A DNA stretch of 64,000 nucleotides from assembly GCF_023698535.1 (NCBI RefSeq), contig NZ_JALJCL010000003.1, positions 186,001-250,000 on the forward strand. The letters run 5' to 3'. Below are positions 1 to 64,000 of the stretch, piece by piece (position 1 is the first letter of the stretch; each line of letters begins with the position of its first letter). The stretch is from Halorientalis regularis. Lineage in GTDB: Archaea; Halobacteriota; Halobacteria; Halobacteriales; Haloarculaceae. A model generated the notes under the pieces. The model did not search any database. It was not told where the DNA came from and saw nothing but the letters and a program-made list of their open reading frames with translations. Position numbers and translations under genes: made by a program.

Positions 1-79
1 GCGGCAAAAGCCGTGCGAAACGGAACTGGTGGTTCCCGGTCGACACCGGTCTTTTCGGTGTTCGGGCCATGGTACCGGT

Positions 80-634
80 ATGGATGGCGAGGGCTCGGGC
101 CAAGACGGCGGCTCCACCGACGAGTCCAACAGTGAGGCAACTGCCGTGGGAGAGTCGGAAACCGCACTCTCGGGAACGAGAATCGACCCGTTCGTCAGCT
201 TCTCCGAACGCGTCATGCAAGTCGTGGAACTGATCGCAGGGTTCGTCCTCGTCGTGCTGTTCGCAATCGGTGTGTTCGACCTCGGTCTCCAGATCGTCGA
301 GGAGATACGGAGTGGCGATATCAGCGAACCGCTCGTCGTCATCGGATTCATCGACACCGCACTCCTGCTTTTCATCATCGTCGAGGTGTACAATACTGTC
401 ATCGCCTACGCGCGGTCGGACGAGACGGCGCGTATCCTTCGGCTGGTGATCTTTACTGGGGTCATCGCGCTGGTCCGGAAGGCGATCGTCTTCCGCACGG
501 GTGAGTTCGAGACGAAGACGGACGCGCTGATGGTTGCGGCCTCCTACGCCCTGCTCACGCTGACGCTCGGGGTACTGTTGTACGTCAGTTACCAGTACGT
601 CGGCAGCGAGGGCGACGAACCGGCTGGCCTCTAG
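80..634 (+). CDS. PsiE-like four-helix membrane protein
   Basis: A 184-residue integral membrane protein resembling the phosphate-starvation-inducible PsiE family, whose biochemical role is unknown. The first 50 residues are hydrophilic and acidic (Gly/Ser/Asp/Glu-rich, as in halophile cytosolic tails). Four hydrophobic segments follow at about residues 52-75, 88-112, 122-142 and 153-175. The ATG at 80 is preferred to an upstream in-frame start at 29, because the extra residues are Arg/His/Cys-rich and unlike halophilic protein. It stands alone, read away from the window edge. The family call rests on overall topology and fold-like sequence and is moderate. Confidence 0.6.
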   Translation: MDGEGSGQDGGSTDESNSEATAVGESETALSGTRIDPFVSFSERVMQVVELIAGFVLVVLFAIGVFDLGLQIVEEIRSGDISEPLVVIGFIDTALLLFIIVEVYNTVIAYARSDETARILRLVIFTGVIALVRKAIVFRTGEFETKTDALMVAASYALLTLTLGVLLYVSYQYVGSEGDEPAGL

Positions 635-737
635 GTCAGTGGACGCCAGACGAGGGCGGTACTCTGGTCCACCTACCGGGCCGATCCACGACTATTCGCC
701 CAAAAGCAGATAAGCGACAGCGGCGAAGTGGTGAGTG

Positions 738-1820
738 ATGCTGCTGGTCCTGTGTGTGGACCTCGACGACGACCTCGGACGCAAGACCGGGATGGACACC
801 CCGGTAATCGGCCGCGACGCCGTCGAAGAGGCTGCCGTGGCGCTCGCGACCGCGGACCCCGAGGACTCCGACGTGAACGTCCTCTTCGAGGGACTCCACA
901 TCCAGAAGTCGATCGAGGACGAGGCGGTTGAGGTCGCCGCAGTGACCGGCGTCGACGGCAAGGACGTGGCCGCGAATCGCGAGGTCGGCGAGGAAGTCGA
1001 CACGGTGCTGGCGAGCATCTCCGCCAGCGACGACGTGCGCGCCATCGTCGTCACCGACGGCGCACAGGACGAGAGCGTCGTCCCCGTCATCCGCTCGCGG
1101 GTCTACGTCGACGGCGTCCAGCGCGTCGTCGTCCGCCAGGCACAGGACCTCGAATCGATGTACTACACCATCAAGCAGGTGCTGGACGACCCGGAGACCC
1201 GCGGGACCATCCTCGTCCCCCTCGGAATCCTGCTGTTGATCTATCCGCTGGCGATCGTCGCCGACTACTTCGGGATGCCCGGCGCGGTCTTCGGGATGAC
1301 CTCCGGCCTGCTCGGCCTCTACATCCTGGGCCGCGGCCTCGGCGTCGAACGGGCGCTGGACTCGGCCATCGACCGCCTCCGGTCGGTGTTCTACGCCGGT
1401 CGCGTGACGCTGATCACCTCCGTCGTGGCCGCCGCCCTCCTGCTGATCGGCGGCGTCGAGGGCGTCCAGTCCCTGGAAACCGCACAGACCAGTCGCGGGG
1501 CGCTGGGCGCACTCGAAGTGCTGGCGGCGCTCGTGATCGGGGCCGTCCGCTGGTTCGCCGCCGCCGGTATCACCTCCAGCCTCGGCCGCGTCACCGACGA
1601 GTACCTTGCTGGCGAGTTCGAGTGGCACTATCTCAACGCCCCCTTCTACGTCGTCGCCATCTCCGCGGTCCTCTACGGGATGAGCGCGTACTTCCTCGAC
1701 CTCGTGACCCTCTCGTTCCTCGCGGCGACGCTCACCGGCGGCACCATCCTCGGGCTCGTCAGCACGCTCGCCTTCGCCGTCGTCGAATCCCGCGTCCGGA
1801 GGGACCGACCCCCTGCCTGA
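738..1820 (+). CDS. DUF373 family membrane protein
   Basis: A 360-residue archaeal DUF373 protein of unknown function. The N-terminal 150 residues form a soluble alpha/beta domain that starts with a hydrophobic strand and an Asp-rich loop (LLVLCVDLDDDLG) and contains IVVTDGAQDE, typical of the family. The C-terminal half has about five or six transmembrane helices from residue 155 onward. The ATG at 738 is chosen over a GTG three bases upstream. The antisense frame across this gene is open but has no halophilic character. DUF373 proteins are widespread in Euryarchaeota; the combination of a cytosolic Asp-rich domain and membrane helices suggests a metal- or nucleotide-handling membrane protein, which is inference only. 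Confidence 0.8.
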   Translation: MLLVLCVDLDDDLGRKTGMDTPVIGRDAVEEAAVALATADPEDSDVNVLFEGLHIQKSIEDEAVEVAAVTGVDGKDVAANREVGEEVDTVLASISASDDVRAIVVTDGAQDESVVPVIRSRVYVDGVQRVVVRQAQDLESMYYTIKQVLDDPETRGTILVPLGILLLIYPLAIVADYFGMPGAVFGMTSGLLGLYILGRGLGVERALDSAIDRLRSVFYAGRVTLITSVVAAALLLIGGVEGVQSLETAQTSRGALGALEVLAALVIGAVRWFAAAGITSSLGRVTDEYLAGEFEWHYLNAPFYVVAISAVLYGMSAYFLDLVTLSFLAATLTGGTILGLVSTLAFAVVESRVRRDRPPA

Positions 1821-1903
1821 GCCCGCGCCCGAAACCGCCCGGCGGCGTGACCACAGTCGAGTTCGACAGAACGCTTATTCCACCCACGGTCGTAGGCTGT
1901 GGT

Positions 1904-2152
1904 ATGTCTAGCCGGGAGATTCGTCTCATCGAAGAAGCCGACGACCAGTGGTCCGCGGTCGACGTCGAAACCAGCGTCGTCACGCAGGGCGAAACCCGCC
2001 AGGAAGCCCTGGAAGTCCTCGACGAAGCCGTCGCCCTCTACACCGACGACGACGGTACGGCCATCGGCGACGAGGTCGCCTACCTCGAAGACCACGGGAT
2101 CGATCCGGCCGAAGTCACCGACCCCAGGGACCTCCCCGACTTCATGCAGTAA
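1904..2152 (+). CDS. HicB-like antitoxin-fold protein, no HicA partner
   Basis: An 82-residue protein that looks like the HicB antitoxin fold: an N-terminal beta hairpin (residues 1-30, with a Val-Asp-Val-Glu-Thr strand), a helix with the family pattern TRQEALEVLDEAV at about 31-43, and an acidic C-terminal tail. Typical HicB proteins neutralise the RNase HicA from an adjacent gene. I find no HicA-like frame in the 160 bases downstream or in the 80 upstream, so this may be an orphan with a regulatory role, as is common in haloarchaea. It starts at ATG 1904 in good context; longer frames upstream run through the DUF373 gene and are ignored. Confidence 0.65.
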   Translation: MSSREIRLIEEADDQWSAVDVETSVVTQGETRQEALEVLDEAVALYTDDDGTAIGDEVAYLEDHGIDPAEVTDPRDLPDFMQ

Positions 2153-2313
2153 GGAGGACGACCGTCGAGTCCTCCGAAAATGCGAGCGGTGCAACCGCGA
2201 GACAGAGCCCTCGTTACCGTTCTCTCACTGCGTTCGCGGCACGCTCGTTCGCGGTCTCACTTCGCTCGACCGCACGCCCACCGCTCACGAACTGCGTTCG
2301 CGGTTCCCTCCGG
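2153..2313. other. Convergent intergenic spacer with palindromic GCG/CGC clusters
   Basis: This 161-base spacer lies between the 3' ends of the HicB-like gene and the polyprenyl synthase gene. It carries several short imperfect inverted repeats built from TTCGCGG/CGCTCG words, such as the run around 2228-2300. Open frames across it encode only Arg/Ser-rich nonsense. It probably serves as a bidirectional transcript-end region; no T-tract terminator is obvious. Confidence 0.4.
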
Positions 2314-3156
2314 TCACCGCTCCCGTACAACCACGAACTCCGCCAGATCCTCCAGATACGCCAGCGCCTCGGAGTCCTCTGCGTCGACCGTCGACAGCGA
2401 CGCCAACGCCTCGTCGGACATCTCGCGTGCGCGCTCGTTTGCCTCCTCCGGCGTGAGGTCGGTGACCTGCACCAGCGAGGGCCGGTCCATCGCCGCGTCG
2501 TGGCCCGTCGGCTTCCCGAGGTCGTCGGCCTCGGCGGTCGCGTCCAGCACGTCGTCGCGCATCTGGAAGGCGATCCCGACGCGCTCGGCGTACTGCCCGA
2601 ACGCCTCGACCGTGTAGGCGTCGGCGTCGGCCGCGATAGCACCCAGCTCGGCGGCGGCGCGGAACAGCGCCCCCGTCTTCCGGCGGGCCAGTTCCATGTA
2701 CTCGCTCTCGTTTTCCGGCTGGGCGACCAGTTCCGTCGCCTCCCCCTCGCCGAGTTCGACCATCGACTCCGAGACGGCCTGCATCGCTCGCTCGTTGCTG
2801 GAGAACAGGGCGAACGCTTCACCGAGCAGACCGTCCGAGGCGATGATCGCCGGGCCGAAGCCGAATTCGGCCCACGCACTCGGGACGCCCCGCCGGACCT
2901 CCGAATCGTCGATGATGTCGTCGATCACCAGCGAGGCGTTGTGGACGAGTTCGATGCCCACGGCGAAATCGACCGCATCCGCCGGGTCACCGCCCAGCGT
3001 CTCACAGACCAGCACCGTCACCGTCGGGCGGACGCGCTTCCCGCCCGAGAGCGTGACGTGGCCCAGCTCGTCGGCCAGCTCCGCCGGCTCGACCCCGCCG
3101 AGGACCGCCTCCAGCCGCTCCTCGACGCGCGCCCGTCGGCGCTCCAGATACTCCAT
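2314..3156 (-). CDS. Polyprenyl diphosphate synthase (trans-isoprenyl synthase)
   Basis: A 280-residue E-type isoprenyl diphosphate synthase that would condense isopentenyl diphosphate with an allylic primer to make lipid or quinone side-chain precursors. The fold markers are present in order: GGKR at residues 38-41 (diphosphate binding), the first aspartate-rich motif DDIIDD at 79-84 followed by RRG, and the second aspartate-rich motif DDVLD at 201-205. It is shorter than the roughly 320-350 residues usual for archaeal GGPP synthases, so it may be a second, specialised synthase; chain length cannot be read from sequence here. The start at ATG 3156 (MEYLERRR) drops a nine-residue non-halophilic extension. 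It converges on the HicB-like gene and is followed upstream by the alcohol dehydrogenase on the same strand. Confidence 0.8.
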   Translation of the reverse strand: MEYLERRRARVEERLEAVLGGVEPAELADELGHVTLSGGKRVRPTVTVLVCETLGGDPADAVDFAVGIELVHNASLVIDDIIDDSEVRRGVPSAWAEFGFGPAIIASDGLLGEAFALFSSNERAMQAVSESMVELGEGEATELVAQPENESEYMELARRKTGALFRAAAELGAIAADADAYTVEAFGQYAERVGIAFQMRDDVLDATAEADDLGKPTGHDAAMDRPSLVQVTDLTPEEANERAREMSDEALASLSTVDAEDSEALAYLEDLAEFVVVRER

Positions 3157-3253
3157 TACCAGGCAGTTAGGACCAGGGACCAATGAGGGTGACGAAGCGA
3201 CGCGTCGGCGTCACCCACCGGTCGCCCCGCCACCGACCCCGCCGCGACGACCC

Positions 3254-4315
3254 TCAGAACGAGTCGACGACCGGAATCCCGTCCGTCTCGAAGTCCGTCA
3301 TCGCCGCCAGCTTGTCCGACACGTCTTCGAGGTCGACAGTCTCGGACACCACCGCGCTCGGGTCGATCTTGCCCGTCGACACCATCCGGAAGATCTCGTC
3401 GTACCGCGACACCGGCATCCCGTAAGACCCGAGGAACTCGATCTCCTGCATCACCATCGCGTCGGTCGGCTGTGGGATCGACCCTTTCTCCGCCTCCGTC
3501 GTCAGGCCGATCTGGAGGTGCTGGCCACGGTTCCCGAGACTCAACACGGAGTTGCGGCTCGTCTCTGCCACGCCGAGGGCGTCGACGCTGACCGCCGCCC
3601 CGCCGTCGGTCAGCCCCTTGACCGCCTTGGGGACGCGCTCGGTCTCGGCCGCGTTGATCGTCTCGACCGCGCCGAGATTCTCCGCCTGCGTGAGCTTGTC
3701 GTCCTTCAGGTCGACCGCGACCACGTTCGCGCCCAGCGCGTCCGCGATGTGGACCGCCGAGAGCCCCACGCCACCGCAGCCGTGGACGGCCACCCAGTCG
3801 CCCGCACCCACGTCCGCGCGGTGAGCCAGCCCGTGGAACGAGGTCATGAACCGACAGCCCAGGCCCGCCATGTCGACCGACGTGACCCCGTCGGGCAACT
3901 GGACCGCGTTGAAGTCGGCGAAGGGGACGTGGACCTGCTCGGCGAACGCCCCCTGGGCCTGCTCGACGAACCCCAGCGGGATGCCGTTGTCGCAGGTGTT
4001 CGAGTGGCCCGACTGGCACTCCGGGCAGGTGCCGTCGCCCAGGCTGAACGGGATCGCGATGTGATCGCCCGCCCGGACCTGTTCGACCTCGTCGCCGACC
4101 GCCATCACGCGGCCGGCCGGCTCGTGGCCGAGGATCTGTCCCGCACCGGCGTCGATCCCCAGCCAGTCCCAGTCGCCCTGCCAGACGTGCCAGTCACTCC
4201 GGCAGATCCCGCAGGCTTCGGTCTCGACGACGACTCCGTGGGGGTCCGGTTCCGGTTCGTCCACGTCTTCGATAGCCAGTGGCTCCCCGTGTTCCTCGAT
4301 GACTGCTGCGCGCAT
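3254..4315 (-). CDS. Zinc-dependent alcohol dehydrogenase (MDR superfamily)
   Basis: A 353-residue medium-chain dehydrogenase/reductase. Catalytic zinc ligands are visible at C38 (CGICRSD), H64 (GHEPAG) and a later Cys in GLGCRF. The cofactor domain has GCGGVG followed by an Asp at the end of the second strand (VAVDLKDD), which favours NAD(H) over NADP(H). The structural-zinc lobe has the spacing D94-x2-C97-x2-C100-x7-C108, so the usual first Cys is replaced by Asp; Sulfolobus solfataricus ADH is known to use Glu at the equivalent place. Substrate is unknown. The upstream noncoding region (4316-4442) separates it from the duplicated etfA 3' end. Confidence 0.85.
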   Translation of the reverse strand: MRAAVIEEHGEPLAIEDVDEPEPDPHGVVVETEACGICRSDWHVWQGDWDWLGIDAGAGQILGHEPAGRVMAVGDEVEQVRAGDHIAIPFSLGDGTCPECQSGHSNTCDNGIPLGFVEQAQGAFAEQVHVPFADFNAVQLPDGVTSVDMAGLGCRFMTSFHGLAHRADVGAGDWVAVHGCGGVGLSAVHIADALGANVVAVDLKDDKLTQAENLGAVETINAAETERVPKAVKGLTDGGAAVSVDALGVAETSRNSVLSLGNRGQHLQIGLTTEAEKGSIPQPTDAMVMQEIEFLGSYGMPVSRYDEIFRMVSTGKIDPSAVVSETVDLEDVSDKLAAMTDFETDGIPVVDSF

Positions 4316-4442
4316 ATCGTCTCGACCGTGGAGTGCTCCGGTGATAAGTGTTGACGCGGGCGTGTGAACCGCACTAAGTAGCCGATCAAAGCGGGTGACG
4401 GAGCCGGGACGACACCAGCGACGAAGCGCCGCCGCTGATGGA

Positions 4443-4501
4443 GTTCGCGACCGTAAAAAAGACGAACCGAATTTCCCGATTTACACGTCCGGCACGTCGC
4501 C
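4443..4501. repeat. Direct repeat copy 1 (duplicated etfA tail and terminator)
   Basis: This 59-base block matches 4588-4646 at every position except one (A at 4450 versus G at 4595). Read on the minus strand it encodes the last residues of EtfA (GDVPDV and the TAA stop) followed by the T-rich run CTTTTTTACGG. Unit spacing is 145 bases. It looks like a remnant of a tandem duplication, with the copy nearer the dehydrogenase now detached from any gene. Confidence 0.9.
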
Positions 4502-4540
4502 ACCCCACCTTTTTACACCTCGGGTGGCTCACGCTGCTCG

Positions 4541-4576
4541 CCACCACTCGGCGCAAAAACGTGGGCGAAAAAGCGG
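4541..4576 (+). repeat. Dispersed CACTCGGCGCAAAAACGTGGGC element, copy A
   Basis: The core CGCAAAAACGTGGGCGAAAA is found here and, identically, within 9771-9800; a degenerate relative with the same CCACCACTCG lead-in occurs at 53361-53390. All copies lie in noncoding sequence beyond gene 3' ends. Function unknown; see findings. Confidence 0.8.
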
Positions 4577-4587
4577 TCGCTCACGCC

Positions 4588-4646
4588 GTTCGCGGCCGTA
4601 AAAAAGACGAACCGAATTTCCCGATTTACACGTCCGGCACGTCGCC
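4588..4646. repeat. Direct repeat copy 2 (includes genuine etfA stop and T-tract)
   Basis: This is the functional copy: positions 4626-4646 are the last codons of etfA and 4588-4625 its downstream flank. On the minus strand the stop is followed about 20 bases later by CTTTTTTACGG, which would serve as a T-rich archaeal terminator. It pairs with 4443-4501. Confidence 0.85.
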
Positions 4647-5597
4647 GCCGAACTCTTCGATGAGGGCCGGCACGACCTCGAAGAGGTCGTCTTCGATGCC
4701 GTAGTCGGCGAGGTCCCAGATGGGTGCGTTGGGGTCGGTGTTGATCGCGACGATGGTGTCGGCGCCCTTCATCCCGGCGACGTGCTGGACGGCCCCGGAG
4801 ATGCCGATGGCGATGTACACGTCGGGCGTGACGACTTTCCCGGACTGGCCAACCTGCCGGTTGGCAGGGAGCCAGCCGTTGTCGACGATGGGACGGGACG
4901 ACGACAGCGTGGCGTCGGTCGCCTCGACCAGCGCCTCGATCAGCGTGATGTTCTCCTCCTCATCGATCCCGCGGCCGATGGAGATCAGGAAGTCCGCCTC
5001 GCTGATGTCCACGTCGCCCCCGGCGACTTCCTCGAATCCCGTCACTGTGGACTGGATCTCGCTCTCGTCGATGTCGGCGTCGAACGCCTCGATGTCGGCG
5101 TCGCCGTCACCCTCGGCCTGGGCCCACTCGGCCGGCCGGATCGTCACGGCGGCGTGGTCCTCTTCCACGTCGATGGTCGTCTCGACCTTGCCACCGTACT
5201 GCTCGCGAGTGACGGTGAGTCCGCCGTCTTCCTCCAGGTCGACCGCATCGGTCACGAGCGGCAGGGAGAGGCCCTCGGCGACGGCCGGGGCGTAGTCCAT
5301 CCCGTTGACCGAGTTGGGGGCCAGGAGGTACTGCGGGTCGAGGTCGGCGTAGAGCTGTTCGATGGCCTGGGTGTACACGTCGTGGTTGAACTCCTCACCG
5401 TACTCGACGGTGTGGATGGCGTCGACGCCCTCACGGTTGACCTGGGTCGCGTAGTCGTCCACATCGCCGCTGATGACTGCCAGGTGCAGGTCGCCGCCGG
5501 TCTGGTCGGCCAGGTCGCGGCCGGCCGTGACCATCTCCAGGCTTACGTCGCGCAGTTCGCCACGGCGATGCTCGGCGATGGCGAGAACGTCGCTCAT
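4626..5597 (-). CDS. etfA: Electron transfer flavoprotein alpha subunit
   Basis: A 323-residue EtfA, the FAD-binding half of the heterodimer that passes electrons from acyl-CoA and related dehydrogenases to the quinone pool. The C-terminal FAD domain shows the family signature: SSRPIVDNGWLP at about 234-245, RQVGQSGKVV, then PDVYIAIGISGAVQH. The N-terminal alpha/beta domain carries the acidic surface expected of a halophile. It is preceded by etfB on the same strand and linked to it by a 21-codon microgene. A strong Shine-Dalgarno (GGAGGTGA) lies seven bases upstream of the ATG at 5597 but is inside a hairpin. The 3' end is duplicated downstream. Confidence 0.95.
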   Translation of the reverse strand: MSDVLAIAEHRRGELRDVSLEMVTAGRDLADQTGGDLHLAVISGDVDDYATQVNREGVDAIHTVEYGEEFNHDVYTQAIEQLYADLDPQYLLAPNSVNGMDYAPAVAEGLSLPLVTDAVDLEEDGGLTVTREQYGGKVETTIDVEEDHAAVTIRPAEWAQAEGDGDADIEAFDADIDESEIQSTVTGFEEVAGGDVDISEADFLISIGRGIDEEENITLIEALVEATDATLSSSRPIVDNGWLPANRQVGQSGKVVTPDVYIAIGISGAVQHVAGMKGADTIVAINTDPNAPIWDLADYGIEDDLFEVVPALIEEFGGDVPDV

Positions 5598-5659
5598 GCG
5601 CCCTCACCTCCGGTGAGGCGCATGAGGTCGTCACGCGTCGTCCGTGCGACGGAACTCAT
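5594..5659 (-). CDS. 21-residue microprotein bridging etfB and etfA
   Basis: A 66-base frame (ATG at 5659, TGA at 5596-5594) begins MSSVARTTRD and ends LTGGEGA. Its ATG overlaps the etfB stop as ATGA, and its own stop overlaps the etfA start as ATGA, so the three genes are linked with no gap. It contains no cofactor motif and no hydrophobic segment; it is basic in the middle and Gly-rich at the end. It may be a real small protein or chiefly a device that carries ribosomes through the hairpin hiding the etfA Shine-Dalgarno. I do not recognise a family. The double overlap is the main support. Confidence 0.55.
   Translation of the reverse strand: MSSVARTTRDDLMRLTGGEGA
5596..5623 (-). promoter_or_regulatory. 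Hairpin sequestering the etfA Shine-Dalgarno
   Basis: On the minus strand, ATGCGCCTCACC (5623-5612) can pair with GGTGAGGGCGCAT (5608-5596) around a GGA loop, twelve pairs with one bulged base. The right arm and loop contain the etfA ribosome-binding sequence GGAGGTGA, and the stem ends in the etfA ATG. Translation of the preceding microgene would open it. The mechanism is inferred from the pairing only. Confidence 0.55.
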
Positions 5660-6450
5660 CCCTCGACCACCCCCTTGTCGCGGAGGAATTCGGCCAGCTG
5701 TCCGGCCGTCTCCTCCGCGTCGCCGCTCCAGACCGTCGCGTCGCCCTCGGACTCGGGCTCGTACATGTCGGTCTGGGCCAGCGAGCTCTCGAGATCGTCG
5801 GCGGAGAGGCCGACATCGTCGAGGCTCTTCACGTCGAGCGGCTTGCTCTGGGCCTGGCGGATGCCGCGCAGGCTCGCGTAGCGGGGCTCGTTGATCCCGG
5901 ACTGGATCGTCAGCACGGCGGGACTCTCGACTTCGGTGAGCTCCTCGACGCCGCCCTCCAGTTCGCGGTGGACGTTCGCGACGCCACCCTCGATGTCGAG
6001 GTCGAGCTGGTTGACGACGGCGGCCCACTCGAAGCCGATCTTTTCGGCCAGTGTGACGCCCGTCGCGCCGTTGGACTCGTCACCGGCCTGGACGCCGGTC
6101 AGGACGAGGTCGGGGTCTTCCTCCTCGACGACACCCGCGAGCAGTTCGGCCTTGGTTTCGACGTCGAGCTTGCCCGCACTCTCGATGTCGTCGTCCCACA
6201 CGCGGACCGCGCGGTCGGCACCCTTGGCCAGGGCCATCCGGATGGTCTCCTCGGCGCGCTCCGGACCGATGGTCGCGGTGACGACCTCCACGTCGTCCTC
6301 GGCCTCGCTGATCTGGACGGCTTCCTCGACGGCGTAGTCGTCCCATTCGTTGAGGTCGTATTCGAGATACTGCTCGGCGATATCGCCGCCGGAGATCTCG
6401 AACTCGTCCTCGACTTCCGCCACCTCCTTTACCGTTACGAGAATCTTCAT
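5656..6450 (-). CDS. etfB: Electron transfer flavoprotein beta subunit
   Basis: A 264-residue EtfB, the AMP-binding partner of EtfA. It opens with MKILVTVKEV, the standard EtfB start, and carries the nucleotide-domain features DDYAVEEAVQI, RMALAKGADRAVRV, GVQAGDESNGATG and the closing signature region ending in GINEPRYASLRGIRQAQSKP, which contacts EtfA. The ATG at 6450 is chosen over a GTG two codons upstream because homologues begin MKIL. A TATA-like sequence lies about 30 bases upstream. Together with the microgene and etfA it forms one operon; no associated dehydrogenase or FixC/FixX-like gene is adjacent. Confidence 0.95.
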   Translation of the reverse strand: MKILVTVKEVAEVEDEFEISGGDIAEQYLEYDLNEWDDYAVEEAVQISEAEDDVEVVTATIGPERAEETIRMALAKGADRAVRVWDDDIESAGKLDVETKAELLAGVVEEEDPDLVLTGVQAGDESNGATGVTLAEKIGFEWAAVVNQLDLDIEGGVANVHRELEGGVEELTEVESPAVLTIQSGINEPRYASLRGIRQAQSKPLDVKSLDDVGLSADDLESSLAQTDMYEPESEGDATVWSGDAEETAGQLAEFLRDKGVVEG

Positions 6451-6477
6451 ACTCACCCGAACCTGGGGATTACTCCC

Positions 6478-6488
6478 CGTTAAACGTT
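6478..6488 (-). promoter_or_regulatory. TATA-like promoter of etfB
   Basis: The minus strand reads CGTTTAACGG about 30 bases before the etfB ATG, the usual place for a haloarchaeal TATA box serving a transcript with a very short leader. Assigned by position and AT content alone. Confidence 0.45.
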
Positions 6489-6535
6489 TCCGAACGGCGG
6501 AACCGCAGACAACTGTTCATCCCTCGACCGGACGG

Positions 6536-6560
6536 TAAAAGCCGAGGGTTTCGCCCCCTC
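6536..6560 (-). terminator. Stem-loop plus T-run after the membrane regulator gene
   Basis: On the minus strand the sequence reads GAGGG, a seven-base loop, CCCTC, then GGCTTTTA. The stem begins right at the stop codon of the upstream gene (6562-6560), and the T-run follows within a few bases. This suits a terminator separating that gene from the etf operon. Confidence 0.5.
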
Positions 6561-7759
6561 TATCCACCGTTTTCCGGCTCCTCGCCGTTCGTGTCCGTGA
6601 TGTCCTCGTCGGGGAACGAGATGAGGTTCTCCCGGCCGATCCGGAGTTTGTCGATGCGCCCCTCGTCGTCCATCGAGGAGAGCAACTGGGACACCTTCGC
6701 GTTCGACCAGTCGGTCTCTTTGACGATGTTCGCCTGTTTCATGCGCCCGCCGTTCCGTTCGAGCAGGCGCTCGATCCGTTCCTCGTCGCTCAGCAGTTCC
6801 TCGTCGATCTCGTCGTCGCCAGCCTCGGCGGCCGCGGCCGCCGTCCCGCCGTCGGTCGTCGACGCGGCCGTCTCGGCCGCTGCGGGCGGGCCGTCACCGT
6901 CGCCGCCACCGTCACCATCGTCGGTCGGCGCGGCCGGCGACGGCACGTCGAAGTCGCGTGTCGCGAGCAGATACGCGATCACGACGGCGACGAACAACGC
7001 CGCGATGCCGACGAGCAACAGCGGCGGGATACCGCCGGACTGCGGCCCGGGTGTGCTGTCGTTGGACGGCGTGGCGTTCCCGCTTCGCCGGTAGACGACC
7101 GACGGCTGGCTGACCTCGAAAGTCCCCTCCTGGTCACCTTCCCAGCGGAGCGACGCGTTCGTCACCGAGTATCCCGGTGGAGAGGCACTGTACAGGTCGT
7201 ACGCCCGCGGTGGAACGATGGTCAGCGTCTGGTTCGCACCCAGCGTCGGGAACCACGTCCCGTCGAGCGAGAGGAACACGTCGTCGACGTAGAGGTAGGT
7301 TCCGGACTTACGAGCGAACCCGGTCCAGGTGAACTCGAGCACGAGTTGCCCGGTATCACCCGTGAGGGAACTCCGTCGGGCCACATCGGTGATGTCCATC
7401 GGCCGACCGGTCGCGACGCTGGCGCGCTCGCTCGCCGTCCGTGCCGTCCTGATCGTGTCGAGCCCCGCGCCGCTCTCGAACTCCCGTGCGACCGATCCGA
7501 AAGCCGCCCGCTTTGCCTCGGTGTCGACCGTGTAGTTCCGTCTGATCGTCCACACCGCGTCACCGTCTGACCTGATCCCGACGTGGAACGTCGTGTCGGT
7601 CCGGTTGATTTCCGTGTCCTGTGTCTGGAGGGAGACGCCGCTGGAGACGGCTGGCTGGTGAGCCTCGGCCCCGTCGGCGAGCGCCGGGGCAGCCACCGGA
7701 CCTGCGGTCAGGAGGAGGGCGAGTGAGGCGAGCAGGGCGGCATGTGCCCGCGTCAACAT
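6560..7759 (-). CDS. Membrane-anchored winged-helix transcription regulator
   Basis: A 399-residue one-component regulator. An N-terminal signal sequence (residues 1-28) leads to an extracellular beta-rich domain of about 220 residues, a Ser/Pro/Gly spacer, a single membrane helix (PPLLLVGIAALFVAVVIAYL, about residues 255-275), an acidic linker rich in Gly/Asp/Ala, and a C-terminal winged-helix domain (LSDEERIERLLERNGGRMKQ through RIGRENLISF). This fits haloarchaeal proteins with DUF7345/DUF7343-type domains. It probably senses an envelope signal and acts on DNA near the membrane. It is divergent from the secreted-protein/pilin pair at 7951-9705, its likeliest target (inference). ATG 7759 is used because it directly begins the signal peptide. 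Confidence 0.75.
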   Translation of the reverse strand: MLTRAHAALLASLALLLTAGPVAAPALADGAEAHQPAVSSGVSLQTQDTEINRTDTTFHVGIRSDGDAVWTIRRNYTVDTEAKRAAFGSVAREFESGAGLDTIRTARTASERASVATGRPMDITDVARRSSLTGDTGQLVLEFTWTGFARKSGTYLYVDDVFLSLDGTWFPTLGANQTLTIVPPRAYDLYSASPPGYSVTNASLRWEGDQEGTFEVSQPSVVYRRSGNATPSNDSTPGPQSGGIPPLLLVGIAALFVAVVIAYLLATRDFDVPSPAAPTDDGDGGGDGDGPPAAAETAASTTDGGTAAAAAEAGDDEIDEELLSDEERIERLLERNGGRMKQANIVKETDWSNAKVSQLLSSMDDEGRIDKLRIGRENLISFPDEDITDTNGEEPENGG

Positions 7760-7950
7760 TAATCGTCTCTGGTCGCGCCTCGGGCAAAACACTTTCCATC
7801 AGATGAAAAAACGTCAGAAGCGGCTGTGAAAGGTCTAAGCGGCGCTCACACGGCGATAGAAAATTAGTCTGAGAGACATGAGTGCAGGGAACGACGGCGA
7901 GAGTCGGTCGGGTTTTTTGTAGTCCCACCTCCATGTGGCAGGTACCCGCC

Positions 7951-9213
7951 ATGCGATACCTACTCCCCGCGCTCGTGGCCGTGTTCGTCGTCACCGCGAC
8001 GGTGGCCGTCGGCACGCCGGCCCTCTCTCCCGGACCACAGTCGGGCACGGCGACACAGGCCGCGCCCGGTTCCATCGCCGCTCCCGTCACGACGGCCAGG
8101 AATACGACGAACTACCTGGAACTACCCACCGAAGACACGCGGAGCCGAATAGGCAACGCGTCGCTCGACCTCGGCGCTGCGGTGGCCACCGACAGCGCGC
8201 AACTACAGGAGACGTTCACTAGCGAGACGGACGTGGAACAGTTTCGTATGGCACCCAACTCGTCGGCCAAGACCGCCGTCCTTCGAGAGACTGCGACCGA
8301 CCTCAGGGACAGGACGAGCGCGCTGCGCCAGTTCCAGCGGCGCACTATCCAGCAGTTCGACGACGGGCAGATCTCGGCCAGGGTCGTGTTCAGACGGTTC
8401 GCAGTGATCGATTCACGCGCCCGAGCGATCGAAGAGAGCGCAGTCCGCATCCAGGGACTCGCCCAGTTCACGCCTCAGTACACCGTCCCGTTCGAGATCG
8501 AGAATCGGTTCAGCAACGCCAGACAGCGGGCCGGGCTGTTCTACACCGACCCGCGGCAGAATATCCGGTCGTCACTCGTCGGCACGCGCAACACGAAGCA
8601 GTTCCTGGTTCAGACCGGCAGTAGCGGCATCGTCCTGTCGAGTGCCGACAGCCGCCGCCAGGCGTACCTGCGTGAATCGTTCATCGACAACCGATTCCAG
8701 GAGGGCGGGAACGACCGATTCAACGGCGACATCACCGCCGCCATCGACTTCGTGTACGACCTGTACCCGTGGGCCGCCAGGGACAGCAATCAGCGAAACG
8801 ACGACATCGACTCGATGCTCAACGGCGTGTACCAGGCCAGCTTCGACCACAAACACGGTGAGTTACTGACCTACCTCGACGGGTCGAACGGCGAGATCTT
8901 CTTCGAGACCCAGGAAAAGCGGCTGTCGACGCTCCCGGTCGGCGAGACCGTCACCGCACGGAACGCCACCGCCGACCTCACCGCGCAGGTGAACCTGTCA
9001 CACCCGACCGGACCGATAGAGCTGACCGTCCGGGACACGGCGAGCGGGGACGCCGTCGATGCCCGAATCCTGATCGACGGCCAGTTCGTCGGCACGACCG
9101 GTGCCGACGGTCGCCTCTGGACGGTCCAGCCACGGACGAGTACACGGATCAAGGTGATCGCCGGTGACGACCACCTCACGTTCACCACCGCCCACGCCGT
9201 CACCGGAGGTTGA
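7951..9213 (+). CDS. Secreted haloarchaeal envelope protein (DUF7096/DUF7094-like)
   Basis: A 420-residue secreted protein. MRYLLPALVAVFVVTATVAV forms a signal peptide, with a probable cleavage site soon after. Next come a Thr/Asn-rich stretch with several N-glycosylation sequons (NTTN, NASL, NSSA), a helical, probably coiled-coil region (about residues 95-165, many Arg/Glu/Gln), a middle domain rich in Asn/Asp/Arg, and a C-terminal beta-sandwich-like domain (LTVRDTASGDAVDARILIDG onward). The layout recalls haloarchaeal DUF7096/DUF7094 proteins of unknown function. The start at 7951 is immediately followed by the signal peptide. It is followed after 27 bases by a pilin-like gene and is divergent from the membrane regulator. 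Confidence 0.65.
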   Translation: MRYLLPALVAVFVVTATVAVGTPALSPGPQSGTATQAAPGSIAAPVTTARNTTNYLELPTEDTRSRIGNASLDLGAAVATDSAQLQETFTSETDVEQFRMAPNSSAKTAVLRETATDLRDRTSALRQFQRRTIQQFDDGQISARVVFRRFAVIDSRARAIEESAVRIQGLAQFTPQYTVPFEIENRFSNARQRAGLFYTDPRQNIRSSLVGTRNTKQFLVQTGSSGIVLSSADSRRQAYLRESFIDNRFQEGGNDRFNGDITAAIDFVYDLYPWAARDSNQRNDDIDSMLNGVYQASFDHKHGELLTYLDGSNGEIFFETQEKRLSTLPVGETVTARNATADLTAQVNLSHPTGPIELTVRDTASGDAVDARILIDGQFVGTTGADGRLWTVQPRTSTRIKVIAGDDHLTFTTAHAVTGG

Positions 9214-9240
9214 AGTACGAAAGCGTCGCCACCGACCGGC

Positions 9241-9705
9241 GTGTCGACTCGCGCACTCAGCTCCGTCGTCGGCGTCGTCCTGTTGCTCGCGGTCGTCGTG
9301 CTCACGGCCGCCGCCGTCGGTGTGACCGCACTCGGCGCGGCACCGCCCGACGACGGCCCGACCCGGGCCGCCTTCGAGCTCCAGGCCGACGCCAGCGCGG
9401 ACCGGCTGACCCTCTTGCACCGCGGCGGCGACACCGTCGCCGTCTCCGCGCTCCAGGTCCGCGTCCGGATCGACGGCCGCCCGCTCGCGCACCAGCCACC
9501 GGTCCCCTTCTTCGCCGCCACCGGCTTCGAGTCCGGTCCGACCGGGCCGTTCAACACCGCCGCCGACGGCGACTGGCAGGCCGGTGAGCGCGCGAGCGTG
9601 CGGCTGGCGGGCACGAACGACCCCGAGATAGCGCCGGGGTCGCAGGTGACGGTCGACCTCTATCTCGACGGGCACAAGCTGGCGGAACTGGCGGCGACAG
9701 CCTAA
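9241..9705 (+). CDS. Archaeal type IV pilin-like secreted protein
   Basis: A 154-residue protein starting at GTG 9241. The N-terminus STRALSSVVGVVLLLAVVVL is a class III (prepilin-type) signal: a short basic lead, then a hydrophobic helix in which SSVVGVVLL matches the archaeal pilin N-terminal domain. The remainder is a beta-rich extracellular domain (about residues 40-154). Prepilin peptidase PibD would process it, and it could form or decorate a pilus-like surface fibre. Its position right behind the 7951-9213 gene suggests joint expression and a shared surface structure. No assembly ATPase or membrane platform gene is nearby. Confidence 0.7.
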   Translation: MSTRALSSVVGVVLLLAVVVLTAAAVGVTALGAAPPDDGPTRAAFELQADASADRLTLLHRGGDTVAVSALQVRVRIDGRPLAHQPPVPFFAATGFESGPTGPFNTAADGDWQAGERASVRLAGTNDPEIAPGSQVTVDLYLDGHKLAELAATA

Positions 9706-9839
9706 CTCTCACTCAGGAACCTGCGCCACCGTCGCAATCCCACCTGTTTCCGCTCGGGGTCGCGGGACGACCCACTCGCGCAAAAACGTGGGCGAAAAGG
9801 CCGAGCGGTCCCTGCGATCACGCCCGGTACAATTCCTCG
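9706..9839. other. Convergent spacer with dispersed element copy B
   Basis: This 134-base gap between two convergent genes contains CCCACTCGCGCAAAAACG and the following GTGGGCGAAAAGG (9771-9800), matching the core at 4551-4574. Otherwise no structure stands out. Confidence 0.6.
9771..9800 (+). repeat. Dispersed CGCAAAAACGTGGGCGAAAA element, copy B
   Basis: The 20-base core is identical to that at 4551-4574 apart from flanks, and is again just downstream of gene ends (pilin-like gene on one side, methyltransferase on the other). Confidence 0.8.
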
Positions 9840-10463
9840 TTACTCCGGCACCGTCGCGACCGTCGTGATCGCGATCTCGGGGTTGTACTCCGGCCCCATA
9901 GTGTGGTGATCGAAGTCGACGAAGCCGGCTTCCCGGAACATCCGGTCGGCCTCGCGCTCGTCGTAAAAGAGCATGATCGCGTCGGCGAGTTTCTGGAACA
10001 CCGACGAGTTGGGGTAGTTGGGGCCGACGATCAGCACCTGGCCGCCGGGTTTGGCGACGCGGCGGCACTCCTCGAGGGCGTCGACGGGGTTGGGCCAGTA
10101 CTCGATGGAGCCAGAGGACCACACCACGTCGAAGGTGTTCTCACGGAAGGGGAGCCGTTCGGCGTCGCCGAGGTGGAAGTTCACGGGGCCGTCGCGTTTG
10201 CCGAACTTCTCGTAGGCTTTCTCCAGCTGGTGGGGACTCTGATCGAGGCCGTAGACGGTGTCCACGCGGTCGAGGAGACCCTCGGTCGCGAAGCCGGTGC
10301 CACACCCGATGTCGAGGACCCGATCGTCGCGCTCGACGTCGAGGAGGTCGATGGCCGCCGTGCGCATCTCCTCGTTCCAGATGAAGGGGTTGATCTGGTC
10401 GTACACCTTCGAGAGGTACTTGTAGAAGAGCCGGGCCCGGGACTTGTTCTCGAGGACTCCCAT
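9840..10463 (-). CDS. Class I SAM-dependent methyltransferase
   Basis: A 207-residue methyltransferase. Motif I is VLDIGCGTGF (about residues 48-57), the acidic residue binding SAM ribose is in YGLDQSP, and FHLGDAERLPF and FDVVWSSGSIEYWPNP cover motifs II-III. The N-terminal LFYKYLSKVYDQINPFIW resembles quinone-ring methyltransferases of the MenG/UbiE and 2-methyl-6-phytylbenzoquinone type, so a role in methylmenaquinone or another prenyl-lipid pathway is plausible but unproven. ATG 10463 is chosen; the longer frame upstream lacks halophilic character. It is divergent from the ATP synthase operon. Confidence 0.75.
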   Translation of the reverse strand: MGVLENKSRARLFYKYLSKVYDQINPFIWNEEMRTAAIDLLDVERDDRVLDIGCGTGFATEGLLDRVDTVYGLDQSPHQLEKAYEKFGKRDGPVNFHLGDAERLPFRENTFDVVWSSGSIEYWPNPVDALEECRRVAKPGGQVLIVGPNYPNSSVFQKLADAIMLFYDEREADRMFREAGFVDFDHHTMGPEYNPEIAITTVATVPE

Positions 10464-10597
10464 TGGCTCAGCATAGGGCGCTGGAAGTGATAATTCCCCG
10501 GATTTCCGGCCGCCGACGGGCCGGGGAAAGGGGGCGATCGGCCGTGAACGTGTCACACAGCTACGAACGAGTGGGTGTGGCGGCAAACTTCGCAACT

Positions 10598-10607
10598 ACC
10601 ATATAGC
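10598..10607 (+). promoter_or_regulatory. TATA-like promoter of the ATP synthase operon
   Basis: ACCATATAGC lies about 30 bases upstream of the atpH ATG at 10635, giving a start of transcription a few bases before translation start, as is usual in haloarchaea. Confidence 0.5.
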
Positions 10608-10634
10608 CGCTTCTGTAATCTCCGGATGATTCAA

Positions 10635-10967
10635 ATGCCAAGGCCAGAGGTTCTCGATCGGATCAAAGAGACCGAACAGGAGGCCGACGAGATCGTCGCC
10701 GAGGCCCAGGAGGAGGCCGAAGCGACGATCTCCGAGGCTCGGGAGGAGGCCGAGGAGATTCGCCAGCAGGCCCGCGAGGAGGCCGAGGAGCGGGCTCAGC
10801 AACGCCTCGAGGACGCCCGCGACGAGATCGAGGCCGAGCGCGAGAAGATCCTCGCGGAGGGTGACGAACGACGCGAGGAGCTGGAAAAACAGGCCGAGAC
10901 GCAGCGCGACGAGGTGATCGAACACGTAACCGATCTGTTCGAGGAGGCGGTGCATGCTCAGACCTGA
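10635..10967 (+). CDS. atpH: A-type ATP synthase subunit H (peripheral stalk)
   Basis: A 110-residue, almost wholly helical protein (Glu/Ala/Arg heptads from residue 5 to 95), forming the right-handed coiled coil of the peripheral stalk with subunit E. The start MPRPEVLDRI matches haloarchaeal AtpH/AhaH; another in-frame ATG at 10626 would add three residues. It is the first gene of the operon and overlaps atpI by 14 bases, implying translational coupling. Subunit H resists torque between the A1 head and subunit I. Confidence 0.9.
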   Translation: MPRPEVLDRIKETEQEADEIVAEAQEEAEATISEAREEAEEIRQQAREEAEERAQQRLEDARDEIEAEREKILAEGDERREELEKQAETQRDEVIEHVTDLFEEAVHAQT

Positions 10968-13305
10968 ACAAATGAGTCGGGTCTCGGTGACCGGCTCCAA
11001 ACAGGTCATGGAGTCGGTCGTCGAGACCGTGCACGATCTGCGTCTGGTCGACCTCAGCGACTACGACGGCGCGTGGGAGGGCTTCGAGCCCGGCACGCCC
11101 GCCGAAGGCGGCGACGCGGCCTCCGAGAAGCTCGTCACCGTCCGCTCGCTGAAGTCCATCCTCGACGTCGACGAGGCCAACGCTGGCCCGACGCGGCTGG
11201 TGACCGAGGACGCCCTCGACGAGGAACTCGAAGACATCCGCGAGGAGGTCAACGAACTCGACGACCGCCGCGAGGAGTTGCGGGACGAACTCCGGACGGT
11301 CGAAGAGCGCATCGACAGCGTCGAACCGTTCGCGGCGCTGGGCATCGACCTGGATCTCCTGACGGGGTACGACTCGCTGGCCGTCGGCGTCGGCGAAGGC
11401 GACCCCGAGACCATCGAGGCCGAACTCGCCGGTGACGATAGCGTCGCCGCCTTCGAGGTGTTCTCGGAGGACGACGCGGTCGCCGTCTTCGTCTACCCCG
11501 AGGCGACCGACCCCGTGGAAGAAGGCGTCGACGCCTCGGTCCAGGACCTGCTCGTCGGAGCCGACTTCCAGGCATACGACGTGCCCGACGCCGAGGGCAG
11601 TCCCGAGGAGTATATCTCCGAGCTGCACCACCGCAAACAGCAACTCGAGTCCAAACTCGACACGGTCGAGGACGAACTCGAAGACCTCAAACTCGACGTG
11701 GCCGGCTTCCTGCTGGCCGCCGAGGAGACGCTGGCCATCGAGGCACAGAAGTCCGAAGCACCCCTCTCCTTCGCGACGACCGAGAACGCCTTCGTCGCGG
11801 AGGGCTGGCTCCCGACCGACGAGTACGAGCGCCTCGAACGCGCGCTCGCCGACGCCGTCGGGGACCACGTCGAGGTCGAGGAACTCGAACGCGCCGACTA
11901 CGACGAGGACGGCCACGCCCGCCACGCCGAAGACGTGACCGAAGGACCGCCCGCGGCCGGCGGCGCGACCGAGACGGACCTCGGCGCGAGCGTCGGCGGT
12001 GACGTGACCGACGGCGCGGAGTCACCCGCCGAAGCGGAGGCCGAGCAGGAGCAGGAGAAAGAGACGGTTGCGGACGGTGGTCACGCGAGCGCAGCGAGTG
12101 TGACTTCGTCAGAGCCTCGCTCTGACGGTGGGAGTGTTACGATGGGCAGCGACTCCCCGCCGGTCATCCAGGACAACCCCGGCGCGGCCAAGCCGTTCGA
12201 GGCACTGGTCGAGGTCATCAACCGACCCAAGTACACCGAGTTCGACCCCACAGTGCTCGTCTTCCTGACGTTCCCGGCCTTCTTCGGGTTCATGATCGGT
12301 GACCTGGGCTACGGGATCCTCTACATGGGACTGGGCTACTGGCTCTACAGCAGTTTCGACAGCGACGTGATCCGGAGTCTCGGTGGCGTCGGCATGTGGG
12401 CCGGCGGCTTCACCGCGATATTCGGCATCCTCTACGGTGAGATATTCGGCCTCCACCTGATCTCGTCGTATCTGTGGGAGGGCGCGCTCGGTATGGGCGG
12501 GTCACCCCTGCACAAGGGCCTCCAGCCCAAGTACGGGGACTACGCACTCGGCTGGCTCGTGTTGAGCCTGCTGGCCGGCGTCCTCCACCTGACCATCGGC
12601 TGGGTCCTCGACTTCATCGAGAACCTCGAACACGGCTTCATGGACGCGCTCGGAGAGAGCGGCTCCTGGCTGATGATGATGTTCGGCCTGTGGGCCTGGA
12701 TCTTCGCGGGCGCGTTCGGGAGCGCACCGTCGATCCTCTACGGCTCCGAGAGCGTCTTCGCCGGGAACCCGATCCCGCTCGGCTTCACCGGCTTCTCGCC
12801 GACGATGGGGCTCGCGGGGCTGGCCGTATTCTTCGTCGGCCTGGCGCTCCTGACCTACACCGAACCCATCGAGTTCGTCGAGTTCCTGAACGTGCTGGTC
12901 AACGTCCTCTCGTACACGCGGCTGGCGGCGGTCCTGCTGGCCAAGGCGGGAATGGCCTTCGTGGTCAACCTGCTTTTCTTCGGCGTGTTCGTCACCGGCG
13001 ACGGCGCGTGGCACTTCGGCATCGGTCACTCACCGAGTCACGTGCTCGAACAGGGAACCTACCACGGCCACGAGGTCACGAGCGTGATGTTCGAAGGGCT
13101 GGCCCACTCTGGCATCGCCGGCCTGGTCGGCGGTCTGCTCGTCCTCGTCGTGGGCCACCTGCTCGTGCTGGCGCTCGGTGTGACGAGTGCCGGTCTGCAG
13201 GCGGTGCGTCTCGAGTACGTCGAGTTCTTCGGGAAGTTCTACGAGGGCGGCGGTCGTGCGTACTCGCCCTTCGGCTACGACCGCGAGTACACGACCGAGG
13301 ACTGA
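10954..13305 (+). CDS. atpI: A-type ATP synthase subunit I (membrane stator)
   Basis: A 783-residue subunit I (a/I fusion type). Residues 1-335 are the cytosolic arm with long coiled coils (ELEDIREEVNELDDRREELR and HHRKQQLESKLDTVEDELED regions). Residues 335-410 are an acidic, Ala/Gly/Glu-rich linker. About eight membrane helices follow, starting at LVFLTFPAFFGFMIGDLGYG. The essential ion-path arginine lies in VLSYTRLAAVLLAKAG. The linker is unusually long and includes about 16 codons made from palindromic DNA (12080-12126). It overlaps atpH at its 5' end; a 183-base gap with a promoter-like sequence follows before atpK. Confidence 0.95.
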   Translation: MLRPEQMSRVSVTGSKQVMESVVETVHDLRLVDLSDYDGAWEGFEPGTPAEGGDAASEKLVTVRSLKSILDVDEANAGPTRLVTEDALDEELEDIREEVNELDDRREELRDELRTVEERIDSVEPFAALGIDLDLLTGYDSLAVGVGEGDPETIEAELAGDDSVAAFEVFSEDDAVAVFVYPEATDPVEEGVDASVQDLLVGADFQAYDVPDAEGSPEEYISELHHRKQQLESKLDTVEDELEDLKLDVAGFLLAAEETLAIEAQKSEAPLSFATTENAFVAEGWLPTDEYERLERALADAVGDHVEVEELERADYDEDGHARHAEDVTEGPPAAGGATETDLGASVGGDVTDGAESPAEAEAEQEQEKETVADGGHASAASVTSSEPRSDGGSVTMGSDSPPVIQDNPGAAKPFEALVEVINRPKYTEFDPTVLVFLTFPAFFGFMIGDLGYGILYMGLGYWLYSSFDSDVIRSLGGVGMWAGGFTAIFGILYGEIFGLHLISSYLWEGALGMGGSPLHKGLQPKYGDYALGWLVLSLLAGVLHLTIGWVLDFIENLEHGFMDALGESGSWLMMMFGLWAWIFAGAFGSAPSILYGSESVFAGNPIPLGFTGFSPTMGLAGLAVFFVGLALLTYTEPIEFVEFLNVLVNVLSYTRLAAVLLAKAGMAFVVNLLFFGVFVTGDGAWHFGIGHSPSHVLEQGTYHGHEVTSVMFEGLAHSGIAGLVGGLLVLVVGHLLVLALGVTSAGLQAVRLEYVEFFGKFYEGGGRAYSPFGYDREYTTED
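12080..12126 (+). repeat. Paired palindromes inside the atpI linker
   Basis: GTCAC...GTGAC (12080-12104) and the perfect GTCAGAGC-CTC-GCTCTGAC (12108-12126) are adjacent. They resemble the short palindromes common in haloarchaeal intergenic DNA but are read in frame here as GGHASAASVTSSEPRSDGG in the acidic linker of subunit I (about residues 375-393). Confidence 0.6.
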
Positions 13306-13424
13306 CGGTTCAGGCAGTTTTTGCACGGCGTTCGCGTGGCGCGGGTCGCTGCGTCCGGTTAGTTTCCCGAGCCGTGAGACTGTCTCTCATCGGGTTTTCA
13401 CGCGCTGACGACGGCATTTGGGAA

Positions 13425-13432
13425 GTTTTATG
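13425..13432 (+). promoter_or_regulatory. Possible internal promoter before atpK
   Basis: GTTTTATG within an AT-richer patch about 60 bases before the atpK ATG sits in the only large gap of the operon. Extra transcription here would match the high copy number of the c subunit. Inferred from position. Confidence 0.35.
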
Positions 13433-13488
13433 AAGCCCGTAGAGACATATCCGGATGTTCGGAGCGAGCGAATCCCGGAATCCAAATC

Positions 13489-13770
13489 ATGATCGACACA
13501 TTCACCGCGGTACTGACCGCACTCGGACCGGTTCTGCAGGAAGGTGGCGCACAGACGATCGAACAGGCACCCGCTATTCCGCCCGCAGCCGCAGCAGCGC
13601 TGGCGGTCGGGCTGGCGGCCTTCGGCGCGGGCTTCGCGGAGCGCGGTATCGGTGCGGCCGCGGTCGGCGCGATCGCCGAGGACGACGACATGTTCGGTCG
13701 TGGGCTGATCCTCACGGTCCTTCCCGAGACGCTGGTGATCCTGGCGCTGGTCGTCGTCTTCGTCGTCTAA
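13489..13770 (+). CDS. atpK: A-type ATP synthase subunit K (c-ring proteolipid)
   Basis: A 93-residue proteolipid with a weakly hydrophobic N-terminal extension (residues 1-20) and two membrane helices (about 32-52 and 70-92) joined by a polar loop containing EDDDMFGRG. The ion-carrying carboxylate is Glu80 in VLPETLVILAL. Helix 1 carries the small-residue packing AVGLAAFGAGFAERG typical of c subunits. The motif set does not include the Gln/Ser/Thr liganding group typical of Na+-binding rings, so H+ coupling is expected. It is followed after 22 bases by atpE. Confidence 0.95.
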   Translation: MIDTFTAVLTALGPVLQEGGAQTIEQAPAIPPAAAAALAVGLAAFGAGFAERGIGAAAVGAIAEDDDMFGRGLILTVLPETLVILALVVVFVV

Positions 13771-13792
13771 ACGCCCTCAACTTTCTCTAACT

Positions 13793-14377
13793 ATGAGCCT
13801 TGATACGGTCGTAGAGGACATCCGAGACGAAGCCCGCGCGCGTGCGGAGGAAATCATGTCCGAGGCGGAGGCCGAAGCCGAGGAGATCGTCGCCGAGGCC
13901 GAACGCGACGCCGAGGAGATCCGCAGCGAGCGCGAGGCAGAGGTAGCATCGACCATCGAACAGGAGCGTGAACAGCGCCTCTCCAGTGCCAAGCTCGAGG
14001 CCAAACAGAAGCGTCTCGAAGCGCGCCGGAACGTCCTCGGCGAGGTTCGCGAGGCCGTCGAATCGGAGATCGCCGACATCGAAGGCGACGACCGCGAAGA
14101 GCTGACCCACGAACTGCTCGTCGCGGCCACCGAGGAGTTCGACACCGACGACGAACTCGCGGTTCACGGACACGCCGACGACGAGGCGCTGATCGAGTCA
14201 CTGCTCGACGAGGAAGGGCTGGACGGGTACTTCGCCGGCGAGTCCGACTGCCTCGGCGGCGTCGTCGTCGAGAGCGAGGGCTCGCGGATCCGCGTGAACA
14301 ACACCTTCGACTCGATCGTCGACGAGGTCTGGGAGGACAACCTCGGCGAGATCAGCGACAGACTGTTCGAGCAATGA
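13793..14377 (+). CDS. atpE: A-type ATP synthase subunit E (peripheral stalk)
   Basis: A 194-residue subunit E. Residues 5-90 are a continuous charged helix (EARARAEEIMSEAEAEAEEI and onward) that pairs with subunit H; the C-terminal half is a mixed alpha/beta domain (VHGHADDEALIESLL through RVNNTFDSIVDEVWE) that contacts the catalytic head. Its stop overlaps the atpC start as ATGA, indicating coupled translation. Length and layout are normal for the family. Confidence 0.93.
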   Translation: MSLDTVVEDIRDEARARAEEIMSEAEAEAEEIVAEAERDAEEIRSEREAEVASTIEQEREQRLSSAKLEAKQKRLEARRNVLGEVREAVESEIADIEGDDREELTHELLVAATEEFDTDDELAVHGHADDEALIESLLDEEGLDGYFAGESDCLGGVVVESEGSRIRVNNTFDSIVDEVWEDNLGEISDRLFEQ

Positions 14378-15435
14378 GTACGGAACGGACCGCGGGCGGC
14401 AGCAACTACGAGTACGTGATCGCGCGAGTCCGCTCGCGCCGCGCCGCGCTGTTCGACGACGACGATTACCGGAAGCTGATCCGGATGGGGCCGGGCGAGA
14501 TCGCCCGGTTCATGGAGGAAAGCGAGTACGAGAGCGAGATGAACGCCCTGGGTGCGCGCCACTCGGGCGTCGACCTCATCGAGTACGCGCTGAACCGCAA
14601 CGTCGCCAAACACTTCGACGATCTGTTGCAGTGGGCCAACGGCCAGCTGTACGACTACGTGGCTCGCTACCTCCGGAAGTTCGACGTCTGGAACGTCAAG
14701 ACGATCATCCGGGGACTGTACGCCGGCACCAACCCCAGCGACGTGGAGACGGACCTCATCCGGGCGGGCGAGTTCGACGACGCCTTCCTGGACCAGTTGC
14801 TCAACGCCGGGTCCATCGAGGAACTCGTGGAACTGCTCGAACCGACTCGCTTCGGCGACCCCCTCGCCGAGGCCTACGCGGTCTACGAGGACGAGGGCGT
14901 CCTCGTGCCGCTGGAGAACGCCCTCGACCGGGCCTTCTACGAGGACCTGTTGACGGGCCTGTCGGGCGAGCAGTCCCGGGCGATGGAGCTGTACGTCGAG
15001 TTCCTCAGCGCGGAAGTCGACTTCCGGAACCTCCGGAACGCCTTCCGGCTGGCCCGCAGTGGTGCGGACCTGGAGCCCTCGGAGTACTACATCGAGGGCG
15101 GCAAGCTGTTCGACGCCGACGAGATCCGCCAGCTGGCGCGCAACCGCGACCAGCTCGTCGAGTTCGTCCGGTCGAGCAAGTACGGCGACGACCTCGAGGC
15201 GGGGCTGGACACCCTGGAGGCGGCCGACAGCCTCATCGAGTTCGAGCGCGCCCTGGACGCGGCGCTTCTGGAGTACTCGGGGCGGCTGTCCAACCGGTAT
15301 CCGCTGTCGATCTGCCCGGTCCTGGCGTACGTGCTGGCCAAGGAGCGTGAGGTCGACAACATCCGTGCCATCGCACGCGGCCGGGAGGGCGGCCTCTCCA
15401 CCGACGAGATCGAGAACGAGCTGGTGATACTATGA
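14374..15435 (+). CDS. atpC: A-type ATP synthase subunit C (central rotor cap)
   Basis: A 353-residue V-type subunit d/A-type subunit C homologue, an all-helical funnel sitting on the c-ring that links it to subunits D and F. The family pattern YEYVIARVRSRRAALFDDDDY opens the protein, and KFDVWNVKTIIRGLYAG and YPLSICPVLAYVLAKEREVDNIRAIARGRE-like stretches mark the family repeats and C-terminus. It overlaps atpE and atpF by four bases each. Confidence 0.93.
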   Translation: MSTERTAGGSNYEYVIARVRSRRAALFDDDDYRKLIRMGPGEIARFMEESEYESEMNALGARHSGVDLIEYALNRNVAKHFDDLLQWANGQLYDYVARYLRKFDVWNVKTIIRGLYAGTNPSDVETDLIRAGEFDDAFLDQLLNAGSIEELVELLEPTRFGDPLAEAYAVYEDEGVLVPLENALDRAFYEDLLTGLSGEQSRAMELYVEFLSAEVDFRNLRNAFRLARSGADLEPSEYYIEGGKLFDADEIRQLARNRDQLVEFVRSSKYGDDLEAGLDTLEAADSLIEFERALDAALLEYSGRLSNRYPLSICPVLAYVLAKEREVDNIRAIARGREGGLSTDEIENELVIL

Positions 15436-15758
15436 GCCAGGAGATCGCTGTCATCGGGAGTCCGGACTTCACGACCGGCTTCCGGCTGGCCGGCGTCCGC
15501 AAGTTCGCGGACGTGCCCGAGGACGACAAGGCGGCCGAGCTGGACGACGCAGTGGCGGGGATGCTCACCGACGACGACGTCGGCATCCTGGTGATGCACG
15601 AGGACGATCTGGAGCATCTCTCACGAGGCGTCCGTAACGACGTCGAGACCAGCGTCGAACCGGTGCTCGTCACCCTCGGTGGCGAGGGTGCCGGCAGCGG
15701 CGGCCTGCGCGAGCAGATCAAACGAGCTATCGGTATCGACCTCATGGAGGAAGACTAA
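15432..15758 (+). CDS. atpF: A-type ATP synthase subunit F
   Basis: A 108-residue central-stalk subunit F. It starts MSQEIAVIGSPDFTTGFRLAG, the family signature in which strand 1 and the TGF loop are conserved, followed by GILVMHEDD and a C-terminal helix with LREQIKRAIGIDL. It regulates coupling between rotor and head. It overlaps atpC by four bases and is followed by atpA after six. Confidence 0.93.
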   Translation: MSQEIAVIGSPDFTTGFRLAGVRKFADVPEDDKAAELDDAVAGMLTDDDVGILVMHEDDLEHLSRGVRNDVETSVEPVLVTLGGEGAGSGGLREQIKRAIGIDLMEED

Positions 15759-15764
15759 CAACGA

Positions 15765-17525
15765 ATGAGTCAAGCGACAGAATCCGACGTCCGCGAAGAC
15801 GGACAGATCGAGAGCGTAAGCGGTCCCGTCGTGACGGCGACAGACCTCGACGCGAAGATGAACGACGTGGTCTACGTCGGTCACGAGGGACTGATGGGCG
15901 AAGTCATCGAGATCGAGGGCAACATCACGACCATCCAGGTCTACGAGGAGACCTCCGCGGTCTCCCCGGGCGAACCCGTCGAGTCGACGGGTGCGCCCCT
16001 CAGCGTCGACCTCGGACCGGGCATGCTCGACGCCATCTACGACGGCGTCCAGCGCCCGCTCGACGTGCTCGAAGAGAAGATGGGCAGTGCCTTTCTCGAC
16101 CGCGGTGTCGACGCCCCCGGGATCGACCTGGAGAAGACCTGGGAGTTCAACCCCGAGGTCTCCGAGGGTGACGAAGTCGGCCCCAACGACGTGGTCGGCA
16201 TCGTCCCCGAGACGCCCAGCATCGACCACAAGGTGATGGTGCCGCCCGACTACGAGGGCGGCGACGTCGTCGACGTGAAGTCGGGTAACTACACCGTCGA
16301 GGACACCATCGTCGAACTCGACAACGGCGAGGAGATCAAGATGCGCCAGGAGTGGCCCGTCCGCTCCCAGCGCCCCGCCGACGAGAAGCAGACGCCGGAC
16401 ACGCCGCTGGTCAGTGGCCAGCGGATCCTCGACGGCCTCTTCCCGCTCGCGAAGGGCGGGACGGCGGCGATTCCCGGCCCCTTCGGCTCGGGCAAGACCG
16501 TCACCCAGCACCAGCTCGCCAAGTGGGCCGACGCGGACATCGTCGTCTACGTCGGCTGTGGCGAGCGTGGCAACGAGATGACGGAAGTGATCGAGGACTT
16601 CCCGGAACTGGAGGACCCGACGACCGGGAACGCGCTGATGGACCGGACCTGCCTCATCGCGAACACCTCGAACATGCCCGTCGCCGCCCGCGAGTCCTGC
16701 GTGTACACGGGGATCACCATCGCGGAGTACTTCCGCGACATGGGCTACGACGTGGCGCTGATGGCCGACTCCACCTCGCGGTGGGCGGAAGCCATGCGGG
16801 AGATTTCCTCGCGGTTGGAGGAGATGCCCGGTGAGGAGGGCTACCCGGCCTACCTCGCCGCGCGCCTCAGCGAATTCTACGAGCGGGCCGGTTACTTCCA
16901 GAACATCAACGGCACCGAGGGCTCCGTGAGCGTCATCGGAGCCGTCTCGCCGCCGGGCGGGGACTTCTCGGAGCCGGTGACCCAGAACACGCTGCGTATC
17001 GTCAAGACGTTCTGGGCGCTGGACGCCGACCTCGCCGAGCGCCGGCACTTCCCGGCGATCAACTGGAACGAGTCCTACTCGCTGTATCGCGACCAGCTCG
17101 ACCCGTGGTTCGAGGACAACGTCGCGGCCGACTGGGCCGACCAGCGCCAGTGGGCCATCGACACGCTGGACGAGGAGGACGAACTCCAGGAGATCGTCCA
17201 ACTCGTCGGGAAGGACGCCCTGCCGGAAGACCAGCAGCTCACGCTGGAAGTCGCACGCTACCTGCGTGAAGCCTGGCTCCAGCAGGATGCCTTCCACGAC
17301 GTCGACACCTACTGCGAACCAGAGAAGACCTACGCCATCCTCGGTGCCATCAAGACCTTCAACGACGAGGCCTTCGAGGCACTGGAGGCGGGCGTGCCGG
17401 TCGAGGAGATCACGGCCGTCGACGCCATCTCCCAGCTCAACCGTATCGGCGTGCAAGAGGAGTGGGAGGAGTACGTCGCGGAACTGGAAGACGACATTGC
17501 CGAGCAGATCAGGGGGCTCTACTAA
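15765..17525 (+). CDS. atpA: A-type ATP synthase catalytic subunit A
   Basis: A 586-residue catalytic subunit. The N-terminal barrel is followed by the non-homologous insertion typical of A/V-type A subunits (about residues 115-205), then the P-loop GPFGSGKT at 238-245, the Walker B-like strand [14 protein letters not shown], and [11 protein letters not shown]. No intein interrupts it, although A-subunit inteins are known in some archaea. It abuts atpB: the TAA stop ends at 17525, the first base of the next ATG. Confidence 0.97.
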
Positions 17526-18943
17526 TGCAGAAAGAATACCAGACCATCACGGAGATCAGCGGTCCGCTGGTGTACGCCGAAGTAGACGAGCCCGTCGGCT
17601 ACGACGAGATCGTCGAGATCGAGACCCCGGACGGCGACACCCGCCGCGGCCAGGTGCTCGAATCGACGAGCGACTTCGTCGCCATCCAGGTGTTCGAGGG
17701 AACCGAAGGAATCGACCGGAACTCTTCGGTGCGGTTCCTCGGTGAGACCCTGCAGATGAAGCTGACGGAGGACCTGCTCGGACGGGTCCTCTCGGGCTCG
17801 GGCGAACCCATCGACGGCGGACCCGAAATCGAACCGGACGAGGAACGACCGATCGTCGGCGAGGCGATCAACCCCTACTCCCGGGAGTACCCCGAGGAGT
17901 TCATCCAGACCGGCGTCTCCGCCATCGACGGCATGAACACGCTGGTCCGGGGCCAGAAGCTGCCGATCTTCTCGGGATCGGGGCTACCCCACAACGACCT
18001 CGCACTCCAGATCGCCCGGCAGGCGACCGTCCCGGAGGAAGAGGAGGGCGAGGACGACGAGGGCTCGGAGTTCGCAGTGATCTTCGGCGCGATGGGGATC
18101 ACCCAGGAGGAGGCCAACGAGTTCATGGACGACTTCGAGCGCACCGGGGCGCTGGAACGCTCGGTCGTCTTCATGAACCTCGCGGACGACCCCGCAGTCG
18201 AGCGGACGGTCACGCCGCGACTCGCGCTCACCACCGCCGAGTACCTGGCCTTCGAGAAGGACTACCACGTCCTGGTCATCCTGACGGACATGACCAACTA
18301 CTGTGAGGCACTGCGCGAGATCGGTGCCGCACGGGAGGAGGTCCCGGGTCGCCGTGGCTACCCCGGGTACATGTACACGGACCTGGCCCAGCTCTACGAG
18401 CGGGCCGGTCGTATCGAGGGCAAGGAGGGGTCGGTGACCCAGATCCCGATCCTCACGATGCCCGGCGACGACGACACCCACCCGATCCCGGACCTGACGG
18501 GCTACATCACGGAGGGCCAGATCTACGTCGACCGTGACCTGAACAGTCAGGGGATCGAACCGCCGATCTACGTCCTGCCCAGCCTCTCGCGGCTGATGGA
18601 CGACGGGATCGGCGAGGGCCTGACTCGGAAGGACCACGCCGACGTGTCCGACCAGATGTACGCCGCGTACGCGGAAGGTGAGGACCTCCGTGACCTCGTG
18701 AACATCGTCGGTCGCGAGGCCCTCTCGGAACGTGACAACAAGTATCTCGACTTCGCGGACGACTTCGAGACGGAGTTCGTCCAGCAGGGCTTCCGGACCA
18801 ACCGCTCCATCGACGAGACCCTCGACCTGGGCTGGGAACTGCTCTCCCAGCTCCCCAAGGAGGAGCTCAACCGTATCGACGAGGAGCTCATCGAGGAGAA
18901 GTACGTCGAAGACGAGGGCGAGACGGTCGAAGCCGAGGAGTAA
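17525..18943 (+). CDS. atpB: A-type ATP synthase regulatory subunit B
   Basis: A 472-residue nucleotide-binding but non-catalytic subunit B. The canonical P-loop lysine is absent: the matching stretch is [17 protein letters not shown]. The family markers [25 protein letters not shown] and the [13 protein letters not shown] loop are all present. The C-terminus is acidic ([11 protein letters not shown]). It overlaps the atpA stop by one base. The next operon gene, atpD, lies almost 500 bases on, past an antisense gene. Confidence 0.97.
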
Positions 18944-18981
18944 CGCCGCCTTTTCCTTTCGCTGTCGGTCCCGAGTCGCAG

Positions 18982-19287
18982 CTACAGCTCCGACGAGCCG
19001 GCGTCGTCCCCGAGCGAACGGGCGCGGTACTGCGTGACGGCGTAGAACCCGGCGGCGTAGATGCCGACCGAGAACACGCCGGCGGCGAAGATGCCGACCG
19101 AGAAGATGCCGGTCGAGAGGACGCCGCCGCTGAAGTTCCCCGCCGCGAGGTAGCCGATTGCGCTGTCGCCGGCCGCGAGAACCTCGAAGCCGGCGAGCGT
19201 TTCGACGCCGGCCACGGTCAGTCCCAGTGCGATCACCAGGAGGCCGACGGCGACGAGTCCGGTCACGTCTCCCCAGTCGATGTCCAT
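18982..19287 (-). CDS. Antisense period-5 repeat membrane protein
   Basis: A 101-residue membrane protein coded on the opposite strand between atpB and atpD. One hydrophobic helix (about residues 8-30, GLVAVGLLVIALGLTVAGV) is followed by five-residue repeats built on G-[IVF]-[FY]-[SA]-[VA], covering GIFSV, GIFAA, GVFSV, GIYAA and GFYAV (about residues 60-88), then a short charged tail. The pattern is like pentapeptide-repeat or glycine-zipper proteins made unusually hydrophobic. Function unknown; placement suggests a role near the ATP synthase membrane sector or simple insertion. ATG 19287 (MDIDWGDV) is preferred over a longer frame. Codon use is like that of its neighbours. Confidence 0.65.
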   Translation of the reverse strand: MDIDWGDVTGLVAVGLLVIALGLTVAGVETLAGFEVLAAGDSAIGYLAAGNFSGGVLSTGIFSVGIFAAGVFSVGIYAAGFYAVTQYRARSLGDDAGSSEL

Positions 19288-19401
19288 ACGCCCACTTTTC
19301 GCTGCCGGATCTTGTAATCTGGTAGGAATTCTCACTCGGTGAGAAGGTCCGGCCGTGTGGTCGGGACCGAAGTGAGAGGACGGTACGGATGGTTCTGTAA
19401 A

Positions 19402-19410
19402 GAGTTAACC
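19402..19410 (+). promoter_or_regulatory. TATA-like promoter of atpD
   Basis: GAGTTAACC lies about 29 bases before the atpD ATG, with GTAAA just upstream. Since the antisense gene separates atpD from atpB, a separate promoter is expected. Confidence 0.4.
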
Positions 19411-19434
19411 GCCTGGGCCGGTAACCGTCGCCCA

Positions 19435-20130
19435 ATGGCTAAGGACGTCAAACCGACCCGGAAGAACCTCATGGCGATCGAGGACCGGATCGAGCTCTCC
19501 GAGCGGGGCCACGACACGCTGGAGAAAAAGCGCGACGGCCTCATCATGGAGTTCATGGACATCCTGGATCAGGCCCAGGACGTGCGGTCGGACCTCAACG
19601 AGAACTACGACGATGCGCAGCGCAAGATCAACATGGCCCGTGCGATGGAGGGTGACGTGGCCGTGCGGGGCGCGGCCGCCGCGCTGAAGGAACACCCGGA
19701 ACTGACCACCGAATCGAAGAACATCATGGGCGTGGTCGTCCCCCAGATCGAATCCTCGAAAGTCAAGAAGAGCCTCGACGAGCGGGGCTACGGCGTGCTG
19801 GGCACCAGCGCGCGCATCGACGAGGCCGCCGAGGCCTACGAGGAACTGCTGGAGACGATCATCCTCGCGGCGGAGGTCGAGACGGCGATGAAGAAGATGC
19901 TCGACGAGATCGAGACCACCAAGCGCCGCGTCAACGCCCTGGAGTTCAAGCTCCTGCCCGAGCTCAAGGAAAACCAGGAGTACATCGAGCAGAAACTCGA
20001 AGAACAGGAGCGTGAGGAGATCTTCCGGATGAAGAAGATCAAGGCCAAAAAGGAAGAGGAGGAGAAAGCCGAGCGGGAAGCCGCCGAGCAGGAAGCCGAG
20101 GACGCCGAGGCCGTCACGGCGGACGACTAG
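19435..20130 (+). CDS. atpD: A-type ATP synthase subunit D (central stalk)
   Basis: A 231-residue subunit D, the coiled-coil axle that turns inside the A3B3 head. [20 protein letters not shown] matches the family N-terminus (the V-type ATPase subunit D start), with long helices at both ends (about residues 5-75 and 130-225) and a central globular part. The C-terminus is strongly charged (Lys/Glu-rich, ending in [10 protein letters not shown]). The ATG at 19435 follows the family pattern; upstream codons in frame are non-halophilic. It is the last ATP synthase gene. Confidence 0.93.
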
Positions 20131-20195
20131 ACACCGGCTCGGAGCCGACGGCCGTCGCGGGATAGCCTTTTCCGGTGGCCGCTCGTTTTGTGTGT

Positions 20196-20588
20196 ATGAA
20201 CTGTCCACACTGTCAGACGCCGCTGTTGCGGTTCCCGGTGGCCGACGAGTGGCGGCCACACCTCCCGGAGGACTCGCCGGGGGCGGCGATCTGTCCGACC
20301 TGTCTCACGCTGGAACCGGACCCCGATCCGCCGTCGACGACGCCGGATTTCGGGGAGATCGGCGAGCCGTTCCCGGAGGGCGAGGCCGCAGTCCCGATGG
20401 CCGTGGCAATCGGCCTGCTGGATTCGCTGGCGCTCAACCGTGCCGAGATCTCCGAGCTGTTCGCCGCGGTCGAGGAAGCCGGGACCGATCCACTGCTGGT
20501 GCTGGACCGACTCGCGACGACGGGGGGCGTCGACAGCCGCGTCGACCTCCAGGGGCGGCGACAGCAACTGGAGCAGTTGCTGGAGTAG
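20196..20588 (+). CDS. Zinc-ribbon protein (DUF6276-like)
   Basis: A 130-residue protein with two CxxC pairs, MNCPHC at the N-terminus and CPTC at about residues 34-37, forming a probable zinc ribbon. The rest is acidic and helical (about residues 70-130: LLDSLALNRAEISELFAAVE). It resembles the haloarchaeal DUF6276 family; its function is unknown. ATG 20196 places the first zinc pair at the start. It follows atpD by 65 bases in the same direction and may be co-transcribed. Confidence 0.65.
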   Translation: MNCPHCQTPLLRFPVADEWRPHLPEDSPGAAICPTCLTLEPDPDPPSTTPDFGEIGEPFPEGEAAVPMAVAIGLLDSLALNRAEISELFAAVEEAGTDPLLVLDRLATTGGVDSRVDLQGRRQQLEQLLE

Positions 20589-20630
20589 CCGATCAGTTCG
20601 AGTTCCCCGGGGGTCCGATCGGTTTCCACG

Positions 20631-22400
20631 TCAGGATAGTCCTGCCGTACTCACGGTCGAGTCGGTCACTGCGTCGGTGCTCACGTTGCCGAAGACGAAG
20701 CGGGCACCCGGCGCGGACTCGTCGAGTTCGACGGTCCAGCCGTGTGACTCGGCCATCGTCTCGACGATGCTGAGTCCGAGTCCGGTCCCGTCGTCGGTGG
20801 TCGTGTATCCGTACTCGAAGAGGTTGCCGACGTGTTCCTCGGGGATGCCCGGGCCGTCGTCCGCGACGTAGAACCCGTCGTCGGTCACGCCGACCGTGAC
20901 CGTCACCGAACTGGACTCGGGGTCGGCCAAACCGTGTTCGACACTGTTGCGGAGCAGGTTCTCGAAGGTCGTCAGGAGCTTGCTCCGGTCGGCCTGGAGC
21001 CGGCGAGTGTCGGCGACGGCGAGGGTCGCGTCGTCGGTATCGACGTTGGCCCAGGCGTCGCGTGCGACGGCGTCGAGCGCGACCGGTTCGGTCTCCTCGA
21101 CGGTCTTGCCCTCGCGAGCGATGGTCAGAATATCCGAGATGATGTCGGTCATCCGGTCGTGGGTGCCGTGGATCTTGTCGGTGTACTCCGTGGCCCGCTG
21201 GGCGGCCTCGGGGTCGGTGATCTCCGCCTCGGCGATGTCTTGCAGGCGCTCCGCGTACCCGTCGGCGACGTTGATCGGGTTCCGGAGGTCGTGGGAGATG
21301 GTCGAGGCGACCTTGTCGAGTTGCTCCTTCTGCTTGCGGAGTTGCCAGCGGGATCGTTCCAGTTGCGTCACGTCCCGGAGGAGCAGCGAGAGCCAGTCGC
21401 GGCCGTCCCCGGCGTCGCCGACGCGGGAGATGGTGACGGAGTAGTGTCGCTCCTGCCCGTCGACGGCGAGGGTGAGGCGCTCGGGCGAGTCCAGGTCCGG
21501 GTCGTCGACATCGACCGCGGCGGCCAGGTCGGGACAGGCCGTCCCGAGGGGCTGACCGACGGCTGAGTCGATATCGGGCCAGAGAGTCTCACTGGCAGTA
21601 TTGTAGTCGACGACGCGCCGCTGGTCGTCGAGGACGACGACCGGGTCCCGGAGGTTCTCGACGACGGCGGTCCGAGCGACCGGCTTGACGTCGAGCAGGT
21701 CGAACCGGAACAGCGCGACGGTCGTACAGACCGAGAACGCGAGCATCCCCCACATCTCGTGTCGGTACCCCGGCGCCGACGGGAGCAGGCCGACCGACGC
21801 GGCGACGTACAGGAGGACCGACGGGACGAGGCCGAGGACGAGGAGGAGGAGCTGGGTCCCCGATCCCGCCCCGGTCGAGAGCAGGTGCTTCGAGAGCACG
21901 TACACGCTGTACCACCAGAGGATGGCCAGTGGCGTCCCGAGGAGTGGCTCCGCGAGACCGTTCTGGACCCCGAGGTACCGGACCGGCTCGGTGTACAGCG
22001 TCGCCTCCACGACGACGAGGTCGTGTAACGGGGACGTCAGGATGAGTGCGATGTAGGCGACGACGGTCACGACCAGAACCGCCCGCCAGTGGCGACGGCG
22101 GTGGAAGTCGGTGCCAGTGTACCGTGCGACGAACACGGCAAAAGCCGGGATACTGAAGACCACCTCAGCCGACGCGATGTGATAGAACACGCTCGCGACC
22201 GCCTTCCCGGGCGCGACCGACTGCAGGAGCGTGAACAGCGACTGGCCCCCGATGAGCAGCAGCATCGCCGCGAACCACTTCGCACCCCGCTGGTCCCAGT
22301 GGGTCCGGTAGATCCACGCCGAAATGGCGCTATTGAATATGAAAATCATGGCAGGAATACCGATATAGAGAAGGGGAGCCACAGATCGGAAGGCTGCCAC
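20631..22400 (-). CDS. Sensor histidine kinase with seven-helix membrane domain and PAS
   Basis: A 589-residue histidine kinase. Residues 8-230 form about seven membrane helices like the haloarchaeal 7TM kinase sensor region. A PAS-like domain follows (about 240-350; VVLDDQRRVVDYNTASETLWP), then the dimerisation helix with His370 (SHDLRNPINVADG) and the ATPase domain with N485 (NLLRNSVEHG), DDGPGIP at 514-520 and GTGLGLSIV. All catalytic boxes are intact. The start is GTG 22400: a TATA-like GGGTAAAAGAA lies about 25 bases upstream on the minus strand, fitting a leaderless start; ATG 22349 is the alternative. No response regulator is adjacent. Confidence 0.85.
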   Translation of the reverse strand: MAAFRSVAPLLYIGIPAMIFIFNSAISAWIYRTHWDQRGAKWFAAMLLLIGGQSLFTLLQSVAPGKAVASVFYHIASAEVVFSIPAFAVFVARYTGTDFHRRRHWRAVLVVTVVAYIALILTSPLHDLVVVEATLYTEPVRYLGVQNGLAEPLLGTPLAILWWYSVYVLSKHLLSTGAGSGTQLLLLVLGLVPSVLLYVAASVGLLPSAPGYRHEMWGMLAFSVCTTVALFRFDLLDVKPVARTAVVENLRDPVVVLDDQRRVVDYNTASETLWPDIDSAVGQPLGTACPDLAAAVDVDDPDLDSPERLTLAVDGQERHYSVTISRVGDAGDGRDWLSLLLRDVTQLERSRWQLRKQKEQLDKVASTISHDLRNPINVADGYAERLQDIAEAEITDPEAAQRATEYTDKIHGTHDRMTDIISDILTIAREGKTVEETEPVALDAVARDAWANVDTDDATLAVADTRRLQADRSKLLTTFENLLRNSVEHGLADPESSSVTVTVGVTDDGFYVADDGPGIPEEHVGNLFEYGYTTTDDGTGLGLSIVETMAESHGWTVELDESAPGARFVFGNVSTDAVTDSTVSTAGLS

Positions 22401-22541
22401 AGAATACAGATGAGGCCCGAGTTTCTTTTACCCTTCCCCTGTATTTCAGTTGATGATTCTGTCGGGGTCGTGACGGGTGGTCTCGGTGGCCGGTCGACCG
22501 GGGCCACCAGGAGAACGGTCTCGTAGCCCGGAGTCGTTCGC

Positions 22542-23795
22542 TCAGATCCCGGTGTCGTACCGGAGGATGCCGGCGACGCCACCGAAGGCGTTCAGGAGCT
22601 GTTCGCCCTTCTCGAAGTCGGTGGAGATGAACTTCGTCTCGGTGCCCCGCTGGTCGGCGATCTGCATGAGGTGGTCGATGAGGTCCTCGCGCTCGGCGTC
22701 GTCGGCGGCGACGGTCTCGCCACAGCGCGAACAGTCGTGGTCGGGGGTGTCCTCGCGACGGTCGACGATCTCGCGTTCCTCGTGGTCGTTGGGGCACTCA
22801 TAAGAGACCACGTCCCGGCGCATGTCCTCGGAGATGAGCAGGCGGTCGACCGCGCCCATGACGAGGTTCTCGCGGGTAGCCTCGAACCCGTAGGTGGCGA
22901 GGTCGCCGTCGTGGAGTTCCTTGAAGAACTCCTCCATCTCCGATTTGTCCTGCATCACCTCGTACTCGTCCAGGATATCCTGGGCGGCGTCGACCAGATC
23001 GTAGAGGCCGGACTCGTCGGTGTAGGACACGTCGAACTTCCCCAGGACCAGGTCCCCGAGTTCGTGGTGGAGGTAGTCGCCGTCGAGGAACTCGTCTTTG
23101 GTCGGGGAGGGACCGCCCACGAGGATGCCGTCCATCTCGTGACGCTGGTCGACGAACAGGTCGTCGGCCATACCGGCGACCTCCTGGTAGAAGTTGTCGA
23201 TGGCTTCCAGGCGCAGGCGGGCGAACCGCTGTGCCGACTGGCCACCTTTGCGCTGTTTGCCCGGCACGAGCGAGGTGGCCGACTTGACGGGCTCGACGCG
23301 TTTGCCCTTCAGCCAGCCGACGTTCGCCTCCCGTCGGTCCAGCACGATCAGGCCGAACAGCCCCTTGTCGCCGAGCATCTCCTCCAGTGGCTCGGTGAGA
23401 AAGTCCGAATCGCAGTGATAGCGGAACGACTCGATGGGCTGGGGCGGCGACTCCAGGACCTTGGTGATCATCTCGGTGCGGCCGCCGCCGGAGTCGATGG
23501 CACCGGAGAAGATTACCATGCCGTTCTCTGGCGGATAGGTGTCGTAGTAGCGCAGGCGGTCCTTGATCGAGGTCAGCGCGTCCTGGACGGCGGTCCGGGT
23601 CTGTTTCGACTTGATGTTCGAGGCTTCGCTGTGTTCCTGGGTGACGTGTTCGACGACGGAACTGATCCGGCGATCCTCGGGGATGTAGATCGTCACGAGC
23701 TGGGTCCCCGACCCCTCGTACTCCTTGAGGTCCTCGATGACTTTCTGGAACTCGTATTTTTGTTTGTCCGTCTGATCCTGCTCGGAGCTACTCAT
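22542..23795 (-). CDS. prf1: Peptide chain release factor aRF1
   Basis: A 417-residue class I archaeal release factor that reads all three stop codons and triggers peptide release. NIKS is at residues 60-63 and YHCDSDF in the stop-recognition region near 126-132; the catalytic GGQ is at 184-186 (KQRKGGQSAQRF). The C-terminal domain has paired Cys residues (SYECPN and CSRCGE), a mini zinc-binding domain seen in archaeal aRF1. ATG 23795 is preceded by a good GGAGG ribosome-binding site four bases upstream. Length is normal. Confidence 0.97.
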   Translation of the reverse strand: MSSSEQDQTDKQKYEFQKVIEDLKEYEGSGTQLVTIYIPEDRRISSVVEHVTQEHSEASNIKSKQTRTAVQDALTSIKDRLRYYDTYPPENGMVIFSGAIDSGGGRTEMITKVLESPPQPIESFRYHCDSDFLTEPLEEMLGDKGLFGLIVLDRREANVGWLKGKRVEPVKSATSLVPGKQRKGGQSAQRFARLRLEAIDNFYQEVAGMADDLFVDQRHEMDGILVGGPSPTKDEFLDGDYLHHELGDLVLGKFDVSYTDESGLYDLVDAAQDILDEYEVMQDKSEMEEFFKELHDGDLATYGFEATRENLVMGAVDRLLISEDMRRDVVSYECPNDHEEREIVDRREDTPDHDCSRCGETVAADDAEREDLIDHLMQIADQRGTETKFISTDFEKGEQLLNAFGGVAGILRYDTGI

Positions 23796-24063
23796 TACCT
23801 CCGTATAGCCGAATGGGCGGTAAGTAACTGTTGACCGGGCGGCCAGTCGCGGGAGTTCGTCACATACCTTCACATGATCACGTATTGAAATGGACCGTGG
23901 CGCTTTTCAACCATTGCGGGCGTGTGTTCATCTAGCAATCGTCCGGGTGTCGGTGGCGGCGGTTCCGTTGTCCCGGGCGGGGCGCAGTCGGAGACGAGGG
24001 AGAAAGCCCGTCAGACGCACGGGTTTATATGTTTCCCTTGTCTGTACCAAGTTAACAGGAAGT
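23796..24063. other. Divergent promoter region of prf1 and minD
   Basis: No gene is seen in these 268 bases. On the minus side a GGAGG site and GTTACTTACC box serve prf1. On the plus side TTTATAT at 24024-24030 serves minD. The middle part is GC-rich and featureless. Confidence 0.5.
24024..24030 (+). promoter_or_regulatory. TATA box of the MinD ATPase gene
   Basis: TTTATAT, flanked by GGG and GTTTCCC, is one of the clearest TATA boxes in the window and lies 34 bases before the ATG at 24064. Confidence 0.6.
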
Positions 24064-24906
24064 ATGACGGGATACGTCTACACAATCGCAGGCGGGAAGG
24101 GCGGCGTCGGGAAGACCACGACGGCGATCAACGTCGCCGTGTCGCTCCAGGACGCCGGCCACGATGTCGTCGTGGTCGACGCCGATCTGGGGATGGCCAA
24201 CCTCGGGGCGATGCTCGACGTGGACCACGAGCCGAGCCTTCACCAGGTGCTCGCCGGCAAGGCGGCCGTCAGCGACGCGATCATCGAGGGCCCCGGTGGG
24301 ATCACCGTGGTCCCCGGTGAGCGCAATCTGGAGGCGTTCGCCGACGCCGACCCCGCGAAACTCCGGAAAGTCGTGAAAGCACTTTCGACGGCCTACGAGA
24401 TCGTCCTCATCGACACCGGGGCCGGGTTGAGCCACGAGACGACCGTCCCGCTGGGACTGGCCGACGGTGTCTTGCTCGTCACCACCGCCGACGAGGTCGC
24501 CATCGGCGACACGATCAAGACCGCACAGCTGGCCGAACGGATCGACGGCGACGTGGTCGGTGCGGTGCTGACCCGGGCCGACGACGACACCAACGTCTCG
24601 GAGGTCGCCGACAAACTCGACATGGAGATGCTCGCGGTCGTCCCCGAGGATCAGGACGCGACCCGGGACGAGCCGCTGATCATCAACGGTCCGGACAGCT
24701 ACGCCGCCGAGGCCTACCGCCGACTCGCCTCCACGCTCGAAGAGATCTACGAGGCAAACACCGAGGGCGGCGTCACGCCCGAACAGGAGTTCGAGCCGAG
24801 CGCGACGACCGACACCGACGAGGAGTCACCCGAGGAGAGCGAGAGCAGCGACGGCGAGGACGACGACGAAGACGACGAAGAAGGCGTGTTCGGCCTGTTC
24901 AACTGA
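24064..24906 (+). CDS. minD: MinD/ParA-family ATPase
   Basis: A 280-residue deviant Walker ATPase. The P-loop GGKGGVGKT is at residues 10-18, with the signature lysine at K12. The switch region VVVVDADLGMANLG is at 35-48 and the Walker B-like VLIDTGAGLSHET near 117-129. After residue 225 there is a long acidic tail (Glu/Asp/Ser repeats) ending GVFGLFN, possibly a conserved C-terminal anchor. Haloarchaeal MinD paralogues position surface structures such as archaella and chemosensory arrays rather than division sites; which of those this one serves is not clear. A 40-codon membrane-protein gene follows. Confidence 0.85.
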   Translation: MTGYVYTIAGGKGGVGKTTTAINVAVSLQDAGHDVVVVDADLGMANLGAMLDVDHEPSLHQVLAGKAAVSDAIIEGPGGITVVPGERNLEAFADADPAKLRKVVKALSTAYEIVLIDTGAGLSHETTVPLGLADGVLLVTTADEVAIGDTIKTAQLAERIDGDVVGAVLTRADDDTNVSEVADKLDMEMLAVVPEDQDATRDEPLIINGPDSYAAEAYRRLASTLEEIYEANTEGGVTPEQEFEPSATTDTDEESPEESESSDGEDDDEDDEEGVFGLFN

Positions 24907-24993
24907 CCAGTCGCGTCCGTCCTCCCCGTCAGGACCGCGCGCCCGTTCTTTCGAAACGGTACATCTAAACCGTCCCTCCTGCCACGTCTCGGT

Positions 24994-25116
24994 ATGGCAG
25001 ACGACTCGATCCGACTGAGCTGGGTGCTGATCTTCCTGCTGTTGGCTCTCGGTCTCGGTCTCGCGGCGATCCAGTTCGCCGGGGGATCCATCCTTCCGAC
25101 CCTGCTCCCGGTGTAG
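24994..25116 (+). CDS. 40-residue single-helix membrane protein
   Basis: A small gene: MADDSIRLSW, then one hydrophobic helix (residues 10-32, with LLLALGLGLAAIQFAG), then a short PTLLPV end. Its stop codon touches the end of argS on the other strand with no spare base. It lies 87 bases behind minD; a TATA-like ACATCTAAAC precedes it at 24961-24970. Initiator context, acidic N-terminus and a single membrane span make it a convincing small gene; function unknown. Confidence 0.6.
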   Translation: MADDSIRLSWVLIFLLLALGLGLAAIQFAGGSILPTLLPV

Positions 25117-26874
25117 TCACATCGACTCGGGCGCAGCGACACCGAGCACACCCAGGGCGTTCCCCACAGTGTGGCGTGCAGCGGCCACCAGCGCGAGCCG
25201 TGCGTCCTGTGTCTCGGCGTCGGCATCGAGCACCGGGCACTCCCGGTAGAAGGCGTTGAACGCCTCGGCGAACTCCCGGGTGTACGTCGCGACGACGTGT
25301 GGATGGTGGTCGTCGGCGGCCGCCTCGATCACCGCCGGGAACCGTGCGATGGTCGCGAGCAACTGGCGTGCCTCCGGCGTGTCCAGCGCGTCGGCGTCCA
25401 GGTCGGTCGGGTCGGGGACCTCGTGGCCCGCCTCGCCGGCTTCCCCGAGGATGCCGCAGGCGCGCGCGTGAACGTACTGGACGTACGGCGCGGACTGGGC
25501 CTCGAAGTCCAGCGCCCGGTCCCACTCGAAGGTGATGGCCTTGGCGGGCTGTTTCGAGACGATGTCGTACCGGACCGCGCCGATGCCGACCTGGTGGGCG
25601 ATCCGTTCCACGTCCTCGTGATCGAGGTCGTCGTTGCGGAGGCGATCCTCCAGACGATCCTCGACTTCCTCGCGGGCGCGGTCGATGGCCTCGTCGAGCA
25701 GGTCGTCCAGGTCGATCCCCGTCCCCTCGCGGGTACTCATCTTCCCCTCCGGGAGGTTGACGTACGAATAGAGGACCTGATCGAGCTGGTCGGTCTCGTG
25801 GCCGAGCAGGTCGAGGGTGGTCCGGACCTGCTGGGCCTGGAGCTTGTGGTCCTCGCCCAGCACGGTCACGGCGCGGTCGTAGTTGTCGAACTTCCACTCG
25901 TGGTGGGCCAGGTCCCGCGTGGCGTAGAGGCTGGTCCCGTCCGAGCGCAGGAAGACAAGGTTCTTCTCGATGTCGGGGAGGTCGAGTTGCCAGGCCTCGT
26001 CCTCGTAGACCGCCTCGTCGAGATCCTGAAGCCGGTCGACCAGGTCGTCGGTCGCGCCGCTGCGCATGAACCGCGTCTCCTTGATGAACTCGTCGAACTC
26101 GGCGGGGAGGCGGGCCAGACACTCCTGCATCCCGCTCAGGACTGTGTCGACGACCTCGCTGACGCGCTCGTAGGTCGCCTCGTCGCCGGCCTCCAGCCCC
26201 TGCATGATCGACTGGATCTCGGCTTCGGCCGCCTCGACCTCGGCCTCGGGGGCCTCGTCGAGGAAGGCGTTGCCCCGGCGGTAGTACCGGACCATGTCGT
26301 ACTCGGCGCGGTCGCGTTCCGGTTCGGGGAGCTCCGACTCGTCGAACGTCTCGTAAGCCCAGGTGAACACGGCCATCTGGCGGCCGGCGTCGTTGACGTA
26401 GTAGTGCCGGTCCACGTCGTACCCGGCGAAATCGAGGACGTTCGCCAGCGCATCGCCGATGATTGGGTTGCGCGCCCGGCCGACGTGGACCGGCCCGGTC
26501 GGGTTGGCGCTGGTGTGTTCGACGGCTACCGAGGTCCCCTTCGGGTCGAGCCGGCCGTACTCGTCGTCCTGGGCGGCTTCGAGCGTCGCCGCGAAGTAGG
26601 CGTCGCTGGGCAGGAAGTTGCAGTAGGGGCCCTGGGTGGTCACGTCGCCGACGTACTCGTAGTCAGCGGGGTCGATCTCCGCGGCGATGTCGGTGGCCAC
26701 CTCGGGCGGGGCGGCACCGACCTCGCCGGCCAGTCGGAAGGCGACGCTGGATGCGAGGATCGCGTCCACGTCGTCCGGTGGCTCCTCGATCCCGAGGTCG
26801 TCGGTGGGGAGGTCGAGGGCGTCGAGTGCGCCCTCGATGGCGGCTTCGACCTCCCGGCGCGCGGCAAGGAACAT
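25117..26874 (-). CDS. argS: Arginyl-tRNA synthetase
   Basis: A 585-residue class I synthetase that charges tRNA-Arg. The HIGH-like motif is in [18 protein letters not shown] (about residues 120-137); the KMSKS-like loop is GKMSTREG. An N-terminal Add-1-like domain (residues 1-110) recognises the tRNA D-loop, and the C-terminal helical anticodon domain (about 460-585) ends in [18 protein letters not shown]-like helices. ATG 26874 (MFLAARREV) is favoured over a GTG two codons earlier. Core essential gene; length normal. Confidence 0.97.
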
Positions 26875-26979
26875 ACCCACCCGTTTTCGAGCGCCGGGTA
26901 TAGGCGTAACGAGTCGGAGTCGACCGTGGTGGAGCGCCGCGGACGGAACCGAACGGCCCCGGGTCGCGGGGTCGCCGCG

Positions 26980-27888
26980 TCAGCCGGTCGACTGGATGTC
27001 GGCGGCGATTCGCTCGCCCACACCGACGTCGGGGACCTGGTAGTTGCAGTGGCTGTCGATCTCGTCGGTCACGTCCACGTCGACCCAGTTCTCCGGCGGG
27101 GAGCCCGTCGAGAACCACCCGCCACAGTCGATACCGCTACAGCCGATCCCGTCACGGAAGGTCTGGAGGTCGTAGAACACGCAAATGGTGTTGTCCTCCT
27201 CGGAGTGGTAGTTGTAGACGTTCTCGGCGGTCGCCTCGACGGCGTCGGCGTCGAAGGCCGCGTCGTCGTCGGCGCAGATCTGATCGTTGTCGACCGACGC
27301 GCCGAACAGCGACACCGACGCCACGGGCACGTCGCCGTCGAGGTCGTCGAGCGTCGCTAGCGGCGGCCGGCCGCCCAGCGACAGCCCCGCCAGCCTGATC
27401 GTCGTGTCGGGGTTGCGCTCGTGATACTCTCGAAGAAACTCGGCGAAGCGCCGGCCATCGCGGTCGGCGTTGTCCTCGCCGGTCGAGAACAGCGTCGTCT
27501 CCGCTTCCCACTGCACGGTGACCACCGGCCGGTCGTAGCCGTTCGACCGAAGCGTCTGCTGGAGTGTATACCCCTGATCGTCCCCGATCTGGCCCTCGCT
27601 GGTCCAGCCGATGAAGTAGAACACGACCTCGTCGGGACGCTCCGGCAGGTTCCGGGTCGTCGGCTCGGACTGCCGCACGTCCACCCGCGGGAAGGCCGCG
27701 GGCGCGCTCTCCCAGACGGTCGCGCAGTTCGAGAGTTCGAGCGGCGTCGGGTCGGCAGCGGCCGGCTGGGTGGCACCGACCCCCAGCGCGCCCGCGCCAG
27801 CCAGCGTCCCGGTCGCACGAAGTATCGACCGCCGACGCAGGTCTGTTAGTTCGTCGTCACTACTGCCCGTCGTTCGTTCATCCCCCAT
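26980..27888 (-). CDS. Tat-exported alpha/beta hydrolase
   Basis: A 302-residue secreted enzyme. The twin-arginine signal is LRRRSILRATGTLAGAGALG with a likely AAA/AD cleavage near residue 46. The alpha/beta hydrolase nucleophile elbow GLSLGG lies near residue 168 with Ser as nucleophile; a late His in EIDSHCNYQ may complete the triad. Seven Cys residues occur, several in the C-terminal third (CADDD, CVFYD, CSGIDCGG, HCNYQ), suggesting disulfides outside the cell. Esterase or lipase activity is likely but the substrate is unknown. The minus-strand promoter region (27889-27950) is strongly AT-rich. Confidence 0.7.
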   Translation of the reverse strand: MGDERTTGSSDDELTDLRRRSILRATGTLAGAGALGVGATQPAAADPTPLELSNCATVWESAPAAFPRVDVRQSEPTTRNLPERPDEVVFYFIGWTSEGQIGDDQGYTLQQTLRSNGYDRPVVTVQWEAETTLFSTGEDNADRDGRRFAEFLREYHERNPDTTIRLAGLSLGGRPPLATLDDLDGDVPVASVSLFGASVDNDQICADDDAAFDADAVEATAENVYNYHSEEDNTICVFYDLQTFRDGIGCSGIDCGGWFSTGSPPENWVDVDVTDEIDSHCNYQVPDVGVGERIAADIQSTG

Positions 27889-28017
27889 AGCGATTTTATT
27901 TACGGAATTAGCAGGCTTGTATTCATATCTTCATACGTTAAGTTATTTATTAGGGGCGAGTCCTCTCGGTTCGGAACGACTCACGCCACGAGTGAAACGA
28001 GCGGGGCTCAAAACCGT
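27889..28017. other. AT-rich promoter region of the Tat hydrolase
   Basis: About 60 of these 129 bases (27890-27955) are unusually AT-rich for the genome, including ATAAATAAC and TATGAAGATATG on the minus strand. They supply the Tat hydrolase promoter; no gene is visible. The end near 28017 is ordinary 3' flank of the next gene. Confidence 0.5.
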
Positions 28018-28569
28018 TCACCAGAGGTTCTCGGCGTCGCCCGGGACCGCCGGGGTCTGTGGTCGACGGCTGTCCGTCGCGGCTTCGAGGCGGGCGAGGC
28101 CGTCCTCCACGCTGTGGTGATCGCCATCGAGCCAGCAGGGATAGACGCCCGTGAGACGGCCGCTCCGTCTGATCGTGAGACAGACCACCGGGAACACGAT
28201 ATCGCGTTCGTCGCCGTCCCGGGAACCGTCGGTCGGACCGGCCGCCTCGATGGAGTCGAGCGTCTCGTGTTCCTGGAAGAACGGGTGGAGGCGGCCGCCC
28301 GCCTCGTCGACGGCGGCCTGTAACTCCTCGTAGATGGCGACCGCTTCGACCGCCGTGGTCCCCTCGGCGGCGGGCACCCGGACGCGGTCGCTCCAGTGAC
28401 CGGTCCGGAGAGTCGTCTCGTCGGCCCCGTCGACGGCCGTCTCCAGTCGTTCGGTGAGACGTTGCTGTCGGCGTCGTGCGACCGACGACGGGTCCGAGCG
28501 GCGTCGTAGCGTCACCGTCATCGGCCCGTCCGGAATCCGTGAGGCGACTTCGGATTTGCGTGCAGTCAT
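28018..28569 (-). CDS. Haloarchaeal HTH-like paralogue 1 (PCWLDGDHHSVEDGL family)
   Basis: A 183-residue soluble protein with a clear paralogue immediately upstream. An N-terminal Arg-rich segment (TLRRRSDPSSVARRRQQRL) leads to a helix-strand region (WSDRVRVPAAEG), a helical middle (YEELQAAVDEAGGRLHPFFQ) and a conserved C-terminal block FPVVCLTIRRSGRLTGVYPC followed by WLDGDHHSVEDGL. The family is annotated in haloarchaea as HTH-domain proteins of unknown role; DNA binding is not shown by any motif I can see. The two invariant Cys could bind metal or sense redox state (inference). A 47-base gap separates it from the paralogue, so they are likely one operon. Confidence 0.6.
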   Translation of the reverse strand: MTARKSEVASRIPDGPMTVTLRRRSDPSSVARRRQQRLTERLETAVDGADETTLRTGHWSDRVRVPAAEGTTAVEAVAIYEELQAAVDEAGGRLHPFFQEHETLDSIEAAGPTDGSRDGDERDIVFPVVCLTIRRSGRLTGVYPCWLDGDHHSVEDGLARLEAATDSRRPQTPAVPGDAENLW

Positions 28570-28616
28570 GGTCTCCGGCCCTCCGTCACGGTAGCTCCGA
28601 CGATCCAGTCACCCAC

Positions 28617-29159
28617 TCAGAGATTCTCCGGGTCACCCGGCTCCGTCGCGAGCGCTTCGAGCCCGTCCTCTACGCTGTGGTGGTCACCGTCTTTCCAGCA
28701 GGGGTAGAGCCCTGTGAGGTCGCCGTCCCGGCGGACGGTCAGACAGACCACCGGGAACACGATGACCCGATCCGTGGGCGGCCCCGCCGAGAGCAGGCCG
28801 CCGACGGCCTCCCGGGTCTCGAAGAACGGTTCCAGACGCGCGTTCGCGCGCTCGGCGGCGGTCTCGAACTCCGCGTACAGCTCGACCGGTCCCTGTCCGC
28901 TCTCGTCACCCTCGGAGGGGACGGTCACCTTCGAACTCCAGCGCTCGACCCGAAGCTCGGGGACGACGCCGTCCGAGGCGAGCGACCGCAACCGGTCCAG
29001 TACGGTCCGTTGCCGCCGCGTGGCGGCCGCCGGTGCCGAGGCCCGCAGGTGCAGCGTCACCGTATAGTCGGCCTCGACCGCCGTCTCCGGTTCTGACTCG
29101 GTGGTGCGGTCGGTCTCTGCCTGCTCGCCGCCGCGTTCGTTCACGACGTTAGTAGCCAT
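28617..29159 (-). CDS. Haloarchaeal HTH-like paralogue 2 (PCWKDGDHHSVEDGL family)
   Basis: A 180-residue protein sharing with the gene at 28018-28569 the same order of blocks: VTLHLRA strand, Arg-rich helix (AATRRQRTVLDRLRSL), WSSKVTVPSEG, a helical stretch ending RLEPFFETRE, and VFPVVCLTVRRDGDLTGLYP followed by CWKDGDHHSVEDGL. The N-terminal 40 residues are acidic and absent from its partner. ATG 29159 begins the acidic leader; the upstream region to 29256 is AT-rich and carries the promoter. Clearly a tandem duplication that has since diverged. Function not known. Confidence 0.6.
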   Translation of the reverse strand: MATNVVNERGGEQAETDRTTESEPETAVEADYTVTLHLRASAPAAATRRQRTVLDRLRSLASDGVVPELRVERWSSKVTVPSEGDESGQGPVELYAEFETAAERANARLEPFFETREAVGGLLSAGPPTDRVIVFPVVCLTVRRDGDLTGLYPCWKDGDHHSVEDGLEALATEPGDPENL

Positions 29160-29346
29160 ACACAGTCTTTGGGAAATAACACTAATAGTCTTTACCCACA
29201 ACAGTCGTAGATTTCCGTAGACTTTTCTGCCGTGTTTGTATTACTAGTCAGAGTTTTTGGAGACGGATGCGGATCGTGGATTGGGGGCGTCGAACCGACG
29301 TGACACCCGGATGCTTTTGCCCGCGCACCCGAAACGTGGGGGCAAC
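29160..29346. other. Divergent promoter region of paralogue 2 and taw1
   Basis: These 187 bases are AT-rich near 29165-29255 (AATAACACTAATAGTC and TTTGTATTACTAG), giving minus-strand promoter elements for paralogue 2 and probably plus-strand ones for taw1. No gene is visible. Confidence 0.5.
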
Positions 29347-30312
29347 ATGAGCGACTCAGAGTCCGGGAGCGGGGGCCCAAAGCAGGTGTCGAATCCAGAT
29401 TACCACAGCGAGAACCACACCGCGGCTCAGACCTGCGGGTGGACCAAGAACGCGCTCCGTGGGGAGGGGAAATGTTACAAAAACATATTTTACGGGATAG
29501 AATCCCACAGATGTATCCAGATGACTCCGGTCGTGAAGTGCAACGAGCGGTGTGTCTTCTGCTGGCGGGACCACCAGGGTCACGCCTACGAGATGGACGA
29601 GGTCGAGTGGGACGACCCCGAGGCCGTCGTCGACGCCAGCATCGAACTCCAGACGAAACTCCTCAGCGGCTTCGGCGGGAACGATGAGGTGCCCCGCGAG
29701 ATGTTCGAGGAGGCGATGGAGCCCCGCCACGTGGCGATTTCCCTCGACGGCGAACCGACGCTCTACCCCTATCTGCCGGAACTCATCGAGGCCTTCCACG
29801 ATCGGGACATCACGACCTTCCTCGTCTCGAACGGCACTCGCCCGGAAGTGCTGGCCGAGTGTGACCCGACCCAGTTGTACGTCAGCGTCGACGCCGCCGA
29901 CCGGGCGACCTTCGATGAAACTGTGAAGGCCGTCGAGGACGACGCCTGGAAGCGGTTGATCGACACGCTGGACGTGCTGGCCGGGAAAGATGAGACCCGG
30001 ACGGTCCTGCGGACGACGTGCATCCAGGGGCTGAACATGCACCATCCCGAGTGGTACGCCTCGATGTTCCAGCGGGCCGACCCGGACTTCGTGGAGTTGA
30101 AAGCGTACATGCACGTCGGCCACTCCCGTGGCCGGCTGGACCGGGACTCGATGCCCGACCACGAGCGCGTCGTCGAGTTCGCCGAAGACGTGATGGAACA
30201 CATGCCCCACGACGTGCTCAAGCAGGTGCCGGCCTCCCGGGTCGCCCTGCTCGCCGAGGACCGGAACACCCTCGTCCCGAAACTGCAGAAGGACAGCGAC
30301 TTCTGGGAGTAG
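29347..30312 (+). CDS. taw1: tRNA 4-demethylwyosine synthase
   Basis: A 321-residue radical SAM enzyme that makes 4-demethylwyosine at m1G37 of tRNA-Phe using pyruvate. The radical SAM cluster ligands are C65, C69 and C72 (KCNERCVFCWRD). Three further Cys, C30, C43 and C56, match the second 4Fe-4S cluster known in archaeal Taw1/TYW1. SLDGEPTLYPYLPEL is the SAM-binding GEPT-type motif, and LVSNGTRPEVL follows. ATG 29347 is the first start with halophilic sequence after it. A strong hairpin follows the stop codon. Confidence 0.95.
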   Translation: MSDSESGSGGPKQVSNPDYHSENHTAAQTCGWTKNALRGEGKCYKNIFYGIESHRCIQMTPVVKCNERCVFCWRDHQGHAYEMDEVEWDDPEAVVDASIELQTKLLSGFGGNDEVPREMFEEAMEPRHVAISLDGEPTLYPYLPELIEAFHDRDITTFLVSNGTRPEVLAECDPTQLYVSVDAADRATFDETVKAVEDDAWKRLIDTLDVLAGKDETRTVLRTTCIQGLNMHHPEWYASMFQRADPDFVELKAYMHVGHSRGRLDRDSMPDHERVVEFAEDVMEHMPHDVLKQVPASRVALLAEDRNTLVPKLQKDSDFWE

Positions 30313-30313
30313 G

Positions 30314-30338
30314 GGGACGCGAGTGCAACGAGCGTCCC
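30314..30338 (+). terminator. Hairpin after taw1
   Basis: GGGACGC and GCGTCCC form a perfect seven-pair stem around an 11-base loop starting one base after the taw1 stop. There is no T-run, so it may protect or process the 3' end rather than terminate. Confidence 0.4.
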
Positions 30339-30432
30339 GGACTGGCGAGCGGGGAGGCACGACCCGCGAGCCGCGGGAATCGACGATCTCCCCGAGAGGA
30401 GCGCTTTTGCATCGACACCCCGAGGTCAGGGC

Positions 30433-31032
30433 ATGGAAATCGCCATCCTGCTATTCGAGGGCTTCGACGGACTGGACGCCATCGGCCCGTTCGAGGTGTT
30501 CGAGAACGCCGCGAACGCCGGGGCCGACTGCAGGACGACGCTTCCTTCCCTCGAAGGCAGAAGTCCGATAACGGCGAGTCACGGGCTCGAGGTCGGGGTG
30601 GACGGGCCACTGGCCGAGACGGGCCCGGACCTGCTCGTGGTTCCCGGCGGTGGCTGGACCGACCGGGAGGGTCCGGGTGCGTACCGGGAGGCCGAACGGG
30701 GGTCGATTCCCGAGGCCATCGCCGCCCACCGCGAACGCGGGGGCTCGGTCGCCGGAGTCTGTACCGGTGGGATGTTGCTCGCCCGGGCGGGCGTCCTCGA
30801 CGGTCGGCCGGCGGTCACGCACGCGAGCGCGCTGGCGGACCTCCGAGCGACCGAGGCCGCGGTGGTCGACGCCCGGGTAGGCGACGACGGCGACGTGCTG
30901 ACCGCGGGTGGCGTCACCTCGGGACTGGATCTGGCCGTCCACCTCGTCGAGCGCGAGTTCGGAGCCGAGGTCGCGGCGGCCGTCCGGACCGAGATGGAGT
31001 ACGGGCCACGGGCTGCGGTCCACACGGCCTGA
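30433..31032 (+). CDS. DJ-1/PfpI family protein
   Basis: A 199-residue class I glutamine amidotransferase-like protein of the DJ-1/PfpI superfamily. It starts with MEIAILLFEGFDGLDAIGPF, typical of the family, and has the nucleophile elbow AGVCTGG (Cys near residue 111) followed by HASALADL and VTSGLDLAVHLV. The conserved early Glu (FEVFEN near residue 21) is present. Members act as deglycases, chaperones, proteases or isonitrile hydratases; this subgroup (with the late SGLD stretch) resembles isonitrile hydratase/ThiJ-type proteins. Precise role unknown. Confidence 0.8.
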   Translation: MEIAILLFEGFDGLDAIGPFEVFENAANAGADCRTTLPSLEGRSPITASHGLEVGVDGPLAETGPDLLVVPGGGWTDREGPGAYREAERGSIPEAIAAHRERGGSVAGVCTGGMLLARAGVLDGRPAVTHASALADLRATEAAVVDARVGDDGDVLTAGGVTSGLDLAVHLVEREFGAEVAAAVRTEMEYGPRAAVHTA

Positions 31033-31120
31033 CCCGAACGCCTTCGGAACGACGGCTTTAGGTTGGTGGTCCCAAACACCGAGTCAGGAAACACTGTTTC
31101 CGTTTCTCTGCGTTCCAAAG

Positions 31121-31148
31121 TCGTTACGCATCCCACATTCGTTACGCT
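31121..31148 (+). promoter_or_regulatory. Direct repeat, candidate RbkR operator
   Basis: TCGTTACGC occurs at 31121-31129 and again at 31139-31147, 18 bases apart start to start, about 30-55 bases before the rbkR ATG. RbkR is known to control riboflavin genes, so an autoregulatory operator is expected here. The link between this repeat and RbkR is inference. Confidence 0.4.
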
Positions 31149-31176
31149 TATCCCCGAGACTGCCCAACGATGAGAC

Positions 31177-31878
31177 ATGGCACAGGCGAGCGAGGGGACG
31201 GTCGGATACGACGAGCTGGCGACGCTGAAGCTGCTGGCGCTCGAGGGCGCACTGGAGGGCCAGGAGAAGGTGTCGTGTTCGGCGCTGGCCGACGACCTCG
31301 ACGCGTCGAACCAGACGGCCTCCCGCCGACTCCAGCGCCTCGACGACGCCGGGTACGTCGAGCGGGAGATTGTCAGCGATGGGCAGTGGATCGAGATCAC
31401 CGGCGAGGGCGAGTCGGCCCTCCGTCGCGAGTACGCCGACTACCGACGGATCTTCGAGCGCGACGCGGCCATCGAACTCCAGGGCTTCGTCACCAGCGGA
31501 ATGGGCGAGGGTCGCCACTACATCTCGCTGCCGGGCTACATGGAGCAGTTCATCGAGAAGCTGGGCTACGAACCCTTCGCGGGGACGCTGAACGTCGACC
31601 TCACCGACGAGAGCGTCCGCGCCCGCGCCGGGATGGCGTCGCTGGAACCGGTCACCATCGAGGGCTGGGAGGACGACGAACGCACCTACGGCCCCGCGTT
31701 CTGTTACCCCGCGAGCGTCGAGGTGGGCGACTCGATCTACGAACCGGCCCACGTCATCGCACCCGAGCGGACACACCACGACGAGGACCAGCTGGAAGTG
31801 ATCGCCCCGGAGAAACTCCGCGAAGCGATCGGACTCGAAGACGACGACAAGGTCACGATCAATGTCACGGAGCGATAA
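31177..31878 (+). CDS. rbkR: Transcriptional regulator / CTP-dependent riboflavin kinase
   Basis: A 233-residue bifunctional protein. Residues 10-85 are a winged helix ([20 protein letters not shown] is the recognition region); residues 95-230 are the archaeal riboflavin kinase, which makes FMN using CTP. Kinase markers are [19 protein letters not shown] and [10 protein letters not shown], as in the Methanocaldococcus enzyme. The fusion is the known archaeal RbkR, which represses riboflavin genes in response to FMN. It overlaps or abuts ribB, confirming the pathway assignment. Confidence 0.93.
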
Positions 31879-32539
31879 GATGCACACCGAATCCCGGACC
31901 GGCGTCGAGGCGGCCCTGGCGGCCTTCCGTGAGGGCGACCCCATCCTGATCCACGACGCCGCCGACCGCGAAGGCGAGACCGATCTGGTGTATCCCGCGG
32001 CCGCCGTCACGCCCGAGGCCGTCGCCCGCATGCGCAACGACGCGGGCGGGCTGGTCTGCACGGCGTTGAGCGACGAGGTCGCCGAGGCCTTCGATCTCCC
32101 CTTCCTGCAAGAGGTCATCGACCACCCCGTCGCGGCCGACCACGACCTCGACTACGACGAGCGCTCGTCGTTCTCGCTGACGGTGAATCACCGGGACACG
32201 TTCACCGGAATCACCGACGAAGACCGGGCGCTGACCATCACGGAACTCGCCCGGGCCGCCAGCGACCCCGAGACGGCCCAGTTCGCCGAGGAGTTCCGCG
32301 CCCCGGGCCACGTCCACCTGTTGCGCGCCGCGCCGGACCTGCTGGCGGATCGTCTCGGCCACACCGAGCTGGGCGTCGCACTGGCGGCGGCCACCGACCA
32401 GTCGCCCGCCGTCGTCGTCTGTGAGATGCTCGACGACGAGAGCGGCGAAGCGCTCCCGCCCGCGGCCGCCCGCGCCTACGGCGAGCGCAACGACATCCCC
32501 TACGTCGAAGGCAGCGAGATCGTCGACCGCCTTCGCTGA
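31862..32539 (+). CDS. ribB: 3,4-dihydroxy-2-butanone-4-phosphate synthase
   Basis: A 225-residue RibB that converts ribulose 5-phosphate to dihydroxybutanone phosphate for riboflavin. The active-site motif [16 protein letters not shown], the conserved RNDAGGLVC loop, and [20 protein letters not shown] and [14 protein letters not shown] are all present. The start at 31862 overlaps rbkR by 17 bases; an ATG at 31880, one base past the rbkR stop, is a reasonable alternative and would shorten it by six residues. It follows rbkR in one transcript, so RbkR should control it. Confidence 0.93.
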
Positions 32540-33023
32540 CCGCTGTTTTCCGGTACGTTCCCCGCGCGTCCCGGTTTTCGATGTCCCCGGTGTGGTTCAT
32601 CCCGATAAACCAGTAATCGCGATATAGAACTTGCCGTCGTGGAAGTTGAGACTACAGCGGGTATAGCAGGTCTGTAATGCGTGGTATCGGCCAAATCGAA
32701 AAGGAGAGTTCGACGGCCTCGTGATCGTCGTGCTGGAACCGTGTTTCCGCGACGAGGCGAACATCCGGTTCTGCTCCGGGCAGCGACGTGCGATCGAACA
32801 ACGGGCTCGACTCGTCGGTGGGCCAGTCGGCGGGGGACAGCTGGGCGATCTGCCGGAAGACAGTACGACGAGATTTACGTGTCGGGGCCACGGCGGGATG
32901 GTGGCGGTGACACGCTCAAGTAGTCGTCTGACTGCTCAGTGCAGAGACTATAGTCAGCACAGCGGCTTCAGTTGTACCAGACCAGTTCTCTTGAATCAAC
33001 TGCTCACCGTGGGTCCGGAGTGG
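32540..33023. other. Noncoding start of the accessory stretch
   Basis: These 484 bases show no convincing gene. Frames of 79-105 codons on both strands across 32652-33038 lack halophilic composition or recognisable motifs and overlap each other; I treat them as chance or decayed. The region contains the element at 32639-32692 that recurs at 52376-52428. The section 32925-33020 is clearly less GC-rich than the core genes. Confidence 0.5.
32639..32692 (+). repeat. Island-edge element, copy 1
   Basis: A 54-base sequence beginning GTGGAAGTTGAGACTAC and ending ATGCGTGGTATCGGCC. By hand alignment 44 of 54 positions match 52376-52428, with one single-base gap; the last 16 bases are identical. It lies 100 bases after ribB, where the sequence shifts from GC-rich core to AT-richer accessory DNA. 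See findings. Confidence 0.75.
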
Positions 33024-33311
33024 CTACTCGATCTCTAACTGACTACTTCCGCCACTCTCATCACCGCCGTTCTCGTCCCATTCGAGTTCGAACTCGATAC
33101 TTCGTTCAGTCATGTTGCCAGCTGGCCCTTCGCGTTCAGCTTTGACTTCGAAGGTCGGTCGGGCAGGCGGAGTCAGCGTTACAGACTCGGTGCCTGCTTC
33201 CAGGGTGATAGCGTTGCTGTTGTCGAGATTGTCCGCGACTTTCCGGAGGTACGATGCAATCTCTTCTCGACTCTGGTCGCTCTCTGATTTGAACAGGACT
33301 TCCTCAGGCAT
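33024..33311 (-). CDS. Amphi-Trp domain protein
   Basis: A 95-residue protein fitting the amphi-Trp domain family: MPEEVLFKSESDQSREEIAS with the helix YLRKVADNLDNSNAI, the strand pair ITLEAGTESVTLTPP, VKAEREG and the closing IEFELEWDENGG. Such domains occur in archaea and bacteria, often beside phage-like or nucleotide-related genes, and their function is unknown. ATG 33311 is chosen because the family starts MPEE/MAE; a longer frame adds Arg/Cys-rich residues. It lies at the edge of an AT-richer region; orientation opposes the next gene. Confidence 0.75.
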   Translation of the reverse strand: MPEEVLFKSESDQSREEIASYLRKVADNLDNSNAITLEAGTESVTLTPPARPTFEVKAEREGPAGNMTERSIEFELEWDENGGDESGGSSQLEIE

Positions 33312-33484
33312 ACAGAAGATGGTACACAGCCTGCACGAATAAATGCGCCCACCGTATGGAGTAGAGAGGACCGGCCAGTGTGTTCGCATCTGTTGGGCCA
33401 TCCTCCTTTCATGCTGCCTGTTACTGTAATCGCGACACACCCGAATGCTATTCAGATTCGCGTCTGAACACCACTGTAACCCGT

Positions 33485-34216
33485 ATGGAAGACGATCTCA
33501 ACATCGGCATCCTGTGTCAAAAGAGCAAGCCGGTATTCAGGGACGTGGCCGAGCGTCTTCGGAATAGTGGCTTTCAGGTTCGATTCTTTCATCCCGAATC
33601 ACCTCTTTCACCGGAACAGGTCAATGACTTCTCATTGGTTGTTAACAAGAAGACACTCCCGAGTGCATTCCCCGCTCTCAGGCATGCTCGACGGACAGGG
33701 ACAATGCTGTGGAACAACTTTCAGGCGGTGGTTTTGTTCAGTTCACGGCTCGTCGGCCTGCGAGCGCTGTCGGAGGTGGGATTTCTCACACCCAAAGTCA
33801 CCTTCGAGAAACCCGGTGGCGAGTACGTCGCTAAGGGCTACTACATCTGGAACGACGAACCCGAACTCAACGGTGAGGGAGATTTCTACCAGGAACTGAT
33901 TCCGACGGAACCGGTCGATTACAAGTATTATGCCGTCAACGACGGGTCACAAATACACGTTACAGGGCGTCGCGTCACCTCGAAGCTCTATGGGGAGAAG
34001 CAGTTCATCGGCCAGATAGAGATCAAGCCAGCACTTGCAGCGTCGCTCCGAGAGCTCGTTGAACGATTTGACCTTCGGGGTGTCGGGGTTGATCTGGTCA
34101 AAGATGGCGACGACCAGTATTGGGCTGTCGACGTCAACCTCGCAGCGGGATACCGAGACACTGGACTAGAGCCGGCTCTCACCGACTCGATTATTGAGCG
34201 TCTGCCAAGCGAGTAA
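33485..34216 (+). CDS. ATP-grasp-like protein (RimK-type)
   Basis: A 243-residue protein resembling RimK/glutathione-synthase-type ATP-grasp enzymes. It starts with a preATP-grasp-like fold (DDLNIGILCQKSKPVFRDVA), then WNNFQAVVLFSSRLVGLRAL, a strand-helix KGYYIWNDEPEL, and the C-terminal metal-binding block GVGVDLVKDGDDQYWAVDVN. The final motif is D-V-N where E-x-N is usual. The central glycine loop is reduced, so activity is uncertain. Codon use is AT-richer than neighbouring core genes. Likely acquired; possible roles include ligating amino acids to a peptide, cofactor or lipid. Confidence 0.65.
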   Translation: MEDDLNIGILCQKSKPVFRDVAERLRNSGFQVRFFHPESPLSPEQVNDFSLVVNKKTLPSAFPALRHARRTGTMLWNNFQAVVLFSSRLVGLRALSEVGFLTPKVTFEKPGGEYVAKGYYIWNDEPELNGEGDFYQELIPTEPVDYKYYAVNDGSQIHVTGRRVTSKLYGEKQFIGQIEIKPALAASLRELVERFDLRGVGVDLVKDGDDQYWAVDVNLAAGYRDTGLEPALTDSIIERLPSE

Positions 34217-34512
34217 GGAGAAGTAACCGCGACGTCTGGATAGCGTCCACTCTGTTGAGTTACTGGGCGAAATTGCAACCCATTGTGGCTTTCAGCGGAA
34301 CAGTTTGACGACCTTCGGACCGCGTTTTTCCGGATTCTGTTTCGAGTTCTCCGATACGTACGAGTACGTGAGAAGTCACGATAACCGAAGGTAGAGATTC
34401 TCTGCCCGGAGGAATCACTCACCGTTGCTAGGTCAGAAATGCGCTGCATGAGACCGGTTGATGAGTCATTTCAGTTTTCTTCCGAGCAACAATTCCAACG
34501 CGTATGCATTGA
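34217..34512. other. Noncoding remnant before the truncated propeller fragment
   Basis: 296 AT-richer bases without a credible frame on either strand. The TGA at 34510-34512 interrupts the reading frame of the beta-propeller fragment downstream, and no upstream portion of that gene is recognisable here. Confidence 0.5.
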
Positions 34513-34908
34513 GAGCCCCAGTCTCAACTTCACGGTGCGGCAGGCAAAGACGGTCCGTTGCGAGTGTACTTCAGCGAACCGGGCAACGTCGTCGGAGCAC
34601 TCGACGCGACCGCAGGCGAGCAGGCGTGGTCGACCAGACTCGGTCCCGAAGAGAACACGATAACACCGGCACCGGTCGTCGGTGATCTCACGGGTGACGG
34701 TACCGCCGAGCTGGTGTCGGTCACGAACGGCGGTACCGTCACGGTTCTGAGTCCCGACTCGGGAAGCCAGCTGGCGGTCTATCGACGTGACGTGCCGGTC
34801 TGGACGTTCCCGACGGTCGCGGACGTGACCGAGGACCCTGGCGCGGAAGTGTTCGTGATCTACGGCGACGGCCGGATCACGTCGCTAGATTACACGGAGG
34901 AATCGTGA
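34513..34908 (+). pseudogene. C-terminal fragment of an FG-GAP/PQQ-type beta-propeller protein
   Basis: In frame from 34513 the sequence reads EPQSQLHGAAGKDGPLRVYF and continues to the stop at 34908. It contains two blade-like units: NVVGALDATAGEQAWSTRLG, and APVVGDLTGDGTAELVSVTN, whose DLTGDGTAEL matches the calcium-binding FG-GAP/VCBS pattern, followed by VADVTEDPGAEVFVIYGDG. There is no signal peptide or start for a complete protein, and a stop codon sits just upstream. GC-rich codon use contrasts with its AT-rich upstream flank, so the N-terminal part appears to have been lost by rearrangement. A start at TTG 34558 would give a short intact protein, which I consider unlikely. Confidence 0.6.
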
Positions 34909-34954
34909 CAGTACAAGCCGACGGGGACAGGTGGACAGCTCTGGATGGGGCGCG

Positions 34955-35293
34955 ATGATTCAATGGCATCCACTCCACGTCGGTACCGCTACCGGTCCGT
35001 CGTTGCCATCCATAACGATACTTACTGTTGCGGCTGCCGCAACTGCCCTATTGCTCGGCGTAGCACTCGCTGCATTCTTGCAACGGCGTTCCCGGTCATA
35101 TCTGTTGATCGGCGGCGCGTTCGCTGCGCTGTTCACCCGATCTGCTGTAGCAGCTTTGTCGACGATGGGATATTTATCGCCGGCGAGTCATCACTTGCTA
35201 GAACACGGGCTCGACGTGGTGTTGGTCGCGCTCGTCGTCGCAGCGGTCTATTTAGCGCGATCGGATGATCGCACGCCAGAGTACGAATCGTAA
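34955..35293 (+). CDS. Small membrane protein (DUF7471-like)
   Basis: A 112-residue protein with three membrane helices: SITILTVAAAATALLLGVALAAF (about residues 20-42), YLLIGGAFAALFTRSAVAAL and HHLLEHGLDVVLVALVVAAVYLA. It begins MIQWHPLHVG, resembling haloarchaeal DUF7471 proteins. The His residues at both helix ends (WHPLH, HHLLEHG) could be metal or haem contacts, but there is no evidence. ATG 34955 is preferred to GTG 34931. Its start lies 46 bases after the truncated propeller fragment. Confidence 0.55.
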   Translation: MIQWHPLHVGTATGPSLPSITILTVAAAATALLLGVALAAFLQRRSRSYLLIGGAFAALFTRSAVAALSTMGYLSPASHHLLEHGLDVVLVALVVAAVYLARSDDRTPEYES

Positions 35294-35472
35294 TATACGA
35301 GATGACGAATGTGGTTGGGTTGAACTCAACAGAAGACAAACAACAGTTCTCTCCTCCGAGGTTGTGGAGTTCGACGATCTTCCGAGACCCGGATCGTGTC
35401 GCCACTCGGACGCACCGCTACCGGTCGCACGGCCATCGTGTCACTTTTTCGCGCAGAGCCCCTCGTGTGGAT

Positions 35473-35649
35473 ATGAATCAAACGGCGATTTTGCACGCGA
35501 CAGCCGCAGTGATAGCCGGCGGCGGGTTTCTCGTTTCGGAACGACTTCTCAAATTCGGGCTGTTCGGCCTGGCGGGTCTCCTCTTCGTCGCCGGTATCGT
35601 GGTCGCCCGACGGGGCGACGGGGGCTCCGATCCCATCGACGGCGCCTGA
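35473..35649 (+). CDS. 58-residue membrane protein
   Basis: A small protein MNQTAILHATAAVIAGGGFL with two hydrophobic stretches (about residues 4-21 and 27-46; LLKFGLFGLAGLLFVAGIVV) and a basic-acidic tail ARRGDGGSDP. A longer in-frame open frame upstream (from 35302) has Arg/Ser-rich, non-halophilic residues, so I take the ATG at 35473. No family recognised; supported by hydrophobicity, start codon and typical composition. Confidence 0.45.
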   Translation: MNQTAILHATAAVIAGGGFLVSERLLKFGLFGLAGLLFVAGIVVARRGDGGSDPIDGA

Positions 35650-35690
35650 GCGCGACCGTCGGCGACACCTCGTTCGGTACCGTCTGTGAT

Positions 35691-36587
35691 CTAGGCGTCC
35701 CGGAGTTGCAGGAGCGTCCGCTCTTTACCGTGGCTCTCGAGCATCACGTCCGCCTGCGCACGCAGCCAGTCGGGGACGCCGGCGACGTGTTCGGCGTGGT
35801 CCTGTGGGCGTGCTTCCGGCTCACCGTGGAGCCGTGCGGGCTCGGAGTAGTGAGCGATCGGTCGGACGCCGTCCCAGGTGTCGCGGGCAAGCGCGAAGCC
35901 CTCGCGATAGGTGGTTCCGCGATCAGTGAACGAGTGGTGGTGATAGTCGAAGGTGACCGGGATGCCGACTCTGTCGGCCACCTGGTCGACGAGTTCCTCG
36001 ACGCTCCACAGCGATTGCGTGTCGTCGTTTTCGACGACGAGCCGCTCGCGGGCACGCGGGGGGAGGTCGTCGACGACACGACAGAACCGCTCGCCGGTGG
36101 CAGCCTTGTCGCCGTAGTGGGCACCGATGTGGACGTTGATCGCGTGCCGGGGCGAACGTGGGAGTCCCAGCAGGTCCAGCCACCGACCGTGATGCGCGAC
36201 CGACTCGACCGAACGCTCGACGGTCTCCTCGGACTCGCTTGCCAGCTTGCACCAGTGGCTCGGATGGAACGTGAGGCGCATGTCGTTGTTCCTGACGAGA
36301 TTGCCACACCGTTGCGCGATGCTTCGAACCCGCTCGTAGTTGGGGAGGTCCGTGAGTTGGAACTGTGAGTTCCACGGGATCAGCTTCGAACTACAGCGAT
36401 AGAACCGGATGTCGTGGTCGAGATTCCACTCGAGGATGCGTTCGAGGTCGGCGACGTTTCGCTCTGCGAGCGTGGCCGCGTATTCGATGCCCGCCGACTC
36501 CCAGGTGGACTTGTGCATGTCGCGGTTGCACCGACGCGGTGGGTCCCGGTCCCGAAGCGTGTGGTTCATCGCCGCGTACCCGAGCAT
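35691..36587 (-). CDS. uvsE: UV damage endonuclease
   Basis: A 298-residue UvsE/UVDE-type endonuclease that nicks DNA 5' of UV photoproducts in an alternative excision pathway. It starts MLGYAAMNHTLR, the family N-terminus, and has the TIM-barrel metal ligands: MRLTFHPSHW, INVHIGAHYGDK, LVVENDD, and FDYHHHSF, with a final HYSEPA. ATG 36587 gives the family start, whereas the longer frame adds a non-conserved hydrophobic leader. It is divergent from the NAD-binding protein gene. A photoprotective role suits a surface-brine organism. Confidence 0.85.
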   Translation of the reverse strand: MLGYAAMNHTLRDRDPPRRCNRDMHKSTWESAGIEYAATLAERNVADLERILEWNLDHDIRFYRCSSKLIPWNSQFQLTDLPNYERVRSIAQRCGNLVRNNDMRLTFHPSHWCKLASESEETVERSVESVAHHGRWLDLLGLPRSPRHAINVHIGAHYGDKAATGERFCRVVDDLPPRARERLVVENDDTQSLWSVEELVDQVADRVGIPVTFDYHHHSFTDRGTTYREGFALARDTWDGVRPIAHYSEPARLHGEPEARPQDHAEHVAGVPDWLRAQADVMLESHGKERTLLQLRDA

Positions 36588-36778
36588 GGCCGCCAGTACG
36601 AGCGCCGTCTGGATAGCTCCCCGGATCGCCACCGATCGTCACTGCCGGGCTCTCCGACGGTGCAGGCCAATCACCCACTGACGGCTCCGGGGATGGCCGA
36701 CACCCCGTGTCACAGGGGACAGCCGGCGTCGAGGGTAGCGCCACAAGATGCATTTGCGAGCAGCGTCTTTCGAAACCA

Positions 36779-37660
36779 ATGCGGGTTCTCGTTGTGGGTG
36801 CGACCGGATTCGTCGGCAGCCGACTCGTCGAGGCGCTGGTCGAGGCGGAGCACGAGGTCGTGGCTTTCTCCAGGAGTGCCACGCCGTCGGACTTCCCGGA
36901 CGGGGTCGAGGTGTTCAACGGCGACTTGGCTGAGCCGGCGTCACTCGAGGGCCTGTGTGAGGATATCGACGTGGCGTACTACCTGATCCACTCGTTGACG
37001 GCCGAGAACTTTGCCGATCTGGATCGGACGTACGCTCGACGGTTCCGTGAGCGGGCCTCGGCGGCCGGCGTCGACAGGGTGGTGTATCTGAGCGGTATCA
37101 GCGGCGACGAGCGTGACCTGTCGCCACATCTGGCCTCTCGCCGGGAGGTGGAGTCGGTCCTGGAATCCGGGAAGTTCGACCTCACCGTCCTGCGGGCGGC
37201 GATCATCATCGGGGCGGGGAGCTCCAGTTTCCGTATCGTCGACGACCTCACCGACAGGCTCCCGCTGATGACGGTCCCGAAGTGGGTTCGGACGCCGTGT
37301 CAGCCCATCGGCGTCGACGACGCCGTCGAGTACCTCGTCGACGTGCTCGACGCCCCGGAGACCCGCGGCGGCATCTACGACATCGGCGCAGAGACCGAGT
37401 GTACCTACGAGTCCCTGCTCAAGATGACCGCCGAGCAGAAAGGCAAGCGAATCCGCATCATCCCCGTTCCAGTCGTGTCGCCGGAGCTCTCTTCGCACTG
37501 GCTCCGGCTGACGACGGACGTCAAGTACGCCATCGCGCGGCCGCTCGTCGAGAGTATGCGCAACCCGGTGACGGTCGACCCGGAGCGGGACTTGCAGAAC
37601 GTCGTTCCCATCGAACGGACGCCGGTCGAAGAGGCGATCCGGCGGGCACTCGCCAGGTGA
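36779..37660 (+). CDS. NAD(P)-binding atypical SDR / NmrA-like protein
   Basis: A 293-residue atypical short-chain dehydrogenase/epimerase-like protein. The Rossmann motif is VLVVGATGFVGSRLVEAL (residues 3-20); DLAEPASLEGLCEDIDVAYY (around 52-71) and VDRVVYLSGISG follow. The classical YxxxK motif is missing, as in NmrA-like or complex I assembly-type proteins. Such haloarchaeal proteins are often named NAD-dependent epimerase/dehydratase; role unknown. Start ATG 36779 (MRVLVVG) is unambiguous. It is divergent from uvsE. Confidence 0.75.
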   Translation: MRVLVVGATGFVGSRLVEALVEAEHEVVAFSRSATPSDFPDGVEVFNGDLAEPASLEGLCEDIDVAYYLIHSLTAENFADLDRTYARRFRERASAAGVDRVVYLSGISGDERDLSPHLASRREVESVLESGKFDLTVLRAAIIIGAGSSSFRIVDDLTDRLPLMTVPKWVRTPCQPIGVDDAVEYLVDVLDAPETRGGIYDIGAETECTYESLLKMTAEQKGKRIRIIPVPVVSPELSSHWLRLTTDVKYAIARPLVESMRNPVTVDPERDLQNVVPIERTPVEEAIRRALAR

Positions 37661-37744
37661 TGAGCGGCGGTCGTCACCGTCGGCCCCGATGTCCGGTGCT
37701 GCCTCGGCGCTCGATACGCCCAGATCGGATGCGTGGCTGTTCGG

Positions 37745-39376
37745 TCACGCCTCGTGGACTGCCACGTCTGTGAGGGAGATGGTGACGGCTGTCCCGCCGA
37801 GGTCGCTCTCGTCGAACGAGAGCGTCCCGCCCATGCTCTGGACGGCCCAGTTGGTCCCCCAGAGGCCAAGGCTACTGGCGTGTTCGAAAGGTGTCTCACC
37901 GCCGGCCTCGATCACCGCCCGTTCCGACTCCGGAATCCCCGGGCCGTCGTCCGCGACGAGAAGACGGATATCCGCCCCCGTCTGCTCCGCACGAACCACG
38001 ACGCGTGGGGACTCCCCGTCGTTGTGTTCGACCGCGTTCTCGACGAGGTGGTCGACCACGTACCGGCACCGTTCGGGGTCGATCTGTATGCGCACGTCGG
38101 GGGCAGTGACGGTCACGTCGGCGGTCACACCAGCCGTTGCGTCGGCGACGACATCTTCGAGAAGCGGGCGTACCCTGACCTCGGTTCGGTCGGCCGCGGA
38201 CCGCTCCATGAGGTCCTGGACCCGCCGTGCCTCCTCGCTCAGTTCGCTCAGCCTGTCTACGCCGTCGACCGCCGGGGCGAGGTCGGCCTCCTCCGCGTGC
38301 GCCCGAATCACGTCCAGTTCGTTCCTGACGTTGTGACGGAGAATGCGATTGAGCACCGCCAGTCGCTGGCGCCGGATCTCGCGGTCCGTCACGTCGATCA
38401 ACATGACGGTGTATCCGAACGTCTCCCCGTACTCGTCGACGAGCGGCGAGACGCTCGGTTCGAACTGTCTGCGGCCCGCCGTCGTCCGGCAGGTGATGGT
38501 GCTGTGCTCGGTCAGTGACGTCACCGAGTGGTCCGTGACATCGGCCAGCGTCTGTGCGCCGCCGAACATTCGCTCGGCCGGTTCGTTGACTCGGACCACC
38601 CGTGCCCCGTCGTCGAGGACGAAAATCGCCTCGTCGGTCTCTGTCAGTGCCGCCCGCTCACCCAGTCGCCGGGTCGCGGGGACGCGCGTCACCACATCGT
38701 AGCGAGTGACCCCCAGCGCGAGGCCAGCGGCGACAATCAAAAACGTGCTCCCGCTCAGCACGTCGTTCAGCAGCGGCGTCGCGGGGCGGGTCGTCTGCAC
38801 GGTAAAAACGAACCCGGCCATCGGTACCACGACGAGGAGACTCTGCACGGTCGACAGTCGGTCGTGACGATACGTAGCGACGACGACGCCCCCGATCAGG
38901 GCGAACACGAGCGTCAGGAGCGCGAGTGTGACCACCGACTGTGCCGTGTTGAGCGTCTGGAGCGTCTCGGTACCGACCAGCGAGGTCGTGATCCACCCCT
39001 CCCGTATCAGCCGTCCGAAAACGTTTATCGCGACGAGGAGCGTCACGACAAGCGCTCCCGCGAACACCCGTCCGAGCGTGACGTACCGCCCGATCCCGAT
39101 GTACCGTGCTGCGAACGTCATCCACGGAACGGTCAGAAGGAGGATCGCAGACCCCAGCCGTATGTTCCCGAGCGGCGTCGCCGCGTGCAGCCCAGCGTAC
39201 CCGATCCCGAGGAGCGACACCACCGCGGCGAGGACGACGAACGGCCTGGCGAGTCCGGTGCGGGCATCACCGTGCCGGAGTCGTCGGTACACAGTCACCC
39301 CCACTACCCCGGCGACACCGCCACTCACCGCTGGAATACCGACCCTGAACAGCGCCCACGGACCGAGTTGAATCAC
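37745..39376 (-). CDS. Sensor histidine kinase with membrane domain and PAS
   Basis: A 543-residue kinase from GTG 39376. Residues 1-225 hold about seven membrane helices; a PAS-like domain follows (IFVLDDGARVVRVNEPAERM, about 250-330). The dimerisation helix has His348 (LRHNVRNELDVI), and the ATPase domain has N447 (HLVENAVEHND) and DDGPGIP at 476-482; a Gly-rich lid (SSLGLWGTNWAV) is present. The GTG start is chosen because VIQLGPWALFRVG begins the first helix as in related kinases; upstream codons in frame are Arg/His-rich and improbable. No regulator is adjacent. Confidence 0.8.
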   Translation of the reverse strand: MIQLGPWALFRVGIPAVSGGVAGVVGVTVYRRLRHGDARTGLARPFVVLAAVVSLLGIGYAGLHAATPLGNIRLGSAILLLTVPWMTFAARYIGIGRYVTLGRVFAGALVVTLLVAINVFGRLIREGWITTSLVGTETLQTLNTAQSVVTLALLTLVFALIGGVVVATYRHDRLSTVQSLLVVVPMAGFVFTVQTTRPATPLLNDVLSGSTFLIVAAGLALGVTRYDVVTRVPATRRLGERAALTETDEAIFVLDDGARVVRVNEPAERMFGGAQTLADVTDHSVTSLTEHSTITCRTTAGRRQFEPSVSPLVDEYGETFGYTVMLIDVTDREIRRQRLAVLNRILRHNVRNELDVIRAHAEEADLAPAVDGVDRLSELSEEARRVQDLMERSAADRTEVRVRPLLEDVVADATAGVTADVTVTAPDVRIQIDPERCRYVVDHLVENAVEHNDGESPRVVVRAEQTGADIRLLVADDGPGIPESERAVIEAGGETPFEHASSLGLWGTNWAVQSMGGTLSFDESDLGGTAVTISLTDVAVHEA

Positions 39377-39639
39377 GTTATCGTGTTGGGTGGCTTCAGT
39401 GTCAAATCGGTTGTGGACCGACCGTCTTCCGACGGCACCGGGCACGTGCACGAACCGCCACGGACCGCAGTCAGCGACTGTGCCGTCGTATCGGAACCGA
39501 CGGGCGGTCGTCGCCTCGAGCGACACCACGGAGACGACCCGGTCTGTCGACGCGCCGTGATCGAGTCCGGACGGGTGTTTCCCGCGCTGAAACACCGCCA
39601 GCCCAGTTTTACTATTCGGGGACCGATCCCGTCGTACGG

Positions 39640-39864
39640 ATGACCGACCACGCGATACCCCTCTATCCGATCGCCCTCGTCTGTGCTAACGTCGGGGTCG
39701 CGGCCGTTCTGGCAGCGGTCGCGGCACCTGTTCCAGTGCTACTACTGGGCGCCGTGACGGTGTTGCTTCTCTGGTGTCTCGCCGATTCCTGGTACCGCAC
39801 CGAGCCGGCCCACGGGCGACGGCCGAGCGAAAGCCATCGGAGAGACCCGACCCGTGCCGACTGA
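39640..39864 (+). CDS. Small two-helix membrane protein
   Basis: A 74-residue protein with two membrane helices (IALVCANVGVAAVLAAVAA and VPVLLLGAVTVLLLWCLADS) and an Arg/Glu/His tail. It is divergent from the kinase gene and starts at ATG 39640. No family is recognised. Confidence is limited since small hydrophobic frames can arise by chance in high-GC DNA, but initiation site and spacing are reasonable. Confidence 0.45.
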   Translation: MTDHAIPLYPIALVCANVGVAAVLAAVAAPVPVLLLGAVTVLLLWCLADSWYRTEPAHGRRPSESHRRDPTRAD

Positions 39865-40021
39865 TCGACCGGGCGTCGTCAGTTACAGATAGACGGCCAC
39901 ACGGCTCGTCCGTAGCACCAGGGTACAGGACTACGACACAGCGGCGACTCGATCGAGGTGGTCGCCGCTCGCGGACGGAACCGCAGGTCGTATGTCCCAG
40001 CGTCTGTCCTGTGTACACAGG

Positions 40022-40798
40022 ATGACCACTGTGAGTGTAGTCGGTTGTGGAAACATGGGCGGAGCCATGGTGACTGGGCTCGCTGCGACCGACGACTACG
40101 ACGTGACGGCGATCGATCTCGACCCGGACGCGCTGGCGGCGGTAGCCGACGACGCGGACCGGACGACTGACGACATCGCCGCCGCTCGGGAGGCCGACAT
40201 CGTCGTGCTGGCGGTGAAGCCGAAAGCGATCGATGCAGTCCTCGACGACCTCGACGCCCGTCCGGATCAGTCACTCGTAACCATCGCTGCGGGTGTTCCG
40301 CGAGCGTACGTCGCCGAGCGGACGGACGCAACCGTCGTTCGGATCATGCCGAACCTCGCGGCGAAAACCGGTAACATGGCGGCCGCCGCAACCGAGACAG
40401 GCATCACCGACGAGGTCCGCGAGATGCTCGCTGCTGTCGGCGAGTTCGTCGAGATCGACGAAGACAGCATGGACATCTCGACGGCAGTCAACGGGAGCGG
40501 ACCGGCCTTCGTGTTCTACCTCATCGACGCGATGAAACAGGCTGGCATCGACGGGGGACTCGATCCGGAGCAGGCCGAGACGCTGGCAGCGCAGACGTTC
40601 AAGGGTGCCGCCGAAACGGTCCTCGACGACGATCGCGATGTCTCGGAACTCATCGACGCCGTCTGTTCGCCGAACGGGACGACTATCGAAGGTATGGAGG
40701 TTCTGTGGGACAGCGATGCCGACACAGCGGTGATCGAAGCCGTCGCAGCCGCCGAAGCACGGTCGCGCGAGCTAGGCACACAATTCCAAGATGAGTGA
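40022..40798 (+). CDS. proC: Pyrroline-5-carboxylate reductase
   Basis: A 258-residue reductase making proline from pyrroline-5-carboxylate with NAD(P)H. The N-terminal Rossmann motif is [15 protein letters not shown] (residues 6-20); the C-terminal dimer domain has [25 protein letters not shown], and the family signature [15 protein letters not shown]. It starts at ATG 40022 and overlaps proB by eight bases, so proC-proB-proA form one coupled operon. Confidence 0.95.
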
Positions 40799-41648
40799 GC
40801 CCACCCTCACCGACGCCGTCGATAGCGACACCGTCGAGCAGGCGCGCGAACAGGCCGCGGCGGCGGACCGGGTGATCGTCAAGGCAGGCACGAACTCCCT
40901 GACTGACAGTAACTCACGGCTCGACCGGGTGAAACTCGACACGCTGGTCAGCGATATTATGGACCTCCGAAACCGGGGCAAAGAGGTGCTGCTGGTCTCC
41001 TCGGGTGCAGTGGGTGCCGGCAAAGGGATACTCAACAGTGAGGAGGTCGAGGCCGAGACCCTCGAGCAGAGTCAGGCGCTGTCGACGATCGGCCAGAGCC
41101 ACCTGATGCGCCACTACACCCAGAGCTTCGACCGCTACGACCAGACGGTCGCACAGATCCTGCTGACCGAGCACGACCTGGCCAACCCCGATCGGTTCAC
41201 GAACGTCCGCAATACCGTCGAGGCCCTGTTCGAGTGGGGGATCGTGCCGATCATCAACGAGAACGACGCGGTCGCGACCGAGGAGATTCAGATCGGCGAC
41301 AACGACATGCTCTCGGCGTCGGTCGCTATCGGCCTCGACGTCGATCTGCTGGTGACCCTGACCGACGTCGACGGCGTCTACACCGGCAATCCGAAGGAAG
41401 ACGACGGGGCAGAACTGATCAGAGCCGTCGGCACGAACTACGATGCGGTCCAGTCGCTCGTCGACGACAGCACGACCGCCGAGTTCGGCGGTATCCAGAC
41501 GAAAGTGGAGGGCGCACGCGACGTGAGCGAGCACGGCATCCCCGCGATTATCGCGGGGTCGGCGGACCGAGACGTGCTGGAACGGATCGCTACTGCCAAA
41601 TCGGTGGGCACGCTATTCGTCCCGATAGACGGAGCCACAGATGACTGA
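40791..41648 (+). CDS. proB: Glutamate 5-kinase
   Basis: A 285-residue amino-acid kinase catalysing the first step from glutamate to proline. [12 protein letters not shown] (residues 25-36), [24 protein letters not shown] with the aspartate ligand, and [13 protein letters not shown] mark the family. [20 protein letters not shown] is the C-terminal phosphate-loop signature. No PUA domain follows, as is normal for archaeal short forms. Overlaps proC and proA by eight bases. Confidence 0.95.
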
Positions 41649-42972
41649 GTACGACACGGAATCCCAAGTGACCGAAGCACAGCACGCCGCGTTGCAGTTG
41701 GCAAACGTCGACGAGGCGACGCGCAACGCCGCGCTCGAATCGATCGCCGACGCCATTCGTGACCACGCGGCGGAGATCCGGGCGGCCAACGCGACCGACG
41801 TGGAGGAGGCAGAGGCCATGCTCGAACGGGGCGAGTACACACAGGCGCTCGTCGACCGGCTGAAACTCGACGACGCGAAACTGGAGAGCATCGCCGAAAT
41901 GGTCGAGAGCGTCGCCGAACAACAGGATCCACTCGGTGAGACACTGGAGGCCCGGAAACTGGACGCGGATCTCGAACTGTACAAGGTCTCCGTGCCGATC
42001 GGCGTCGTCGGCACCATCTTCGAGTCACGGCCGGACGCGCTGGTCCAGATCGCCGCCCTCGCACTCAAATCCGGCAACGCCGTCATCCTCAAGGGCGGCA
42101 GCGAGGCGAGCGAGTCCAACCGCACCCTCTACGAAATCATCCGCGAGGCGACCGCCGAACTGCCCGACGGCTGGGTCCAGCTCATCGAAGCCCACGAGGA
42201 GGTCGACCGCCTGCTGGAGATGGACGAGCAGGTGGATCTGCTGATGCCTCGTGGCTCCTCGGAGTTCGTCTCCTACATCCAGGACAATACCCAAATTCCC
42301 GTCCTGGGCCATACGGAGGGAGTCTGCCACGTCTACGTCGACGAAGCCGCCGACCTCGAACAGGCCGAGGCGATCGCCTTCGACGCCAAGGTCCAGTATC
42401 CGGCGGTGTGTAACGCCGTCGAGACGCTGCTGGTCGACAGACGCGTCGCCGAGACGTTTCTCCCGCCCATGGTCGAGCGCTACGAGGCTGCCGATGTCGA
42501 ACTCCGCGGAGATGAGGCGACTCGCGAGATCGTCGACGTGGGCGAAGCGACCGACGACGACTGGGACAGCGAGTACGGTGACCTCGAGCTGTCGATCAAG
42601 ATCGTCTCGGACGTGTACGAGGCTGTCGAACACATCAACGCGCACGGCTCGAAGCATACCGAGTCGATCGTCACCGAAGACGCCGAGACCGCCGAGACGT
42701 TCATGACCGGGATCGACGCCGCGAGCGTCTTCCACAACGCCTCGACGCGCTTCGCCGACGGATATCGCTACGGTCTCGGCGCTGAGGTCGGCATCTCGAC
42801 CGGGAAGATTCACGCCCGCGGCCCGGTGGGTCTGGCGGGACTGACGACCTACAAGTACTACCTCGAGGGCGACGGCCAGCTCGTGGCCACCTACGCAGGT
42901 GAAGACGCCACACCGTTCTCCCACGAATCCCTCGACGGGGAGTGGACGCCCGGCCGACTCGAGGACGAATAG
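41641..42972 (+). CDS. proA: Gamma-glutamyl phosphate reductase
   Basis: A 443-residue ALDH-superfamily enzyme making glutamate semialdehyde. [20 protein letters not shown] (about residues 120-139), [26 protein letters not shown], and the catalytic Cys in [14 protein letters not shown] (about 256-262) are clear. The C-terminal [13 protein letters not shown] closes the family pattern. It ends the pro operon; the genome also carries a broken proline dehydrogenase 2 kb away (45195-46015). Confidence 0.95.
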
Positions 42973-43270
42973 CAGACGGCCGAGCGACCGTTTCCGGGGA
43001 CGAGTAACGGCCGAAGAGTCCTCACAACACACAGCGCCGGGACGTCCCGGCTCTGCCCTGTGATCGTGGTGGAGAGCGGTCGACCCGGAGAACCGGATCC
43101 GTACCACGGAACGCCGCTCGCCTCGTGCTATCGGGTCCGACTGAACGACCCGGTTTCGCCGAGACGTTTCGGCAGTATCGGCGGGGCTTTTACAGTCGGC
43201 GGAGTCACTCGACGGTCCCTGAACGTGCGTCGCCACGATCGAGTACGCTGACCCGGCGGCGAGAGAGATT

Positions 43271-43288
43271 TCGTATCGCGATATACGA
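43271..43288. promoter_or_regulatory. Inverted repeat TCGTAT-N6-ATACGA
   Basis: A perfect six-base dyad with a six-base spacer, surrounded by AT-rich flanks, some 170 bases before ilvE. It has the form of a dimeric HTH operator. The regulated gene is unclear. Confidence 0.4.
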
Positions 43289-43425
43289 TTTATGGGACCG
43301 TTACCCGGGCGGAGCGTCGCTGCGTGGACACGTCGAAGTCGTCCGGCTGTCGGCACGTTCTCCGGAGACTCTTGCCCCGCCCACCGGGGGGTGCCGTCGT
43401 GCGAGCCGTCGGCACGGCACGAAAA

Positions 43426-43435
43426 CTGTTAAGAG
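43426..43435 (+). promoter_or_regulatory. TATA-like promoter of ilvE
   Basis: CTGTTAAGAG is centred 28 bases before the ilvE ATG at 43459, giving a practically leaderless transcript. Confidence 0.45.
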
Positions 43436-43458
43436 CGGATTGGGCCAACCAGTTACCA

Positions 43459-44388
43459 ATGGGATTCGACGAGATGGACGTCGACACGATCTGGCAGGAC
43501 GGTGAGTTCGTCGACTGGGAGGACGCACAGGTGCACGTTCTCACGCACGGACTCCACTACGGCACCGGGGTCTTCGAGGGGGTCCGGTGTTACGACACGG
43601 AGAACGGCCCGGCGATCTTCCGCTGGGAGGACCACCTCGAACGGTTCTACCAGTCGGGGAAACCGTACGACATCGACATTCCGTTCAGCCGGGAGGAGTT
43701 GACCGAGGCGACGAAGGAACTGATCCGCCGGCAGGACCTGGAGTCCTGTTACATCCGGCCGGTCGCGTTCTACGGGTACGAGGAACTCGGGCTGAACCCC
43801 TCGAACTGTCCGGTCGAGGTCGCCATCGCGGTCTGGCCGTGGGGCGCGTATCTCGGCGAGGAGGCGCTGGAGGAGGGCGTCGACGTGTCGATCTCCTCCT
43901 GGCGCAAGTACGGGTCCGATCAGATCCCGACCAACGCCAAGACGACCGGGCCGTACGTCAACAGCGTCCTCGCGAACCTGGAGGCGACGGGCAACGGGTA
44001 CACCGAGGCTATCGTCCTCAACGGCGAGGGCAACGTCGCCGAGGGACCGGGCGAGAACATCTTCCTCGTCCGGGACGGCGAGATCTACACGACGGGCCTC
44101 GCCGAGTCGATCCTCGACGGCATCACGCGACAGTCGATCATCACCATCGCCGAGGACCTGGGCTACACGGTCCACGACGACGCGACGATCTCACGGGGCG
44201 AGCTGTACACCGCCGACGAACTGTTCTTCACGGGGACGGCGGCGGAGGTGACGCCGATCCGGAGCGTCGACGACAACGAAATCGGTGCTGGCACGAAGGG
44301 GCCGGTCACCGACGAGTTGCAGACGAAGTTCTTCGAGGTCATCGAGCGTCGGACCGACGAGTACGAAGCGTGGTTCCACTACCTCTGA
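43459..44388 (+). CDS. ilvE: Branched-chain amino acid aminotransferase
   Basis: A 309-residue fold-type IV PLP aminotransferase for valine, leucine and isoleucine. It has VLTHGLHYGTGVFEGVRCYD (about residues 29-48), FRWEDHLERFYQS, CYIRPVAFYG, the PLP lysine in TNAKTTGPYVNSVLA, and EGPGENIFLVRDG. ATG 43459 starts with MGFDEMDVDTIW as in haloarchaeal homologues; MDVDTI at 43474 is an alternative. It is followed by a convergent DUF502 gene. Confidence 0.93.
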   Translation: MGFDEMDVDTIWQDGEFVDWEDAQVHVLTHGLHYGTGVFEGVRCYDTENGPAIFRWEDHLERFYQSGKPYDIDIPFSREELTEATKELIRRQDLESCYIRPVAFYGYEELGLNPSNCPVEVAIAVWPWGAYLGEEALEEGVDVSISSWRKYGSDQIPTNAKTTGPYVNSVLANLEATGNGYTEAIVLNGEGNVAEGPGENIFLVRDGEIYTTGLAESILDGITRQSIITIAEDLGYTVHDDATISRGELYTADELFFTGTAAEVTPIRSVDDNEIGAGTKGPVTDELQTKFFEVIERRTDEYEAWFHYL

Positions 44389-44508
44389 GGCCCTGGCGGT
44401 TCTGGATCGGCCGTCCGACGGCGTCGATGACGCCACTGTGACCCGCGACCCGGTCCAGCAGACTCCGCATCCGCTGGAAACGACTCCCCGAGCGCCGGGA
44501 CGGGCGGC

Positions 44509-45159
44509 TCAGTCGTCGGCGTCCCCGTCGCTGGACAGTTCGTCGGTGACGCTGATCGCGACGCTGTCGTCGCGGGACTCGCCGAAGCCGGCGCTCAGGA
44601 TACGCGTCAGGGCGTCCTCGACACGTTCGTCCATCTCGTCGTATTCCTCGGATTCGACTTCGATGACGAACCCGGTCGTGATGTTGGGCGCAGTCGGGAG
44701 AAAGAGCACGTCGCGGCCGTCGTCGGTCGTCTTGCCGGTCTTGAACGCGGTCATCCGCAGCCCGTTCCAGGTCTCGATCTTGACCGGTTTCTGGAGGTCT
44801 TCGGTGCCCGAGACGGCGGTTTCGACGGCCATCTTCGAGGCGTTGTAGACCACCCGGAGGCCGGGCAGGCGGTTCATCAGGTTGTCGAGAATGTCCTCGA
44901 AGATGTCGCCGAAGGCCGTCCGGCTGAGATAGCCCACCGACAGGACCAGCAGGAAAAAGACGATCAGCGTCGTCAGCACGCGGACCAGCCCCAGTGCCTG
45001 CCGTGGCACTCCCAGTTCCGTCAGCACGGCGAGATTGATGCCGAAGACGGCCGTCGAACTCGCGATGATCCCGTAGAGATACGCGATGACGTACAGGGTG
45101 ACGATGACGGGCAGCAAGACGATGAGTCCGCTCGCGATGTCCCGCTTCCAGGAGGCCAT
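44509..45159 (-). CDS. DUF502 family membrane protein
   Basis: A 216-residue protein of the DUF502 family. Two membrane helices: ASGLIVLLPVIVTLYVIAYL (about residues 8-28) and VRVLTTLIVFFLLVLSVGYL (about 55-75), followed by a cytosolic or external beta domain with NRLPGLRVVYNASKMAVETA and VLFLPTAPNITTGFVIEVE. The C-terminus is acidic. ATG 45159 is chosen because upstream residues are basic and not conserved. It lies 35 bases after the proline dehydrogenase remnant on the same strand. DUF502 has no confirmed function. Confidence 0.85.
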   Translation of the reverse strand: MASWKRDIASGLIVLLPVIVTLYVIAYLYGIIASSTAVFGINLAVLTELGVPRQALGLVRVLTTLIVFFLLVLSVGYLSRTAFGDIFEDILDNLMNRLPGLRVVYNASKMAVETAVSGTEDLQKPVKIETWNGLRMTAFKTGKTTDDGRDVLFLPTAPNITTGFVIEVESEEYDEMDERVEDALTRILSAGFGESRDDSVAISVTDELSSDGDADD

Positions 45160-45194
45160 AATGCGGTACGAAGTGGTTCTTGTGCCTCCCTTTA

Positions 45195-46015
45195 CTAGTT
45201 GACGATTGCCCGTAAGGCGAAGGTCAGATTCTGCCGGCGTTCGGCGACGCGCCGGTAGAAATACGACAGCCACGTCCCCCCGTAGGGGACGTACTGCCAG
45301 ACCTCGTGCTCGGCGGCCAGCCGTTCCTGGGCCGGTTCGCGCACACCCATCAGCATCCGGATCTCGAACGGCGCCCCGTGTTCTTCGTGGAGCCGGTCGG
45401 CGGCGGCGATCATCGCCGGGTCGTGACTGCCGACCGCGATGCCGCCCTCACGCTCGGCGAACGCCTGTGCCAGCAACTCTCTGTAGGCGTCGTCGACTTC
45501 CGCGCCCGGCAGTGCCACGTCCCGCGGCGGGTCGTCGGCTCCCTTGACGAGCCGGATTTTCCCGGGACAGTCGGCCAGCCGCGAGAGGTCCGCCGGAGGT
45601 TGGCCTGGAGACAGACCCCGACCCCGCCGTCGTGGGCGCGGGCCTCGGCCTCGAAGGCGTCCAGCGTCGCGTCGGTCGTCGTGTGATCCGCCATGTCGAG
45701 CCAGACGAACACGCCCGCTTCGTCGACGTGGTCGACGATGCGCGAGCGGTTTTCCCGGAAGACCGACTCGCTCACGTCGAGACCGATCTGTGAGGGCTTG
45801 ACCGAGATGCAGGCCCGGAGGTCCGTGCCCGTGATGTCGTCGAGGAGCCGACAGTACGTCTCTGTGTCCGCGTCGGCCGGCCCGCGCTCGTCGTAGTGTT
45901 CGCCCAGGTGATTGAGGATAGCCCCGGTTCCACGGTCGTCGAGTCGCCGCGCCCGCTCTATGGCCGTGGCCGCCGTCTCGCCGGCGACGAGCCGGCTCGC
46001 TATTGGCGGGATCAT
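45195..46015 (-). pseudogene. putA: Proline dehydrogenase, frameshifted
   Basis: The two frames together encode a FAD-dependent proline dehydrogenase of about 270 residues. The 5' part (from [18 protein letters not shown]) includes RACISVKPSQIGLDVSE and VGVCLQANLRRT; the 3' part, in another frame, resumes at DLSRLADCPGKIRLVKGADD and ends with PFEIRMLMGVREPAQERL, YVPYGGTWLSYFYRRVAERRQ. Frame changes at about 45587-45592 where the reading goes from LRRT to SRGW. The pattern fits loss of ten bases between two GGACC copies, or a single-base error. An in-frame ATG at 46039 would add eight residues. It would oxidise proline to pyrroline-5-carboxylate if intact. No pyrroline-5-carboxylate dehydrogenase is nearby. 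Confidence 0.85.
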
Positions 46016-46100
46016 ACTGGCAAATATTGCCTCCGCCATACTGAGTCCGTCGCTCAGTTCGGGACGCTTAAGGACGGCGCTGACCCAGCATGCCTCAGGA

Positions 46101-46643
46101 ATGGACATCGTCGGCGTACTCGCGGTGGCGTTCTGGGCGATGCTACCGGCGTACGTGCCCAACAACGCCGCGGTGCTGGTGGGTGGGGGGCCACCGATAG
46201 ACGGCGGGCGGACCTGGAACGGGCGACGACTGCTCGGTGACGGGAAGACCTGGCTGGGGACCGCCGGGGGGATCGTCGCCGGCGCGGCACTGGCGCTCGG
46301 GCTGAACACGATCCATTCGACGGTCTCGGATGCGGTCGCGGGACTGCCGGAGTTCACACTCGTCGCCGCGATCACACTGCCGGCGGGCGCGTTGCTCGGC
46401 GACATCGGCGCGTCGTTCCTGAAGCGCCGGACGGGGCGGGAACGCGGGGCGGCGTTCCCCGGACTCGACCAGCTGGACTTCGTGGTCGGGTCGCTGGGGC
46501 TCACGGTCGTGCTCGCACCGGGCTGGTTCTTCGAGACGTTCACGCTCCCGGTGCTCGCGGTCGTGCTGGTCATCACGCCCGTCCTGCACGTCGGGACGAA
46601 CCTCGTGGCCTACATGCTCTCGCTGAAGAGCGAGCCGTGGTAG
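46101..46643 (+). CDS. carS: CDP-archaeol synthase
   Basis: A 180-residue integral membrane enzyme that activates digeranylgeranylglyceryl phosphate with CTP for archaeal phospholipid synthesis. It has about five membrane helices and the conserved loop sequence [20 protein letters not shown] (residues 36-55) and [14 protein letters not shown] plus [12 protein letters not shown]. Family length is typical. ATG 46101 ([19 protein letters not shown]) matches the family. It is divergent from the proline dehydrogenase and followed by hemC after 45 bases. Confidence 0.9.
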
Positions 46644-46688
46644 GGCCGAACTGATGTACTTTTCACGCCGGGCCGACGAGGGGCGGGT

Positions 46689-47831
46689 ATGACCACAGAC
46701 AGGACGCTCCGGCTGGCGACCCGGGGGTCCGACCTCGCACTCAGGCAGGCCGCCACGGTGAGGGAGACACTGGCGAGCCGGCGGCAGTCGGTCGAACTCG
46801 TCGAGGTCGAGACCACCGGCGACCAGATTCAGGACGAACTCATCCACCGCCTCGGCAAGACCGGGGCCTTCGTCCGCAATCTCGACCGGCAGGTGCTCGA
46901 CGGCGAGGTCGACGCCGCCATCCACTCGATGAAGGACGTGCCGACCGAGAGTCCCCCGGAACTGATCGTCGCAGGCATCCCCGAGCGGGGCCCGGCTGGC
47001 GACGTACTCCTGACGCCCGACGGCATCCCACTCGACGACCTTCCCGAGAGCGCGACCGTCGGCACCGCCAGCCTCCGGCGGGCCGCGGAACTTCGGGCCG
47101 AGCGGCCGGACCTGGAGATCGAACCGCTCCGGGGCAACGTCGACACGCGCGTCGAGAAGCTGCTCGCACCCTCACTCCAGCGGGAACACGAGCGGCGGCT
47201 GGAAAGAGCTGTCGGGGAGCAAAGCGACGACGAGGACGTGGACGCCGACGATCTCGACCCCGACAACCTCTCGGATGCCGTGCTGGCCGAGATCGATGAG
47301 TGGTTCGACGGCCTCCACGAGATCGAACGCCGCGCGACCGAGCGCGAGGTCGAGGTCGAGTACGACGCCATCGTCCTCGCCGAGGCGGGGCTGGACCGGA
47401 TGGGCCTGCTCCACGCCGTGGAGTTCGAGCGCCTGCCGACGGACACGTTCGTCCCCGCACCCGGCCAGGGTGCGCTGGCGGTGACGGCGCTGGACGACGA
47501 CGTGGGGACCCAGATCCACGACCGGCTCGATCACCCCCCGACGCGGGTGGCGACGAGCGTCGAGCGCATCGTCCTGGACGAGCTGGGTGGGGGCTGTGTC
47601 GCGCCCATCGGCGTCCACGCCACGGTGCAGGGAGCGGTCGTCCACACGGTCGTCCGCGTCCTCAGCCAGGACGGGACCGAGGAAGTAGCCACGTCGCGTG
47701 ACCTCCCCGTCGAACGCCACGCACGGGCCGCCGTCGATCTGGCCGACGACCTCCGCGAGCAGGGCGCGGCCGACCTGATCGAGCAGGCCAAACGCGAGGA
47801 GCCCGACGAGCGAAAACGGGAGGACTCTTAA
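46689..47831 (+). CDS. hemC: Hydroxymethylbilane synthase (porphobilinogen deaminase)
   Basis: A 380-residue enzyme polymerising four porphobilinogens. It has LRLATRGSDLALRQA, the conserved IHSMKDVPTE, TASLRRAAELRAERPDLEIE, LAEAGLDRMGLL, APGQGALAVTA, and the cofactor Cys in LGGGCVAPIGVHA. A halophile-specific acidic insertion (about residues 165-205, with EQSDDEDVDADDLDPDN) lengthens it beyond the usual 310. It leads the operon hemC-cobA-hemD that makes uroporphyrinogen III and then precorrin-2. Confidence 0.93.
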   Translation: MTTDRTLRLATRGSDLALRQAATVRETLASRRQSVELVEVETTGDQIQDELIHRLGKTGAFVRNLDRQVLDGEVDAAIHSMKDVPTESPPELIVAGIPERGPAGDVLLTPDGIPLDDLPESATVGTASLRRAAELRAERPDLEIEPLRGNVDTRVEKLLAPSLQREHERRLERAVGEQSDDEDVDADDLDPDNLSDAVLAEIDEWFDGLHEIERRATEREVEVEYDAIVLAEAGLDRMGLLHAVEFERLPTDTFVPAPGQGALAVTALDDDVGTQIHDRLDHPPTRVATSVERIVLDELGGGCVAPIGVHATVQGAVVHTVVRVLSQDGTEEVATSRDLPVERHARAAVDLADDLREQGAADLIEQAKREEPDERKREDS

Positions 47832-47856
47832 TCGGGGGCACGAAAGGCTGCTCATC

Positions 47857-48639
47857 ATGACAACCGACGCCGACATCGCACCGGGGAAGGTCTACCTCGT
47901 GGGGAGCGGTCCCGGCGATCCCGACCTCCTGACGGTCAAAGCGAAACGCCTGCTCGACGAGGCCGACGTGGTCCTCCACGACAAACTCCCCGGCCCGGAT
48001 ATCATCGAGATGATCCCTGAGGAGAACCGCGAGGACGTGGGTAAGCGCGCCCGCGGCGAACGCACCTCCCAGCAGTACACGAACGAACGGCTGGCGGAAC
48101 TCGCCCACGAGGGCAAGACCGTCGTCCGGCTGAAGGGCGGCGACTCGTTCGTCTTCGGCCGCGGTGGCGAGGAGATGGTGTACCTCGCCGAACACGGCGT
48201 CCCCTTCGAGGTCGTGCCCGGCGTGACCGCAGCCATCGCCGGGCCGGGCGTGGCTGGGATTCCGGTCACCCACCGCGACTACGCCTCCTCGGTCTCCTTC
48301 GTCACCGGCCACGAGGATCCCACGAAGGAGGACTCGGCGGTCGACTGGGGGGCACTGGCCGACACCGGCGGAACCATCGTCGTCCTGATGGGCGTCGGAA
48401 AGCTCCCCGAGTACACGCGGGAACTCCGAGCGGCCGGGATGGACCCGAACACGCCCGTCGCGCTGGTCGAGCGCGGAACCTGGCCCGACCAGCAGGTCGC
48501 CACGGGAACGCTCGATACCATCGTCGAGGCCCGCGACGACGCCGGGATCGAACCGCCAGCCGTCACCGTGATCGGCGACGTGGCCCGCGAGCGCCAGCGC
48601 GTCGTCAAGTTCCTCCAGAACGGGGCCGAGGAATCGTGA
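47857..48639 (+). CDS. cobA: Uroporphyrinogen-III C-methyltransferase
   Basis: A 260-residue SUMT enzyme adding two methyl groups to uroporphyrinogen III to give precorrin-2 for sirohaem, alternative haem and cobamides. KVYLVGSGPGDPDLLTVKA, VVRLKGGDSFVFGRGGEE, GVTAAIAGPGVAGIPVTHRD and VTGHEDP are canonical. It is monofunctional: neither hemD nor ferrochelatase is fused. It lies between hemC and hemD and overlaps hemD by four bases. Confidence 0.95.
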   Translation: MTTDADIAPGKVYLVGSGPGDPDLLTVKAKRLLDEADVVLHDKLPGPDIIEMIPEENREDVGKRARGERTSQQYTNERLAELAHEGKTVVRLKGGDSFVFGRGGEEMVYLAEHGVPFEVVPGVTAAIAGPGVAGIPVTHRDYASSVSFVTGHEDPTKEDSAVDWGALADTGGTIVVLMGVGKLPEYTRELRAAGMDPNTPVALVERGTWPDQQVATGTLDTIVEARDDAGIEPPAVTVIGDVARERQRVVKFLQNGAEES

Positions 48640-49373
48640 GCGACCGCCCCCGCGTCGCCGTCTTCCGGCCCGACGACGAGCGCATCACCGCGGCGGTGGC
48701 GTTGCTGGAGGACCTGGATGCCGATCCGGTCCCGGATCCGATGCTCGAAGTCGCCCCCACCGGCGCGAGCCCCCGGTCCGACGCCGACTACGCCGTCTTC
48801 ACCAGCAAGACCGGCGCGGAGTTGATCGCCGACGCGGACTGGACCCCCGGCGAGACGACAGTCTGTGCCATCGGCGACTCCACCGCGGCCGCGCTGGAAG
48901 CTTCGGGCTACACTGTCGATCTGGTGCCAGAGGAGTTCTCCTCGTCCGGACTGGTCGATGCCCTCGAAGGAACTTGTGACGGCGCGCGGCTCGAGGTCGC
49001 CCGGAGCGACCACGGGAGTTCGGTGTTGCTCGACGGGTTGAACGACGCCGGCGCGTACGTCCACGAGACGGTGCTGTACCGGCTCACCAGGCCTGACGGG
49101 GCCGGCGAATCCACGGAGCTAGCGGCCGCGGGCGAGCTGGACGCCACACTCTTTACTTCCTCGCTGACCGTCGAACACTTCCTGGCGGCGGCCGACGACC
49201 GCGGGGTTCAGGACGAGGTGGTCGCGGGATTGGCGGACGCCGTGGTCGCCGTCATCGGCGAGCCGACCGCCGAAACGGCCCGCGCTCACGGGCTCTCGGT
49301 CGACGTGGTTCCCGATCAGGCCGAGTTCGAGGAACTGGCCCGCGACGCGGTCGCGGCGGCCACGTCGGAGTGA
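48636..49373 (+). CDS. hemD: Uroporphyrinogen-III synthase
   Basis: A 245-residue HemD that closes hydroxymethylbilane with ring D inversion. Conservation is low in this family, but the two-lobed pattern is visible: VAVFRPDD and DYAVFTSKTGAEL in lobe 1, TTVCAIGDSTAAALEASG, then RLEVARSDHGSSVLLDGL, LFTSSLTVEHFL, VVAVIGEPTAETARAHGL in the second half. Starts at GTG 48636 overlapping cobA by four bases, consistent with coupled translation. Confidence 0.88.
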   Translation: MSDRPRVAVFRPDDERITAAVALLEDLDADPVPDPMLEVAPTGASPRSDADYAVFTSKTGAELIADADWTPGETTVCAIGDSTAAALEASGYTVDLVPEEFSSSGLVDALEGTCDGARLEVARSDHGSSVLLDGLNDAGAYVHETVLYRLTRPDGAGESTELAAAGELDATLFTSSLTVEHFLAAADDRGVQDEVVAGLADAVVAVIGEPTAETARAHGLSVDVVPDQAEFEELARDAVAAATSE

Positions 49374-49390
49374 TTTACACGAAGGAAAAT

Positions 49391-50800
49391 TTATTTTTCG
49401 GCGGTCAGTGAGACGTTTCGCGCCCGGAAGGCGCGGCCTTCCTCGAAGACGGCCATCATCGGTTCGGCCTCGAGGGGCCGGAACGTGATGTGGTACCCCT
49501 GGTGTTCGTTCTCGCCGGTGATCCGGTAGCGGCCGTTCCGGTAGCGCGCGGTCGTAATCCGCACGTCGTGGGTCGCCCCTTCGAGTTCGAAGGCGAGGCG
49601 GTCGCCGGGTGTGGCGGCGAGTAGACGGGCGCGGTCGGGTTCGAGCGCCAGTACGTTCTCGGCACGGTAGTCGTGGCAGTCCTCGCCGTCGACGTGGGTC
49701 GCCTCGATGCCGTCGTCTGCCCGGTGGAGGGTGACGCCGTAATCGGCGGCGGGGTTGTGGAGATGGATGGCCAGGCGGTCACCCGAGGGCGGGAATCGCG
49801 GGGCGGCGAGCCACTCCTGGCGCGTCTCGAAGTCCTCGCGGCGGACGCCGTGTGAGGCCATCGCCGCCTCGTCGGTCGCGGCGTAGTCCCGGACTGTGCT
49901 GGTGATCCTGCCGACGAGAAACGGTGTGCCGTGTCGGTCGGCCCGGGCGTCGGTCGCGTCGTCGTCACCCGGGTCCGGGGTCACGGTGTCGACCCGAACG
50001 GCGACCCAGGTTCCCAGGGTCGCGCTCTCGAAGACGGACTCGGAGACGGCGGGGTCGGTGTGGGTCGCGGCGGCCGCTCTGGCGGCGCGGGCGCGTTCCC
50101 GAACCAGTGGATGGCTGTCCGCCCGGGCGCGTTCCCGGAGCGCCTCGTCGACCCATGACTGGTCGGTGGCGGCGGCCACCCGGCAGGCGGCCTGGCGGAC
50201 GCTGGCCACCGCTGCGGTCACGAGTTCGCGGAGGCGATCCGACACCACGTTACACAGGCCAGGATAGGCGCGTTCCAGTGGTACCAGCGTCCGCAAAACG
50301 GACACCTGCACGGGGTAGTGGTCGTCGAGCAACGCCCGGGTGAGTTCGTCCGCGTGGGGTTCGAGCAGTTCGGGATAGTACGGTGCCAGCGAGGAGAGGG
50401 CCCAGGCGACGTTGCTCCGGACGCTTTTCACGTCGGAAAGCGGTGCGATCAGCGCGGGGACGGCAGACCGAACTCGTCGCGGGCGTTCGGCGGCCAGTTC
50501 CGCCAGTGGGCGCGCGACACACGCCCGGACGGCGGTCACCTCGTCGGACAGCGCCGCGACCAGCGGGTCGGCCACGGGCGCGACGGCGGTCGGGTCGGCG
50601 ACGCCGACCTCGAACAACGCGTTGGCCACGTCCCGGCGGACCGACTCCTGCTCGTCGCCGAGCGCGTCCACGAGCCGGGCGAGCGAGCCCTGCAACCGTA
50701 ACGGTTGCTCGGCGGCCGCCTCCCTGATCGTCCGGGCCGCAAGCCGCCGCTCGGTCTCGCTGCCGTCGCTCAGCGCCCGTAGCGGGAGGTCGGTGGTCAT
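49391..50800 (-). CDS. HEAT-repeat protein with C-terminal beta domain
   Basis: A 469-residue protein. Residues 10-255 consist of tandem HEAT-like helical repeats (such as LARLVDALGDEQESVRRDVA, LVAALSDEVTAVRACVARPL, ALIAPLSDVKSVRSNVAWAL). The rest (about 260-469) is a beta-rich domain with LGTWVAVRVDTVTPDPGD and IAIHL-like strands, ending GYHITFRPLEAEPMMAVFEE. Probably a scaffold or protein-interaction factor. The stop region converges on hemD. ATG 50800 (MTTDLPLRALSDG) is preferred to the upstream start. Confidence 0.75.
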   Translation of the reverse strand: MTTDLPLRALSDGSETERRLAARTIREAAAEQPLRLQGSLARLVDALGDEQESVRRDVANALFEVGVADPTAVAPVADPLVAALSDEVTAVRACVARPLAELAAERPRRVRSAVPALIAPLSDVKSVRSNVAWALSSLAPYYPELLEPHADELTRALLDDHYPVQVSVLRTLVPLERAYPGLCNVVSDRLRELVTAAVASVRQAACRVAAATDQSWVDEALRERARADSHPLVRERARAARAAAATHTDPAVSESVFESATLGTWVAVRVDTVTPDPGDDDATDARADRHGTPFLVGRITSTVRDYAATDEAAMASHGVRREDFETRQEWLAAPRFPPSGDRLAIHLHNPAADYGVTLHRADDGIEATHVDGEDCHDYRAENVLALEPDRARLLAATPGDRLAFELEGATHDVRITTARYRNGRYRITGENEHQGYHITFRPLEAEPMMAVFEEGRAFRARNVSLTAEK

Positions 50801-50945
50801 ACCAATCCGTGGTATACGGTCCCACCACACGAGCCTAAGTCTTCCGGAAATCCGGGAAAACCGCCAGACAGCAGCCCATTCCGTAGCCGACAGGTCGACC
50901 CGCAGACCGGAGGTTTAAACGGGAGACCGCGATAAGAAACGCGCG

Positions 50946-52358
50946 ATGGCTGGCCCAGTGCAAGCGCTCGAGGATCGCGCCGTGGCGTGTGCGAACTACC
51001 TGCAAAGCGCCGAGCGAGTGGTGCTCGCGTCACACATCGACGCGGACGGACTGACGAGCGCGGGCATCGCCGCGACGGCGCTGGAACGGGCCGGGATCGA
51101 GTTCGAGGTCGTCTTCAAGAAACAGCTCGACGACCACGAGATCGCGACCATCGCGGCCCGCGACGAGGAGACGGTCCTCTTTACCGACTTCGGGAGCGGC
51201 CAGCTCGACGCCATCGCCGACCACGAGGCCGCGGGCGATTTCACGCCCGTCGTCGCCGACCACCACCAGCCCGCCGAGCGCGACACGGAGTACCATCTCA
51301 ACCCCCTGCTGGAGGGACTCGACGGGGCTTCGGAACTCTCCGGTGCGGGCGCGAGCTACGTCCTCGCGCGGGCGCTCGAGAGTGAGGGCGTCGACAACCG
51401 CGACCTGGCCCGCCTCGCGGTCGTCGGTGCCGTCGGCGACATGCAGGCGGTCGGTGGCGAACTGGTCGGTGCCAACCGGGAGATCGTCGCCGAGGGCGTC
51501 GCGGCGGGCGTCCTCGAAGAGGGGACCGACCTCGCGTTCTACGGGAAACAGACACGACCGCTCCCCAAACTGCTCGAGTACGCCAGCGAGGTCCGGATTC
51601 CGGGGATTTCCAACGATCAGAACGGGGCGATCCGATTCCTCGACGGGCTGGGCCTGGACCTGAAACGCGACGGCGAGTGGCGGCGCTGGGTCGACCTCGA
51701 CCACGAGGAGCGCCGGACCGTCGCCAGTTCGCTCGTCCAGCGCGCCCTCCAGAAAGGGGTTCCCGCCGACAAGGTCGACGGCCTCGTCGGGACGACCTAC
51801 ACCCTGCTGGCCGAACCGGCGGGAACGGAGTTGCGCGACGCCAGCGAGTTTTCGACCCTCCTGAACGCGACCGCCCGCTACGAACGGGCCGACGTAGGCC
51901 TGGCGGTCTGTCTCGGTGACCGTGCCGACGGGTTAGAGCGGGCGCGCAAACTCCTCCGGAACCACCGCCGGAACCTCTCCGAGGGGCTCCAGTGGGTCAA
52001 GGAGACGGGCGTCACCCAGGAGGAGAACCTCCAGTGGTTCGACGCGGGCGAGGAGATCCGCGAGACCATCGTGGGCATCGTCGCGGGCATGGCCGTCGGC
52101 GTCGACGGCGTCGACCGCGACCGCCCCATCGTCGCCTTTGCCCGGAAGAACGACGAGGAGACGAAGGTCTCGGCACGAGGGACCGGCCCCCTCGTGGCCC
52201 GGGGGCTGGACCTCTCGGCGGTGATGGGCGAGGCCAGCGCGGAAGTCGGCGGCGGTGGCGGCGGGCACGACGTGGCCGCCGGCGCGACCGTCCCCGCGGG
52301 CCGAGAGCAGGAGTTCGTCGAACTGGCCGACGAACTCGTCGGTGAACAGTTGGGGTAG
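50946..52358 (+). CDS. recJ: RecJ-like DHH-family single-strand nuclease
   Basis: A 470-residue archaeal RecJ homologue. Motif I is VVLASHIDADGLTSAGIA (aspartates), motif II FTDFGSGQLDAI, and motif III VVADHHQP, the DHH triad; motif IV AVVGAVGDMQAVGGEL. The C-terminal DHHA1 domain ends in EVGGGGGGHDVAAGATVP with the GGGH nucleic-acid motif. Haloarchaea carry several RecJ paralogues, some partner of CMG/GINS; this one's specific role is open. It ends 18 bases before the element at 52376. Confidence 0.88.
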   Translation: MAGPVQALEDRAVACANYLQSAERVVLASHIDADGLTSAGIAATALERAGIEFEVVFKKQLDDHEIATIAARDEETVLFTDFGSGQLDAIADHEAAGDFTPVVADHHQPAERDTEYHLNPLLEGLDGASELSGAGASYVLARALESEGVDNRDLARLAVVGAVGDMQAVGGELVGANREIVAEGVAAGVLEEGTDLAFYGKQTRPLPKLLEYASEVRIPGISNDQNGAIRFLDGLGLDLKRDGEWRRWVDLDHEERRTVASSLVQRALQKGVPADKVDGLVGTTYTLLAEPAGTELRDASEFSTLLNATARYERADVGLAVCLGDRADGLERARKLLRNHRRNLSEGLQWVKETGVTQEENLQWFDAGEEIRETIVGIVAGMAVGVDGVDRDRPIVAFARKNDEETKVSARGTGPLVARGLDLSAVMGEASAEVGGGGGGHDVAAGATVPAGREQEFVELADELVGEQLG

Positions 52359-52783
52359 GGTTCGGGCCGCCCCCGGTGGAAGTTGCGACTACGATGGTTT
52401 GGCGGGCCTGTGATGCGTGGTATCGGCCTATTCAGTGATCGGAAACCGACTCAGATTGCACTCCAGACGGACGTTCTTGTTTTTCAGGCAACTGATTCGG
52501 TGAGTTTCAGAGACTCCGGATAGTGTTGCCACTCAGACGGAGGGGTGTCGCCGAGAGCTTCCCAGTACTATCCGATTCCGGTTTCCTTCTTCAAGGGAAA
52601 GAGTGTGCTAACTGTTCTCTGACACCCTGTTTTCCGTGGTAAAATAGCGACCTTGCGAAGCGGTCTATGACACCCTTCCAAAGCAGCTATTCGTCATGTC
52701 TGCTCAGTTAAGAACCCCCCTGCACCGTTTCAGAGTCAGCAACGCAAGGAATGGAGTATGTATACAGATATACAATACAGCGT
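52359..52783. other. Noncoding AT-rich patch after recJ
   Basis: 425 bases with no credible complete gene. It begins with the island-edge element (52376-52428). A minus-strand frame about 52468-52555 reads YWEALGDTPPSEWQHYPESL and LKLTESVA before a stop, with a TAG just upstream, suggesting a decayed gene end. Bases 52570-52780 are markedly AT-richer than the neighbouring genes. Confidence 0.5.
52376..52428 (+). repeat. Island-edge element, copy 2
   Basis: A 53-base sequence, GTGGAAGTTGCGACTAC to ATGCGTGGTATCGGCC, aligned with 32639-32692. It begins 18 bases after the recJ stop and again marks a drop in GC content. See findings. Confidence 0.75.
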
Positions 52784-53203
52784 ATGCTCTCGAATACCCG
52801 AATCCGTCGGATTCCGCAGGCCTGGCGCGTTGCGATTCTCGGAACGGTAGCTGCATTACCCGCCACTGCCGTCATAAACTGGCTTCCGAACTCCGAGGCG
52901 ACTGTCGGTGGTGGGGTACTGCTGGTTGGGTCAGTACTCGCAGGAGCCGTCGCAGCTAACCGCTCGGTAGAGCCGAGTACTGCTGGGCTCCGTGCTGGGT
53001 TTCTGGGCGGACTGGTCGCAGTATTCGTATTTGTTCTCACAGAAGGCACGACTGTACCGTGGTCTCTCAATACGGTTGTGTTCTTCCTCATTGCCGTCGT
53101 GATGCTTCTGTGTCTCTCGCCGGTGCTCGGCCTCATTTCCGGTCGAATTGGTGGCTGGGTAGCGAACACTGTCGCCGGTTTCAGGGTCGATCAGGCATCG
53201 TGA
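52784..53203 (+). CDS. Four-helix membrane protein (DUF5518-like)
   Basis: A 139-residue protein with four membrane helices at about residues 15-33, 44-60, 72-92 and 96-125, separated by short Gly/Ala loops (GLRAGFLGGLVAVFVFVL). It resembles haloarchaeal DUF5518 proteins. An earlier start (52751) would add 11 basic residues. Composition is AT-richer than neighbours, in line with the noncoding patch upstream. Function unknown. Confidence 0.5.
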   Translation: MLSNTRIRRIPQAWRVAILGTVAALPATAVINWLPNSEATVGGGVLLVGSVLAGAVAANRSVEPSTAGLRAGFLGGLVAVFVFVLTEGTTVPWSLNTVVFFLIAVVMLLCLSPVLGLISGRIGGWVANTVAGFRVDQAS

Positions 53204-53438
53204 CCGAGCGATAGTGTACTCCCAACAGTGCCGTATGGACGTGCACACCGGTCACGAGTATCCGCGAGCGTAGCGAGCGGTTCACCGGCCACGAACGAAC
53301 GTCCCGAGTGAGTCGTCCGGCAGTTTTCCCCACGTTTTTGTTTCTTCGGATGGCCTGTGGCCACCACTCGGTCGCAAGAACGTGGGCTGGCTGTATCCTG
53401 CACGACGGATGCGACGCTCCGGGAACGGCGTCAGCTGG
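53204..53438. other. Convergent spacer with hairpin element
   Basis: 235 bases without a gene. The sequence TTTTCCCCACGTTTTTG (53324-53340) and CGCAAGAACGTGGGC (53373-53387) are roughly complementary and are a degenerate inverted pair of the dispersed element found at 4541 and 9771. A short CCGCGAGCGTAGCGAGCGG palindrome also occurs near 53262-53280. Confidence 0.5.
53361..53390 (+). repeat. Dispersed element, degenerate copy C
   Basis: CCACCACTCGGTCGCAAGAA, then CGTGGGCTGG, preserves the same flanking CCACCACTCGG as copy A at 4541 but with substitutions in the core. A reversed copy 40 bases upstream makes a potential hairpin. Confidence 0.65.
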
Positions 53439-55157
53439 TTACTCGGGGCCCTGCCAGCGAGCAACCTCACCAGTGGCACCGTCTACACTCGCGTACACAA
53501 TGACCTGGTCGCCATCCGGCTCTACGGCTGTCTCGAGAATCGTACCAGCACCGATCGGCTCGTCGCTGGTCAGCGAACCGACGCGGTCGGTGAACAGGCC
53601 TGGTGCCTCCTGTGGTTGTGCGACGAGTGTCTTGGCGCCCGTGTCTGCGACGACTTCGATCGTGAGTGACCCGAGATCGCCAGCATCGGGGGACTCGTAA
53701 CGAAACGACAGCGCGTCTGCCGGCACTGCCCGGCTGGCCGCTGTCTCTGACAGCTCGTCTGTGGGGACAGACAAAGTCGTGAGTTTACCGACCGCACCCT
53801 CGCCGTTGACCGCGAAGACGGTCACCGAGTCCCCGTCCGGATCGACTTGGACCGCAACACTGTCACCGGCGCTGACGGACCGCTGCTGTGGCTGGATTTC
53901 GGTGGATCCCCCCGAATCAGCCTCTATCCGGAGCGCTGCCGCGTCGGTATCTTCGGTGATTCTTACCCAGAGTTCACCGCGCCCCTGGCCACGTAGCGGC
54001 TCGTACTGGAACGTCAGCGCCTCTGGCGACACCAGCTCCGCAGCCGCCGTCTGCGAGAGCTCTCGCTCCGCCGGGTCTGCAGTGAGTTGTTCGACGTCGT
54101 AGGTCCCAGTTGCGGTGATGGGGTTGTCGTTCACCTCGACCGATCTCGAGCTATCGATGGCCGCGGTCCCGAAGGAGGTCTCGATCATCTCTCGTCTGTC
54201 TTCACCGGTATCCTCCGCTGCAAGGGCGAACTGTGACTCGAAAGTTTCCCGCCTCGCGTCGAAGTCCACCGCTGCGACCACATGCTCACCGGAGCGCGGT
54301 CTGAACTGCGGATCAGGGGTGAGCTGTACGTCCCCGAAGAACTGATCACCTGTTGCTGGCCCGAGCTGGCCGACCACGAGATCACCGGTTCCGGCCTGTT
54401 CGAGCAATTCTGCAATGCTTTCATCGGTCTCGAAGACCCGGGAACGGGTCCCGTCTCCGGCGGCAATCGTCTGGTCGAGTTGGCTGGCGTCCGGCCCGAT
54501 TATTACTGTCTCGTCTGTGATTGCTACCGCAGGTGGATCATTCACTGAATCGGGAACGTCGACGGGCTCGTATCGGTCGTACCCACGGTCCGTGCTGGTT
54601 TGTTCGTAGGCAACACCGAACGTCTCGTCTGTGGGCTCGATCAATCGTTCATCTAGCTGGTCGGTTGCGAAGGATCCCTCGGCGATTACGGTCTCATTGG
54701 TGACAGTGACCTCGTTCACCGTCGAGTCGGACGTCGGCGTAGGATTCACGGCCTGGGCGAGTCCGGCAAACGAGAGCGACAATTGACCAACGCCGACAGC
54801 CGTCCCGCCTATCACGAGCGGATACAGAACCAGCGGATCATCGACGGACGGATCCGAAAGGCCACCAGAGCCACCGACGGTGTCGTCGGGGAAATTGTCC
54901 AGATTAGCGTAGGCAAAAAATATCCCACTTTGGTCTGTCGTCAACCACTGGCCATAGGGCAAGTCGCCCGCCGGATCGAACGTGTCCGTCGACGAGTCGT
55001 CTGTCGGAGTGTCGTCGGTCGGACTGTCGGTTACCTCTTGATCGGTACCGCCGCTGCAACCGGCCAGTGCTGCCGTCAGGCCGCCCATCCCGAGCAGGAA
55101 TCGGCGTCGACTCTTACTCGTCTGTGTCGCACTGTCGTCGTTGTCGTTAGCGGGCAT
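53439..55157 (-). CDS. Tat lipoprotein with duplicated C-terminal domain
   Basis: A 572-residue secreted lipoprotein. Twin-arginine RRRFLLGMGG (17-26) leads to the lipobox LAGC with the modified Cys34. A Thr/Asp/Ser spacer (38-60) follows. The body (about 61-400) is rich in Asp/Thr/Gly beta strands. Two C-terminal repeats, about residues 390-475 and 478-572, both run from ALTFQYE/ALSFRYE to VDPDGDSVTVFA/VEPDGDQVIVYA. The same unit ends the other lipoprotein (55885-57264). A binding or envelope structural role is likely; nothing enzymatic is visible. It is followed by a convergent spacer; upstream is the RDD gene. Confidence 0.7.
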   Translation of the reverse strand: MPANDNDDSATQTSKSRRRFLLGMGGLTAALAGCSGGTDQEVTDSPTDDTPTDDSSTDTFDPAGDLPYGQWLTTDQSGIFFAYANLDNFPDDTVGGSGGLSDPSVDDPLVLYPLVIGGTAVGVGQLSLSFAGLAQAVNPTPTSDSTVNEVTVTNETVIAEGSFATDQLDERLIEPTDETFGVAYEQTSTDRGYDRYEPVDVPDSVNDPPAVAITDETVIIGPDASQLDQTIAAGDGTRSRVFETDESIAELLEQAGTGDLVVGQLGPATGDQFFGDVQLTPDPQFRPRSGEHVVAAVDFDARRETFESQFALAAEDTGEDRREMIETSFGTAAIDSSRSVEVNDNPITATGTYDVEQLTADPAERELSQTAAAELVSPEALTFQYEPLRGQGRGELWVRITEDTDAAALRIEADSGGSTEIQPQQRSVSAGDSVAVQVDPDGDSVTVFAVNGEGAVGKLTTLSVPTDELSETAASRAVPADALSFRYESPDAGDLGSLTIEVVADTGAKTLVAQPQEAPGLFTDRVGSLTSDEPIGAGTILETAVEPDGDQVIVYASVDGATGEVARWQGPE

Positions 55158-55351
55158 ACTGGTGAACGCCTCTACGAGGTGTACACGTACTAGTCTCTCA
55201 TGAGTCCACTAACAGCGTTTCGCGTTGAGAAACAGTCCGGATGTCGATAGGATCGACCGATATCTTATCTTCTCGCACAAGACGAATCGCGGGACCTCAA
55301 GCGGGCGTTCGAGTATCGGGTCGGCGTCCCACGGGCGTGGTTCGGATTCGC

Positions 55352-55807
55352 TCAGGATCGGACGACGGCCGTGCCGGCAACCCGGTCGCCGAGCCGTCGC
55401 TGGCCGTCCGAGAGGGCGACCGCGACGATCCTGACGAGGTAAAAGAAGGGGAGCCAGTCGACGAGTCGGAGGACGTTGCGACCGAGGACGGCACCGAGCG
55501 ACGGCGCGGTCCCGTCGGCGGCGACCACCCGGATGCTGACGAGGTACTTGCCGAGGGTCTTGCCGGTCCACCACTCGGCGAGCGTGTGGTAGCCGATGGC
55601 GAGCGCGAGCCAGAGGCCCAGTCCGATCGCGGCGGGCGTGCCGGTGAGATTCGTCTCGACGCCGCTCGCAGTGGTCGCCGTCTGGCCGGTGATCGCACCG
55701 ACGGCCGAGACGGCGATCATGAAGAGCGCGATCCAGACGACCGAGTCGATAGCCATCGCGACGCCGCGGATGCCGACGCCGCACCGGTCGGAGTCGAGTG
55801 CGTCCAT
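55352..55807 (-). CDS. RDD family membrane protein
   Basis: A 151-residue RDD protein. The opening MDALDSDRCGVGIRGVAMAIDSVVW carries the Arg-Asp pattern of the first helix (an R and D separated by hydrophobic residues); further helices are at about 25-45, 57-77 and 110-130, with the conserved WTGKTLGKYLVSIRVV loop. RDD proteins may transport small molecules or ions (some are Na+ or Li+/H+ exchangers), but most are unassigned. It lies between the two paralogous lipoprotein genes on the same strand. Confidence 0.8.
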   Translation of the reverse strand: MDALDSDRCGVGIRGVAMAIDSVVWIALFMIAVSAVGAITGQTATTASGVETNLTGTPAAIGLGLWLALAIGYHTLAEWWTGKTLGKYLVSIRVVAADGTAPSLGAVLGRNVLRLVDWLPFFYLVRIVAVALSDGQRRLGDRVAGTAVVRS

Positions 55808-55884
55808 ACCTGACCCGTCGAGCGGGGAGCCCAATAACGTGAAGGCGACGTTTCAGCGCGGGAAACACCGGCGGTTCCCCTCGG

Positions 55885-57264
55885 TCAGGGGAACGTCTCC
55901 CGGGCTATCGTCCCCGTGGTGCCGTCGACGGTGGCGGTGACGGCGACTTCGTCCCCCTCGGGGTCGATGTAGACGTAGAAATAGAGCCCCTCCTGGGGTG
56001 TCGTCGTCGAGGCTTCGTATCCCGATTCGAGCGCCCGCATCGTCACCTTGTCCACTGCCATGTCGGCGGTGAGTCCGACCTTGACCTTGCGGCCGCCGTC
56101 GTAGCTGAACTCGATCCCGTCTTCGGGCACGGCCTCGGTGACTGCGGGTGGGGGATCGCCCGACGGCACTTCGTTGCCCGGAGTTGTGGGCGTCGTTGGA
56201 GGCTGGCTGAAATCGACATCGAACACGTCCCCGGTGTACGACCCGGTCGCTGAGAGTCGCCTCTCACCGCCCGTGAACGATGTATCGGCGCTCGACGTAC
56301 CCAGTTTGGACTTCAGGCGGTCTCTCCCCGATCCATCGAGTCCGCCGTCCTGAACGGCCAGTTCCGCAGTAACCTCGTTCTCGTCCGGCGCGAAGTTCAC
56401 GGTGCCGAATACGTGATCACGGTCGGTCAGCAAGTCGTTCGCGATCAGACTGTCCGTGTCACCGAACATATAGTCGCTCGGGTCGGCCGACCCCTTCCAC
56501 CCGGCAACGAGGTCGCCCCGCCCTCCGTCGTCGACCAGCCACTCGAAGGTCCCGTCCTCGTCGACGGCGAGGCTCCCGTCGCCGCGCTGGGCGTCGACGG
56601 CCGCTTCCAACTCCTCGCGCGTGTCCGCGACCACGACCGCCGACCCACTGAGGCCCGTGACGCCGTCGAAATCGGGGGTGGTCGGCCTATAGATCGTGAA
56701 TCCACGGTAGTCGCCGCTGGACTCGAAGGCGATCTGGCCGATGAGGTCGTCGGTCCCCTCCCGGAGACTTTCGTCGGCCTCGCGCTCGTCGATCTCGCCG
56801 ACGCCGACCATGACTCCGTCGGCCACGAACAGTTCGTCGACGATCTCCGCCGGCTCTTCCGGATCGACGAGGTAGCCGAGGCCGCCGGCAGCGATCCCCA
56901 GTGCCGCACCGGCGATCAGTCGGCCCCCGGCCTGGAGCGGCCAGCCGAGCAGGGGATCGTCGATCTCGTCCAGTCCCGAGAGGTTCGGAACGAACTCGGC
57001 GGCTTCGCCGCCGTCTCGCGACGGGAGCATGAGTGGGAGCAGTCGGTCGGCTCGCGGGGAGTCCCGCGTGATGCGAAAGTCGATATATCCGACCAGGAGT
57101 CCGTCATCGCTCGGTGGGATCCAGTCGGTGTAGTTCGGATAGTCACCGCCGCCGAGGCCGAAACAGCCGCCGAGCGCGGCCGTCGCTGCTGTGGCACCGA
57201 GGCCCAGGAACCGGCGGCGACCACACGAGGATGCGACTGACGGGGCGTCGGAGGAGTGAGTCAT
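55885..57264 (-). CDS. Tat lipoprotein, paralogue of the upstream-sharing envelope protein
   Basis: A 459-residue lipoprotein with Tat signal GRRRFLGLGATAATAALGG and lipobox LGGC, Cys34. A hydrophobic patch near residues 112-135 (LIAGAALGIAAGGLGYLV) is unusual for an exported protein. The body includes YIDFRITRDSPRADRLLPLM and VVVADTREELEAAVDAQRGD. The C-terminal unit GIEFSYDGGRKVKVG to DPEGDEVAVTATVDGTTG matches the repeated unit in the neighbouring lipoprotein at 53439-55157. Function unknown. Confidence 0.7.
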   Translation of the reverse strand: MTHSSDAPSVASSCGRRRFLGLGATAATAALGGCFGLGGGDYPNYTDWIPPSDDGLLVGYIDFRITRDSPRADRLLPLMLPSRDGGEAAEFVPNLSGLDEIDDPLLGWPLQAGGRLIAGAALGIAAGGLGYLVDPEEPAEIVDELFVADGVMVGVGEIDEREADESLREGTDDLIGQIAFESSGDYRGFTIYRPTTPDFDGVTGLSGSAVVVADTREELEAAVDAQRGDGSLAVDEDGTFEWLVDDGGRGDLVAGWKGSADPSDYMFGDTDSLIANDLLTDRDHVFGTVNFAPDENEVTAELAVQDGGLDGSGRDRLKSKLGTSSADTSFTGGERRLSATGSYTGDVFDVDFSQPPTTPTTPGNEVPSGDPPPAVTEAVPEDGIEFSYDGGRKVKVGLTADMAVDKVTMRALESGYEASTTTPQEGLYFYVYIDPEGDEVAVTATVDGTTGTIARETFP

Positions 57265-57320
57265 GTTATCGGGAGGGCGCGCAACGGTATCTCATTCGGT
57301 CAGGAGATTGTTAAAACGTA

Positions 57321-58985
57321 TCATTCGGGTTCGTGTTCGGCCCCGAGATCGGGAATGTGGACGGTGACAGTGCTGTCGTCGGACTCGCGGTCTCCGAAGG
57401 ACAGTCGGCCGCCGAGGCGGGTCACGCCCCAGGAGACGAGCCAGAGGCCGACACCCGTGCCGTGCATACCTTCGGTTTCCTCGCCTTCGAGCAGGACGGC
57501 CCGCTCGTGGTCGGGGATTCCCGGACCGGAATCACGCACGTCGAGCGTCCCGCCGTCGTCGCTAGGTCGGACGGCGACGACCACCGGCTCGTCCCCGTCG
57601 ATGTGTTCCATCGAGTTCTCGACCAGTTCTTCGAGGACGAGCCGGACGATCTCCGGGTCGGACCGTATCTCGACGGGGTCGTCCGGACGGTCGACGGTGA
57701 CCCGCTCGCCGTCGGTTCGATCAGCGACCGTCTCGGCCACAGCCGACAGGTCACACCGCTCCCGTCGCGGCGTCGGATCGGTCATCAGCCGTTCGGAGCG
57801 CTCGATGGCCGACGAGAGGTCGACGAGGCCGTACGCGAGCGTCTCGATCCGGTCGAAGTATCGTTCCGTCTCGGCGTCGCCGAGGTCCTCGTCCCGGATC
57901 GTCTCGGCGAATCCGCGGATCGCGTCGAGGTCGTTCCGGAGGTTGTGACGCGTGATCCGGTTGAGCACCTGGAGCCGCTGTTCGCGGGTCTTCCGGTCGG
58001 TCACGTCCCGGAACCGGTAGGCGTACCCGAGGACGGTCCCGGTTCCGTCCTCGATGGCGCTCCGGTCGACGACGAACTCCCGACGACCGTCCGCAGTCCG
58101 GATCGTGAGCGGGGCCGACAGGTCGGTCCCCTCGTCGACGCCCGCGACCGTGTCCAGCGAGCGCTCCCGTAGTCGCGTTCGGTCGATCGCGAACACCTCG
58201 GCGGCGGCCTCGTTCAGGTCGAGCAGGCGGTTCGCGCGGTCGACTACGGCCACGGGCGAGCCCACCGTATCGAGCACCGCCTCCCGCGCGAGGTGGCCAG
58301 CGGTCGGCCCCGCTTCGAACAGGCCCGCCGTGAGTTCCATCGCCGCGTAGAGGCCGATCACGAGACAGAGCTGCAGGAACGCCGTCCGTAGCGTCGCGTC
58401 TGGTGTGAACAAGCGACCGAAGCCTACCGTCAGCGGCAGGAACGTGATACCCAGGCCTGCGACGGTGAGGACGCTCGCACGCGGGAGCGACAGGTCGTCG
58501 TACGCCGTCGCCGACCGGGCGATCAGGACGACCCCGAGCAGCCCGAGCGAGAACACCGCGATCTGCAGGACGAAGGTCGTCAGGTACGAGACGCGTCCGA
58601 CTGTTCCCAGTGGCACGCGCCCGATCTCGTGGACCCACGTGACGGCCGTGCTACCGATGGCGAGACAGCCGAGCGCGAGCAGCCCTGCCCAGCGCCCAGC
58701 GGTCAGCGCTGGTCCCCGACCGGTGTACTCGAAGACGAACCCGATCCAGAGCACGGACGTGAACGCGTAGCCACCGAGCAGGAGTGCCTCGATGGCTACC
58801 GTCGACCCGACCGGCGCGAGCCCGGTCTGCCACAGCGAGATCGTGACTGCAAGCGTGCCCAGCAGACAGACGAGGATCGCGAACGGGACCGCCCCCGGCC
58901 GATCGCGGTGCCAGGCGGTTCGGACGATCGCCGCAGCGCAGACGCCCGCGACCGCGACGCCACCGAGTATCCAGCCGGCGTCCAT
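57321..58985 (-). CDS. Sensor histidine kinase, coupled to a degenerate kinase
   Basis: A 554-residue kinase with about seven membrane helices (residues 5-222), a PAS domain (about 235-330), His347 in RITRHNLRNDLDAIRG, N457 (ELVENSMEHID) and DSGPGIP from residue 485, and the GTGVGLWLVSWGV lid. ATG 58985 overlaps the stop codon of the upstream degenerate kinase (TGATG), so the two are made together. The PAS-to-kinase segment VTDRKTREQRLQVLNRITRH aligns with the partner's VTDRRTREEKLTLLSRFVAD. Confidence 0.85.
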   Translation of the reverse strand: MDAGWILGGVAVAGVCAAAIVRTAWHRDRPGAVPFAILVCLLGTLAVTISLWQTGLAPVGSTVAIEALLLGGYAFTSVLWIGFVFEYTGRGPALTAGRWAGLLALGCLAIGSTAVTWVHEIGRVPLGTVGRVSYLTTFVLQIAVFSLGLLGVVLIARSATAYDDLSLPRASVLTVAGLGITFLPLTVGFGRLFTPDATLRTAFLQLCLVIGLYAAMELTAGLFEAGPTAGHLAREAVLDTVGSPVAVVDRANRLLDLNEAAAEVFAIDRTRLRERSLDTVAGVDEGTDLSAPLTIRTADGRREFVVDRSAIEDGTGTVLGYAYRFRDVTDRKTREQRLQVLNRITRHNLRNDLDAIRGFAETIRDEDLGDAETERYFDRIETLAYGLVDLSSAIERSERLMTDPTPRRERCDLSAVAETVADRTDGERVTVDRPDDPVEIRSDPEIVRLVLEELVENSMEHIDGDEPVVVAVRPSDDGGTLDVRDSGPGIPDHERAVLLEGEETEGMHGTGVGLWLVSWGVTRLGGRLSFGDRESDDSTVTVHIPDLGAEHEPE

Positions 58986-60622
58986 CAGCAGTCACCTCCC
59001 GAACCCTCCGGGGACGGGAACTCGGCCGTCACTCGCCGCTCGTCCCCGTCCCGCGTCACCGAGACTGACCCGCCGGCTCCCTCGACCGCGAGACGAATGA
59101 CTGGAATCGTCACCTCGTCGCTCCGGGCCGCATCCGACCGCTCTCCGGACGCTGCCGGGTCGGCACTGACCCGGACCGTCGGCGGTTCCACCGTGGCCCT
59201 GATCGCCACGCGGCCGACTGTGCGCTCGAGAGCGTCCTCGACGATAAGTTTCACCACCGTCTCGAACAGTCCGGGCGGGAGATCGGACGAGAGCGGTTCG
59301 TCCGGCATCTCGACGGCAGGGTCGGGAACGTCGCCGTTCCCTCGCCCGTCTGCGGCCCGCTCGACGGCCTCGGGTATCCGAGGTCGAAGGTCGGTTCCGC
59401 TGGCGGTTCCCGCGCCATCGGCGATGGCCTGTTCGATCTCCCGGGCATGCGCGACCAGAGTCGTGAGGTCTGTCGTTCGGGTCCAGACGCGGTCGGCCAC
59501 TACGGTCTCGTCGGCCGTCTCGGTTCCGTCGGTGACCGCGGCGGCGTCCGCGGCCACGTCGGCCATCCGGTCGTCGACGACGTCCGCGACGAACCGGGAG
59601 AGCAACGTCAGCTTCTCCTCTCTGGTCCGGCGGTCAGTGACGTCGGTACAGAGCAGGACCGTCCCGAACGACCGGCCGCGCCGATCGGTTACCGGCGATC
59701 CAGTCACCTCGACGGTCCTGCCACCGGCATCGAGCCGAATCGGCTCCTGTGAGGCGACGACCTCGTCCGGATCAGCCCGTTGGTCCAGGACTGCGGATAC
59801 CGGGCGGCCGGTGGCCTTCTCGGTTGGGACGCCGAACAGGCGTTCAGCGGCCGGATTCAGGTCCTGGACCGTCCCCGTTCGGTCCGCGACGACCACGCCG
59901 TCAGCCAACTCGTCCACGACGCGGTCACGGCCGGCGACGCGCGCGGCCGGGAGCGTCTCGAAGATCGGGTAGCGCCGTACCGGGAGGAGGAAGGAGCCGC
60001 CGGCGAGCGCGATCGATGCGGGGTACAACACGGGACGGCCGAACACCTGCGCGACGTGGACGGCCGACAGGAGGACGACGACCCCGCCGGATAACACCAG
60101 TGGCTCCCGAACGGGGAAGGCGTTCGCGCCGACCGACGCCCACAGTAACAGGTAGATCCCGACCGTCGCCAGAAATCCCACGAGGAGATAGCCGACAGTG
60201 AGTGCGTCGACAAGCGCGACCGATGGCCCGGCGGTCGCGGCCCGGACCGCGACGGTGACGCTCCCCAGCGAGAGCAGTCCCACACCCGTCGCGACGACCC
60301 GGATGGACCGGGGGTCGCGGCCGGTGTACCTGAACGCGAACAGCGACCAGAAGCCCCCAGCGACGACACTGGTCGCAGCACCGAGGACGACCCAGAGCAG
60401 GTCGGTCGACTCCCGACCGGTCAGGTCGCGGGCGACTGCCGCTCCGATCGGACCGGCCACGAGGAGGTGAACGAGACTTCCGAGGAGCAGGACCAGTGCG
60501 ACGCCCAGAAGCGAGCGTGCAGTCGCCTCGTCGCGTTGCGGCCACAGCGACGCCGCGAGCGCGCCGGCGACCACGGCTGCCAGGATTCCGACCGCGAGGC
60601 GACCGACGGGAGCGACGCTCAT
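58985..60622 (-). CDS. Degenerate histidine-kinase-like sensor (pseudokinase)
   Basis: A 545-residue protein with the same architecture as its neighbour: about seven membrane helices (residues 8-225), a PAS domain (about 230-325; VVVADRTGTVQDLNPAAERL), then a helical region. The phosphoacceptor histidine is absent: the dimerisation-helix equivalent is KLTLLSRFVADVVDDRMADV. The N-box asparagine is lost (VETVVKL-IVEDALERTVGR region), and no DxGxG or GxGLGL box is seen. It cannot be a normal kinase. It may sense a signal and modulate the coupled active kinase, perhaps by heterodimerisation. The start at 60622 MSVAPVGRLAVG begins the first helix. Confidence 0.75.
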   Translation of the reverse strand: MSVAPVGRLAVGILAAVVAGALAASLWPQRDEATARSLLGVALVLLLGSLVHLLVAGPIGAAVARDLTGRESTDLLWVVLGAATSVVAGGFWSLFAFRYTGRDPRSIRVVATGVGLLSLGSVTVAVRAATAGPSVALVDALTVGYLLVGFLATVGIYLLLWASVGANAFPVREPLVLSGGVVVLLSAVHVAQVFGRPVLYPASIALAGGSFLLPVRRYPIFETLPAARVAGRDRVVDELADGVVVADRTGTVQDLNPAAERLFGVPTEKATGRPVSAVLDQRADPDEVVASQEPIRLDAGGRTVEVTGSPVTDRRGRSFGTVLLCTDVTDRRTREEKLTLLSRFVADVVDDRMADVAADAAAVTDGTETADETVVADRVWTRTTDLTTLVAHAREIEQAIADGAGTASGTDLRPRIPEAVERAADGRGNGDVPDPAVEMPDEPLSSDLPPGLFETVVKLIVEDALERTVGRVAIRATVEPPTVRVSADPAASGERSDAARSDEVTIPVIRLAVEGAGGSVSVTRDGDERRVTAEFPSPEGSGGDC

Positions 60623-60694
60623 CGTCCTCGCCGCCCCTGTCGCGTCCGTCGAACGCAGTTCCAGTTCCCTGGCAACGTGGTACTCCTCCAGTCG

Positions 60695-61123
60695 TCAATC
60701 GTCCGCCGGCGCACGAGCGGGTACGCGCCCCCGGGCGTGTGTGCCGTCAGTGTCGACGGCCAGTTCGAATCCCTCTTCCCCGAACGTGACGGAAAAAGTA
60801 TCGATCACCGCGCGGTAACGCTTGTGGTGGTGGCCGTCGTCGTGATCGATGTGATATTCGGTCTCCACGAGACCCAGTTCGGCCAGTTCGTTGAGACGAC
60901 GGAACGCCGTTGCCCGGGAGACGCCGGCCTCGTCCGCGACCGCCCCGCCGCTGCGCGGGCGGTCGAGGATCGCCTCCAGCACCGCCCGCGTGTACTCGTC
61001 GCCCAGGAGTTCGAGCAGTTCGTCGGGGTTGGTGCCGACCGTCCCTGCGGTGTCCGCATCGTCGGTTTCCCGTTCGCTCCGTACGCCATCGGTCGTTCCG
61101 TACCGCCGCGTGTCTCCGGTCAT
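60695..61123 (-). CDS. Winged-helix transcriptional regulator
   Basis: A 142-residue ArsR-like or haloarchaeal winged-helix regulator. The HTH runs from DELLELLGDEYTRAVLEAIL to VSRATAFRRLNELAELGLVE (about residues 35-85), and a wing follows (EYHIDHDDGHHHKRYRAVID); the His-rich wing DDGHHHKR may bind metal. ATG 61123 is chosen; the preceding frame is Arg-rich. It is upstream of and same-strand with the kinase pair, and divergent from the response regulator. Its targets may be either. Confidence 0.75.
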   Translation of the reverse strand: MTGDTRRYGTTDGVRSERETDDADTAGTVGTNPDELLELLGDEYTRAVLEAILDRPRSGGAVADEAGVSRATAFRRLNELAELGLVETEYHIDHDDGHHHKRYRAVIDTFSVTFGEEGFELAVDTDGTHARGRVPARAPADD

Positions 61124-61272
61124 CGTATTTCGACCGAAACACGCCATCGTGCTATGGATCGATGCTAGCTGTACAGACGACCGCTCGCCGAACCATCTAG
61201 TAATACAGACGAAGTCGCTGGCGGGCCGAACGACAGGCGTTATGACCGTGACCGAACAATACAGAGACCGAG

Positions 61273-61863
61273 ATGGGTGACGGGACCGACGAAGCCGAGG
61301 AAGACCGCCCGCGGGCGCTGGTCGTCGACGACGAGCGAGAGGTGGCCGACGCGTACGCACTCCGGTTGCGGGGCCTCTGTGAGGTCGAGACGGCCTACGG
61401 CGGCGAGGACGCACTGCGAGCCGTCGAGGACCACGAGTTCGACGTGGTACTGCTGGATCGCCATATGCCGGGGCTGTCGGGCGACGAGGTTCTCGAACGC
61501 CTCGACGAAGGCGACTTCGACGGTCGGGTGATCATGGTCACCGCGATCGATCCGGGGTTCGACGTCCTCGATATGCCCTTCGACGACTACCTCTGCAAGC
61601 CGGTCGACCGCGAGGACGTGCGGGCGGCGGTTACGCATCAGTGTACGGTGCTGGGCTACGAGGTCCTCGGCGACTACTTCGGCGTCGAGTCCAAGCGGCG
61701 GGTCGTCGAGGCCGAACTCTCGGCCGAGGAACGGGCGTCCCACGAGGAGTTCGGGGAACTGCAAGCGACCGCCGAGCGGCTGGAGCGGCGCGCCAGACGC
61801 CTGCTCGGCGACGCGGCGGACGCGCTCGACGACTTCGATGCCATCGGCCGCGAGAGCGAGTGA
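61273..61863 (+). CDS. HalX-type response regulator
   Basis: A 196-residue receiver-HalX protein. Acidic pocket D19/D20 (VVDDERE), phosphoacceptor D62 (LLDRHMPGLSG), switch threonine in MVTAIDP (T90) and K109 (DYLCKPVDRED). After about residue 125 comes the helical HalX domain (YFGVESKRRVVEAELSAEER), found almost only in haloarchaea. No DNA-binding domain. It probably receives phosphate from one of the kinases here; the nearest active ones are at 57321 and 62766. Confidence 0.88.
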   Translation: MGDGTDEAEEDRPRALVVDDEREVADAYALRLRGLCEVETAYGGEDALRAVEDHEFDVVLLDRHMPGLSGDEVLERLDEGDFDGRVIMVTAIDPGFDVLDMPFDDYLCKPVDREDVRAAVTHQCTVLGYEVLGDYFGVESKRRVVEAELSAEERASHEEFGELQATAERLERRARRLLGDAADALDDFDAIGRESE

Positions 61864-61941
61864 GCGACCCCGTCCGGGCCCCGTTTCTCGTCCGGAAACG
61901 CCGCCCCCTGTTTATTAGTCTCGCGGCGGCGAGGTGACACC

Positions 61942-62598
61942 ATGGACGTCGACCAGTTCAAATCCGAACACGCACCGACCGACTCCGACGACCGGTTCCA
62001 GCTCGAGAACAGCTACACGCTCGACGCGGCCGTCGACGGCTCGCTACTGGCCAAGGCCGGCGCGATGATCGCCTACACGGGCGATCTCTCCTTCACTGGG
62101 CAGGCCTCGGCCGAGGGCGGCATCACCGGCTTCCTCAAGGAGGCCGCGACCGGCGAGGGGACGCCCGTGATGACCGTCGAGGGGCAGGGCCACGTCTACC
62201 TGGCCGACCGGGAGAAGAAAGTCCAGATCCTCGAACTCGACGCCGGGGAGTCGGTCACGGTCAACGGCGAGGACGTACTGGCGTTCGATCCGGAACTCGA
62301 CTACGAGATCAGTAGCATCGACAGCCTCGCCGGCTCGTTCGCGGGTGGGTTTACGAACGTCTACCTCGAAGGTCCCGGCTACGTGGCGCTGACGACTCAC
62401 GGCGACCCAGTCGTGATGGAGCCACCGGTCACGACCGACCCGAGCGCGACCGTCGCCTGGAGCGGAACCACGCCCGACGTGTCGGTCAACACCAACCTCT
62501 CGGACATGATCGGCCAGGAGTCCGGCGAGCGCTTCCAGATGGAGTTCACCGGGACCGGCGGCTTCGTCGTCGTTCAGCCGTACGAGGAACACGTCTGA
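61942..62598 (+). CDS. AIM24 family protein
   Basis: A 218-residue AIM24/TIGR00266-like beta-sandwich protein, with the family stretches VDGSLLAKAGAMIAYTGDLS and GEGTPVMTVEGQGHVYLADR and EGPGYVALTTHGDPVVM; the C-terminus is beta-rich. AIM24 proteins occur in archaea and bacteria; the yeast member is needed for mitochondrial inner-membrane organisation. The archaeal role is unknown. Located between a response regulator and a kinase, it may be a co-regulated membrane-related factor. Confidence 0.85.
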   Translation: MDVDQFKSEHAPTDSDDRFQLENSYTLDAAVDGSLLAKAGAMIAYTGDLSFTGQASAEGGITGFLKEAATGEGTPVMTVEGQGHVYLADREKKVQILELDAGESVTVNGEDVLAFDPELDYEISSIDSLAGSFAGGFTNVYLEGPGYVALTTHGDPVVMEPPVTTDPSATVAWSGTTPDVSVNTNLSDMIGQESGERFQMEFTGTGGFVVVQPYEEHV

Positions 62599-62709
62599 CA
62601 GCTCTGGGGGACACTCCCCGCCAGTCCGCGTTCACCCAGCGTCCCCGTCGACTCTGTATACCTAGCGACACCGACTAAAACGACCCCGCTTGTACACAGC
62701 ACAACGCCA

Positions 62710-62769
62710 ATGCTCACCGAGACATCGACCGCCGCGTCGTCGTCCGCGACGAGGGACGCGAACGCATGA
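62710..62769 (+). CDS. Possible 19-residue leader ORF before the kinase
   Basis: A frame beginning MLTETSTAASSSATRDANA and stopping at 62767-62769, where the TGA overlaps the kinase ATG as ATGA. It may be a coupling leader peptide, as seen in the etf operon, or a chance frame. There is no other support. Confidence 0.25.
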   Translation: MLTETSTAASSSATRDANA

Positions 62770-63800
62770 CCGGGGACGGAGCGGACGCGGACCCGATCCG
62801 GATCGAGCGGTGGCCCGATCCCGCCTGCCGGTTCGGTTTCGAGGACGGGACAGCGCTCCTCCGCGCCGTGAACGACCCGTTCGAGGCGACCTTCGGGCCG
62901 GTGACGGCCGGCCAACCGGTGGCCGCCGCGATGGCCGACCTCGGCGTCACCCCCGTGTCGACCGACGGTTTCGAGGCGGTCCTGTCCAGCGATGGCCCCG
63001 TCCGAGTTCGGGCCGACGGGGACGCCGCTGCAGACAGCGGGGCGAAGCGATACCTCGCGCGTGTCGTTCCGTCAGATCCGGACGGCGAGGCGGTTCTTGC
63101 GTTCGTCCCGCGCCCCGGAGAGGGGGACGAGGGGTCGGTTGACATCGACGTGGACCACGTGGCGAGCGTGGTCAGTCACGACCTCCGGAACCCGCTCGAC
63201 GTGGCGACGGCCCGGCTCCGGGCCGGTCGCGAGACGGGCGACGACGACCATTTCGAGCGGGTCGCCGCCGCACACGACCGCATGGAACGGATCATCCGGG
63301 ACGTGCTGACGCTGGCTCGCGGCCGGGACGTGGTCGATCCCGACGAGACGGTCGCCCTCGACGTGGTCGCCGAGGACGCGTGGGAGACCGTCGAGACCGC
63401 AGACGCGACCCTCACCGTCGACGGCTCGCTCCCGACGACGACCGCCGACGCCGACCGCGTTGGCCGCCTCTTCGAGAACCTGTTCCGGAATGCGGTCGAA
63501 CACGGGTCGACGGGTCCCGACGAGGCCACCGAATCGACCGATGCCGTCACCGTGACGGTCGGTCCGCTGGGGGGAACCCGGACCGGTTTCTATGTCGAAG
63601 ACGACGGCCCCGGGATCCCCGAGACCGACCGCGAGCGTGTCTTCGAGCCGGGATACAGCACCGACGACCACGGCACTGGGCTAGGGCTGGCCATCGTCGC
63701 CCGCATCGCCGCCCTCCACGGCTGGTCGATCGCGGTCGGCGAGTCCACGTCGGGCGGCGTCCGATTCGAGGTGACCGGGATCGAGCCGGAATCGCCGTGA
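62766..63800 (+). CDS. Soluble histidine kinase
   Basis: A 344-residue cytosolic kinase. The first 115 residues form a variable sensor-like domain without membrane helices or recognised family. His138 lies in VVSHDLRNPLDVATAR, N242 in NLFRNAVEHG, DDGPGIP at 279-285 and GTGLGLAIVARIAALHGW, so the core is intact. It resembles the C-terminal part of the kinase at 20631 (SHDLRNPINVADG, ESHGW). Being soluble, it needs an intracellular signal or partner, perhaps the PAS-like protein that follows 40 bases later. Confidence 0.85.
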   Translation: MTGDGADADPIRIERWPDPACRFGFEDGTALLRAVNDPFEATFGPVTAGQPVAAAMADLGVTPVSTDGFEAVLSSDGPVRVRADGDAAADSGAKRYLARVVPSDPDGEAVLAFVPRPGEGDEGSVDIDVDHVASVVSHDLRNPLDVATARLRAGRETGDDDHFERVAAAHDRMERIIRDVLTLARGRDVVDPDETVALDVVAEDAWETVETADATLTVDGSLPTTTADADRVGRLFENLFRNAVEHGSTGPDEATESTDAVTVTVGPLGGTRTGFYVEDDGPGIPETDRERVFEPGYSTDDHGTGLGLAIVARIAALHGWSIAVGESTSGGVRFEVTGIEPESP

Positions 63801-63840
63801 GTCTCAAGTATCACTGCCCGGAACCCACGAGGCGAACGAG

Positions 63841-64000
63841 ATGAACGGCCGAGCCCGGAACGCACCGATCGGGATGCTCGACGTCGCGCCCAACGGGGCC
63901 GTCAGGGACCTGAACCCGGCCGCCCGCGAGTTGCTCGACCTCGGCGGGGCCGACGTGACCGACGAGCCCATCGACGCGGTGTTCCCCGAGTCCGTCGAGG
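63841..64000 (+). CDS. PAS-domain protein, partial at window end
   Basis: A frame starting at ATG 63841 and running out of the window. The 53 visible residues (MLDVAPNGAVRDLNPAAREL and LDLGGADVTDEPIDAVFPES) are a PAS-like fold: the hydrophobic-N-G-x-V-x-x-x-N-P-A-A pattern matches PAS domains of the nearby kinases. It may be a kinase, a transcription activator of the bat type, or another sensor. Identity depends on sequence beyond the window. Confidence 0.55.
   Translation, partial: MNGRARNAPIGMLDVAPNGAVRDLNPAARELLDLGGADVTDEPIDAVFPESVE

Follow-up and report, generated by a model that had tools for sequence, protein, structure and literature searches.

Why should a haloarchaeon keep, immediately ahead of an active histidine kinase, a second kinase-like protein of full length that lacks the catalytic residues? 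The question is raised by two genes, deg and act, in a stretch of 64,000 nucleotides from Halorientalis regularis (contig NZ_JALJCL010000003.1, positions 186,001 to 250,000; hereafter the window). The answer depends on what deg has lost and retained, on whether it is inherited and selected together with act, and on how the pair compares with kinases known to be controlled by a degenerate relative.

Layout, domains and catalytic residues of the two proteins

Both open reading frames and the TGATG overlap between them were confirmed on the minus strand (Table 1). The stop codon TGA of deg (58987-58985) and the start codon ATG of act (58985-58983) have one base in common, and the products are two overlapping proteins instead of the "translationally fused" ones announced in a preliminary description of the locus. 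Among 29 clean pairs from different genomes (see below), act starts at -4 relative to the end of the deg stop in 25, at -1 in three and at -7 in one; the overlap is retained while its form varies. An anti-Shine-Dalgarno match of at least five bases is located just before the act start, inside deg, in 24 of the 29 pairs, as compared to 6.1% of random deg positions, and a Shine-Dalgarno sequence at deg's own start is found in 3 of the 29. Judged by this difference, translation of the two genes looks coupled, with act apparently well provided, and equal amounts are not implied. The near-equal production previously deduced from the TGATG overlap does not follow, because act has a strong Shine-Dalgarno sequence of its own and deg usually has none.

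Table 1. Positions in the window of the pair, its domains and neighbouring regulatory genes.
Feature	Position	Strand	Basis
act, 554-aa active-type histidine kinase (7TM, PAS, HisKA, HATPase_c)	57321..58985	-	ORF, Pfam, AlphaFold
act HATPase_c, residues 443-546	57348..57659	-	Pfam 57.8 bits
act DHp, residues 329-402, phosphoacceptor His347	57780..58001	-	alignment, AlphaFold
TGATG stop/start overlap	58983..58987	-	sequence
deg, 545-aa pseudokinase (7TM, PAS, DHp-like, CA-like)	58985..60622	-	ORF, Pfam, alignment, AlphaFold
Shine-Dalgarno GGAGGTGA for act, within deg 3' end	58992..58999	-	sequence, anti-Shine-Dalgarno match
deg CA-like domain, residues 404-541, without N-, D- and G-box residues	59000..59413	-	ThkA fold match
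deg DHp-like two-helix region, residues 329-402, Asp347 at phosphoacceptor position	59417..59638	-	alignment, AlphaFold
deg PAS domain, residues 237-332	59627..59914	-	PAS_4 46.1 bits
deg seven-helix membrane region, residues 3-217	59972..60616	-	AlphaFold helices; HisKA_7TM 17.7 bits
Winged-helix regulator ORF, directly upstream of deg, true start probably further in	60695..61414	-	
REC-HalX response regulator, divergent, candidate output	61273..61863	+	Response_reg 67.1 bits, HalX 52.5 bits
HK2, another histidine kinase near HalX, rival cognate kinase	62766..63800	+	

In a profile-profile comparison the deg and act families aligned over 523 columns with 20% identity, and deg is thus a full-length homologue of the kinase. 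AlphaFold models of the two proteins, calculated from 29-sequence alignments (mean pLDDT 81.1 for deg and 79.1 for act), agree with each other and bear out the common seven-helix/PAS/helical layout proposed earlier; the domain order in both is seven N-terminal helices, a PAS domain, two long DHp-type helices and an alpha/beta C-terminal domain. The family HisKA_7TM (PF16927) is weak in the window proteins, with 17.7 bits for deg and 23.6 bits for act, both below the cut-off of 28.6; among the 29 members on each side, 27 deg and 21 act proteins match it at E<=0.01. Pfam detects HATPase_c in all 29 act members, and HisKA reaches 23.5 bits in the window act (cut-off 26.9). For the window deg there was no match to HisKA or HATPase_c at E<=1, and no receiver family was among the Pfam matches of the 29 deg and 29 act proteins. 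Only one of the 29 deg members, from another genome, has a Pfam HATPase_c match (34.6 bits). This protein (L167:5786-7480, plus strand), in which the His is replaced by Gly, possibly represents an intermediate of CA domain decay, its score being as expected for a relic on the same degenerative path as the other deg proteins.

In the predicted structure, residues 404-541 of deg superimpose on the CA domain of ThkA with Z 15.3 and an rmsd of 2.6 over 124 residues (VIA-align). The deg model also matches DivL (4q20, Z 14.2) and, from its complex with GacS, RetS (7n0e, Z 14.3), and histidine kinases are at the top of its Foldseek matches. According to the model the CA fold is retained, and deg has lost the catalytic chemistry, not the domain. 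The preliminary description had considered that structure prediction might reveal a complete ATP-binding domain hidden in deg. The fold is indeed predicted; however, the nucleotide-binding residues are absent, so that there is no complete ATP site.

The alignment of residues and the profile comparison place Asp347 of deg at the position of His347 of act. Across the 29 clean pairs, the phosphoacceptor His is present in every act and in no deg, where Glu (13), Asp (9) or Gly (7) is found instead. The N-box Asn occurs in 29/29 act and 0/29 deg proteins (19 deg have Asp), and the glycines of the GxGxG lid in 29/29 act but, at two positions, in only two and one of the 29 deg. As the D-box Asp with its first Gly and both GxG glycines are likewise present in 29/29 act, these counts agree with the earlier claim that the downstream protein has every catalytic box, and that the upstream one lacks the phosphoacceptor His, the N-box Asn and the ATP-lid glycines. 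deg does not possess the features of a histidine kinase enzyme, namely the DHp His and an HATPase_c domain with N, D and G boxes. With a DHp-CA fold kept, according to the prediction, and the catalytic residues lost, it belongs to the pseudo-histidine kinases. The His is conserved in 59 of 60 other 7TM-type kinases, which were picked by score among all loci, perhaps with some few on bacterial contigs; the single exception, L160, is the deg of another pair.

The DHp helices carry further signatures. At His+4, a position tied to phosphatase activity, Asn is found in 29/29 act proteins; deg has Asn in 0/29 and Thr in 2/29, which makes a phosphatase role of deg appear unlikely. The DHp region of deg has a signature of its own, consisting of an Arg (29/29) and a Glu (28/29) in helix 2 and of Arg or Gln at His+5 (28/29). 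The helix-2 Arg position is occupied by Arg in 52 of the 60 other 7TM-type kinases, and the same position in act is acidic in 17 of 29 (Glu 15, Asp 2) and not acidic in the remaining 12. As far as the alignment indicates, the change of charge is in the DHp of act, opposite an unchanged Arg of deg. This complementary contrast may fit a deg-act heterodimer, or else reflect an altered regulator specificity.

Distribution, joint inheritance and selection

A first scan of 97 relatives found 13 deg loci including the window, and a class scan of 391 genomes together with named GTDB contigs raised the number to 31. In all 30 readable loci of these 31, act is located directly downstream of deg on the same strand. 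Two loci do not enter the 29-pair counts: L177, which is truncated by a contig end, and L060. The latter (5959-7635, plus strand) is a deg copy in a MAG; its frame is broken in the C-terminal part and the DHp has a gap at the His site, due to either an assembly error or real decay. L200, likewise outside all of the 29-pair counts, is a more divergent pair; its genes overlap too, its deg has Asp at the His site and the layout is that of the other pairs. In this deg (5754-7706, minus strand), which is adjoined by an active kinase, a short acidic repeat separates the DHp from the CA-like part. L201, checked together with L200, is an ordinary kinase.

Among the 391 class genomes, deg scores at least 346 bits in 26, including one truncated at the end of its contig (the score below these is 232), and act at least 618 bits in 25 (next score 419.5). 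The latter are identical to the 25 genomes with a full-length deg, and the two genes are always adjacent. These counts are lower bounds, because only three candidates per genome were scored and the L200 pair, with 224.6 bits, fell below the score gap, which was consequently rejected as a strict family border. Co-conservation of the pair in other genomes had been suggested as a check, and a deg found alone as evidence against a joint role; act is beside deg in 25/25 full-length class matches, and no solitary deg was found at high score. Named hosts include Halorientalis, Halorhabdus, Salinarchaeum, Halovenus, Natronococcus, Natronorubrum, Haloarchaeobius and Halovivax. The deg-act pair is an old haloarchaeal unit. 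In two relatives of the window's genus (G006 and G007), the whole pair is quite different, with deg only 31% and 28% identical, and these divergent versions suggest that the pair may have been transferred as one unit. A search for a plasmid home of the pair gave no match at E<=1e-20 in a plasmid collection.

The distance matrices of deg and act are correlated with r 0.934 (maximum of 2000 permutations, 0.362), and 17 of 26 tree splits are common to both proteins; some of this agreement is common species history. In a tree calculated by a quick method, deg forms one group with support 100 and act one group with support 98. The branch parting both from 26 other kinases has a support of only 67, too low to establish an origin of deg and act by a single tandem duplication.

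In 31 within-group comparisons (Nei-Gojobori), dN/dS ranged from 0.26 to 0.49 for deg and from 0.16 to 0.31 for act; these values are approximate, since open frames were used without their first 30 aligned codons, domain borders were set by fixed fractions, and some dS values are near 1. Neutral evolution of deg, which would have spoken against a function, is therefore not what is observed, and the expected purifying selection is. Relaxation is mostly strongest in the C-terminal third of deg, where dN/dS reaches 0.66, and a part of this third may be a passenger. Decay of the whole protein was rejected on account of dN/dS together with the constant substitution pattern.

Possible roles of deg and a candidate output

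That the pair is kept across many species suggests that deg functions as a regulatory partner of act and is not a gene in decay. A reasonably probable arrangement, and the one favoured here, is a two-subunit membrane receptor kinase in which the pseudokinase deg controls act, probably via a DHp heterodimer. In this complex act would be the catalytic subunit, which autophosphorylates on His347 and hands the phosphate to a response regulator. deg would contribute the same membrane, PAS and DHp modules plus a CA-shaped, nucleotide-blind C-terminal domain, and could neither phosphorylate nor be phosphorylated on that His. We infer that control runs from deg to act through physical contact: deg would most likely pair with act through the DHp, PAS and 7TM helices and set its kinase/phosphatase balance. 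Whether deg would then be an activator or an inhibitor would follow from the mode, cis or trans, in which act phosphorylates, and homodimers of each protein may form as well. The preliminary description had proposed deg as a sensor subunit acting on its partner. Of this proposal, the retention of deg under purifying selection, its strict co-conservation with the active partner and their co-evolution are borne out; an action on act is probable, and a special role of deg in sensing is no more than possible, since both proteins carry 7TM and PAS regions.

Alternatively, deg could be an inhibitor resembling RetS that traps act in heterodimers unable to autophosphorylate (if this occurs in trans), until a signal frees act to homodimerise. 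The fold match to RetS in its complex with GacS would be in line with such a function, as would the complete motifs of act, which could work alone, and its stronger translation signal, which allows an excess of act; yet this explanation is unlikely, because act above the cut-off never occurs without deg (25/25 adjacent), as better suits an obligate subunit, and the genes of RetS and GacS are separate. It is quite unlikely that deg and act form an obligate heterodimer with inherent half-of-sites asymmetry, in which the acidic residue of 22 of 29 deg, at the place of the phospho-His, permanently mimics the phosphorylated half and act is the sole live half of a dimer resembling a hemiphosphorylated kinase; this would apply to a part of the pairs only, as 7 of 29 deg carry Gly there. 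deg might also be an independent receptor that uses its PAS/CA-like domain to signal to a different protein, expression from one operon being its only link to act. In favour of this, the sensor half of deg is complete and its DHp has conserved residues of its own, but exclusive co-inheritance with act and matching trees render it very unlikely, and no other neighbour looked for equals the constancy of act beside deg. Finally, it is extremely improbable that deg is no more than a duplicate in decay, retained solely because it provides the start of translation for act: deg does evolve more rapidly than its partner, with most of the difference in the C-terminal third, and the MAG copy L060 is broken, but deg is of full length in 29/29 clean pairs, dN/dS is below 0.5 in all 31 comparisons, the His site shows few substitution classes, and act has its own Shine-Dalgarno sequence in 24/29.

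If deg and act form a two-subunit receptor kinase, the best candidate for its output is the REC-HalX regulator, with HK2 as a rival or co-input. A REC-HalX gene is located within 3 kb of the pair at 19 of 29 loci and a winged-helix homologue just upstream of deg, on the same strand, at 16 of 29, compared to 2 and 0, respectively, of 38 haloarchaeal control loci hand-picked from 68 lower-scoring ones (L066-L133). A HalX orthologue well apart from its paralogues is present in 26/26 genomes with the pair, as opposed to 9 of 30 pairless relatives in a chosen sample (at E<=1e-55). However, HK2 is found near HalX in all nine pairless loci that have HalX, and HalX is thus kept as a candidate and not claimed as the proven output. 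In two of these nine (L191 and L193), active-type 7TM kinases are located near HalX and the winged-helix gene. HK2 and REC-HalX possibly represent a core haloarchaeal two-component system, and in Halorientalis loci an AIM24-family gene (61942-62598, plus strand) lies between them. On the other side of the pair lie two mutually homologous genes (53439-55157 and 55885-57264, both minus strand), whose products have a twin-arginine-like start and match no Pfam family above the cut-off. The second of them comes immediately after act, and its homologue is found behind the pair at several loci of Halorientalis, Halorhabdus and Halovivax.

Comparison with known systems

To our knowledge, pseudo-histidine kinases have been recognised in a few bacterial and plant cases, and few signals or partners of archaeal kinases are known. 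The locus offers a natural, operon-bound pseudokinase/kinase pair in archaea with about 30 comparable natural variants. With it, the tuning of a live protomer by a dead one could be tested directly, as could the question of whether obligate heterodimers exist among histidine kinases. DivL and CckA, which have a role in cell-cycle polarity, are not known to be encoded by an overlapping gene pair. According to the available parts of two articles (PMC4211667, PMC12189002), DivL of Caulobacter is a pseudo-histidine kinase that acts on CckA and controls a separate active kinase, as deg would in the arrangement favoured here; the DHp-CA match to 4q20 adds to this likeness. Unlike DivL, deg has a 7TM sensor region, and deg and act have one architecture. 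The second likeness, which includes the fold match to 7n0e, is with RetS-GacS of Pseudomonas, where a kinase-like protein heterodimerises with another and controls it (accessible text of PMC12189002); heterodimers are also mentioned for the Pseudomonas system in an excerpt of PMC6944256. RetS and GacS are both hybrid kinases, whereas deg and act match no receiver family.

Among archaea, a 2018 census lists proteins with HisKA and no HATPase, primarily in Archaeoglobi and Methanomicrobia (PMC5847659, in part). These resemble deg in being kinase-like without a recognisable ATPase domain. They keep the His, however, in contrast to deg, which lacks it in 29/29 cases, retains a predicted CA fold and has an active kinase as its partner. 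The pair is not described in the available portions of PMC5847659, PMC9491836, PMC12189002 and PMC6944256, and no title or abstract start found in the open-licence literature names a haloarchaeal histidine pseudokinase. A dead kinase combined with an active paralogue is also seen in Corynebacterium, where, as far as the available part of PMC9491836 reports, the pseudokinase ChrS boosts signalling via HrrS. That ChrS variant arose from a frameshift evolved in the laboratory, whereas deg represents a widespread natural state.
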